In this document: positions 1 through 38,410 of the stretch, in pieces
Layout of the letters: every line of letters begins with the position of its first letter
How positions within the stretch are numbered: position 1 is the first letter of the stretch
Assembly (NCBI GenBank): GCA_029224905.1
Contig: JAQXVL010000186.1
Span: 1-38,410 of the forward strand
Reading direction: 5' to 3'
Origin: Bacteroidales bacterium
GTDB lineage: Bacteria; Bacteroidota; Bacteroidia; Bacteroidales; Muribaculaceae
DNA: 38,410 nucleotides
Made by a program: the position numbers and the translations under genes
Notes under the pieces: generated by a model
What the model saw: the letters and a program-made list of their open reading frames with translations, nothing else
Database searches by the model: none
Told to the model about the DNA's origin: nothing

Positions 1-284
1 GGGTCGACTGCGTCGCTGACGGCATCGCCGGCGTGAGCATTACCGCGAACGCCGTGCTCGGGACCGTAGAGGGCAACGAGTTTGACGCCCGGGGCTTCGT
101 TGAGGATGTCGACGGTCGACTTGAGGTTGCTGTCGACGCCCGACGGGTTTGTTACCAGCCCGACGCGCTTGCCTTGCAACTCGCGGAAACCGCCGTCGCG
201 AAGCACTTCCACACCCGTTTTAACGTGTGCCGAAGCCATCACGGTAGCAACGGCACACAGTATTGATAATATCGTTTTTTTCAT
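1..284 (-). CDS. namZ: NamZ-like exo-beta-N-acetylmuramidase (DUF1343, GH171), N-terminal part only
   Basis: This gene runs off the left edge, so only about 94 codons are visible. The start is an ATG at 284, followed by a clear signal peptide (MKKTILSILCAVATVMASA). The mature part has hallmarks of the DUF1343/NamZ family: RVGLVTNPSGVD, and LYGPEHGVRG, which carries conserved family residues. Known members remove terminal MurNAc from the non-reducing ends of peptidoglycan fragments in the periplasm or outside the cell. It lies 12 bp downstream of an AmpG-like permease on the same strand, as the last visible gene of a six-gene run, which fits a salvage role. The ORF track shows only antisense shadows here because the gene is cut by the window. 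Family assignment is firm; substrate is inferred from the family. Confidence 0.88.
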   Translation of the reverse strand, partial: MKKTILSILCAVATVMASAHVKTGVEVLRDGGFRELQGKRVGLVTNPSGVDSNLKSTVDILNEAPGVKLVALYGPEHGVRGNAHAGDAVSDAVD

Positions 285-296
285 CTTGTTTTTCTA

Positions 297-1649
297 TTAT
301 TTCTGTTTAGCACCGTAAGCAGGGTCGATGTGACGGCGAACGAGAGCCGTTACGAGCCATGTTGCGATGTTGCAAGCGAGTACCCAGAAGAAGAAGTTGA
401 CGTACGAGTTGCCGAGCATCACTTCCTTAATCCAGCCGGCAGCCATGCCCGGAAGCATCATGCCGAGAGCCATAAAGGCTGTGCAGATTGCGTAGTGGGA
501 TGTCTTGTACGGACCTTCCGCGAAGTACATCATAAAGAGCATAAATGCGGTGAAACCGAATCCGTATGCGAATTGCTCGAGGATGATAGCCGAGAAGGTT
601 ATTGCTTTACCGGCAATGGTAGAGTAGTCGGGTTGTACGTTCGAAAGGATGATATAAGCCACGCAGTTGAGCGACGTTGCGAGCGCCATAGGCCAAATCC
701 ATTTGCGCAGACCGCCGTTGGAAGCGCAGATACCGCCGATGATACCGCCGACGGTAAGACCGATGATGGCGAGCGTTCCGTAGGCGAAGCCCACTTCGGT
801 TTGTGTCATTCCCAAGCCACCGGCGTCGCGCGATGCCAACAAGAACGGTTGGCAGAGTTTTACAACTTGAGCTTCGGGCAGACGATAGAGCAGCATGAAA
901 AGCATTGCCAAGATGACGTGTTTTTTCTTGAAGAAAGTGACGAACGAGCCGGCAAATTCGTTGACGATGTCGCCTACGGATTTCTTCTCTGCATTACCGA
1001 CAGCGCGGTCGGCTGCCGGCTTCGGCAGGATGAACAAGTGCCAAATCGAAACGATTCCGAAGAAGATAGCGCAGCAAACCACGGTGAGCATCCATGCTTT
1101 AGCCTTGTCGCCGCCAAAACTGCTCTCCAAAGCGCCGGCAATCATCACCAAACCGCCTTGACCGAACACGTTGGCGCAGCGATAGAATGTCGAGCGGATG
1201 CCGACGAACATACTTTGTTGGTTTGTGTCGAGGGCAATCATATAGAAACCGTCGGAAGCGATGTCGTGGGTTGCCGAGCAGAATGCGGTGATGAAATAGA
1301 AGAACAAGCAGATAGAGAAAGCGCTGACGGGCAGGCCTTCGGCAATCTCAGTCTGGTTGGGCAACGGTAGCGTAAATGCGATTCCGGCGAGTCCTACTGC
1401 AACGCAAATTTGCATTACAACGGTCCACCAACGTTTTGTCTTGATGATGTCGACAATCGGTCCCCAGAAGGGCTTGATTACCCATGGCAAGTAGAGCCAA
1501 CCGGTGTAGAGAGTGGCGTCGGTTTCCGACATGCCAAGTTGTGTGAAGAGCACCATCGTTACCATATTAATAAATATGAACGGTATGCCCTGTGCAAAGT
1601 ATAGTGTGGGAATCCAAGCCCACGGATTGCGATTTGTTGATGATTTCAT
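297..1649 (-). CDS. ampG: AmpG-like MFS permease (probable muropeptide/amino-sugar importer)
   Basis: This is a 450-aa, very hydrophobic protein with about 12 predicted membrane segments. It opens with NPWAWIPTLYFAQGIPF, and the nearby WLYLPWVIKPFWGPIVD is typical of the AmpG/SLC33-like branch of the major facilitator superfamily. AmpG proteins bring anhydro-muropeptides or related fragments across the inner membrane for recycling. It sits between the SpoIID-like gene (15 bp upstream) and namZ (12 bp downstream), so it is probably cotranscribed with both. The start is ATG at 1649. The exact substrate (anhydroMurNAc-peptide, MurNAc or GlcNAc-MurNAc) cannot be read from the sequence. Other MFS functions are possible, but the context favours cell-wall sugar uptake. 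Confidence 0.8.
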   Translation of the reverse strand: MKSSTNRNPWAWIPTLYFAQGIPFIFINMVTMVLFTQLGMSETDATLYTGWLYLPWVIKPFWGPIVDIIKTKRWWTVVMQICVAVGLAGIAFTLPLPNQTEIAEGLPVSAFSICLFFYFITAFCSATHDIASDGFYMIALDTNQQSMFVGIRSTFYRCANVFGQGGLVMIAGALESSFGGDKAKAWMLTVVCCAIFFGIVSIWHLFILPKPAADRAVGNAEKKSVGDIVNEFAGSFVTFFKKKHVILAMLFMLLYRLPEAQVVKLCQPFLLASRDAGGLGMTQTEVGFAYGTLAIIGLTVGGIIGGICASNGGLRKWIWPMALATSLNCVAYIILSNVQPDYSTIAGKAITFSAIILEQFAYGFGFTAFMLFMMYFAEGPYKTSHYAICTAFMALGMMLPGMAAGWIKEVMLGNSYVNFFFWVLACNIATWLVTALVRRHIDPAYGAKQK

Positions 1650-1664
1650 AACGATATCGAAAGT

Positions 1665-2978
1665 TTATTGATACAACTTTGTGACTTTAGCGCCGACAAA
1701 GTAATGTTCTAAAATTTGGTTGTAGTTATATCCTTTTTCGCCCATGACGGCGGCGCCGATTTGGCAGAGCCCGACGCCGTGACCCCATCCGGCACCGCGG
1801 ATGATGAATCGGTCGGGGATTTCGCCGTTGCCGACTTTTTCGACCACGAAAGCCGAGCTGTAGAGGTGCGACGGTGAGAGTGTGCGACGTATCTCGAGTT
1901 CTTTGCCGATGATTTGCGTCTTGTGCGTGCCCACGATTTTCAGGCGATAGATTCTGCCGGAGGTTCCGCGAGCCACGGGAATCAAATCGATGATTTCGCC
2001 ATAGTCTTCGCCGGAGCGCTCGCTGACGAGTCGAGCGAGTTCTTCTTGGCTGTATTCCACTTTCCAGCGGTAGAAGTCGGTAGTCTCTTGGTCGTAGGAG
2101 TTGAGCACTTGCGAGAGGATACGTGCATCGTGAGTGTTGCAGAATGCGTCGGGGGCGTTGAGAATCCATTCGCGGGCGTTTTCTTCGACGGTTAGGTCGG
2201 GGAAATCCGCGGGATTTTCGCCGTCGTGGCGTGCCTGCAGGTAGTTGTGATGGACGGGCTCCCAGCAGTTTTCAAACTCTTCGAAAACGCCGCCGCACGA
2301 CTTTGAGAAGCGTGCGTCGCAGAGTCGGTCGCCGTCCATAAGCACTTCGCCCCAAGTGGCTTCGATAGCTTGGCGAACCGTTTCGGTCGACTCGCGAGTG
2401 ATGCCTTGATAGCGTTGGCAGTGGTCGTCGGCGCAGACGTCGAAGTTGACGTGGTCTTCGCGGTCGAACCATCTGACGAGTTCGTCGTCGGTGCGAGTGC
2501 ATGGGCAATAGGCGGTGGCTGTCTCGGTGAGTTGCTTGTTTTTGTCGATTTGAGCAAGCAGCCAACTGCGTGAAATCACGGCGTGTGCTTTAAGCAGTTC
2601 CAGCGATGCGGTGGCGCTCATTTCCGACGAAATGACGCTGAGCAGATATTCTTCGATGGGAAGAATGTTGACGGCGGTGAGTTTGTCGCCTTCGACAATC
2701 AGGCGCAGACTGCCTCTGAACGATTGGTTTTCCTTTCGTTCCCAGTGGAAGTTGACGCCGATTGTCACGTCGATGAGCGTGAAATGGCTGTCGGCGACAC
2801 AGACCGGCACAAATTCGAGCGACGGGTAGCGGTTGCCGTTCCATTCAATTTCGCCGTCGACGAGCTTTGCCGTATGGCTGCCCGTGACGGTTTTGCCGTC
2901 GAGGGTATAGTCTTTAGCGAACGCGAAACTGATGCTCGTGCCGCTCATTATTCCGACTTTTACGTTTGGCTGTTGCAT
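1665..2978 (-). CDS. SpoIID/LytB-domain protein without a signal peptide
   Basis: This 437-aa protein belongs to the SpoIID/LytB family. IEEYLLSVISSEM places a glutamate at about residue 119, where B. subtilis SpoIID has its catalytic glutamate. The C-terminus has the family signature GAGWGHGVGLCQIGA followed by ILEHYFVGA. SpoIID is a lytic transglycosylase that cuts glycan strands stripped of peptides. Unusually, the N-terminus (MQQPNVKVGIMSG) shows no signal peptide or membrane anchor, and no upstream in-frame Met would add one. It may therefore act in the cytoplasm on imported fragments. It lies 8 bp after the DUF4922 gene and 15 bp before ampG, in a tight operon. The organism shows no sign of sporulation. 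Family call is strong; location and substrate are inferred. Confidence 0.85.
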   Translation of the reverse strand: MQQPNVKVGIMSGTSISFAFAKDYTLDGKTVTGSHTAKLVDGEIEWNGNRYPSLEFVPVCVADSHFTLIDVTIGVNFHWERKENQSFRGSLRLIVEGDKLTAVNILPIEEYLLSVISSEMSATASLELLKAHAVISRSWLLAQIDKNKQLTETATAYCPCTRTDDELVRWFDREDHVNFDVCADDHCQRYQGITRESTETVRQAIEATWGEVLMDGDRLCDARFSKSCGGVFEEFENCWEPVHHNYLQARHDGENPADFPDLTVEENAREWILNAPDAFCNTHDARILSQVLNSYDQETTDFYRWKVEYSQEELARLVSERSGEDYGEIIDLIPVARGTSGRIYRLKIVGTHKTQIIGKELEIRRTLSPSHLYSSAFVVEKVGNGEIPDRFIIRGAGWGHGVGLCQIGAAVMGEKGYNYNQILEHYFVGAKVTKLYQ

Positions 2979-2986
2979 AGACCGAA

Positions 2987-3916
2987 CTATAATTTGTTAG
3001 CAATTTGTTGAGCTTCGTCAGCCGAGAGGCAACATTCGCTGAGGATTTGAGCGATGTCGTCGGCGGTGATTTTGTCGAAGTCTTTTTCGAGCGGGGTGAT
3101 GAAAACGCCACCCATATCGACCGAAGCCGGGCTGATTAGGATGTTTTCGTCGCCTTCTTTGAAGTAGCAGTCGGGGCGATGCTTTTTGCGCGGGAACACG
3201 AGCACGTGCCAGCCGTTGCCGACGAATCGGCAAAGGACGTTGAGCATCGGTTCGGCTTCGCCTTCGGGGATGTCGAGGCAGTCGTAGAGGCGTTTGAACA
3301 GCGCAGCGCCGTCGACAACGGTGTCGGCTTCAATCAGGAAGCAGCTGTGCGACAGTCCGCCGACGAGCGACATCTTGGCAGAGCCTTCGGTTGCTACCTG
3401 AGTTTTTTCGGCAGTGACAACGTCGTCTTCGACGGGCATAAAGCCGCTGTTTCCGGCTTGGAAGTGCATGTGGTCGGGAGCTGACGCGCCGCATTTCGGA
3501 CCATTATAGAATAATGTATAGCCTTCGAGAGCGCGAGCGAGTTGCATCATGTCGGCGATACGGCCGTCGATGCGTTGGTCGACGTGGTTGTTGTCGGGAA
3601 TTGTCAGGTGGCGCGGGAAGATGGGGAACGGGTTGATGAGAACGGTGTAGTCGCCCCATTCCAATCCGCGTTGAACGGCAGGACGGTTCGCGGCACATAG
3701 GAAGCATTTGCGCTCTTTGAGCGACTTTGCGTCGACTTTTGCTGCCGACGAAGTGATTCTTCCGGGGTTGAATTGCACTTTGAAGTTAGTCGAACCAATC
3801 ATAAAGGTCTTAACCTTTACGTTGGCAAGTGCAGCAAAGTTATTACGTGCAGTATCCCATTCCTCAAGTTGTTGGTTGAGGAATGTGGATACTGTATTTT
3901 TATTGAGTTCTTGCAT
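2987..3916 (-). CDS. DUF4922 protein, HIT/GalT-like nucleotidyltransferase or phosphorylase
   Basis: The protein has 309 aa from the ATG at 3916. The track's longer start lies inside the upstream glycosyltransferase gene, and choosing 3916 leaves a 2-bp gap. Near residue 149 is DHMHFQAG, an HxHxQ motif like the active site of GalT, Ap4A phosphorylase and GDP-hexose phosphorylases. Earlier are a CFLC pair (about 71-74, possibly zinc-binding), followed by an NRP and then NPFPIFPRHLTIP, which also fit that fold. I therefore infer a nucleotide-sugar phosphorylase or nucleotidyltransferase with a covalent His-NMP step. The substrate is unknown. Its place between a GT2-like gene and SpoIID/AmpG suggests handling of an activated amino sugar. 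There is no signal peptide, so it should be cytoplasmic. Confidence 0.75.
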   Translation of the reverse strand: MQELNKNTVSTFLNQQLEEWDTARNNFAALANVKVKTFMIGSTNFKVQFNPGRITSSAAKVDAKSLKERKCFLCAANRPAVQRGLEWGDYTVLINPFPIFPRHLTIPDNNHVDQRIDGRIADMMQLARALEGYTLFYNGPKCGASAPDHMHFQAGNSGFMPVEDDVVTAEKTQVATEGSAKMSLVGGLSHSCFLIEADTVVDGAALFKRLYDCLDIPEGEAEPMLNVLCRFVGNGWHVLVFPRKKHRPDCYFKEGDENILISPASVDMGGVFITPLEKDFDKITADDIAQILSECCLSADEAQQIANKL

Positions 3917-3918
3917 TT

Positions 3919-5382
3919 CTATTTGTTTTTGTTGAACGCGATACGTGCTTTGAGTTCCCAAGTACGGATTCTGTCTTTGTAGAGGTTGTGAGCGTTCATC
4001 TTAACGATGTCGAGCGAAGCATCGGAGTTGTCTTCCCAGCGGCGGCAGAGGTAAACGACGTCGTAGACGCGACCGATTTGGTATTCGCGCGAGAAGTTCA
4101 AGCCGAGAGCGTAGTCTTCGCCGTAGCTTGTGTTAGGCACTTTCACTTCGCGGAGCACCGGAGTGTAGAAAGCACGCGGAGCGCCGAGGCCGTTGATGCG
4201 CAGAGCGTTGTTGCGGCCGTTTTCGGGAGTCCATTCTTTGTGGTCGATGATGCCCGGAGCAATCATATTCATGTTGAAGTCGGTCATCATGTAAGTACCA
4301 ACCACCATTGCGCAGTTTTGTTCGTAGAATGCGTTGACCATCGTAGTGAGTGTGTTTTCGTCTTTGTAGACGTCGTCGCTGTCGAGTTGGATGGCAAACT
4401 TACCGCATTTGGGGTGATGCACGCCGAGGTTCCAGCAGCCGCCGATACCGAGGTCGTCGCGAGTCGGTACGATGTGGATGAGGCGCTCGTCGTCTTTGAA
4501 TTCGTCGATGGCTTCGGTAGTGCCGTCGGTCGAGAGGTTGTCGATGACGATGAGGTTGAATTTGAAGTCAGTCTTTTGAGACAAAACCGACTTAATGGCG
4601 TCGCGGATTGTGCGGATGCGGTTGCGCACGGGGATGATTACCGATGCTTCGTATTCGAAATCGCCTTTGTCGAATTCGATTTTCTTGAATTTCGGTTCGA
4701 GGTAAGCGCCTACGTCTTTAAGGTGTTGAGTACAAGCCTTTTCCATTTCGATTTGCACGCCGCGGTTGCGCGGGTCAACATAGTCGAAAATCTTTTCGCC
4801 GCTCTTGCGAGTATCGAGTTCGACGTCGCTGTAGAGGTATTCGTTGATGTGAACCAATTCGGCTTTTTGAGCCACTTTCAAGCGGATGTCGTAAAGACCT
4901 GCAAATTCGTATTCTTCAGTGATGCGAGCGGCAGCGTCTTTGAATGCTTTTGCGCAGAACATGAGCACCGAGCCGAAGTCGAAGTCGTTGCGGAGGCTAC
5001 CTTCCTGGTAGTCGATAACCGGAGCGTTAGAGCGCGCGTTGCCGACAACGTTGTAGTGGTCGGCGTAGACCATACCTGCTTTTGCGTCGGTAGCGATTTT
5101 CACCATGCGTTCGATGGCAAACATACCGAACGAGAGAGAGTTGTATTTTGTGTAGAGGAGCACGAAATCGGCATCGGCGTTAGCGGCGATTTGTTTCATT
5201 GTGGCGCTGCTTTCGAGGCCTTTGATGTCGATACGTTCGCAACCTTCGATAGCGTCAGCGGCTGCATCGGCTCCTGCAAGAAGGTATATTTTGTTTACGA
5301 GTTGGCTGCCGCGGAGTCCGGCAACAGTGTTTTCTACTTGTTCCTTGTTAAGGAATGGGATAAAGCAATTAATTGTTTTCAT
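3919..5382 (-). CDS. Two-domain GT2-like glycosyltransferase
   Basis: This 487-aa protein has a classical GT2 GT-A domain from about residue 245: [10 protein letters not shown] near its start, then [14 protein letters not shown], then IQLDSDD as the metal-binding DxD. C-terminal [12 protein letters not shown] resembles the ED acceptor-site motif. The first 240 residues ([17 protein letters not shown] onwards) look like a second, degenerate nucleotide-sugar-binding fold; this part is less certain. There is no membrane segment. It starts 25 bp after the golvesin-domain gene and ends 2 bp before the DUF4922 start, so the three are probably cotranscribed. The donor and acceptor are not evident. 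In this context it may work on a sugar nucleotide made or consumed by the DUF4922 partner. Confidence 0.75.
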
Positions 5383-5407
5383 ATCTAATAGTTTTATATT
5401 AAGTTTT

Positions 5408-8400
5408 CTATTTTTGGAAGAATTTTAAGATTTGACACATAAGTTGGTTGCGAGCGTCGCTGTCGGTAATCGTTTCGAACGGGAACCCGACGACGCAGGT
5501 TTTGTGGCTACCGAGGTCGGCAACGATGCCGGCGGATATGTTGTTTTCGTCGTAGCGAAGCAGGGTGCATGCGTTGTCGGTGTTAGCCGGTTGCAGTGCG
5601 TCGGGCGACTCTACGGCGTAGATTCGGTCGTTGTATTGTTGTGCAAAACTGCAGTTAAGTTTGCCGAAATCGTCGAAGTAGGTCGGCACGAGGTGTGCTT
5701 TTCCTTCGACGGCTGCTTGCCCAACGACCCACTTGTAGCCGAGCACGTCGGAGGCGAATTTTTTCTTTTCGTCGGTCGATTTCTTGTTGTCCCAAACGTC
5801 GGAAGCCACGTAAGCGCCGCTGACGAAGATGTTTCCGCCGGCGTTGCAGAACGCTGTGACGGCTCGTTGCAGTTCGCTCGAGTAGAGGGCAAAGCGGTCA
5901 GGCATTTCGCCGCGACCGATGACGGTTGTTTTTTGCTTGCCGAGAATCAGGTCGGCTGTCGGGTATTTCGTGAGGTCGAAACTTCCGCTTTCGACAGATT
6001 CGAGGCTCGCTGAAACGAAAGAATAGCCTGCGGCAAGAATCGATTCGCCGTGGGTGTAGGCGAAGTCGAAGGTGTTGCCGGCAATCACTTCGGTCTCTTT
6101 GTCGGCGCGCGATGAGCCGAATCCGCAAGAGTCGTCGCTTACCCACGGAAGTTCGCGGCGGAACTCAAACATTGCGCCGATGTAGTTGATGTCGTTGATG
6201 TAGGGCACACCGTTGTCGTATTCGGGACGGAATCCGGCGATTTCGCCCGAGTCGAACGAGTCGGGGGCTGACACGCGGGTAAATCCGTTGACGATGGCAA
6301 CAGTGCCTTTCGAATCGGGTGCAACAGCCAGGGCGAGCGTTTCCGACGGGAAACTTTTGCCGCCGTCATTGCAGGCTACGATTTGATAGCTGTGGATTAG
6401 GTTGTCGTCGACGGTTACGGCGAATTCGGTGTCGTCGGTTGTCGCAATTTGGCGGAAACCGCTATTGCCGATGCGTTCAAGCACGATGTAACTGCGAGCT
6501 TCGGCGCGTGCGCATTGTTTGTCGACGGTGGGTTTCCACGAGAGTGTGAAGCTGCGGTCGGCGGTTTGCGCGATGGCGAAACTGTTGACGGGGAGCGGCT
6601 GGATTTGGTAGTCGTGGCGACCTTCAACGTCGGCGAAAAACTCGGCGATGCCTTTATAGATGGCGCGCGAAACGGTGAAGCGGAATGCCGGGTCGAGTCC
6701 GTAGCGCATGTCGGCGAGGTTTTGGTGCGACAGCAGTTCGAGAAGCATTGCGGGCACTTCGGGAACGCGTGCTTCGTAGTATGATTCGTCCCACATACCG
6801 CGGCGAGTCCACTTGCTGTCGAATTGCGAGCGAACGTCGTTGGTGATGTTTGTCAGGACGTAGTCGGTGAGTTTGTGCGAGTTGAATCGGTCGGTGCCGT
6901 TAGCGTAAGTTTCGCCGCGTGTGCAGTAGATACCGAGCGTGCCGATGATAGTGTCGTCCATCGTCGTTCCGGCGTCGGAGTGGAATGCGAACGAGAGGTC
7001 GACGGGAATGTTTAGACCCGGGCGGTCGGGCAGCGTCTTTGAGCCGCCGGCGAGGTAGTTCACCCACAGACCGCGGCAACGGTAGTCGTCGGTGTAGTCG
7101 TTAGCGCCGTTCGACGGCGAATAGATTGTGTCGGGTACGCCCGCCCATTGGAGCCAGTAGCGAGCGGCTTCGGTAAATCGCGGGTAGCCGCTGACGGTGT
7201 TTTCGCTCTTGACGCGGAGTTTGACGGTTTCGGCGGGCTTGTCGGATTCGCTGGAGCGTACGTTGGCGAGTGCTTCGGTGTTAGCGCAGCGTGCGATGTT
7301 GCCCATACCGCCGCCGATTTTGACGGCATCGGCTGTGATTACGGCGTTTTTATGTGCCGAGTGATTTGTGAGTTCGACGATTGTCTGTTCGCCGCTGTCG
7401 AAGTGGAAGTGACCGAGGTAAATCCAAGTGGAGCCGCCCATTGTTTGGTTGACGCGAAAGGCGCGGTCACCTTCGGCGGAATGTACGGTGTAGGTAGCGT
7501 CGTTGGCGCTGTTCGGCAGAGTTGCATACGAAACGTAGACGGCATATTTCCCGGCTTGCGGAATTGTTGCCGACCAGGTTGCCGCTGCGGTTTTATCGGA
7601 TTTTGTTGCGTCGATTTTGCGGAATGTGCCGTGAGTGAACGGGTTGTCGAAGCCTTCATAACTCTGTCGGTCGTGCTTGAATCCCGTGCCGCCGTCGGTC
7701 CAACTTTTGTCGCCGTCGGTTTCGGCATATTTGCCGGTAGCGAGCGAGCCGTCGTTGTCGACGATGATTTCGACGGTGTTGGTGTCGCGTTCGCGAGGGC
7801 TCATAACGTAGGCGCCGGCATTTTCGAGCATGGGCATCAAGAACGGCATGACGTAGCTTTGTGTGTAGAGGTCTTCAACGGTTTGGAAGATGCGCGCGCG
7901 TTGCCATTGCCAGCGGTTTGCTTTTTGCTCGAAGAACCAGCCGTGGCTTTGCCACATTGCGATGATTTTGCCGTCGAGGCCTTTCGCGGGATGCCGCGTG
8001 TCGTCGAGCGGGAAGATAAACCAATCGTCTTTGTGGTTGTTGGCTGTATAGTCGAGGCGTGTGCTGCGGAGAAAGTCGGTTGCCGGGCGCTTGCTGATGA
8101 GCAGGTCGAGGCGATAGCCTTTATACTGAGCGCCGAGTGCGGCTTTCGCTTTTGTTTCGAATTCGGTAAGGAATGCTTTGTCGAAGGGAATGTAGCCGAA
8201 GTTGTCGTTCATACCGATTACGACGCGTCGCGCTTTGTCGTCGACGGTTGCGCTGTCGACGGCAATTTTGCCAATCTGCATATTTGCAGGAATCATGGCA
8301 TTAGCAGTTTTGGCTATTCGGTCTCTAACGTTCTTTGCTAATGGTTGTTCTATTGCCTTAGCTATCGATGCCGTAAGCATGAGCATAAGGATAATTGCAA

Positions 8401-8410
8401 ATTTTCGCAT
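5408..8410 (-). CDS. Secreted golvesin-domain, amidase-like protein (often annotated xanthan lyase)
   Basis: The protein has 1000 aa from the ATG at 8410; the track starts one codon earlier at a GTG. A signal peptide ([19 protein letters not shown]) precedes a large multidomain protein. Amidase_3-like elements appear in two blocks: WQSHGWFF and [16 protein letters not shown] near residues 155-210, then SFAFHSDAG and [10 protein letters not shown] near 475-570. Between them sits a golvesin C-terminal-like domain ([23 protein letters not shown], then a C-terminal [14 protein letters not shown]). After the catalytic part come an FN3-like domain (about 645-730) and a C-terminal alpha/beta domain of unknown role. 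I infer a zinc-dependent peptidoglycan amidase with an inserted binding domain. It has its own promoter and heads the six-gene operon leading to namZ. Confidence 0.75.
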
Positions 8411-8441
8411 CACCGTGATTTTTTTTAGTGTTCTATCTCCG

Positions 8442-8449
8442 CAAATTTA
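8442..8449 (-). promoter_or_regulatory. Promoter -7 element for the golvesin-domain gene
   Basis: On the minus strand this reads TAAATTTG, an exact match to the Bacteroidetes -7 consensus TAnnTTTG. It lies 31 bp upstream of the ATG at 8410, giving a leader of about 25 nt. No clear -33 TTTG is present. Confidence 0.55.
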
Positions 8450-8558
8450 ATACATTCTCGCTATTCTTGAAAAATTTATGTAATCTAATTTGGCGCATTA
8501 AAGATTATTTAATGTTTAATAACTGATTTTTCAATTTCTCGCGGATGCAAGAAGCAGA

Positions 8559-8577
8559 AGGTCGAATGAATCGACCT
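8559..8577 (-). terminator. Possible weak terminator after the kinase gene
   Basis: A perfect 7-bp inverted repeat (AGGTCGA / TCGACCT) with a 5-nt loop lies just past the kinase stop codon. On the minus strand only a modest T-rich stretch follows, so intrinsic termination would be weak. Confidence 0.35.
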
Positions 8578-8582
8578 GAGGA

Positions 8583-9422
8583 TTAGCCGTTAGTGGCGTG
8601 ATAGCGCACTAATCCGGGCACGGAGCTCGGCAGGATTTTTCGGATTGTGATGCCGAATTTTTTAGCCACTTCGTTGAGCACGCCGGAGTAGGCACAAGCG
8701 TTGGAGCCGACGAAGCAGACGTTTAGGTCGCGATAGTTGTATTGTGCCACGTTGCGTGTAAAGAAGTCGTTGATGCTACTGTAGACGATGTCGTAGACGT
8801 AGTCCATCTCGAGTTTGTCCATCAGGAATCGCGAGTAGACGCTGAGCATATTTCCCGGGAGTGTGTTGTCGTAGATAGACGCCATAATTTCGTCGGGCGT
8901 TTTGTTGATGTATTCGTAGAACGAGTTGCGGAGCTGTTCGGGTGCGATGTCTTTGAGGCAGTCGCTGACGAAGCGCTTACCGATGTAGGAAGCGGAGCCT
9001 TCGTCGCCGAGGACAAATCCGAGCGAGCGTACGTTTTTGACGATTTGCTTGCCGTCGTAGTAGCACGAGTTAGAGCCGCTGCCGAGGATGCAGGCAATGC
9101 CGGGCTCGTTGATGAGCAGGCCTCGAGCGGCGCCGAGCAAGTCGCTTTCGACGGTCACCGGGGTTTTGAATTGTGCGACGAGCGAGGCTTCGACGATTTT
9201 CTTCTTGTCGTTGTTTGCGCAGCCTGCGCCGTAGAAGTAGATGTGTTCCCAGCGTTTTTTCAGGAATGCTTCGGGGAGTTCGAGTCGTATGCTGTGGCTG
9301 ATGTCTCGCCTCGATTGGAAGAACGGATTAAGACCTTTTGTGAATGCGTGTTCTACTACCGTGGTGCCGTCAACGAGTACCCATTCTGTCCTTGAGGCGC
9401 TACTGTCTGCTATTATTTTCAT
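8583..9422 (-). CDS. BadF/BadG/BcrA-type amino-sugar kinase (MurK/NAG kinase-like)
   Basis: This 279-aa ASKHA-fold protein starts MKIIADSSASRTEWVLVDG, the phosphate-1 region, with DSSASRTEW in place of the usual DGGGTKT. GIACILGSGSNSCYYDG and GFVLGDEGSAS are the phosphate-2 and adjacent motifs typical of GlcNAc/MurNAc kinases of the BadF family. MurK in this superfamily phosphorylates MurNAc and GlcNAc at C6 after import. No signal peptide is present, so it is cytoplasmic. It has its own promoter and lies between the amidase unit and the golvesin/AmpG/NamZ operon, matching a role in phosphorylating salvaged amino sugars. No MurQ etherase, which would use MurNAc-6-P, is visible in the window. 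GlcNAc or MurNAc preference cannot be decided from the sequence. Confidence 0.78.
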   Translation of the reverse strand: MKIIADSSASRTEWVLVDGTTVVEHAFTKGLNPFFQSRRDISHSIRLELPEAFLKKRWEHIYFYGAGCANNDKKKIVEASLVAQFKTPVTVESDLLGAARGLLINEPGIACILGSGSNSCYYDGKQIVKNVRSLGFVLGDEGSASYIGKRFVSDCLKDIAPEQLRNSFYEYINKTPDEIMASIYDNTLPGNMLSVYSRFLMDKLEMDYVYDIVYSSINDFFTRNVAQYNYRDLNVCFVGSNACAYSGVLNEVAKKFGITIRKILPSSVPGLVRYHATNG

Positions 9423-9452
9423 GATTCTGAATTTCTTCTAAATTGGTTTTGG

Positions 9453-9460
9453 CAAATTTA
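9453..9460 (-). promoter_or_regulatory. Promoter -7 element for the amino-sugar kinase
   Basis: On the minus strand this is TAAATTTG, 30 bp upstream of the kinase ATG and preceded by an A/T-rich run. It matches TAnnTTTG exactly; no good -33 box was found. Confidence 0.55.
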
Positions 9461-9519
9461 ATAAAAAAAATTAAAAACTGTCTATATTTTATTATGTTCT
9501 ACAACATACAATCGGTTGT

Positions 9520-9556
9520 AAAAAAAAGGAGTCGGGCACCGAAAATGCCCGACTCC
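9520..9556 (-). terminator. Strong intrinsic terminator of the NAGPA-propeller-amidase operon
   Basis: A perfect 11-bp stem (GGAGTCGGGCA / TGCCCGACTCC) with a 7-nt loop is followed on the minus strand by eight T residues. It begins 22 bp past the amidase stop and separates that operon from the kinase. Confidence 0.92.
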
Positions 9557-9578
9557 AAATTATGAAAAATTCTCGCGA

Positions 9579-11996
9579 TTAGTGGCGAATGGCAACTCGT
9601 TTTGTTCCGAAGCCGTTAGCCGTGTAGATTTTAGCGACGTAGATTCCTGAAGCCACTTCGCTGACGTTGAGTACGTTGCCGTTGGCGGCAGCCACTTTCT
9701 TGCCGTCGAGCGAAATGAGTTCGATGCCGAGGATTGTCTTGTCGGCGTTGGCGATGAGCAGTTCGGATGCGGGGTTCGGGTGTACTCTAACCGAGGCCGA
9801 TTCGATGTTCTCGATTCCGCCGTCGGCAGCCGTACCAATCTGAATTTTGTCGAGATAGACGGTGCCTTTTTTGCTGAACACTTTGTCGCATTGAGCAATT
9901 TCGAAGCCGTCGAGGGTGTATTCGCCTTCGCCCAAGCCATCGGTGAGAGGCACTGCGATGTCGCGCCAGCCGATGAAGTTGAGTGCGCAGATGTCAACCA
10001 ATCGAGTGTCGGCGCCGTTTACGAAGCGTGCACGGAGGGCGTTTGCGCTCATGTCGCCGTAGACTTTCAGGTTGATTGATTTTGCGGTCGAATAGGTTGT
10101 AGCCGGAGCGGTTTTGAAGCGGAATGCAGCGTTGCCGTCGGATGCGCCCGAGAAGGTGTAGTCGAGTTTGTAGGACGACGTGCCTTCGAGTTTTGTCGAC
10201 GTGTTGCGAGCAACGGCTGTCGACGTTGCGTTGCGTGTTGCATCGGCGTCTTTCTCGAGCAGCGACGTTGCGTCGAGCGATTCAACGAGCGTAAACGGAG
10301 CGCCTTCGGTCGAAGCGTCGACTGCCGTAAATTTGTAGCTATAGCCTTTGGCAATAGGAATGTTGTTGTAGTCGCGCACGTTGTCGGCAACGTTCACTTT
10401 GTAGGTCTTGCCCGGCTCGAGGTTGCTTGACAATTTCATCTGGAAGTAGCCGAATTCGTCGTTCAACGTACTTGTTTTCTTTGTACGAGCGCTGTAAGAC
10501 AGAGGATTGCCGGCTTCGTCGGTGATTGTGATTTCTTCTTGGATAAACGACGTATTGGGATGGCTGTCGAAGCGGAATTCAAGGTAGGGCGATGCGTAGT
10601 GGACGCGCGCGTCGTTTGACGGGTATCCTTCGAGGATTATGAATTCGTTGTCGTCGGCAGTGGTGAACGAGAACGAGAAGTCGTCAGTCATTGACATACC
10701 TTCGGGGTGCATAGCCGATTTGTCGATTTTGACGGTGTAGACGGTGTTGATGTCGTACACTCTTTTAGGCGTAAACACGAGAACGTATTGCGAGTCTTCC
10801 CACGAAATTGTACCTTCGACAGCCGGAGTGATAGAGAATGCCTTTTCGGTCGAAGCAACGTCCATGTCCCAGTTGAACTTTATGCGAATCGGGGTGACGC
10901 AAGAAACGGGTTCGTCGCCTTCGGCATAAACCGGAGAGTATTCTTCGACTTGCGGAGCGGTGTTGCGAATGCGTGTCACCTCGGGATTGATGTAAGTCAC
11001 AGTGTTGGCTGCAACGGTTACGTCGGTTTGGTAAGCGCGGTAGTCGCTATGGCTTACGCGCAGGGTGTAGTTGCCCGGAGTGACAGATTTGAAGATAAAC
11101 ACGCCGTTGAAGTATTCGTCGGTAGTTTTCGATTCGACCACGTTGCCGGAAGCATCGAGCAGTTCTACGGTAGCGCCGCAGACGGGTTTTGCCTGGTCTT
11201 TGCCGTAGAAGATGTTGTTGTAGATTGCTTCGGTGCGAATGAGGCGGTTGTCGAGCACTCTACCGGCAACAGTACCTGTAGCGAACGATTCCGACGTGTT
11301 GAAGTATTGCATAACCGACTTGACGAAGTGGTATGCTTCGAGCCAGCAGTAGTCGTCGTTGAGCAGACGGTAGGTTTCGGGGATGTAGTCGTGGTAAGAA
11401 CCTTCGGAGAGCATGCCGGGAACTGCCAGAGTGCGAAGCACGCCGAGACCGACGCCGACGCCCCAATTGTAGAAGTCATAGTCGCCGGCGAGCCAGATGT
11501 TTTCGCTCGACCAAGAGGTTACGCGGTTTTCGAGGAGTTGTTTGTTGAGGATTTCCGACATAACTTTTGCTTCCGGCCAAACCGGGTCGTTGTTGAATCC
11601 GCGGTAGAGCATCAGTGGCTGATTGACGCGGTTTGCCGAGCCGGTCGCGTTACTGTGAATCGAGAAGAAGAAGTCGGGGGCATAGCCGTTGGCTTCGGTG
11701 TCGATTTCGGTAAGGCCGCGGTCGTCTTCGGTAGTGTTTGTCACGCGCGACATTTTAGTGCCTGCGCCGAAACTTTCGAGCATATCACGCATTTGCAAGC
11801 CTTTAGAGAGGTTGCTGTTCGACTCCCAGAAGCCTTCGGGGTCGCCACTTGAGAAGGGAGGAACGGCAACGTTACGGTCGTCGCTGTCGTGGCCGCCATG
11901 ACCCGGGTTGATGTAGATTTTGAGGTCTTTGAGGTCGGTTGCCGAGGCTGCCAAGGTTGCAGCTACTGCTAATATTGTCATTGCTAACTTTTTCAT
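9579..11996 (-). CDS. Secreted N-acetylmuramoyl-L-alanine amidase (Amidase_3) with T9SS sorting domain
   Basis: This 805-aa protein has a signal peptide (MKKLAMTILAVAATLAASA). The Amidase_3 domain (about 24-235) has all expected zinc and catalytic positions: INPGHGG, then the glutamate in FWESNSNL, SIHSNA, and the late glutamate in PGMLSEGSYHD. It would cut the bond between MurNAc and L-Ala of stem peptides. Next are a carboxypeptidase-regulatory-like beta domain (about 270-335), an Ig-like domain with an SbsA-type pattern (about 365-450), and further beta modules. The last 75 residues (VRHPN-type start, HPNPASELLI, then ASGIYVAKIYT) are a type IX secretion type A C-terminal domain. The start is 10 bp after the propeller gene. 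Export to the cell surface is inferred from the C-terminal domain. Confidence 0.88.
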   Translation of the reverse strand: MKKLAMTILAVAATLAASATDLKDLKIYINPGHGGHDSDDRNVAVPPFSSGDPEGFWESNSNLSKGLQMRDMLESFGAGTKMSRVTNTTEDDRGLTEIDTEANGYAPDFFFSIHSNATGSANRVNQPLMLYRGFNNDPVWPEAKVMSEILNKQLLENRVTSWSSENIWLAGDYDFYNWGVGVGLGVLRTLAVPGMLSEGSYHDYIPETYRLLNDDYCWLEAYHFVKSVMQYFNTSESFATGTVAGRVLDNRLIRTEAIYNNIFYGKDQAKPVCGATVELLDASGNVVESKTTDEYFNGVFIFKSVTPGNYTLRVSHSDYRAYQTDVTVAANTVTYINPEVTRIRNTAPQVEEYSPVYAEGDEPVSCVTPIRIKFNWDMDVASTEKAFSITPAVEGTISWEDSQYVLVFTPKRVYDINTVYTVKIDKSAMHPEGMSMTDDFSFSFTTADDNEFIILEGYPSNDARVHYASPYLEFRFDSHPNTSFIQEEITITDEAGNPLSYSARTKKTSTLNDEFGYFQMKLSSNLEPGKTYKVNVADNVRDYNNIPIAKGYSYKFTAVDASTEGAPFTLVESLDATSLLEKDADATRNATSTAVARNTSTKLEGTSSYKLDYTFSGASDGNAAFRFKTAPATTYSTAKSINLKVYGDMSANALRARFVNGADTRLVDICALNFIGWRDIAVPLTDGLGEGEYTLDGFEIAQCDKVFSKKGTVYLDKIQIGTAADGGIENIESASVRVHPNPASELLIANADKTILGIELISLDGKKVAAANGNVLNVSEVASGIYVAKIYTANGFGTKRVAIRH

Positions 11997-12006
11997 AGAG
12001 CCACGA

Positions 12007-12900
12007 TTATTTGATGTTTAACTGCATAAGGAAAAGTCTGCCGTCGATGGTGTTGTAGACCAGACGCGAGCCGTCGGCAGAAGCGCTGGGAGCGAACGAC
12101 ATCGATTCGGGAGCCGTGAGTCGTTGGCTGTAGTTGCCGTCGAGGCTGACGATTTCGAGGCATGCCGATTCGTATTGGTGACCGTCGGAGGTTTCGCGGC
12201 ACACAACGATGTGATTGTTGCCGCACCACGACGGCGACGAGCAACGTCCGTAGCTGCCGAGGATGTTGCCTTGGAGGTCGCAAACGAATGCGCCCACGCC
12301 GCCTGCGTAGAAGAGAATCTTCGAGCCGTCGGGCGAAAGACTTGTCCAGAGGTAAGAATATTTGGTGTCGACGGGGCGGAGAGTGCGTTCGCCTGTCGGC
12401 GTAGCAACCACGATTTGGCTACCGTCGGTGTAGGCTGTTGTGCCGGCAGCTTTACCGCGGAGTTGACGTCCGTTGTCGCTGACGGTGATTAAGCCGGCGC
12501 TTGTGGCAACGGGGCTGCGCATGCCGCGTTCGGGATCGGTTATGTCGGTCGATTTTGCCGAAGCAAGGTCGAAGCATTTCACGCTGCGATAGGTCAGCAT
12601 GTCTTTTGTGGTTTGCGACAAGTAGTAGACTTTGTCGGCACTCGGCGAGAATGCCGGTTTAAAGCCTGCCATAGCATCGTCGGCAATGCGAGTGGTTACG
12701 TCGTTGGTGATGTCGTAGAGTTTCAGTCCGCTATAGCGTTCTCCTGTGAAGAGCACTTTTGTGCCGTCGCTACTGATTACGGGCGAGTAGCATTGGCTTT
12801 CGACACCGCGGAGCAATTGCTCGTGGCTAACCACGGTCACCTCTTGTGCTGAGGCGAGTGTGGCAATTGCGAGTGCCAAAGTTGTTAGTTTTAGTTTCAT
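12007..12900 (-). CDS. Periplasmic PD40/WD40-like beta-propeller protein
   Basis: This 297-aa protein has a signal peptide (MKLKLTTLALAIATLASA). It contains several PD40 (TolB-type) blades, seen as repeated SPDG-like turns: SPVISSDGTKVLF, KPAFSPSADKVYYL, TSLSPDGSKILFY and SASADGSRLVY. These propellers usually bind peptides, proteins or glycans and carry no obvious catalytic residues. It lies 28 bp after the NAGPA gene and 10 bp before the amidase, so it probably assists one or both. No specific function can be read from the sequence. Confidence 0.75.
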   Translation of the reverse strand: MKLKLTTLALAIATLASAQEVTVVSHEQLLRGVESQCYSPVISSDGTKVLFTGERYSGLKLYDITNDVTTRIADDAMAGFKPAFSPSADKVYYLSQTTKDMLTYRSVKCFDLASAKSTDITDPERGMRSPVATSAGLITVSDNGRQLRGKAAGTTAYTDGSQIVVATPTGERTLRPVDTKYSYLWTSLSPDGSKILFYAGGVGAFVCDLQGNILGSYGRCSSPSWCGNNHIVVCRETSDGHQYESACLEIVSLDGNYSQRLTAPESMSFAPSASADGSRLVYNTIDGRLFLMQLNIK

Positions 12901-12928
12901 AATAGGTTTGATTATAAAATTTTATTTG

Positions 12929-15481
12929 TTATTTCACGATGATTCTGCACGATTGAGCCTTGCCTTCCGAAACGATGCGAACGAAGTAGATGCCCGGAGC
13001 GAGGCTGCTGAGGTTGAGCGTGTGGCTGCCGCCGACGAATTCGGCGTTGCTGCTCAGCACGTTAGCGCCGGTGCTGCTGTAGACTGTCACAGTTGCGCGT
13101 TCGATGCCCGGAGCGGTAAGGGTTACGATTCCGTCGGTCGGGTTGGGGTATGCTTTGAGAGCCGACGAGTTGATGCGTGTGGCGCTGACGGCTGCGTCTT
13201 TGTTGTAGATGCCGGCAAAATCGCGCACTTTGATTTCAAACTCTTCGTTTTTGGTCGATGCACCCATAGCAAAGCGCAGGTAGTTCAATTGTAGCGGATA
13301 TACGCCGATGTCGTCGGGGTTCGACCATTCGTCGATGGGCACGTCGATCGTCGTGTCGGTGTCGGCGGGCAGTTGTGTCATTCCTTCGGGAAGGTCGACT
13401 GTGAATGCGGGAACGCTGAAGCCCAGCGCGTTAGTGCCCATGAAGGAAATGCCTTTGATGATTGCTTTTCCGGGGTTGACGGTGATTCTCAGTGCGTATG
13501 GCAAGCTGTAGGCGTAAGCGTCGTTTATCACTTGTATATATGCGCCGCGGCTTGTGCCGTTGCCGGTGTAGTTAATCTTGAATCCGTTGCCGTCTTTTGT
13601 TACGGTAGCTCCTGTTCCACCGATTTGCTGCACTGTGGCTTGCTCGAGGTCGGTGAAGATTGGCATTGTGGTCGATTCGGGAATTTCGACGGTCACGGTT
13701 GCTGACGTTGTAAATTCGCTGATGGTGCCGGTGATGGTAGTCGTTCCGTTAGCCACGCCGCGAAGGACGCCGTTGGTGATTGTTGCCACGCTTTCGTCGG
13801 CAACGGTCCATTGAAGTCGCTTCGGGTCGCACGGGTATGTGCCTAAGAGTGTTGAAGCGTTGACTTCGATTGTGTATTCGCGGTTGTCGATGAGTATGTT
13901 TTTGAGGCGCATTTCGACTTGTGCGCTGACGATGTTGGCGTCTTTTGTCACGCTGACGTCGCCGAGTTTAGCCGTGAGCGTTGTTGCGCCGATGTTGCCC
14001 GATACGTTAAAGGTGTCGCCTACGGTTTCGCCAAACGCCGGGTCGCATTCGAGCGTGAAGCCTTGAACGTCGCTGTCGATGAGTTCGCCGTAGCAGTTAT
14101 AGCCCAAAATTGTCGGACGATATGACGTGTAGACGGGCAGGTTAAGTTCGGGGTCGAGGAATTCGATGCGGGTGATGACTTTCGACTGTTCATCGTCGGG
14201 AGCTACCGAAAAGACCATCCAACCGTTGGCAACAGCGCGTGGAGAGCTTTCGGTGGTCTTGTTGACAACCTTACCTTCGACCATTAGTTGTGCCGAGCCG
14301 CCGGCATCGACGTTGCACACTGTCCATGCGCCGAGTTGCTTCATGATTTGGCACATTACACTTGTGTTGCAACCGGCAGAGGTTCCGTAGACGGGGTCGA
14401 GCGATTTGTCGATGACAAACATGTAGAGCGTCTTGCCGTCTTGACTCATACCGTATGCCGAGCGCGAGTATATCTGTGAGTTGTAGTTTTCGTCTTCGTT
14501 GCGACCGGTTAGTTCACCGTCAATCATTACCATAGCATTTCCACCGATAGCTTGCAGAAGAGGAATGTCGTTGCCAGTGGCTACCGACTGCCATGTGTAG
14601 TTGAGCGTGATTTTGTCGCCCGGTTTGAGCTGCTCGAGTGCTGTTTTGTAGCCGCCTGAGCCTACCAAGCAAGCGTCGTAGTCGCCGAGAGTGCCGGCTG
14701 CGCAGTCGGTGCGCACTTGCTTAACGGTGCCGACAATGTCGGTTGTCGTAGCCCATTGTTGACCTTCGTCGAGGTTTATATATACTTCGCACGACTTGTT
14801 GTCGACTGTCTTCCAGTTGCCGTTGTTTTCCTCGATGGTTTGAAATTTCTTGGTGTTGCCGTAGTATGAGTTGTAGAGCACCATTTCGCCTGTGCTGCGG
14901 CAGAACTTGTTGGCGAGGTAGAATTCGTGCTCGGCGTCGCCCCAAGCCTGCGATTTAGCGTAGCCGCGCCATTTCATTGATTCGATGTGGAGCGTTTTGT
15001 CGGCGTCGATGCCAACCACTCCGGTTCGCGCCGGGCCGCCGTTCCATTGGTCGGCGTGGCAGTTGGTTTCGGTGACGATTTTGCCGTTTTTCAAGCAGCA
15101 GTTATACGTCGTACCTAAAGCGAATTGCGAGTATATCCATTGCCCGGAAACGACCCAGAAGTTGCCGTTTTGAGCGCCCAGAGGCTTTTTGCCTTCTTTT
15201 TGCATACGCGTATAAGCAGAGGCTAGCAACTCGGTGCTGCCGGTTTTTTCGGAGCCTTGTTGTGTCTCGATGCTGTTGTAGGGATTAGTCAGGTCGACAA
15301 CCATATAGTTGACGTTGAGCGGAAAGTCGGGGACGCGCAGGCGAGTGTATTCCACGCCGGGACCTATCGACCGTTTTGTTAGTACGTTGTACTCGTAATC
15401 GGTGCCGTCGATTACAAATGATTCGGCAGATGCCGCGATGCTTACCGCAGCAAGCGCCATAGTGAGTAATGTCTTCTTCAT
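12929..15481 (-). CDS. Secreted NAGPA/DUF2233 phosphodiester glycosidase with T9SS sorting domain
   Basis: The protein has 850 aa from the ATG at 15481, which begins the signal peptide MKKTLLTMALAAVSIAASA. The track's upstream extension covers the promoter and is not coding. A NAGPA domain lies at about 100-430: GAQNGNFWVV, SAYGMSQDG, and NVDAGGSAQLMVEG, the counterpart of the NLDGGGSS loop, followed by SPRAVANGW. The family includes the human uncovering enzyme, which removes GlcNAc from a GlcNAc-1-phosphate diester. Ig-like/Big-type domains follow (about 460-620), then a carbohydrate-binding-like beta domain. The end has a type IX secretion type A tail (YPNPTDGIVTL, LAPGIYFVRI). It heads the operon containing the amidase. 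The natural substrate is unknown; a GlcNAc-1-P diester on walls or glycans is the best guess. Confidence 0.85.
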   Translation of the reverse strand: MKKTLLTMALAAVSIAASAESFVIDGTDYEYNVLTKRSIGPGVEYTRLRVPDFPLNVNYMVVDLTNPYNSIETQQGSEKTGSTELLASAYTRMQKEGKKPLGAQNGNFWVVSGQWIYSQFALGTTYNCCLKNGKIVTETNCHADQWNGGPARTGVVGIDADKTLHIESMKWRGYAKSQAWGDAEHEFYLANKFCRSTGEMVLYNSYYGNTKKFQTIEENNGNWKTVDNKSCEVYINLDEGQQWATTTDIVGTVKQVRTDCAAGTLGDYDACLVGSGGYKTALEQLKPGDKITLNYTWQSVATGNDIPLLQAIGGNAMVMIDGELTGRNEDENYNSQIYSRSAYGMSQDGKTLYMFVIDKSLDPVYGTSAGCNTSVMCQIMKQLGAWTVCNVDAGGSAQLMVEGKVVNKTTESSPRAVANGWMVFSVAPDDEQSKVITRIEFLDPELNLPVYTSYRPTILGYNCYGELIDSDVQGFTLECDPAFGETVGDTFNVSGNIGATTLTAKLGDVSVTKDANIVSAQVEMRLKNILIDNREYTIEVNASTLLGTYPCDPKRLQWTVADESVATITNGVLRGVANGTTTITGTISEFTTSATVTVEIPESTTMPIFTDLEQATVQQIGGTGATVTKDGNGFKINYTGNGTSRGAYIQVINDAYAYSLPYALRITVNPGKAIIKGISFMGTNALGFSVPAFTVDLPEGMTQLPADTDTTIDVPIDEWSNPDDIGVYPLQLNYLRFAMGASTKNEEFEIKVRDFAGIYNKDAAVSATRINSSALKAYPNPTDGIVTLTAPGIERATVTVYSSTGANVLSSNAEFVGGSHTLNLSSLAPGIYFVRIVSEGKAQSCRIIVK

Positions 15482-15513
15482 AATTATTAAATTGGCTCTT
15501 AGGTTTGTTTTGA

Positions 15514-15521
15514 CAAATTTA
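15514..15521 (-). promoter_or_regulatory. Promoter -7 element for the NAGPA operon
   Basis: On the minus strand this reads TAAATTTG, an exact TAnnTTTG match 32 bp upstream of the ATG at 15481. It is the same sequence as the kinase and golvesin-gene elements. No -33 TTTG is obvious. Confidence 0.55.
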
Positions 15522-15602
15522 CGAATATTTTTGTATCCCGAGCAGTAAAAACGAATAATTTTATGTATTTGTTTTGTAACAAATGTTAAGGCCTGTCTGC
15601 AA

Positions 15603-15643
15603 CAAAAAAGGCTACAAGCCTCGCGGGGAGGAGTGCAGCCTTT
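15603..15643 (-). terminator. Intrinsic terminator after secG
   Basis: The stem AAAGGCT / AGCCTTT has an inner CCTC / GAGG pairing and is followed by a run of T on the minus strand. It begins 29 bp past the secG stop and closes the envelope operon. Confidence 0.8.
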
Positions 15644-15671
15644 ATGAGTTGTCGGTAAGTCTTTGCAATTC

Positions 15672-16016
15672 TTACTTCGCAGCGGGAGCTTGAGGAGCAG
15701 GAGTTTGCGCTGCCGGAGCGGCGGGAGCCTCAGTTTGGTAAGGCGCTGCTTGTTGTTCTTTCGCTGTTGCTTGTACGTGTGTACCCGACACAATCGACGG
15801 AGCAACGAACGACGAAAGGATGCTCAACACAACGATAACAACGGCAAGTGTCCATGTGGCTTTCTCAACGAAGCTTGTGGTCTTGCGTACGCCGCCGATT
15901 TGGTTATAACTTGCAAAGTTGGACGCCAAGCCTCCACCTTTAGACTTCTGAATCAGTACGATGCCAATCATCAATACTGATGCTATGACAATCAAGATAA
16001 CTAATGCTGTGAACAT
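15672..16016 (-). CDS. secG: Preprotein translocase subunit SecG
   Basis: This 114-aa membrane protein fits SecG: a first hydrophobic segment (about 4-23), the conserved QKSKGGGLAS loop, a second hydrophobic segment (about 53-74) and a short tail. The Ala/Pro-rich C-terminus (EAPAAPAAQTPAPQAP) is common in Bacteroidetes versions. SecG assists SecYE in moving proteins across the inner membrane. The gene starts 1 bp after the stop of the TPR-like gene and is the last of the operon before a terminator. Confidence 0.93.
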   Translation of the reverse strand: MFTALVILIVIASVLMIGIVLIQKSKGGGLASNFASYNQIGGVRKTTSFVEKATWTLAVVIVVLSILSSFVAPSIVSGTHVQATAKEQQAAPYQTEAPAAPAAQTPAPQAPAAK

Positions 16017-16017
16017 A

Positions 16018-16803
16018 TTAATTGTTTTTTTGTTTATATTTCTCTAAAACGATAAGTTTTCGAAGAAAACGTATTTGGTCTGCAAAGTAAATACTTTTTT
16101 CCGGAAAATTCAAACTTAAAGACAGAATAATTTCCAAAGCTTTGTCATAACGATGCTTTTTGATGTATATTTTAGCGAGGCTTTCGGAGAGCAGCGACGA
16201 GTCGGCATCGGCTTGCGGAGCCTTTGGCACCGGGGTTTCGTCGGTGTCGGCGGCTTCCGGTTCGGGACTGTCGTTTTCTGTGGGGAAACGTCCGGCTTGC
16301 TGTTTGCTCTTTGCGATGAATCGGTTGATGAGCAAGTCTTGCTCGCTGAGGTCGTCGCCTTCGAGTTCGTCGTCGTCGGGTGTGCTTTGCTCTTCTTCTT
16401 TTGCGAGAATCTGAGCGTAGTCGGGCACGGGGTTGAAGATTAGTTGCTCGAGTGCGTGAGTTTCGGCATCATCGTCGTTGCCAAACGTGTCGAGGAAGTG
16501 CGAAATGGTGTCGATGGTCGACTGGTTTTCTTTCGTTTCTTCGGGGTAAAAGTTGCAGAGCCGAGCCGCATCGGGTCCGAGCAAGTCGTAGAGTGCTTGT
16601 CGGTCGGCAATCGATACGGCAGCCATTGTGGTGAGCCGACGGCGCTCGTCGTCGGAGTCGGCGGCGTTGATGAGTTCCAGGATTGCGGGCACGAAGTAGG
16701 GGTAGTCGGCAACGATTTTTGCTGTTGCCTCTACGTCGAGCGGACAGCTGCCTGCGGTTGCCGCTTCGAAATTGCTTGCGCGTTGACTAATCGGTTGACT
16801 CAT
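16018..16803 (-). CDS. TPR-like protein of unknown function
   Basis: This 261-aa protein has no signal peptide. The N-terminal half is helical (AKIVADYPYFVPAILELI). The middle (about 120-200) is acidic and of low complexity. The C-terminus has a TPR-like pair ending in YIKKHRYDKALEIILSLSLNFPEKS. I recognise the arrangement as a protein often found between lptE and secG in Bacteroidales but know of no assigned function. It starts 6 bp after the lptE stop and ends 1 bp before secG, which argues for translational coupling. A scaffold or assembly role in envelope biogenesis is possible but unproven. Confidence 0.7.
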   Translation of the reverse strand: MSQPISQRASNFEAATAGSCPLDVEATAKIVADYPYFVPAILELINAADSDDERRRLTTMAAVSIADRQALYDLLGPDAARLCNFYPEETKENQSTIDTISHFLDTFGNDDDAETHALEQLIFNPVPDYAQILAKEEEQSTPDDDELEGDDLSEQDLLINRFIAKSKQQAGRFPTENDSPEPEAADTDETPVPKAPQADADSSLLSESLAKIYIKKHRYDKALEIILSLSLNFPEKSIYFADQIRFLRKLIVLEKYKQKNN

Positions 16804-16809
16804 ATTGTT

Positions 16810-17319
16810 TTACCAGTTTCCGGCGGTAGCGTTGAAGATTAGCATAACGAGTTCTTCGGTAATCTCCTGGCAGAGTTGGTCTTGCACGGAGGTGAGCATA
16901 ACCGACGAGTCGAAGTCGCGGAATGCTGAGAACGACTGGTCGACGGAGTTTGCCGGCACTTTGTTGTCGGTATATTTCACGCGGACAGTGATTGTCAGGC
17001 GAGTTTTGGTAGCGTATGCGTCTTCGCCGACGGCTTGCGGGGTGAGTGTGTAGCCGGTGATTTCGCCTTCGACGGAGAGGTCGGTGTTGGAGCTGTCGAT
17101 GATTTTCAAGCGAGTTTGCTTGGTGTAGGTGTCGTGCAAGGCGTTTTCGAACATGGGCTGCAGCGGTGCGTAGACCATGGCGGCGCGGATGGGGAATTGC
17201 CCGATGTTGAGCGTCTTGTAGACGTTATAGTCGATGGCGGCACCGTTGAGCGTTATCTTGGGAATGCATGCGGTGGTTGCCAGGGCTAAAAATATGTATG
17301 TAAGAAGTCGTTTTATCAT
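16810..17319 (-). CDS. lptE: LptE-like LPS-assembly lipoprotein
   Basis: This 169-aa protein has a lipoprotein signal (LLTYIFLALATTAC) with the lipidated cysteine at about residue 18. The sequence after it (GAAIDYNVYKTLNIGQFP, then MFENALHDTY) matches the Bacteroidetes LptE family. LptE plugs the LptD barrel and helps deliver lipopolysaccharide to the outer leaflet. Its ATG overlaps the stop codon of the upstream regulator as ATGA, a sign of translational coupling. Confidence is good for the family; complex formation with LptD is inferred. Confidence 0.85.
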   Translation of the reverse strand: MIKRLLTYIFLALATTACIPKITLNGAAIDYNVYKTLNIGQFPIRAAMVYAPLQPMFENALHDTYTKQTRLKIIDSSNTDLSVEGEITGYTLTPQAVGEDAYATKTRLTITVRVKYTDNKVPANSVDQSFSAFRDFDSSVMLTSVQDQLCQEITEELVMLIFNATAGNW

Positions 17320-18551
17320 AATTCGGCGTTTTCTAATCCGTATTCTTTGATTTTGCGGTAGAGCGTACGCTCCGAAATTTTGAGTTCACCGGCGGTTTTG
17401 CGGCGGTTGTTGCCGTTGTGCTCGAGGGCTTTGCGAATCAGTTCGCGTTCGCTGTCTTCGAGCGAAAGGGTCGTGTCGGTGACGTCTTCGACGATGTGCG
17501 GCATGTAGTCGCCGTGGCTCATCATCGTCGGCAGTTTTGCGTCGGCATCGGAAGCCGGCGTGTGATGGTTGATGAGCACGGGTAGGTTGCTGCCCGCTTC
17601 GGTGTTGTTGCCGTGCATTAGGGTGTAGACTTTCGCTTTGAGGTCTTCGAGTTCGCGGTTGATTTGCAAAATCATCTTGAGCAGCATTTCGCGCTCTTGC
17701 TCGTATGTCGAACTTGAAGGCGTAGCGGATTGGGTTGCAACAGCGCTTGTAAATCCATCGAAATCAGGTAGGTATTTACGCACTTGCAGTGCGTTGAGGG
17801 TGTTGCCCGACTCGAAGAGGTTGATTTGCTCGACGACGTTTTTGAGTTGTCGTACGTTGCCCGGCCACGGGTAGTTGAGCAGCTCGGCTTTCGCCGAATC
17901 GTCGAGCACTACGCCGTTGGTGCGGTAGCGGTTGGCAAAATCGCCGGCAAACTTTCGGGTGAGCAGCAGGATGTCGTCGCCGCGGTCGCGAAGTGCCGGG
18001 ACGATGATGGGAATCGTCGAAAGACGGTGGAAAAGGTCTTCGCGGAATTTACGTTCGGCAACGGCTTTGCGCAGGTCGACGTTAGTGGCGGCAATGATGC
18101 GGACGTTCGACTTTTGAACGACCGACGAGCCGACTTTGATGTATTCGCCGTTTTCGAGAATGCGCAGCAGTCGCGCCTGCGTCGGCATGGGAAGTTCGGC
18201 AACTTCGTCGAGGAAAATCGTACCGCCGTTGGCTTCTTCGAAGTAGCCCTTGCGAGCGGCTACGGCGCCGGTGAATGCGCCTTTTTCGTGTCCGAAAAGT
18301 TCGGAATCGATAGTGCCTTCGGGGATTGCGCCGCAGTTGACGGCGATATATTTGTTGTGCTTACGCGAGCTATTGTCGTGAATGATTTTCGGAAAGAATT
18401 CCTTGCCGGCGCCGCTTTCACCGTTGATGAGCACCGACAGGTCGACCTTCGCGGCGAGCAGAGCGCGGCGAATGGCGTCGTTGAGCGGCTCGGAATTGCC
18501 AATGATGCCGAACCGTTGTTTGGTTGCTAATATTTCCTTATCGTTATTCAT
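17316..18551 (-). CDS. Sigma-54-dependent transcriptional activator lacking a receiver domain
   Basis: The protein has 411 aa from the ATG at 18551; the track's TTG start four codons upstream overlaps the promoter. The AAA+ domain begins almost at once: Walker A GESGAGKE (about 44-51), GAFTGA (91-96) for sigma-54 contact, and Walker B GTIFLDE (about 110-116). An arginine-containing sensor region and a Fis-type helix-turn-helix close the protein (LIRKALEHNGNNRRKTAGEL, then ISERTLYRKIKEYG). There is no N-terminal receiver or sensing domain, so control must come from its own level, oligomer state or a partner. It is translationally coupled to lptE and precedes secG, suggesting a link to envelope stress or biogenesis. 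Its targets are unknown. Confidence 0.9.
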   Translation of the reverse strand: MNNDKEILATKQRFGIIGNSEPLNDAIRRALLAAKVDLSVLINGESGAGKEFFPKIIHDNSSRKHNKYIAVNCGAIPEGTIDSELFGHEKGAFTGAVAARKGYFEEANGGTIFLDEVAELPMPTQARLLRILENGEYIKVGSSVVQKSNVRIIAATNVDLRKAVAERKFREDLFHRLSTIPIIVPALRDRGDDILLLTRKFAGDFANRYRTNGVVLDDSAKAELLNYPWPGNVRQLKNVVEQINLFESGNTLNALQVRKYLPDFDGFTSAVATQSATPSSSTYEQEREMLLKMILQINRELEDLKAKVYTLMHGNNTEAGSNLPVLINHHTPASDADAKLPTMMSHGDYMPHIVEDVTDTTLSLEDSERELIRKALEHNGNNRRKTAGELKISERTLYRKIKEYGLENAEL

Positions 18552-18560
18552 AATGTCTCG

Positions 18561-18568
18561 CAAAATTA
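18561..18568 (-). promoter_or_regulatory. Promoter -7 element for the sigma-54 activator operon
   Basis: On the minus strand this is TAATTTTG, matching TAnnTTTG. It lies only 9 bp upstream of the ATG at 18551, so the transcript would have almost no leader. No -33 box is clear. Confidence 0.45.
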
Positions 18569-18691
18569 CACAAAAACTTCGACAATATAGCCCGTTGACC
18601 GGTAAAAGTTTGTGAAAATGATGTGTATATATTTAATAAGGTGTAAAATGAGATGTTCGAAGAGAAAAAATGAGAAAAATTTATCAACAAT

Positions 18692-18722
18692 TTTGCCAAA
18701 CCGAATAAAAGTTGTACCTTTG
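18692..18722 (+). promoter_or_regulatory. Promoter of the rplM-rpsI-rpsB-tsf operon
   Basis: TTTG (18692-18695) and TACCTTTG (18715-18722) are separated by exactly 19 nt, a full match to the Bacteroidetes -33/-7 consensus. It implies a leader of about 105 nt before rplM. Confidence 0.85.
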
Positions 18723-18750
18723 CGCACCGATTATATCCAAAAAGCGTTTT

Positions 18751-18802
18751 GTCATGTGGTCGTTGCCGAAGCTTTTGGCCGGGTGGAAGCAGCGAGCGTG
18801 AC
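18751..18802 (+). ncRNA. Structured 5' leader of rplM, candidate L13 autoregulatory element
   Basis: Three nested helices can be drawn in the untranslated leader. P1 is GTCATG (18751-18756) with CGTGAC (18797-18802), including one G-U pair. P2 is TCGTT (18760-18764) with AGCGA (18791-18795), also with one G-U pair. P3 is GCCGAA (18765-18770) with TTTGGC (18774-18779), closed by a 3-nt loop. An 11-nt bulge on the 3' side separates P3 from P2. It lies about 30 nt before the GTG start. Ribosomal protein leaders often mimic the rRNA site of the protein they encode, so autoregulation by L13 is the natural inference. Leaders upstream of L13 in Bacteroidia may already be catalogued. Confidence 0.6.
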
Positions 18803-18834
18803 TTATGTGATTAATTATTAAACAATTATTAAAA

Positions 18835-19314
18835 GTGGATACTTTAAGTTACAAAACAATTTCAGCGAATGCTGAGACAGCAAACAAGCAATGGGTTGTT
18901 GTAGACGCAACAGACCAACCCCTTGGCCGCTTGTGCGCAAAGGTAGCAGTAATCTTGCGCGGTAAGAACAAGCCCAACTTTACACCGCACGCAGACTGCG
19001 GCGACAACGTGATTATTATCAATGCCGACAAGGTAAAATTGACCGGCAAGAAGTGGACAGACCGCATCTATTTGTCGTATACCGGCTATCCCGGCGGACA
19101 ACGCGAAACAACTCCCGAAACATTGATGAAGAAATCGTTTAACAAGCACGTAAAACCGGGCATTCACCCGTTGTTCGTGAAGGTTATGAAGGGTATGCTT
19201 CCGAAGAACCGTCTCGGTCGTCGTTTGATTGAGAATATGCACGTTTACAACGGTTCGGAGCATCCGCATGCCGCTCAGAACCCGACAGTTATTGACATCA
19301 ACAAGGTAAAATAA
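18835..19314 (+). CDS. rplM: 50S ribosomal protein L13
   Basis: This 159-aa protein is a full-length L13: DTLSYKTISAN, WVVVDATDQPLGRLC, CGDNVIIINADKVKLTGKKW, YTGYPGGQ and KGMLPKNRLGRR are all family features. L13 is an early assembly protein of the large subunit. The start is a GTG at 18835; no ATG gives the conserved N-terminus, and the weak start may help regulation. It is the first gene of the operon, 8 bp before rpsI, behind a consensus promoter and a structured leader. Confidence 0.97.
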   Translation: MDTLSYKTISANAETANKQWVVVDATDQPLGRLCAKVAVILRGKNKPNFTPHADCGDNVIIINADKVKLTGKKWTDRIYLSYTGYPGGQRETTPETLMKKSFNKHVKPGIHPLFVKVMKGMLPKNRLGRRLIENMHVYNGSEHPHAAQNPTVIDINKVK

Positions 19315-19322
19315 ATTGAGGT

Positions 19323-19709
19323 ATGGAACAAATTAATGCAACAGGTCGTCGTAAAGCGGCTATCGCCAGAGTATTCGTTACAGAAGGTACAGGCGTTATC
19401 ACTATCAACAAACGCACTTTGGAGTCATATTTCCCCAATCCTATCCTCCAATTTATCGTTAAGCAACCGTTGGAACTTCTTGGTGTAACCGAGAAATATG
19501 ATATTAAGGTAAACCTCGTAGGTGGCGGTTTCACCGGACAAGCAGAGGCTCTTCGTTTGGGCATCGCTCGCGCTTTGGTGAAAATCAACGCAGAAGACAA
19601 ACCCGCACTTCGTGCTGCAGGCTTCGTAACTCGCGACCCGCGTGCCGTTGAGCGTAAGAAACCGGGTCGTCCCAAGGCTCGTAAGAGATTCCAATTCAGC
19701 AAACGTTAA
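19323..19709 (+). CDS. rpsI: 30S ribosomal protein S9
   Basis: This 128-aa protein is S9: ATGRRKAAIARVF near the start, GGGFTGQAEALRLGIARAL in the middle and the basic tail KARKRFQFSKR that reaches the ribosomal P site. It follows rplM by 8 bp, the common rplM-rpsI order in bacteria. A 126-bp gap with an RNA structure separates it from rpsB. Confidence 0.98.
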   Translation: MEQINATGRRKAAIARVFVTEGTGVITINKRTLESYFPNPILQFIVKQPLELLGVTEKYDIKVNLVGGGFTGQAEALRLGIARALVKINAEDKPALRAAGFVTRDPRAVERKKPGRPKARKRFQFSKR

Positions 19710-19745
19710 TATTTGTGCGAATCTCTATTTAGTGTTTAGTATCCA

Positions 19746-19797
19746 AATCGTCAAGACCAGCATGCGGCGCGTCGCCGTGTTCCGCTACTCGACGATT
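19746..19797 (+). ncRNA. Structured element between rpsI and rpsB, candidate S2 leader
   Basis: An outer perfect 7-bp stem, AATCGTC (19746-19752) with GACGATT (19791-19797), encloses an 8-bp hairpin, ATGCGGCG (19762-19769) with CGCCGTGT (19773-19780), which has a 3-nt loop and two G-U pairs. A 3-bp AGC/GCT helix may extend the hairpin. It lies 38 nt before the rpsB start in otherwise A-rich sequence. It has no T-tract, so it is not an intrinsic terminator. Control of rpsB-tsf by S2 is known in E. coli through a leader RNA; a similar role is inferred here. Confidence 0.55.
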
Positions 19798-19835
19798 GAA
19801 TTTAGCAGAATGTAAACAAAAACAAAAAACAAATT

Positions 19836-20657
19836 ATGTCAACACCTAATTTTGAACAACTCCTCGAAGCAGGTTGCCATTTCGGCCACTTGAAACGTAA
19901 ATGGAATCCTGCAATGGCTCCGTATATCTTTATGGAGCGCAACGGTATCCACATCATCGACCTTTATAAGACTGCAGCTAAGCTCGAAGAAGCCGCTGCC
20001 GCTTTGAAGAATATCGCTAAATCGGGTAAAAAAGTGCTCTTCGTAGCAACTAAGAAACAAGCTAAGCAAGTTGTTGCCGACAAGGCTACTTCTGTAAATA
20101 TGCCGTACGTTATCGAGCGTTGGCCGGGCGGTATGCTCACCAACTTCCCGACAATCCGTAAGGCTGTCAAGAAGATGACCAACATCGACAAGATGACTAA
20201 AGACGGTACGTTCGACAACTTGTCGAAGCGCGAACGTCTCCAAATCACTCGTCAACGTGCAAAACTCGAAAAGAACCTCGGTTCTATCGCCGACCTTAAC
20301 CGCCTCCCCTCGGCTCTCTTCGTTATCGACGTAATGAAAGAGCACATCGCAGTTGCTGAGGCTAAGCGTCTCGGTATCCCCGTGTTTGCTATTGTCGACA
20401 CCAACTCTAACCCGGACCTCGTCGACTTCGTAATCCCCGCTAACGACGATGCTTCGAAGTCGATCGAACTCATCCTCGACACTGTTTGCGCAGCTATGTT
20501 GGAAGGTCTCGAAGAACGTAAGGCTGAAAAGGCTGACGCTCCCGAAGCCGTTGAAGACAAGGACGCTCCCGCAGCTCCCAAGCGCGAACGCCGCCGCATC
20601 AAAAAGGCTGCTCCCGAGGCTGAAAAAGTAGAAACAGCTGATGAGGCTGCTGAATAA
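19836..20657 (+). CDS. rpsB: 30S ribosomal protein S2
   Basis: This 273-aa protein is S2: NFEQLLEAGCHFGHLKRKWNP, MERNGIHIIDLYKT, VERWPGG-type YVIERWPGGMLTNFPTI and IDTNSNPDLVDFVIPANDDA-type motifs are present. The C-terminal extension (about 225-273) is rich in Ala, Glu and Lys, as is common in Bacteroidetes. S2 joins the small subunit late in assembly. It precedes tsf by 30 bp, the usual bacterial pairing. Confidence 0.97.
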   Translation: MSTPNFEQLLEAGCHFGHLKRKWNPAMAPYIFMERNGIHIIDLYKTAAKLEEAAAALKNIAKSGKKVLFVATKKQAKQVVADKATSVNMPYVIERWPGGMLTNFPTIRKAVKKMTNIDKMTKDGTFDNLSKRERLQITRQRAKLEKNLGSIADLNRLPSALFVIDVMKEHIAVAEAKRLGIPVFAIVDTNSNPDLVDFVIPANDDASKSIELILDTVCAAMLEGLEERKAEKADAPEAVEDKDAPAAPKRERRRIKKAAPEAEKVETADEAAE

Positions 20658-20687
20658 TTTTTAACCAATAAAACAATTTTACAAGAT

Positions 20688-21680
20688 ATGGCTGTTACAA
20701 TGAGCGACATCAGCAAGCTCCGCAAACTTACCGGAGCCGGCATGATGGACTGTAAAAAAGCATTGGAAGAAACCAACTGCGACATGGATGCTGCAGTTGA
20801 AATCATCCGCAAAAAAGGTCAAGCAGTTGCTGCAAAACGCGAAGACCGCGAGGCTTCTGAGGGTTGCGTACTCTCTGCTTGCGACGGCGAATTCGCTGCT
20901 ATCGTAGCTCTTAAGTGCGAAACCGACTTCGTTGCTAAAAACGAAGGCTTCGTAGCTCTTACAAAGTCGATTCTCGACGCTGCTATGGCTGCTAAGGCTA
21001 AGTCTCTCGACGAAGTTAAGGCTTTGACTATCAACGGTACTGCAATCGCTGACCTTATCGTTGAAGAAATCGGTAAGACAGGCGAAAAAATGGAACTCGG
21101 CGCTTACGAATGCCTCGAAGGTGCAGGCACTACTTGCTACGACCACCTCGGCAACAAGCTTTCGACTATCGCTACTTTCAGCAAACCGGTTGAACGTCAA
21201 GTTGGCCGTAACATCGCAATGCAAATCGCTTCGATGAACCCGGTTGCCGTTGACCAAGACGCTGTGCCCGCTGAGGTTAAGGCTAAAGAGCTCGAAATCG
21301 CTATCGAGAAAACTAAGGCTGAGCAAGTTCAAAAGGCTGTAGAGGCTGCCCTCAAAAAAGCAGGTTTCAACCTCTACATCTGCGAGAACGAAGAGCACCT
21401 CAACGAAGGTATCATGAAGAAAATGATTACCGAAGAGCAAGCTGACCAAATCCGCGAAATCAAGAAGACTGTGGCTGAGCAAAAGGCTGCTAACCTTCCC
21501 GAGCAAATGGTTCAAAACATCGCTAACGGCCGTATGAACAAGTTCTACAAGGAAAACTGCCTCGTTGAACAAGGCTTCATCATGGACGAAAAAGGCGCTA
21601 CTGTTAAGGACTATCTTAAGAGCATCGATGCTGATTTGAAAGTCCTCGCTTTCAAGCGCGTTAACTTGAATCAAGACTAA
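20688..21680 (+). CDS. tsf: Translation elongation factor Ts
   Basis: This 330-aa protein is EF-Ts, the nucleotide exchange factor for EF-Tu. The N-terminal UBA-like domain (LRKLTGAGMMDCKKALEE) and the TDFVAKNEGF motif in the core are characteristic. KFYKENCLVEQGFIMDE matches the conserved C-terminal region. It is the last gene of the operon and is followed by a strong terminator. Confidence 0.97.
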   Translation: MAVTMSDISKLRKLTGAGMMDCKKALEETNCDMDAAVEIIRKKGQAVAAKREDREASEGCVLSACDGEFAAIVALKCETDFVAKNEGFVALTKSILDAAMAAKAKSLDEVKALTINGTAIADLIVEEIGKTGEKMELGAYECLEGAGTTCYDHLGNKLSTIATFSKPVERQVGRNIAMQIASMNPVAVDQDAVPAEVKAKELEIAIEKTKAEQVQKAVEAALKKAGFNLYICENEEHLNEGIMKKMITEEQADQIREIKKTVAEQKAANLPEQMVQNIANGRMNKFYKENCLVEQGFIMDEKGATVKDYLKSIDADLKVLAFKRVNLNQD

Positions 21681-21709
21681 TTTGGATTAATTTCTATAAT
21701 TATTCGATT

Positions 21710-21745
21710 AAAGCCGTTGTGCCGATTGGTGCAACGGCTTTTTTT
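21710..21745 (+). terminator. Intrinsic terminator after tsf
   Basis: The stem AAAGCCGTTG / CAACGGCTTT with a 12-nt loop is followed by a T-run on the plus strand. It lies 29 bp past the tsf stop. Confidence 0.93.
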
Positions 21746-21784
21746 AGATACACTTTTTAGTGATTTTTGTTGCCGCTACGAAAT

Positions 21785-21802
21785 ATACCACGACTGTGGT
21801 AT
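21785..21802 (+). promoter_or_regulatory. Perfect palindrome upstream of cysK, candidate operator
   Basis: ATACCAC and GTGGTAT form a perfect 7-bp inverted repeat around GACT. The site abuts the probable -33 region of the cysK promoter, where a dimeric regulator could block or help polymerase. The regulator is unknown; an Rrf2-type cysteine or iron-sulfur regulator is one possibility. Confidence 0.5.
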
Positions 21803-21832
21803 TGCGCGTTTGTCGTCCTGTCGCTATCTTTG
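21802..21832 (+). promoter_or_regulatory. Promoter of cysK
   Basis: The -7 element TATCTTTG (21825-21832) matches TAnnTTTG. A TTG at 21802-21804 lies 20 nt upstream as a partial -33 box. The predicted leader is about 20 nt. Confidence 0.65.
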
Positions 21833-21858
21833 CGTCAACATTAGAAAAACGAACTATT

Positions 21859-22806
21859 ATGGCAAAGATTTACAACAATTTGACAGAATTGATTGGCAAT
21901 ACGCCACTTTTGGAAGTGAATAATATTGCAAAAGCAGAGTCGTTGAAGGCTCGCTTGATTGTGAAACTCGAATATTTCAACCCCGGAGGGAGTGTAAAAG
22001 ACCGTATAGCATTGGCGATGATAGAGGCTGCCGAACAGTCGGGCGCGCTCAAGCCCGGACAACTTATCATAGAGCCGACCAGCGGAAATACCGGTATCGG
22101 TTTGGCATGGGTGGCTTCCGTAAAAGGCTATAAACTTATCCTGACAATGCCCGAAACGATGAGCGTAGAGCGTCAGAATCTGCTCAAGGCACTCGGTGCA
22201 ACGCTTGTGCTTACGCCCGGTAGCGAAGGTATGAAAGGCGCAATCCGTCGTGCAAACGAGTTGCAGGCTGAAAATCCCGGCTCGTTCATCCCGCAACAGT
22301 TCGAGAACCCGGCTAACCCTGCCGTGCATCAACGCACTACTGCCGAAGAGATTTGGCGCGACACCGACGGCGCTGTCGACTTCTTCGTGGCAGGTGTCGG
22401 TACGGGCGGTACGCTTAGCGGTACTGCTGCCGGACTGAAAGCGAAAAATCCATCCGTAAAGGCAATTGCCGTCGAACCTGCCGGTTCGCCCGTGCTCGAA
22501 GGCGGTAACCCCGGTCCGCACAAGATTCAGGGTATCGGCGCCGGATTCGTCCCAAAGAACTTTAATGCCGACGTGGTCGACGAGATTGTCGGTGTTGCCG
22601 ACAACGATGCCATCGGCGCATCGCGCTTGCTTGCGCAGAAAGAGGGTCTGTTGGTTGGCATCTCGGCAGGTGCTTCGTTCTACACAGCACTTCAATTGGC
22701 TAAGCGGGAAGAAAATGCCGGCAAGACCATAGTAGCCCTTCTGCCCGACACCGGCGAACGCTACCTCTCGACCGTGCTTTACGCTTTCGAAGACTATCCT
22801 TTGTAA
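21859..22806 (+). CDS. cysK: Cysteine synthase A (O-acetylserine sulfhydrylase)
   Basis: The protein has 315 aa from the ATG at 21859; the track's longer start runs through the promoter. It is a PLP fold-type II enzyme: NPGGSVKDRIA contains the PLP lysine (K47), TSGNTGIGLAW is the substrate-binding loop, and GVGTGGTLSG binds the PLP phosphate. It makes L-cysteine from O-acetylserine and sulfide. It has its own promoter and an upstream palindrome, and is followed 27 bp later by a response regulator gene. Confidence 0.95.
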   Translation: MAKIYNNLTELIGNTPLLEVNNIAKAESLKARLIVKLEYFNPGGSVKDRIALAMIEAAEQSGALKPGQLIIEPTSGNTGIGLAWVASVKGYKLILTMPETMSVERQNLLKALGATLVLTPGSEGMKGAIRRANELQAENPGSFIPQQFENPANPAVHQRTTAEEIWRDTDGAVDFFVAGVGTGGTLSGTAAGLKAKNPSVKAIAVEPAGSPVLEGGNPGPHKIQGIGAGFVPKNFNADVVDEIVGVADNDAIGASRLLAQKEGLLVGISAGASFYTALQLAKREENAGKTIVALLPDTGERYLSTVLYAFEDYPL

Positions 22807-22833
22807 TAAACAGGCTTTAAACTTTTTATATCA

Positions 22834-23481
22834 ATGTCGCGTACACCCACATTCATCCTTGCCGACAATCAGGACGTTACACGGTCCGGACTCTTGCACT
22901 ACGTCACTACCTTGTTCTCAGGAGCCGTGACAATCCCTGTAGCGGACAAATCGCAGTTGATGTCCGTGCTCGATGAATGTGGCGACGGCATTGTGGTTCT
23001 CGATTATACTTTATTTGATTTTCAAGGGATTGATGATTTTTTGATTTTAGTTAATCGCTTCAGCGAAGCGATGTGGTTGCTTTTTTCCGCCGAACTTAGC
23101 GAAGGTTTTATCCGCAGGCTGAGCCTCGAGCATCGCATCGGGATGGTGCTGAAAGAGTGCAGCGGCGACGAAATTACATCGGCATTACGATGTGCCGTCG
23201 CCGGTGAACGCTATCTGTGTCATCAGGTGACAAACCTGTTGGTGTCGGCTCCGTCGACGCTTGCCAAACCTTTGCTCACCGTTTCCGAAACGGAAGTGTT
23301 GCGGTTGATTGCCCAAGGTAAGAGCGTCAAAGAAATTGCTGCAGAACGGAATTCAAGTATACACACAATTACTACACACAAGAAAAACCTTTTCCGAAAA
23401 TTGCAAATCAACAGCGTCTACGAAGCAACCAAGTATGCACTTCGAGCCGGTCTTCTCGAAATGGTAGAGTACTACATCTGA
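22834..23481 (+). CDS. LuxR/NarL-type response regulator
   Basis: This 215-aa protein has an N-terminal receiver domain with acidic residues (ADNQD, D11 and D14), the likely phospho-acceptor D57 in VVLDYTL, and a conserved lysine in VLKEC. The C-terminal LuxR helix-turn-helix reads LTVSETEVLRLIAQGKSVKE then SIHTITTHKKNLFRKLQI. No histidine kinase gene is next to it, so it is an orphan here. It may share the cysK transcript, as no terminator is seen in the 27-bp gap. Target genes are unknown. Confidence 0.88.
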   Translation: MSRTPTFILADNQDVTRSGLLHYVTTLFSGAVTIPVADKSQLMSVLDECGDGIVVLDYTLFDFQGIDDFLILVNRFSEAMWLLFSAELSEGFIRRLSLEHRIGMVLKECSGDEITSALRCAVAGERYLCHQVTNLLVSAPSTLAKPLLTVSETEVLRLIAQGKSVKEIAAERNSSIHTITTHKKNLFRKLQINSVYEATKYALRAGLLEMVEYYI

Positions 23482-23500
23482 TATAATTTCGCTTTGCGAT

Positions 23501-23532
23501 AGAGCCCGACTTTGGTGAAAAGCCGGGCTCTA
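23501..23532. terminator. Bidirectional terminator between converging genes
   Basis: A long hairpin, AGAGCCCG...CGGGCTCT with an inner CTTT/AAAG pairing across one mismatch, sits between the response regulator (plus) and the GHL10 gene (minus). Tracts after it are only moderately T-rich on either strand. Confidence 0.75.
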
Positions 23533-23554
23533 TTCTTTGTCTGTAACGTATGAA

Positions 23555-26500
23555 TCAGATGCTTATTTTACGGGTATATGTGCCGTTGGCGGTCGTGCAA
23601 CGTACGATGAACAGACCTTTGAGGGCGCCGATGTTGACGCTCGAGGTGTTGACGTTTCGGCTAATCAGTGCGCCTGCGATGTTGTAGATTTCGACGATGT
23701 CGACCGTGGTATTGAATGTCAAGCGGTTGCCCGCGCGAGTTATCTTCAGACTGCTGACGTTCTCGTCGACGCCCGACGGCACGTTGCGGTAGATGGTGTA
23801 GGCGGCGAAACCGATGGAAGGAAGGTAGAAGTAGACGTTGGCGCTTTTGCCGTCGCTACTGATTTCGTGGTCGGCGCAAATGTCGCCGTACGAGTCTGTC
23901 GCATAGGGGCCGAAGCCGCCTGTCATGCCCGGCACTTCCCACAGATGTTCCATCAATGCGTATTCGTAGTCGCTATTTGTGCTGACGATGTTAAATGTTG
24001 AGCCTTGGCGGATGCCTTTGTTGGGGTAGACCACGAAATAGTCTTCGCCGAGTTGGAAGAATGTTCCGCCGGTGCTGACGGTTTGTGAGTCTTGGTTTGT
24101 GCCGATTTCGGGGATAACGTCGTTGTTTGCGTTGTCGAACGAGTCGTATTCGCCGGTCGAGAAGTTATATTTTGTCAGCGATGTGTTGCAGCCGTTGATG
24201 AAGAACCAATCGTTGTCTATGGGCATAACGCGTGGAGCCATGCCGAATGAGCCTGCGTTCGACGGCCAGTAGTACGGCGCCGTGAAGGTCGACTGCGATG
24301 CGAGCGAGCCGTTGCGGTAGGTCCACTTCTGCACGCGTTCGGTGTTGGCTTCGCAAGCGAGTACGAAGAAGTTGCCCGACGTTACGTCTCCGTAGACGTT
24401 GCAGTGGTCGATGCGCCTGCCTGTCGACGACGTTACCGATGCCACTTGCGTAGCCGAGCCGCTCGAGAGGTCGATGCGGTGGATTTTTATTGCATATGAT
24501 GAGCAATTGAGCACCATATTGGCAATGCATACGTTGCCTTTGGAGTCTTTGAAAATGCTGTTGTTAGGGAAGTAATAGGCTTGTACGGTAGTCGGGAGGC
24601 TAAGTTTGCCGATATATGCTCCGGTTAGGGCGTTGAATTTTGCGAGGTAGCACGACGAAGTGCTCGCGTTTTCGTCGCGTCCGGTGACGTAGATGACGTT
24701 GTCTTTCACGCAGAAGTCGCGGTTATATCTGAAGTCGGTATAGCTCGGCATATTACCGGTAGCGGTTGAGCGGAACCAGAGATTCTCGATGTTGTAGCAG
24801 CCCGACGGGTTATAGTCGGTGTTGTCGTAGGTCACGTTGTAGGAACTTTCGCTCGATGCGTTGTTGACCTTGAACGAACGGGTCTCGGAGTATGAGGCGT
24901 AGACGCCTTGAGCCGAGGTCTTGACGCGCCAGTAGTAGGTCGCGTTGGCGAGTGTCGATGCGCTGATGAAGAATTGCCAGTTGCCGTTGTCGGCAATTCC
25001 CCAGCCGTCGGGCGCCGAAAGCGGCTCGGTGACGAGCGTGGTGTTGATGACGGTCGATGAGAACGACGACGAGGCCGACACTTCGAGCGTATATTGCGTA
25101 GCGTTTACGTGAGTGAATTCGAGGAAGAAACTTCCGGCAACAGTTTTGCCGCTTGTCGGCGAAACGAGGGTCGTTGCCTCGGCATATTCGCGGTGCGGCG
25201 TGTCGAACGACCAGACTTCCGAAACGGAGTCTTTATAGCCTTCTTTCGACGTCGTTACGCGCCAGTAGAGCGTTTGGTTGTAGGGCAGGGTTGCGGCGCT
25301 GATGGTCGTCGAGTTTGATTGCAAATCGGCGCTGTAGATTACGTTGCTGAAGTTCGCGTCGGAGGCAATCTGCAGATAGTAGGTGCAACCTGCCACCTTC
25401 GTCCAACTGAAACCGAACGACGAAACATCGTCGAGCGTAGAGCCGTTGGCGGGCGACTGAAGCGTTGTAGCGCCGGCGGGCGTCTTGTCGGCGGTGGTGA
25501 ACGACGAAACGTCGGAGGTGCAGTCCCAAGCGTTGTTTTCCGACGTTGTTACGCGCCAATAGTATTTCGTAAGTCCTTCGAGTTGCGTGCGCACGTTTAT
25601 CGTTTTCGAGTTGGTTGTTAGTCCGGATTGCTCGTAAACGATTGTCGAGAAGTCGGATTTGCTCGAAATTTGGATGGTGTATTTCGTGTTAGTGCCTGTT
25701 CCGGCGGTCCATGAGAATGTTGCGCTGCCTTCTACGCCGGTAGCTCCGTTCGACGGCTGCGTAAGCGTTACCTTGGTTGCAAATTTCGTGATTTCGTTGC
25801 TGTAGCGTGCGTCGTATTCGTAGCCGTATCGGTCGTAAACGGTTACGGCGAAATAGTAGCCGCTTTGGTATGCCGACGGGATGGCGTAACTGTTGGTATA
25901 GGTCACGCCGAGCATGTAGTCGGAGGCAATTCCGCCGCCCGAAACGGTACTCTGCACGGCGCTCGTTGTCTTCGATTCGGGGATGGCATAGACGATGTAG
26001 CGGATGTTCGATGCCGGAGCGTCCCAAACGAGGTTGGTGCCGCTCACTTCGAGGTTGTCGACTTTGCCATAGGTTGTCGAGCCCTTCTTCCACGACATCG
26101 TCGGCGGAAGAGCAGGCTTTTGATAGACCGTGCTGATGAGGTTGTTGACCAGGTTAAGGGTTGCGTGGCTCGCCTTGAACGAAATCGACCGATAGTGGAT
26201 TATGCCCGGTGCACCTGTCTTTGTCAGGCTGCGATTGTATTGAATTTGCTTTTTGATGGCGTCATAGCCGCCGAAGCTGGATACATAGTCGCTACCCATA
26301 TCTTTGTCGCTTCTATAGTCGGCAATACTTGCATAATATTGGCGTGAAAATTGGTTGGCAACTGTCGACCACCATGGGTCAAGCTTGTCGAGCGGATAAC
26401 TGCTGCCGTAGTCGGATACGCCCCAATAGAGTTGCGGCGATACGAAGTCGAGATACCGGTTCTTGAGCCATGCAACCGGGTCGGAGAAGATTCGGGTGTA

Positions 26501-27355
26501 TTGACCATCGGAACCAACGGTACAACGTGCAACCCCATGCCCCGAGGCTACCGACGAACTTGTACAAGCGATGCCTTGAGGCGAAACTCCGAAAGAGCAA
26601 TAAGGCTTGATGCTTTTTATGCGAGTATTTACGGCGTTAATCATTTGGTTGACGTTGTTGCGACGCCAATTGCCTATCGACGACCATCCTGAACTTTTAA
26701 ATAGGTTATAGTCATTGGCTGCTGATGACTCTGGAATGTCGCTTGGGTAAAAATAGTCGTCGAAAATCACGCCGTCGACGTCATATTTCGTTACAATCTC
26801 GCCGACGACGTTGCAAATGTAGTTGGTCACTTCCGAAAGTCCGGGATTGAGGACATATGTTCCGTTATACTCAAGCAGCCAACCTTTGTTGTTTATGTTC
26901 TTGTCTTGGTTTGTCGAATTCCATAGACCTGTTTTCGCCGTGGCGAAACGGTATGGGTTAACCCACGCGTGCAACTCGATGCCGCGTTTATGTGCCTCTG
27001 CGACCCAGAATTCCAACGGGTCCCAGCCCGGGTCGGCTCCGCGAGAGCCGGTCAGGTAACTCGACCATGGCTCGTAGCTCGACTTGTAGAACGCATCGGA
27101 GCACGGACGCACTTGCAGATAGACCGCGTTGATGTGGGCTTTTTCGAGTTGGTTGAGGTAGTCGATGGCTTCGTTTTTCTGGCTGGTAATCATCGACGAA
27201 CTAACGCCGACACCGACGCTTGGCCAGTCGAGACTCAGGAATGACGTCATCCACGTGCCGCGGAGTTCTCGCTTCAAATACGTGTCGGCTGATACATTTA
27301 AGGTCATAACGGCAGCCGCCAACAGGAATAATAACTTTTTCGACAGAAATCCCAT
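23555..27355 (-). CDS. Secreted GHL10 (DUF187) glycoside-hydrolase-like protein with FN3-like repeats
   Basis: This 1266-aa protein has a signal peptide (KKLLFLLAAAVMTLNVSA). The GHL10/DUF187 TIM-barrel domain (about 28-400) shows LRGTWMTSFLSLDWPS, INAVYLQVRPCSDAFY, GIELHAWVNPYRF and DVDGVIFDDYFYP, the last with acidic residues that could be catalytic. Four Ig/FN3-like repeats follow (about 410-840), each with a YYWRVTTS-like strand. A beta-propeller-like region follows (about 860-1180). The final 75 residues (IYNIAGALISRNV, then GLFIVRCTTANGT) look like a type IX secretion C-terminal domain without the usual PNP start. The substrate is unknown; YngK-like relatives are poorly characterised. 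It is a single-gene unit with its own promoter. Confidence 0.82.
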   Translation of the reverse strand: MGFLSKKLLFLLAAAVMTLNVSADTYLKRELRGTWMTSFLSLDWPSVGVGVSSSMITSQKNEAIDYLNQLEKAHINAVYLQVRPCSDAFYKSSYEPWSSYLTGSRGADPGWDPLEFWVAEAHKRGIELHAWVNPYRFATAKTGLWNSTNQDKNINNKGWLLEYNGTYVLNPGLSEVTNYICNVVGEIVTKYDVDGVIFDDYFYPSDIPESSAANDYNLFKSSGWSSIGNWRRNNVNQMINAVNTRIKSIKPYCSFGVSPQGIACTSSSVASGHGVARCTVGSDGQYTRIFSDPVAWLKNRYLDFVSPQLYWGVSDYGSSYPLDKLDPWWSTVANQFSRQYYASIADYRSDKDMGSDYVSSFGGYDAIKKQIQYNRSLTKTGAPGIIHYRSISFKASHATLNLVNNLISTVYQKPALPPTMSWKKGSTTYGKVDNLEVSGTNLVWDAPASNIRYIVYAIPESKTTSAVQSTVSGGGIASDYMLGVTYTNSYAIPSAYQSGYYFAVTVYDRYGYEYDARYSNEITKFATKVTLTQPSNGATGVEGSATFSWTAGTGTNTKYTIQISSKSDFSTIVYEQSGLTTNSKTINVRTQLEGLTKYYWRVTTSENNAWDCTSDVSSFTTADKTPAGATTLQSPANGSTLDDVSSFGFSWTKVAGCTYYLQIASDANFSNVIYSADLQSNSTTISAATLPYNQTLYWRVTTSKEGYKDSVSEVWSFDTPHREYAEATTLVSPTSGKTVAGSFFLEFTHVNATQYTLEVSASSSFSSTVINTTLVTEPLSAPDGWGIADNGNWQFFISASTLANATYYWRVKTSAQGVYASYSETRSFKVNNASSESSYNVTYDNTDYNPSGCYNIENLWFRSTATGNMPSYTDFRYNRDFCVKDNVIYVTGRDENASTSSCYLAKFNALTGAYIGKLSLPTTVQAYYFPNNSIFKDSKGNVCIANMVLNCSSYAIKIHRIDLSSGSATQVASVTSSTGRRIDHCNVYGDVTSGNFFVLACEANTERVQKWTYRNGSLASQSTFTAPYYWPSNAGSFGMAPRVMPIDNDWFFINGCNTSLTKYNFSTGEYDSFDNANNDVIPEIGTNQDSQTVSTGGTFFQLGEDYFVVYPNKGIRQGSTFNIVSTNSDYEYALMEHLWEVPGMTGGFGPYATDSYGDICADHEISSDGKSANVYFYLPSIGFAAYTIYRNVPSGVDENVSSLKITRAGNRLTFNTTVDIVEIYNIAGALISRNVNTSSVNIGALKGLFIVRCTTANGTYTRKISI

Positions 27356-27396
27356 AACTTTTTAATTTTGGGTGGTTAAGGTTAGGTTGCTTTTGG

Positions 27397-27404
27397 CAAA
27401 TTTA
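27397..27404 (-). promoter_or_regulatory. Promoter -7 element for the GHL10 gene
   Basis: On the minus strand this is TAAATTTG, an exact TAnnTTTG match 41 bp upstream of the ATG at 27355. A TTTG at 27429-27432 is 24 nt further up, longer than the usual 19-21. Confidence 0.5.
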
Positions 27405-27588
27405 CTCCTAATAATTACGAAATGAAAGCAAATCTTCAACTATTTATCGAATTGTTAACGAATTTTAGATATTTGATTTGTTGTATATTAATAAAAGTGA
27501 ATGCGTCTATTGTAAATGAGATAATATTTTTATTTTGTATACAAAATCAGACGCTTTAGTGTCCTTATTCTGCAAAATAGTAATAATA

Positions 27589-27628
27589 GGATGTTCGACT
27601 CGAAAGCAAATGGATGTTCGGCTCGAAA
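27589..27628 (+). repeat. Pair of 17-bp direct repeats, 23-bp period
   Basis: GGATGTTCGACTCGAAA (27589-27605) recurs as GGATGTTCGGCTCGAAA (27612-27628), differing at one base. The 23-bp period is about two helical turns, as expected for tandem protein-binding sites, though a chance duplication is also possible. Confidence 0.7.
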
Positions 27629-27635
27629 AGTTGAG

Positions 27636-27676
27636 TTTTTTCCAAACCGGTCAAATTTTCGAGGTTTTGGAAAAAA
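27636..27676. repeat. A/T-rich inverted repeat
   Basis: TTTTTTCCAAACC (27636-27648) faces GGTTTTGGAAAAAA (27663-27676), pairing throughout except for one extra base. The T-run is on the 5' side of the hairpin on both strands, which does not fit a standard terminator. Confidence 0.6.
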
Positions 27677-27736
27677 TAGTATTGCTTCGCAACGCGCACC
27701 GGACTTCGTCCGACGTACGCTATAAGCTTACTCGCG

Positions 27737-27769
27737 AATATAACAAATCTCGAAAAGATTTGTTATATT
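27737..27769. repeat. Perfect 13-bp inverted repeat overlapping the thioredoxin promoter
   Basis: AATATAACAAATC (27737-27749) and GATTTGTTATATT (27757-27769) are exact reverse complements around a 7-nt spacer. The right arm covers most of the -7 element of the downstream gene, so the site could be an operator or a hairpin that affects promoter melting. Confidence 0.85.
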
Positions 27770-27771
27770 TG
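27764..27771 (+). promoter_or_regulatory. Promoter -7 element for the thioredoxin-like lipoprotein gene
   Basis: TATATTTG matches TAnnTTTG and lies 18 bp upstream of the ATG at 27790. It is embedded in the right arm of a perfect inverted repeat. Confidence 0.6.
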
Positions 27772-27789
27772 CAAAAAAATGAATCTGAC

Positions 27790-28239
27790 ATGAAGAAATT
27801 AGTATTGTTGTTTGCGGTAATTTTTGCCTTCAGCGCGTGTGCGCAGACGAAGACCGAAACCGCTACCGAGGAGACTGCAACGGTTGTCGAACCGACGGAG
27901 ATGAACCTTGAAATGTTCACCGAAAAGATATGCGACGTCAACACCAAGACGTGGAAATTCAAAGGCGAACGCCCGGCGGTGATTGACTTTTATGCCACTT
28001 GGTGCGGCCCCTGCCGAGCGCTGTCGCCTCTGGTCGACAAGGCTGCCAACGAATATGCCGGCAAGGTGGATTTCTACAAGGTGGACATCGACAAAGTGCC
28101 CGAATTGGCGCAACTTTTCGGCATTCAGTCTATTCCGGTGCTGCTGTTCATTCCGGTCGACGGCGAGCCGCAAGGTTCGATGGGGCTTATCTCCGACGAC
28201 GAATTGCATCAGCGCATCGACTCGCTGTTGGCAAAATAA
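27790..28239 (+). CDS. Thioredoxin-like lipoprotein
   Basis: The protein has 149 aa from the ATG at 27790. The track's start 85 codons upstream covers promoter and repeat DNA. A signal peptide with a lipobox-like end (IFAFSAC) puts a lipidated cysteine at residue 17. The thioredoxin domain has ATWCGPC (active cysteines about 72 and 75), a YKVDIDKVPELAQLFGIQSIPVL stretch and the cis-proline in SIPV. It likely acts as a periplasmic thiol-disulfide enzyme; reduction or oxidation cannot be told from the sequence. It ends 7 bp from the stop of the converging gtrA-like gene. Confidence 0.88.
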   Translation: MKKLVLLFAVIFAFSACAQTKTETATEETATVVEPTEMNLEMFTEKICDVNTKTWKFKGERPAVIDFYATWCGPCRALSPLVDKAANEYAGKVDFYKVDIDKVPELAQLFGIQSIPVLLFIPVDGEPQGSMGLISDDELHQRIDSLLAK

Positions 28240-28246
28240 GAGGCTC

Positions 28247-28624
28247 TTAGTCTCTTACGAAGTGCCGTACGAGTAAGAAATTTGTCGGCACGCAGATGGC
28301 AAACACCGGTATCATTGCCAGGCTCTTCGGTACCCCGACGTGAATGAATAGCAGGAGCAATGCCCATTGCAGAACGAAATTGACCACGTGACTCAGCGCA
28401 AAGCCTAACGCCTTGCGTAGGTTCGGGTTTGTCTTGAATGTGAAAAATACCGTCGAAAAGAAGTTGAACACAAAGCTCACCAGGTAGCCGACGACGAAAG
28501 CCGTATTGTGTCCGGTCGCGGAGAGAAGCAGTAGGTAGACGCCATACTGGATAGCCACGGCTGTTGCGCCGACAATGCAGAAGCGCAACGCCTCGCCGAC
28601 GGTTGTTTTCTCTATTTTACCCAT
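28247..28624 (-). CDS. GtrA family membrane protein (candidate polyprenyl-phospho-sugar flippase)
   Basis: The protein has 125 aa from the ATG at 28624; the track's longer ORF reads through the upstream gene in another frame. Four membrane segments are visible, with FCIVGATAVAIQYGVYLLLL, GYLVSFVFNFFSTVFFTFK and a C-terminal FAICVPTNFLLVRHFVRD typical of GtrA. GtrA proteins help move or organise polyprenyl-phospho-sugars. It overlaps the HAD gene end by 13 bp and is the last gene of a four-gene cluster. Mycobacterial Rv3789, a GtrA protein, belongs to the polyprenyl-phospho-arabinose/ribose system, which supports the grouping. Confidence 0.85.
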   Translation of the reverse strand: MGKIEKTTVGEALRFCIVGATAVAIQYGVYLLLLSATGHNTAFVVGYLVSFVFNFFSTVFFTFKTNPNLRKALGFALSHVVNFVLQWALLLLFIHVGVPKSLAMIPVFAICVPTNFLLVRHFVRD

Positions 28625-29211
28625 TTCGGAAAGTCGGAAAGTTGAAGCAATTCGCGGTCGCCTCGGCTGTCGCCATAGGCGTAAAGCACGTAGTCGGCGC
28701 GGTTGGGCTCGCATTCGAGCAGCCGTCGCACTTTCTCCGCGCCGTGGCAGTTTTTCGTGCTGAAGCGTCCCGTAAGATGTCCGTCGACGACTTCTACGCG
28801 AGTCGCCAGCACGCAGTCGGGCTCGACTCCTGCCGACGTGCACCACGGGCGCACCCATTCTTCGATGCTTGCGCTGACGACGTAGGTGCGGTCGCCCTCG
28901 GCAATGTGTCGGCGCAGTGCTTCGACCGTTTCCGTACGCTTTATTTCGTCGACGCGCCGGGCGAACTCTTCGCCGAGACGGCAAAATCGTTCGTATTTCA
29001 TGCCCTTGAAGAAGCACGCAAACAGTTGCTGTTTGGCATACGAATTGCTCACAAGGTGTAGTACGTATGCCGCCAAAACGGGTGAGCAAAGTGCCAATCC
29101 GGCATAGAGTCGACCGCTGCCGCAAGAAAATTTGATGAACTCAAACAGCGTGTCGCGCACGGTGAGCGTGCCGTCGAAGTCGAACGCTGCTACTTTCGGG
29201 CGATTTTCCAT
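28612..29211 (-). CDS. HAD-IB family phosphatase
   Basis: This 199-aa protein has the HAD motifs: FDFDGTLT (nucleophile D11 and D13), the serine in VVSASIEEW, and YGDSRGD near the end. It has hydrophobic cap-region segments (AGLALCSPVLAAYVLHLV), which may associate with the membrane. HAD-IB enzymes are often found next to or fused with UbiA-type phosphoribosyl prenyltransferases, where they are presumed to dephosphorylate the polyprenyl-phospho-phosphoribose product. It starts 12 bp after the UbiA-like gene and overlaps the gtrA-like gene. The substrate is inferred from context. Confidence 0.85.
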   Translation of the reverse strand: MENRPKVAAFDFDGTLTVRDTLFEFIKFSCGSGRLYAGLALCSPVLAAYVLHLVSNSYAKQQLFACFFKGMKYERFCRLGEEFARRVDEIKRTETVEALRRHIAEGDRTYVVSASIEEWVRPWCTSAGVEPDCVLATRVEVVDGHLTGRFSTKNCHGAEKVRRLLECEPNRADYVLYAYGDSRGDRELLQLSDFPKWVK

Positions 29212-29223
29212 CTTTGAGGCGTA

Positions 29224-30108
29224 TTAAATGTAAATAATAATCAAGAACGCAACAACCCATCCGGCAAGGCAAACCTGCAAGAATCTGTCGTGGATGAGCA
29301 CCTTCGTCGGGCTGCCGCTGCGGACGTTAACAATCGTAATTTGCAGATAGCGGATGATTCCGGCAAGGACGAATATCGAGGTTAAATAAAGATAATTGCC
29401 CCCCCCCTGGAATCGTGCAACTACGTCGCTGCTAACCGTATACATAATGTAGCACACCATCGTGACGGCAGCCACGAAGCCGATTGCTTGATTCATAAAA
29501 TCGAGATTGTAGGAGGCAACGTTTTTGCGAGGCAGTACTCCCGTTTGTTCGTAGATAGCCACATCGTCGCGGCGTTTGGCAAGTGCCAAAAACAGAGCAA
29601 GCAGGAACGTCATAAGCACAATCCAGTGCGAGATGTAGATGCCTGTGGCAAAGCCGCCGACAAAGATGCGCAGCACGAAGCCGATAGAGATGATAAACAC
29701 ATCGACGATTGCTATTTGCTTGAGCTTCAGGCAGTAGGCAATGTTCATAACGAAGTAGACGCCGATGGCGATGGCAACTTTGTTCCAACCATCGCCGATG
29801 AAATATGCCGATACAAACGAAGCCGCCAAGCAAATTGCGGCAAGTGCCCAACCGGCTGCCGTGCTGACAGCGCCGGAGGCAATGGGGCGGTGGCATTTCT
29901 TGGGATGTCGGCGGTCGGCTTCGACGTCGACAATGTCGTTGATGCAGTAAATGCCGGCGGCAACAAAGCAAAACGCAACGAACGCAAGTAGCGTCGGCAG
30001 AAGGGCATCAGTGTCGAAGAGTTGACCGCTGAAAAACAACGGCAGAAAGACGAATCCGTTTTTCAACCATTGGTGCGGTCTGAGCAGTAGAACGATATTT
30101 CGAATCAT
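29224..30108 (-). CDS. UbiA prenyltransferase, decaprenyl-phosphate phosphoribosyltransferase-like
   Basis: This 294-aa membrane protein has about nine hydrophobic segments. NDIVDVEADRRHPKKCHRPI (about 57-76) matches the polyprenyl-phosphate/metal motif of DPPR synthases such as Rv3806c better than that of quinone-type UbiA enzymes. DPPR synthase transfers 5-phosphoribose from PRPP to a polyprenyl phosphate. An uninterrupted G9 tract lies in the coding strand at residues 234-237 (FQGGGN), in frame here. The ATG overlaps the stop of the upstream GT-C gene as ATGA. Function rests on motif likeness; donor and lipid are inferred. Confidence 0.82.
   Translation of the reverse strand: MIRNIVLLLRPHQWLKNGFVFLPLFFSGQLFDTDALLPTLLAFVAFCFVAAGIYCINDIVDVEADRRHPKKCHRPIASGAVSTAAGWALAAICLAASFVSAYFIGDGWNKVAIAIGVYFVMNIAYCLKLKQIAIVDVFIISIGFVLRIFVGGFATGIYISHWIVLMTFLLALFLALAKRRDDVAIYEQTGVLPRKNVASYNLDFMNQAIGFVAAVTMVCYIMYTVSSDVVARFQGGGNYLYLTSIFVLAGIIRYLQITIVNVRSGSPTKVLIHDRFLQVCLAGWVVAFLIIIYI
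29399..29407 (-). repeat. G9 homopolymer inside the UbiA-like gene
   Basis: Nine consecutive C residues on the plus strand are nine G in the coding strand. Gain or loss of one base would shift the frame near codon 235 and remove the last 58 or so residues. Confidence 0.95.
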
Positions 30109-31367
30109 GCTTTAGCGGGTTTTGCGGTTTTCAAATCGAGCCAATACGCAGCCCAGATGATGGCAGCGAAGAAGAATGGATAGTGGTAGCGCGGCGAGAC
30201 GGAGAAAATACACGTCGACAGCGTGCCCAGCAGCAGTAGCAAGAGTAGGTAACCTTTGTCGGTCAGGATGTCTTTGCGCCGCTTGACGACGGCAATGACA
30301 AACATCAGCAGCACGGCGTAGTAGACCACCGACTTGTAGAACATATTCCACACGCGCTTGACAATCGACGCCTTGTCGGCACCGCCGTGGGCGGCTTTGT
30401 CGACAAACCCGTCGCCGCCGATAATCGGGCGTTCGGGCCACGAATCTTCGACATAGAGTCCGGCGAGTTTCATCACGTAGAGCGTGGCAAATCGTCCCGG
30501 GTGCGACTTAATCCACTCGATGGCGCGGGCTTTGCGAATGGAGTCGCGCTCGGCAAACGTGTAGCGCTCAACATCTTTGATGTAGCACGTCGAGGTCGAG
30601 TCGTTGCAGAGCGACGAAGCCACGCCGCCGTAGGCTTTGTCGTTGGCGGTCATTATCAGGTTGATGCCCGACGTGGTCGATTGGTAGACGAAATAGCCCA
30701 TTTGGCGTTGCGCCAACAAGCCGAAACCAATGCTCAGCAGCACGATTGGCGCCAAGAGGGCAACGTAAGATGTCCACCGCGATTTGTGCCGCCAAAAGTA
30801 CAGCAAAATCACCGGAACGAAGATGATAATCAGCGGGCGTACCCAGTTGGCGAATGCCAAAAGCACACCTGCCAAGGCAATCCTACGCAGCCGCGGTTGC
30901 AGCGATAGCGATAGCGCCGTAATCGACAGAAAAAGGAAAGGCACTTCGGTTCCCGCCGGCAGCACGACCATCACATTAGAATACATCAGGCAGAACAGCG
31001 TAACGGCGATGTAGGCTGTGCGTCGGCTGAAAAAGCGGTTCGAAAGATACCATACGTTCCACAGTATGCCGACGTTCATCAGCAAGTTTAGGAAGAAATT
31101 CGCCTTCAGCGTGCCGAACAATTTGAGCTGCAGAATGAAGAAGTTGATAAGTCCGGGAGCCCAAATATATGAGGTGTAGATACTGTCGACGTCGGGATAC
31201 CAAACGCCTTTTTCGAAGCATTCGGTAGCCATTTTTATGTATAGACCCTGGTCGCTACGTTGTGCAACGTCCCAAAACACAACGATAAGCACTACTTGAA
31301 GCAGAAACCACAGAGCCGTAGCTCCGATTGCCGCACGTTTCCAAGTCAATAGAGTTTTTAGTTTCAT
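30105..31367 (-). CDS. GT-C family membrane glycosyltransferase
   Basis: This 420-aa protein has roughly ten membrane segments. Near the N-terminus an acidic loop (RSDQGLYIKMATE) sits where GT-C enzymes have catalytic Asp/Glu. Then come YTSYIWAPGLINFFI and NWVRPLIIIFVP, which resemble the GT39/GT87-like group. GT-C enzymes use polyprenyl-phospho-sugars on the outer face of the membrane. It is the first gene of the cluster with UbiA, HAD and GtrA genes, so it may be the user of the lipid-linked pentose they would make. The acceptor is unknown. It starts at the ATG at 31367 behind a promoter that diverges from speA. Confidence 0.75.
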   Translation of the reverse strand: MKLKTLLTWKRAAIGATALWFLLQVVLIVVFWDVAQRSDQGLYIKMATECFEKGVWYPDVDSIYTSYIWAPGLINFFILQLKLFGTLKANFFLNLLMNVGILWNVWYLSNRFFSRRTAYIAVTLFCLMYSNVMVVLPAGTEVPFLFLSITALSLSLQPRLRRIALAGVLLAFANWVRPLIIIFVPVILLYFWRHKSRWTSYVALLAPIVLLSIGFGLLAQRQMGYFVYQSTTSGINLIMTANDKAYGGVASSLCNDSTSTCYIKDVERYTFAERDSIRKARAIEWIKSHPGRFATLYVMKLAGLYVEDSWPERPIIGGDGFVDKAAHGGADKASIVKRVWNMFYKSVVYYAVLLMFVIAVVKRRKDILTDKGYLLLLLLLGTLSTCIFSVSPRYHYPFFFAAIIWAAYWLDLKTAKPAKA

Positions 31368-31386
31368 TGTCGCTGTTTCTTTTGGG

Positions 31387-31394
31387 CAAAGATA
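31387..31394 (-). promoter_or_regulatory. Promoter -7 element for the GT-C/UbiA/HAD/GtrA cluster
   Basis: On the minus strand this is TATCTTTG, matching TAnnTTTG, 19 bp before the ATG at 31367. A TTTG at 31418-31421 is 23 nt further up. Confidence 0.6.
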
Positions 31395-31456
31395 GTGTAA
31401 AATAATCGTATAACGAGCAAAAACATAGAAATTAAGTTATATTGGTAGGTCTAATA

Positions 31457-31487
31457 GTTGAATAAACAATAATTTTTCGTATTTTTG
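31457..31487 (+). promoter_or_regulatory. Promoter of speA
   Basis: TATTTTTG (31480-31487) matches the -7 consensus, with a TTG at 31458-31460 exactly 19 nt upstream as a partial -33. The leader would be about 40 nt. Confidence 0.65.
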
Positions 31488-31533
31488 CGAAAATTTACTT
31501 ACACTAACCACCAAAACGAAGATACTAAGAAAA

Positions 31534-33429
31534 ATGAGAAAATGGCGTGTAGAAGATAGTGCAGAACTCTACAACATCAACGGTTGGGGTCTGAAATATT
31601 TCTCTATAAACGACAAAGGTCATGTGCAAGTGACCCCACGTGAAGACTATGCTCCGGTCGATTTGAAGGAGCTGATGGACGAACTGCAGGTGCGCGACAT
31701 CACTGCGCCGGTGCTGCTGCGTTTTCCCGACATTTTGGACAACCGCATTGAGAAAATTTCGCGATGCTTCGGGCAAGCCGCCGGCGAATATGGCTACAAG
31801 GCGCAAAACTTTATCATTTATCCGATAAAGGTCAACCAGATGCGCCAGGTGGTCGAAGAAATTGTCAGCCACGGACGTAAGTTCAACATCGGTCTTGAAG
31901 CGGGGTCGAAGCCGGAATTGCATGCCGTGCTGGCTACCAACATCGACGAAAGTAGTCTGATAATCTGTAACGGTTATAAAGACGAAAACTATATAGAATT
32001 GGCATTGTTGGCTCAGAAGATGGGTCGACGGATATATATCGTTGTAGAGAAGCTCAACGAACTGCGCCTGATAGCGACGCTTGCCAAGCGCTTGGGCGTG
32101 CGTCCCAACGTGGGAATTCGCATCAAACTGTCGAGCTCCGGTAGCGGAAAGTGGGAAGAGTCGGGCGGCGACCAAAGTAAGTTCGGACTTAACTCCAGCG
32201 AACTGCTCGAAGCCCTCGAGATTCTCGAAAAGCAAAAGATGACCGACTGCCTCAAACTTATCCACTTCCACATTGGCAGCCAAATCACTAAGATACGCCG
32301 CATCAAGAATGCACTTCGTGAGGCGACGCAATTTTATGTGCAACTCACGAAGATGGGCTTCGATATCGACTTTATCGACATCGGCGGCGGCTTGGGCGTC
32401 GACTACGACGGCACGCGCAGCAGCGCCAGCGAGAGCAGCATGAACTATTCCATCCAGGAGTATGCCAACGACGCAGTTTCAGCGCTCGTCGACGTCTGCG
32501 AGAAGAACGGCATCAAACAGCCGAACATCATCACCGAGTCGGGGCGCTCGCTCTCGGCTCACCATTCGCTGCTCATCTTTGAAGCTCTCGAAACCACGCA
32601 GTTGCCAATCTGGAACGACAACGAAGAGGTTGCCGCCGACGACCATGAATTGGCTCGCGAGCTCTACGACATCTGGGACAAACTCAACCAACAGCGCTTG
32701 CTCGAAAGTTGGCACGACGCACTGCAGATTCGCGAAGAGGCGCTCGACCTGTTCAGCCTCGGCATGCTCGACCTGCGTACGCGTGCGCAAATCGAAAAGC
32801 TGTTTTGGTCGGTTGCACGCGACGTCAACGACCTGGCGCGCGGCATGAAGCATGTGCCCGACGAATTGAAGATTTCGAAGATGTTGCCCGACAAATATTT
32901 CTGCAACTTCTCACTCTTCCAATCGTTGCCCGACTCGTGGGCTATCGACCAAATGTTCCCGATAATGCCCATCGCACGGCTCGACGAAAAGCCGACGCGC
33001 ACGGCAACTATTCAAGACATCACTTGCGACAGCGACGGCAAGATATGCAACTTCATCAGCGACCACGGCGTGTCGAATGCGTTGCCAATCCATCCGCTGC
33101 GCGGCAACGAGTCGTACTATATCGGCGTGTTCCTCGTCGGCGCTTATCAAGAGATCTTGGGCGATATGCACAACCTCTTCGGCGACACTACGGCGGTGCA
33201 CATCAGCGTCTATGCCGACCGCTACGAGATTGACCAAATCATCGATGGCGAAACGGTTGCCGAGGTGCTCGACTATGTGCAGTACAATCCCAAAAAGTTG
33301 GTGCGCAACGTCGAAACGTGGGTTACTCAGTCGATGAAAAAAGGCAAAATTACGCCCGAAGAAGGTCGCGAGTTCTTGAGCAACTATCGCTCAGGACTTT
33401 ACGGATATACCTATCTCGAAAAAGACTGA
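31534..33429 (+). CDS. speA: Biosynthetic arginine decarboxylase
   Basis: This 631-aa protein is the PLP-dependent, alanine-racemase-fold arginine decarboxylase SpeA. The lysine in YPIKVNQ (K99) forms the Schiff base, and DIGGGLGVDYDGT is the phosphate-binding glycine loop with the family's typical aspartates. It makes agmatine from arginine, the first step of one route to putrescine. The start is MRKWRVEDSAELYN, typical of the family, and length is normal. truA follows 7 bp later and may be cotranscribed. Confidence 0.95.
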   Translation: MRKWRVEDSAELYNINGWGLKYFSINDKGHVQVTPREDYAPVDLKELMDELQVRDITAPVLLRFPDILDNRIEKISRCFGQAAGEYGYKAQNFIIYPIKVNQMRQVVEEIVSHGRKFNIGLEAGSKPELHAVLATNIDESSLIICNGYKDENYIELALLAQKMGRRIYIVVEKLNELRLIATLAKRLGVRPNVGIRIKLSSSGSGKWEESGGDQSKFGLNSSELLEALEILEKQKMTDCLKLIHFHIGSQITKIRRIKNALREATQFYVQLTKMGFDIDFIDIGGGLGVDYDGTRSSASESSMNYSIQEYANDAVSALVDVCEKNGIKQPNIITESGRSLSAHHSLLIFEALETTQLPIWNDNEEVAADDHELARELYDIWDKLNQQRLLESWHDALQIREEALDLFSLGMLDLRTRAQIEKLFWSVARDVNDLARGMKHVPDELKISKMLPDKYFCNFSLFQSLPDSWAIDQMFPIMPIARLDEKPTRTATIQDITCDSDGKICNFISDHGVSNALPIHPLRGNESYYIGVFLVGAYQEILGDMHNLFGDTTAVHISVYADRYEIDQIIDGETVAEVLDYVQYNPKKLVRNVETWVTQSMKKGKITPEEGREFLSNYRSGLYGYTYLEKD

Positions 33430-33436
33430 TTGCCGT

Positions 33437-34183
33437 ATGCCTCGCTACTTCCTCCACCTGGCATACAACGGAGCGGACTACCACGGCTGGCAGTCGCAGC
33501 CTAATGCCGTAACCGTGCAGGAGACCGTGGAGAAGGCGCTCTCGAAGGTGCTGCGGCGGCAAGTGGCAATCGTCGGCGCCGGACGTACCGACACCGGTGT
33601 CAACGCGCGCTCGATGTATGCCCACTTCGACGTCGACGACGAAATCGCCGACCCGCGCCGACTCATTGCCGCGCTCAACAGCCTCGTGGGGCGCGACATC
33701 GCAGTCTACGGCATTCGACGCGTTGCTGACGATGCTCATGCGCGGTTCGACGCCGTAGCGAGAACATATAAGTATTTTATAACCACTCATAAGTCGCCGT
33801 TCGACTATCACTTTGCGTGGAATCCGCCGTATCCGCTCGACGTCGACGCTATGAACGCCGCGGCGGCACGACTGGCGGACTACATTGACTTTACCAGTTT
33901 TTCGAAACTTCATACCGACGTGGCAACCAACAATTGCCGCATCTACGAAGCGCAGTGGACCGCCGAAGGCGACAGACTGACCTTTACCATCAAAGCAGAC
34001 CGCTTTTTGCGAAATATGGTTCGCGCCATCGTCGGCACGCTTGTCGACGTGGGGCGCGGAAAAACGTCGGTCGACGAGTTTTGTCGCATCATAGAGCGCA
34101 AAGACCGCTGTGCGGCAGGTGCTTCCGTGCCGGGTAATGCGCTGTTTCTCTGGCAAGTGGATTACCCTTACGAGGTTGATTGA
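33437..34183 (+). CDS. truA: tRNA pseudouridine synthase A
   Basis: This 248-aa protein is TruA, which makes pseudouridine at positions 38-40 of tRNA anticodon arms. RYFLHLAYNGADYHGWQSQP and GAGRTDTGVNA are family motifs; the catalytic aspartate is D52 in the second. FTIKADRFLRNMVRAIVGTL is the conserved C-terminal region. It follows speA by 7 bp and precedes dacB closely. Confidence 0.96.
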   Translation: MPRYFLHLAYNGADYHGWQSQPNAVTVQETVEKALSKVLRRQVAIVGAGRTDTGVNARSMYAHFDVDDEIADPRRLIAALNSLVGRDIAVYGIRRVADDAHARFDAVARTYKYFITTHKSPFDYHFAWNPPYPLDVDAMNAAAARLADYIDFTSFSKLHTDVATNNCRIYEAQWTAEGDRLTFTIKADRFLRNMVRAIVGTLVDVGRGKTSVDEFCRIIERKDRCAAGASVPGNALFLWQVDYPYEVD

Positions 34184-34197
34184 TTTTGAAAATAGCG

Positions 34198-35649
34198 ATG
34201 AAAAAATTCATATTTGTCATACTGACTATCGTCGCTGCCGTACTGACGGCATCGGCTGTCGACTTCAGCGGCTCGAAGGATGCAATCAAGCGGTTTTGCA
34301 CGGCGCGAGGCATGACGCGTGCCCACGTCGGGCTGTGCGTCATGGACTTGCAAACCGGCGAACTGAAGGTGGCATATTGCGAGCGCGATTCGTTCATTCC
34401 GGCGTCGGTCACCAAACTTGTAACGTCGGCAACGACGATGAAAGCGCAGCCCGACGGCTTTTCGTTTATCACCACCGTAGCCTGCCGCGGGAGCATCGAC
34501 GACAACGGCACGTTGAAAGGCGATTTGGTCGTTCGCGCAAGTCTCGACCCGACCGTCGAGTCGCGGTTCTTCAAGGAGCATCCGTCGTTTATTGCCGGGT
34601 GTCTGCGCGCCGTCAAGCGCTGCGGCATCAAGAAAATCGAAGGGCGTGTGGTGGTCGACAACACCATCTATCGCGAAAATCCCGTGCCCGACGCGTGGGA
34701 AGACCCTGACGTTGCCGAAGACTATGGCGCCGGGCTCTTTGCTCTGAATTATGCCGATAACCAGGCGCTGCTTAAGTTCGAAACCACTGCTGACAGCCTT
34801 CGCTTGGTCGAAGTTATGCCGAAGTACGCCTTCGGAGCACTCGACAATCGTGCGCGAATCGTCAGTGCCAAGTCAGCCGCAGGACTGCGTTTCTTCCGTA
34901 AGAAGAACAGCGAAACCCTGCGCATCAGCGGCTCGATGTCGCGCCGAAATAAGCCTTATACCTACCGCACGACGATGAGCGACGCCCACCGCGCGTTCGT
35001 CAATGCGTTGACCGACTCGCTCGCGGCACACGGCGTGGAAGTCGAAGGTCACAATCACGAGCGACATCATGGCGAGGAAACGATAATGTTCTATTCGTCG
35101 CCGTTGCTCGACGACATCGTCAAGTCGTTGCTCTATCGCAGCGATAATATGTTTGCCGAGGCTATTCTGCGCGGCAATTCCGTCGGATTCAACAAAACCA
35201 TAACGCGCAAACACAGCCTGAAAAAGGAGCGGCACATTCTCAAAGAGTGGGACGTCGACCTTCGCCACGTCAACCTCTACGACGGTTCCGGGCTTTCGCG
35301 GTCGAACCATTTCACGCCGGTTTTCCTTGCCTCGACGCTACGAGCCGCCTACCTCGACCCGAAATTGGGTAAGCGTTTCAGTGCGTTGCTCCCGGTGTGC
35401 GGACGCGACGGTACTGTGCGGCGTCTGCTCAAAGACACGCGGCTCGACGGCCGTATTGCGCTCAAATCGGGCAGTATGAACGCCGTTCAGAGCTATGCCG
35501 GATACTTCCCCGCCGACGAGCCTCGCTATGCCGTGGTTTTGATGGCTAACAAGTTTACTTGCTCGCATAGCGACATACGTAAACTTATCGAAACGCTTCT
35601 GCTCGGCGTCCTTGCCGAGTCCCCCGCTGACGAATCGAACGAATCTTAG
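34198..35649 (+). CDS. dacB: D-alanyl-D-alanine carboxypeptidase/endopeptidase (PBP4, S13 family)
   Basis: The protein has 483 aa from the ATG at 34198, which begins a signal peptide (KKFIFVILTIVAAVLTASA). The track's upstream TTG lies at the truA stop. The penicillin-binding motifs are present: SVTK (S70, K73), the SDN of YRSDNMFAE, and KSGS in place of KTG. The long insert between the first two motifs is typical of PBP4/DacB. It trims or cleaves D-Ala cross-links in peptidoglycan in the periplasm. It follows truA by 14 bp. Confidence 0.92.
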   Translation: MKKFIFVILTIVAAVLTASAVDFSGSKDAIKRFCTARGMTRAHVGLCVMDLQTGELKVAYCERDSFIPASVTKLVTSATTMKAQPDGFSFITTVACRGSIDDNGTLKGDLVVRASLDPTVESRFFKEHPSFIAGCLRAVKRCGIKKIEGRVVVDNTIYRENPVPDAWEDPDVAEDYGAGLFALNYADNQALLKFETTADSLRLVEVMPKYAFGALDNRARIVSAKSAAGLRFFRKKNSETLRISGSMSRRNKPYTYRTTMSDAHRAFVNALTDSLAAHGVEVEGHNHERHHGEETIMFYSSPLLDDIVKSLLYRSDNMFAEAILRGNSVGFNKTITRKHSLKKERHILKEWDVDLRHVNLYDGSGLSRSNHFTPVFLASTLRAAYLDPKLGKRFSALLPVCGRDGTVRRLLKDTRLDGRIALKSGSMNAVQSYAGYFPADEPRYAVVLMANKFTCSHSDIRKLIETLLLGVLAESPADESNES

Positions 35650-35658
35650 CGCAAATTG

Positions 35659-35689
35659 TTTGTTTATTATAATTTTTTGTGTACGTTTG
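35659..35689 (+). promoter_or_regulatory. Promoter of the acidic-protein/rsmI/lipoprotein operon
   Basis: TTTG (35659-35662) and TACGTTTG (35682-35689) are separated by 19 nt, a full match to the Bacteroidetes consensus. The leader would be about 18 nt. Confidence 0.82.
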
Positions 35690-35713
35690 CAATAATAAAA
35701 TACTCCACGGCTT

Positions 35714-36466
35714 ATGGATGAGATAAAATCAATGCTTCGCGAAGTGCTCGAATTGGAAGGACTTCTGATGGTCGCTGATTCTCGCGGCGACGAAACGCCC
35801 GACGCGGTTTTTACGTTAATCAGGGAGAAAGTTGAACAACTCCGTGCGGTGTGCGATTGTCTGCCCGAAGAATTGTCCGAGGATGCGGAAGACGAAGAAT
35901 TGCCGGTCGAACCGCTCGCCGATGTGCCCGCTGAGGAAACTCCGGTTGAAGAAACTCTTGTTGAAGAACCGATTGAAGAAGAAATCGTAGACGAAGAACC
36001 CGAACCCGAAATCGAGCCCGAAGTTGAAGAAGTAATAGAAATCGAGGAAGAGCCGGAGCCGGAAATCGAAGTAGTGCCGGAACCCGAAATCGAGGAAGAA
36101 CCCGCGCCGGAGCCTGTCGAGGAAGTCCCCGAGCCGGAAGAAGTTCCCGAAATCGAAGAGGAAATCGAGGAGGAAATTGCAGACGAGCCCGTTGAGGAGA
36201 AAACAATTACCCTCGATGAAGCGTTTATACGTAATAAGGCGAAAGACCTCAAGAGTGCGTTCTCGCTCAACGACACCTTCCGCTTCCGCCGCGAACTCTT
36301 CGGCAACAGCGCTGCTGATATGAACGATGCCATCGATTTGGTTAACGCTATGAACAGCTACGACGAAGCCGAAGACTACTTTATCAACGACCTTGGCTGG
36401 GATGCCGAGTCGGACGAAGTTAGAGAGTTTATGGAGATTATCCGTAACCATTTTATTGCAGAATGA
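35714..36466 (+). CDS. Acidic Glu/Pro-rich protein of unknown function
   Basis: This 250-aa protein has three parts. The N-terminus (about 1-50) is a helical segment, MDEIKSMLREVLELEGLLM onward. The middle (about 55-165) is a highly acidic Glu/Pro/Val/Ile repeat with units such as EPEPEIE and EEVPEPEEVPEIEEE. The C-terminus (about 170-250) is a compact, likely conserved domain (LKSAFSLNDTFRFRRELFGN, YDEAEDYFINDLGW). No signal peptide is present. I recognise the C-terminal domain as recurrent in Bacteroidetes but know of no function. It is translationally coupled to rsmI through an ATGA overlap, which hints at a ribosome- or translation-related role. The acidic linker may be extended and variable in length. 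Confidence 0.75.
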   Translation: MDEIKSMLREVLELEGLLMVADSRGDETPDAVFTLIREKVEQLRAVCDCLPEELSEDAEDEELPVEPLADVPAEETPVEETLVEEPIEEEIVDEEPEPEIEPEVEEVIEIEEEPEPEIEVVPEPEIEEEPAPEPVEEVPEPEEVPEIEEEIEEEIADEPVEEKTITLDEAFIRNKAKDLKSAFSLNDTFRFRRELFGNSAADMNDAIDLVNAMNSYDEAEDYFINDLGWDAESDEVREFMEIIRNHFIAE

Positions 36467-37221
36467 CCGAACGCAACAAAATAACACGAGGTGTGCTCTA
36501 TGTCGTACCCACGCCGGTGGGCAATATGGACGACATGACTTTTCGCGCAATCAACGTGCTGAAGTCGGTCGACACGATTCTCGCCGAAGACACCCGCACG
36601 AGCGCCACGCTGTTGCGCCATTTCGACATAAAAGCACGTTTGGAGAGTCATCATAAGTTTAACGAGCACGAGACGTCGGCGGGCATTGTCGCTCGACTCA
36701 AATCGGGCGAATCGATAGCGCTGATTTCCGATGCGGGCACGCCCGGAATTTCCGACCCGGGATTTATGCTGTCACGCGAGTGCCGCAATCAGGGCGTTGA
36801 GGTGCAGTGCCTGCCGGGCGCTACGGCATTCGTTCCCGCGCTCGTCGACTCCGGACTGCCCTGCGACAAATTCTGCTTCGAAGGGTTTCTTCCGCAGAAA
36901 AAGGGTAGGGCAACGCGAATAGCGCAACTCGCCGAAGAACCGCGTACGACGGTAATCTACGAGAGTCCGTTGAGGCTACTCAAAACGCTTCAGCAACTTG
37001 CCGAGGTGTTTGGCGTCGACCGCGATGCCGCCGTTTGCCGCGAAATCTCCAAACTTCACGAGACCGTCCATCGCGGCACGCTTGGCGAACTCGTCGACGT
37101 GTTTGCCGCAACCGAGCCGCGCGGCGAAATCGTGCTCATCGTTGCCGGTAAGCCGCAGCAACAGCAGAAAAAAGTTGACAAATACGCTCAATTTAAAACC
37201 AATAAAAAACCCGAAATATGA
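36463..37221 (+). CDS. rsmI: 16S rRNA (cytidine-2'-O)-methyltransferase RsmI
   Basis: This 252-aa protein is the RsmI member of the tetrapyrrole-methylase fold family. GVLYVVPTPVGNMDDMTFRA, ILAEDTRTS, LISDAGTPGISDPG and YESPLRLLKTL are family motifs. It 2'-O-methylates C1402 of 16S rRNA in E. coli. The start overlaps the stop of the upstream gene (ATGA) and its own stop overlaps the next start in the same way. Confidence 0.95.
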   Translation: MTERNKITRGVLYVVPTPVGNMDDMTFRAINVLKSVDTILAEDTRTSATLLRHFDIKARLESHHKFNEHETSAGIVARLKSGESIALISDAGTPGISDPGFMLSRECRNQGVEVQCLPGATAFVPALVDSGLPCDKFCFEGFLPQKKGRATRIAQLAEEPRTTVIYESPLRLLKTLQQLAEVFGVDRDAAVCREISKLHETVHRGTLGELVDVFAATEPRGEIVLIVAGKPQQQQKKVDKYAQFKTNKKPEI

Positions 37222-38072
37222 AACGAACACTATTAATCGCAGCCGCATGTTCTATCCTCTTCTCGTGCGGTAACAACGGAAAAACCGAAGCACAACTTCA
37301 ACACGAATCCGACTCGTTGAAACTCGAGTCGACCGAAGCACAGCGCGACAGCCTGCTCTCGCTCGTCGGCGAAATCAGCGAAAGCCTCACCGAGGTGAGC
37401 CGTATGGAAAACGTCATTACTTCGCCCGATTTCCAGAGCGAAACTCCGCAGCAAAAGCGTCAAATCCTTGCCAACATTCAAGCCCTCCGCGACGAATTGC
37501 GCAACCGTCAAGACAAACTCACACAACTCGAAGCACGCCTGAAGAAGTCGAACAACTTCTCGAAAGAACTCGAAAAGACCATTGAGGCGCAAAAAGCACT
37601 CATCGCCGAGCAATCAGCGAAAATCGACCAACTCCAAGCTCAACTTACTCAGGCAAATGCCGAGATTGCAAACCTCAACGTGCGCGTCGATTCGCTCCAC
37701 ACCGAGGTAGCTACCGTTACCGAGCAGAAAGTAGCAGCCGAACAACATTCGCAAGCCGTTACGAACGAACTCAACACGTGCTACTATGCTATGGGCTCGA
37801 ACGCCGAACTCAAGGCGCATAAGTTGCTCGAAAAGAAATTCTTGGGTAAAACGAAGGTGATGGAAGGCGAATTCGACCGCTCATTCTTCACCAAAGCAGA
37901 CAAGCGTACGCTCAAGTCAATTAACACCTACGCTTCGAAGGCTAAAATCGTAACCAAGCAGCCGGTAAGTTCTTACGAAATCAACGACGTTGGCGGCAAC
38001 AAAGTTATCAACATCACCAACCCGACCCTCTTCTGGGAAAAATCCGATTTCTTGATTATTCAAGTGAATTAG
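37218..38072 (+). CDS. Coiled-coil lipoprotein (resembles Bacteroides Cbp1-type proteins)
   Basis: This 284-aa protein has a lipoprotein signal ending in LFSC with the lipidated cysteine at 17. Residues 20-185 are a long coiled coil, with heptad-like stretches such as LRDELRNRQDKLTQLEARLK and AKIDQLQAQLTQANAEIANL. The C-terminal domain (NTCYYAMGSNAELKAHKLL, then LGKTKVMEGEFD and DVGGNKVINITNPTLFW) resembles proteins annotated in Bacteroides as Cbp1 family collagen-binding adhesins. The label does not prove adhesion; a structural role in the envelope is equally possible. It is translationally coupled to rsmI, an odd partner, and is followed by a likely terminator. Confidence 0.8.
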   Translation: MKRTLLIAAACSILFSCGNNGKTEAQLQHESDSLKLESTEAQRDSLLSLVGEISESLTEVSRMENVITSPDFQSETPQQKRQILANIQALRDELRNRQDKLTQLEARLKKSNNFSKELEKTIEAQKALIAEQSAKIDQLQAQLTQANAEIANLNVRVDSLHTEVATVTEQKVAAEQHSQAVTNELNTCYYAMGSNAELKAHKLLEKKFLGKTKVMEGEFDRSFFTKADKRTLKSINTYASKAKIVTKQPVSSYEINDVGGNKVINITNPTLFWEKSDFLIIQVN

Positions 38073-38081
38073 TAAGAGGTA

Positions 38082-38131
38082 AGAGGGGCGTCTATCGGTA
38101 GTCAATATCGTCAGGCGCCTCTTCGCTTTTA
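38082..38131 (+). terminator. Probable terminator after the coiled-coil lipoprotein gene
   Basis: AAGAGG (38082-38087) pairs with CCTCTT (38118-38123), extended inward by CGTCT with AGGCG across a 2-nt bulge. A short T-run (CGCTTTT) follows. It begins 9 bp past the stop. Confidence 0.6.
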
Positions 38132-38188
38132 TTCTATCACTATAATTAGGTATTTCTTGCTTTTCGGCGAAATTACGTCTTGTTATTC

Positions 38189-38219
38189 TTGTATCTTCAG
38201 CGCAGATTCCGTAATTTTG
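38189..38219 (+). promoter_or_regulatory. Promoter of feoB
   Basis: TAATTTTG (38212-38219) matches TAnnTTTG, and a TTG at 38189-38191 lies 20 nt upstream as a partial -33. The leader would be about 13 nt. Confidence 0.6.
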
Positions 38220-38238
38220 CTATCGAAAGGACTTTTCG

Positions 38239-38410
38239 ATGAAATTATCAGAACTTAAAACAGGCGAATCGGGCATAATCGTGAAAATCACGGGCCACGG
38301 CTCTTTCCGTAAGCGAGTTATGGAAATGGGCTTCGTTAAGGGAAAAAAGATACATGTAGAACTTAATGCGCCGCTTCACGACCCGATAAAATACCGCATT
38401 CTCGACTACG
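38239..38410 (+). CDS. feoB: FeoA-domain start of a probable FeoAB ferrous iron transporter, cut by the right edge
   Basis: The last 172 bases encode 57 residues from the ATG at 38239: MKLSELKTGESGIIVKITGH, then FRKRVMEMGFVKGKKI and APLHDPIKYRI. This is a FeoA (SH3-like) domain. In Bacteroidales FeoA is usually fused to the N-terminus of the FeoB GTPase-permease, so the rest of the gene should encode FeoB. A free-standing feoA is possible and cannot be excluded because the window ends. The family is known for ferrous iron uptake across the inner membrane. It is missing from the ORF track because it has no stop inside the window. Confidence 0.82.
   Translation, partial: MKLSELKTGESGIIVKITGHGSFRKRVMEMGFVKGKKIHVELNAPLHDPIKYRILDY

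Follow-up and report, generated by a model that had tools for sequence, protein, structure and literature searches.

Upstream of the gene for a thioredoxin-domain lipoprotein, in a 38,410-nucleotide stretch of a Muribaculaceae genome (the window, hereafter always meaning the whole stretch), lies an inverted repeat whose right arm carries a promoter -7 box. The preliminary description of this DNA took the repeat to be an operator or else part of a dispersed, promoter-bearing palindromic repeat, and the question is which of the two it is. The palindrome is the 3' hairpin of a dispersed repeat element of ~95-110 bp and does not stand alone. It is probably the end (hairpin II) of one copy of a non-autonomous mobile repeat of the single-stranded DNA (ssDNA) hairpin type, which would supply the -7 box. 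What we observe is the element with its fold, the numbers of copies and their tandem arrays, the -7-box position and the complementary variable arms; the mobility and the mechanism discussed below are inferred.

The palindrome at the thioredoxin promoter

The features of the locus, all on the forward strand, are given here in order.

27660..27669, + strand: left junction, decayed (CGAGGTTTTG); the matches of covariance models R1 and R2 start there
27670..27737, + strand: three-way-junction core (P1 stem, P2, P3), from the covariation structure; outer left strand of P1 decayed
27683..27691, + strand: P2 hairpin TGC-TTC-GCA, covarying helix 2
27694..27720, + strand: P3 hairpin GCGCA-C-CGGAC-TTC-GTCCG-ACG-TACGC, helices 3 and 4
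27734..27737, + strand: GCGA segment, able to pair with TTGC either at the left end, forming the outer P1, or at the right end, forming hairpin II
27734..27772, + strand: hairpin II (the palindrome), 17-nt arms, loop CGAAA at 27751-27755
27764..27771, + strand: right-end TATATTTG, a sigma-ABfr-type -7 box by its sequence, inside the 17-nt right arm
27790..28239, + strand: thioredoxin-domain lipoprotein gene, 149 aa; Pfam PF00085, E 4e-23; lipobox-like LVLLFAVIFAFSACAQ

The palindrome had been described as a perfect 13-bp inverted repeat at 27737-27771. The repeat is real; its perfect arms are 14 bp long, at 27737-27750 (AATATAACAAATCT) and 27756-27769 (AGATTTGTTATATT) around the CGAAA loop, and the right end had been placed 2 nt too far. 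A G·T wobble (27736/27770) lengthens the arms to 17 nt (27734-27750 and 27756-27772, 94% complementary). As RNA, the single strand folds at -20.4 kcal/mol (z -8.6, 0/200 shuffles), and folding of the palindrome strand as DNA gave -13.6 (z -7.3 against shuffles). The right arm was correctly said to contain TATATTTG, which fits TAnnTTTG, the -7 consensus of the Bacteroides sigma-ABfr (PMC7366714), lies 18 nt upstream of the lipoprotein start codon and, judged by its letters, is the best remaining candidate -7 box upstream of that gene. In this genome, 1.18 Mb were scanned and contain 1099 TAnnTTTG boxes; in perfect palindrome arms of at least 14 bp lie only the window box, that of a copy at glnS and one symmetric palindrome, which counts on both strands. 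It is because of this rarity and of the shuffle folding scores that the palindrome is regarded as beyond chance. A pattern scan of both strands reported no intrinsic terminator (GC-rich hairpin, then T run) at the palindrome.

At L128 ~6800-6850, L174 ~1370-1410 and L124 ~3205-3240 of the same genome, both arms of a symmetric palindrome contain a TAnnTTTG box, giving divergent -7 boxes that face outward from one hairpin.

An open frame of 234 aa (27535-28239) traverses non-coding DNA here, and the true lipoprotein frame begins at 27790; the earlier remark that such an in-frame stretch is easily mistaken for coding sequence was right. Two other repeats were seen to the left. At 27589-27628, upstream of the element, GGATGTTCG(A/G)CTCGAAA occurs twice, as direct copies 23 bp apart. 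Immediately left of the element, at 27622-27676, two inverted repeats are interlaced (TTTTTTCCAAA/TTTGGAAAAAA and CTCGAAAAGTTGA/TCAAATTTTCGAG), which may represent another small repeat or else what is left of a preceding unit.

Architecture and fold of the element

Besides the copy at the thioredoxin gene, BLAST in the source genome identified two others, upstream of glnS (C227) and of ilvE (C124), with 87-88% identity over ~95 bp; only these three copies were found there. The constant part is a GC-rich core, CGCGCACCGGACTTCGTCCGACGTNCGCTATAAGC..ACNCGCGAATATA, and the palindrome is the variable part. Patterns of the palindrome alone gave one copy or a few weak matches in this genome, and the repeat emerged only through the core.

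Each unit consists of (T)TTG, a three-way junction of ~70 nt and hairpin II, which ends in (T/A)TTG. The left TTTG of the window copy lies at 27666-27669 but lacks the TAnn that would make it a -7 box; the left junctions elsewhere in the genome read TTATATTTG-CGG at ilvE and GTAATTTTG-CG at glnS (the hyphen marks the junction, as in the sites given below). P1 is a stem of ~16 bp, mostly of variable sequence, with a conserved U·G pair and one nucleotide bulged before CGCGA; the left-end pairing of GCGA falls in alignment columns 8-11/77-80. The P3 core is nearly identical in the glnS and ilvE copies, and the family-level types are TGCC-TTC-GGCA for P2 and GCGCA-C-CGGCC-TTT-GGCCG-ACA-TGCGC for P3.

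The fold was assessed on 33 copies and 30 pairs. It was found that 96.0% of cells were paired, a figure that leans towards the fold because the copies had been aligned by fitting them to R1, a model of closely related structure that did not include P2 and the outer part of P3. Changes on both sides were seen in 21/30 pairs, with 164 double-change cells against a shuffle mean of 48, and apart from the pair types (7/500) none of 500 shuffles matched the observed values. Controls with a slid structure were only 32-41% paired. For the copy in the window, R1 gives a score of 75 bits and R2 one of 50 bits.

Distribution among genomes

A BLAST search of 99 relatives with the window copy gave only two weak partial matches outside the source genome, one later shown to be a diverged copy (G023) and the other an ordinary promoter-like match (G032); a profile, followed by a covariance model, had to be used. 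The profile, made from the three copies of the source genome, matched two diverged copies in other genera, and the covariance model was built from these five. In the host family (Muribaculaceae, from the GTDB lineage of the source), 397 genomes of 30 genera were sampled; the model detected the element in 159 genomes (40%) and 20 genera, and found it absent from all three congeners of the source genome. With laxer filters, the numbers of copies per genome were 63, 58, 21, 17, 17, 15, 13, 12, 10 and 8, the highest being those of G362 (63) and G031 (58). Tandem arrays of 81-101-bp units are frequent and were read directly at three loci (L273, L280, L289); such tandem copies may break assemblies. 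In an order-wide survey of 393 genomes, the element was found outside the host family only in a genome of another family (G607, four copies) and in G779 (one copy). The proposal of a dispersed promoter-bearing palindromic repeat is thus supported and extended, to a family-wide element with a larger, three-way-junction fold; with three copies in its own genome and homologues across the host family, the palindrome is not a single unconserved copy.

No relevant match to the 4227 models of Rfam was obtained in the window or at 14 other loci, and an exact core pattern run over GTDB contigs returned nothing but a chance Streptomyces match. As a structured family, the element looks undescribed in Rfam 15 and in the open literature searched, and small non-autonomous hairpin repeats near promoters are an already known kind. 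The seeming promoter palindrome thus belongs to one copy of a structured repeat missing from Rfam and present in two fifths of the sampled host-family genomes.

Three viral contigs contain the element. Two contigs from IMG/VR (L260, L262) have the same copy near an amidase-like lysis gene; plasmid and phage collections gave no match, and neither did two further viral patterns. Phages may transfer the element between hosts. At two loci of G031 (L275, L282), copies come after CTCCTCATTCCTCATTCCCCATTCC-type runs, close to contig ends, CTCCTCATTCCTCATTCCCCATTCC being another dispersed repeat.

Position within -7 boxes and neighbouring genes

In 50/51 copies, the core is directly preceded by TTG. 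A TA occupies the -7-box position, giving a TAnnTTTG left flank, in 34/51 copies, compared with 11.2% of the TTG sites in non-coding DNA (p 1e-20); not all left flanks are promoters. The right-end TTG is followed by a pyrimidine in 33/36 copies (background 63%) and by YA in 23/36 (background 18%), and when the flanks are joined across the element, TAnnTTTGY results in 27/36. From the left flanks and the joined flanks (TAnnTTTG-Y), it was concluded that the element sits inside sigma-ABfr -7 boxes. The congeners, which are ~10% diverged in protein, are without the element at glnS and ilvE, and the promoter shape there resembles the joined flanks of the source genome: TAATTTTG-CACTTTAT against TAATTTTGTGCTTTGAT at glnS, and TTATATTTG-CACTAATA against TAAATTTGCAATAACA at ilvE. 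The glnS locus is not a clean empty site because its left flank also resembles the right-end remnant of a previous unit, and for the thioredoxin locus no syntenic empty site was found in the congeners.

Direct repeats that flank the copies at four loci (L281, L287, L289, L294) had suggested a long target-site duplication. This model was abandoned, since a number of such left flanks look like right-end remnants of a preceding unit (for instance CTCGAGAATTTT at L271) and since the repeats are little stronger than those between loci of the same genome, 10.1 versus 9.6 of 14.

The 121 flanking ORFs fall into 172 Pfam families, each with at most three members, and the genes with a neighbouring copy include the core genes glnS, ilvE, mdh and ychF besides the thioredoxin lipoprotein. 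The commonest flanking family is DUF1016_N, with three members, two of them with YhcG_C (loci of alignment A6); this adjacency has perhaps come about through mobile islands. In four genomes (L237, L241, L254, L255), the element is directly upstream of one common gene (MTKDELVAKLHDIEWEDFEVKAAKSELP...), with TAATTTTG or TAAATTTG as left flank. The element is a possible 5' leader there, and this subset might represent a domesticated copy.

A rival explanation is a cis-acting structured leader RNA, in which the left -7 box would drive transcription of the junction and hairpin II, and this RNA would control how the downstream mRNA is translated or degraded, the spread being due to duplication and selection and any mobility being incidental. 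The element does have a -7 box on one side and a start codon on the other, with the start of a same-strand ORF no more than 200 nt downstream in 29/47 cases, compared with a divergent ORF start upstream in 19/47, and the strong covariation of the fold is equally compatible with a selected RNA. G·T also exceeds A·C in the paired columns (46 vs 11), as would be expected if one strand folds; however, one invariant wobble pair gives 30 of these, and without it the ratio is only 16:11. Moreover, the downstream genes are unrelated, orthologues in the congeners do without the element, the tandem arrays and genomes of up to 63 copies do not suit a leader, and the window copy has lost the promoter that would transcribe it. 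A leader RNA is, on this evidence, a rather unlikely explanation.

The complementary arms of hairpin II

Past P1, the copies read GCGA(A/T)...(T/A)TTG, and a hairpin joins both ends in 36/51; a clear hairpin II is absent from ~15/51. Its stems measure 4 to ~20 bp and differ in sequence between copies, as in the arms GCGAATGC/GCATTTGC, GCGATTATGCGC/GCGCATAATTG, GCGAATATC/GATATTTGC and GCGAATACAATAAATATTGGT/ACCAATATTTATTATATTTGC. The arms of one copy are more complementary to each other than to arms from other loci (z 6.7, 0/20000 permutations). The thioredoxin and glnS arms differ at three positions, all three compensated, and the ilvE palindrome is imperfect. Since the arms vary between copies yet stay self-complementary, there is no constant protein-binding word beyond GCGA...TTG; the locus-specific complementarity indicates that pairing itself is maintained, which is a strong argument against a fixed operator word. 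The maintenance could proceed through selection of the hairpin or through correction by template switching, a documented process that creates and mends hairpins (PMC8794818), and the element offers a natural data set on how the complementarity of hairpin arms is kept.

Template switching in a quasi-palindrome could also have perfected the window arms as a mere by-product of replication, with no role in the element. Such an origin would agree with the known capacity of the process (PMC8794818) and with the finding that two of the three copies in the genome are perfect, with different sequences, and one is imperfect; but complementary hairpins recur at the right end in 36/51 copies, in several genera and in another family (G607), and nearly always share the GCGA/TTG foot, so that a by-product appears improbable. 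Least credible of all is the operator, a dimeric regulator on the 14-bp palindrome that would block the thioredoxin -7 box, since apart from the perfect palindrome over that box the reading is unsupported: the arms are locus-specific while staying complementary within each copy, those of glnS differ by three compensatory changes, and the ilvE copy is a poor palindrome.

A possible mode of insertion

Under the favoured explanation, a non-autonomous mobile repeat, the element occupies the gap between TTTG and the next pyrimidine of a TAnnTTTG (sigma-ABfr) box. As it lies 3' of the TTTG, the host promoter remains on its left, and a second -7 box would be offered on the right whenever hairpin II ends in TAnnTTTG, as it does in the thioredoxin copy. 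There, the left box has decayed to GAGGTTTTG, and the TATATTTG of hairpin II is likely the working -7 box. Insertion would take place 3' of TTG as single-stranded DNA, and a single GCGA segment would pair with the TTGC of each end, through the outer P1 on the left and hairpin II on the right. A HUH enzyme of the TnpA-REP/RAYT kind could act in trans; a motif search revealed no ORF with HUH/Y1 motifs in 1.18 Mb (45%) of the source genome or at the element loci. If the melted nontemplate strand of a promoter were the target, insertion there 3' of TTG would explain the address TAnnTTTG-Y, and insertion at an existing copy, or slippage of one, may give rise to the tandem arrays.

It is only tentatively proposed that, across the family, an ssDNA-hairpin element inserts specifically into the melted sigma-ABfr -7 region (TAnnTTTG-Y), with GCGA choosing both ends, and hands promoters to the genes it invades. 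If insertion into -7 boxes holds true, the element would be mobile and directed at the regions where transcription starts, and it would alter 5' leaders and donate promoters to core genes.

Comparison with known systems

The REPtrons (TnpA-REP/RAYT) of Bacteroidetes belong to subclass 2.6, equivalent to RAYT group 5 (PMC6006769, PMC8266576). On either side of their TnpA-REP stand atypical secondary structures, which are found repeatedly in the genome, and the subclass has been reported to be without the GT[AG]G foot (PMC6006769). The element resembles REP sequences and REPtrons in being a dispersed intergenic hairpin repeat of many copies (up to 63 per genome, three in the source genome), in its tandem, BIME-like clusters and species-specific amplification, and in having a bulged stem and a short segment able to pair with the ends. 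Unlike REP sequences, which are single hairpins of 20-50 nt, it is ~100 nt long with a three-way junction, and it has no GT[AG]G foot, the left foot being TTTG-CGG or TTTG-CAG. It also departs from REPtrons in lying precisely in -7 boxes, and no tnpA was found in 1.18 Mb of the source genome or at the loci.

In IS200/IS605, cleavage sites are selected by complementarity to a guide tetranucleotide, and the REP foot serves TnpA-REP similarly (PMC8266576). GCGA, complementary to TTGC at both ends, is comparable to such guides, though complementarity alone does not demonstrate cleavage. Like the non-autonomous elements of this group (e.g. PATEs), the repeat needs no long target duplication and has hairpins near both ends, and as in IS200/IS605 elements the left target is fixed, TTG in 50/51 copies, and the right end is set by (T/A)TTG (36 copies). 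Its fold and its promoter-box target are different, and no TnpA/TnpB parent was found.

Compared with a DDE-type MITE, the outer stem TTTGCG/CGCGAA would act as the TIR, and the direct repeats that flank some loci (10.1 versus 9.6 of 14 between loci of one genome) look like array remnants. The invertible promoters of Bacteroidales likewise have inverted repeats at a TAnnTTTG promoter; here, in contrast, only a 5-nt loop separates the palindrome arms, and there is no invertible segment. Promoter-carrying short repeats of mobile appearance are also represented by the Correia elements of Neisseria (PMC2649163) and by BrickBuilt of Porphyromonas gingivalis, which occurs in the same order as the hosts of the element and contains tandem repeats (PMC4596501). 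In contrast to both of these MITEs, the element has a covarying three-way junction, and its flanks are those of a -7 box and not a short target duplication of the transposase type. Its arrays are composed of whole units in tandem, those of BrickBuilt of 23-mers.
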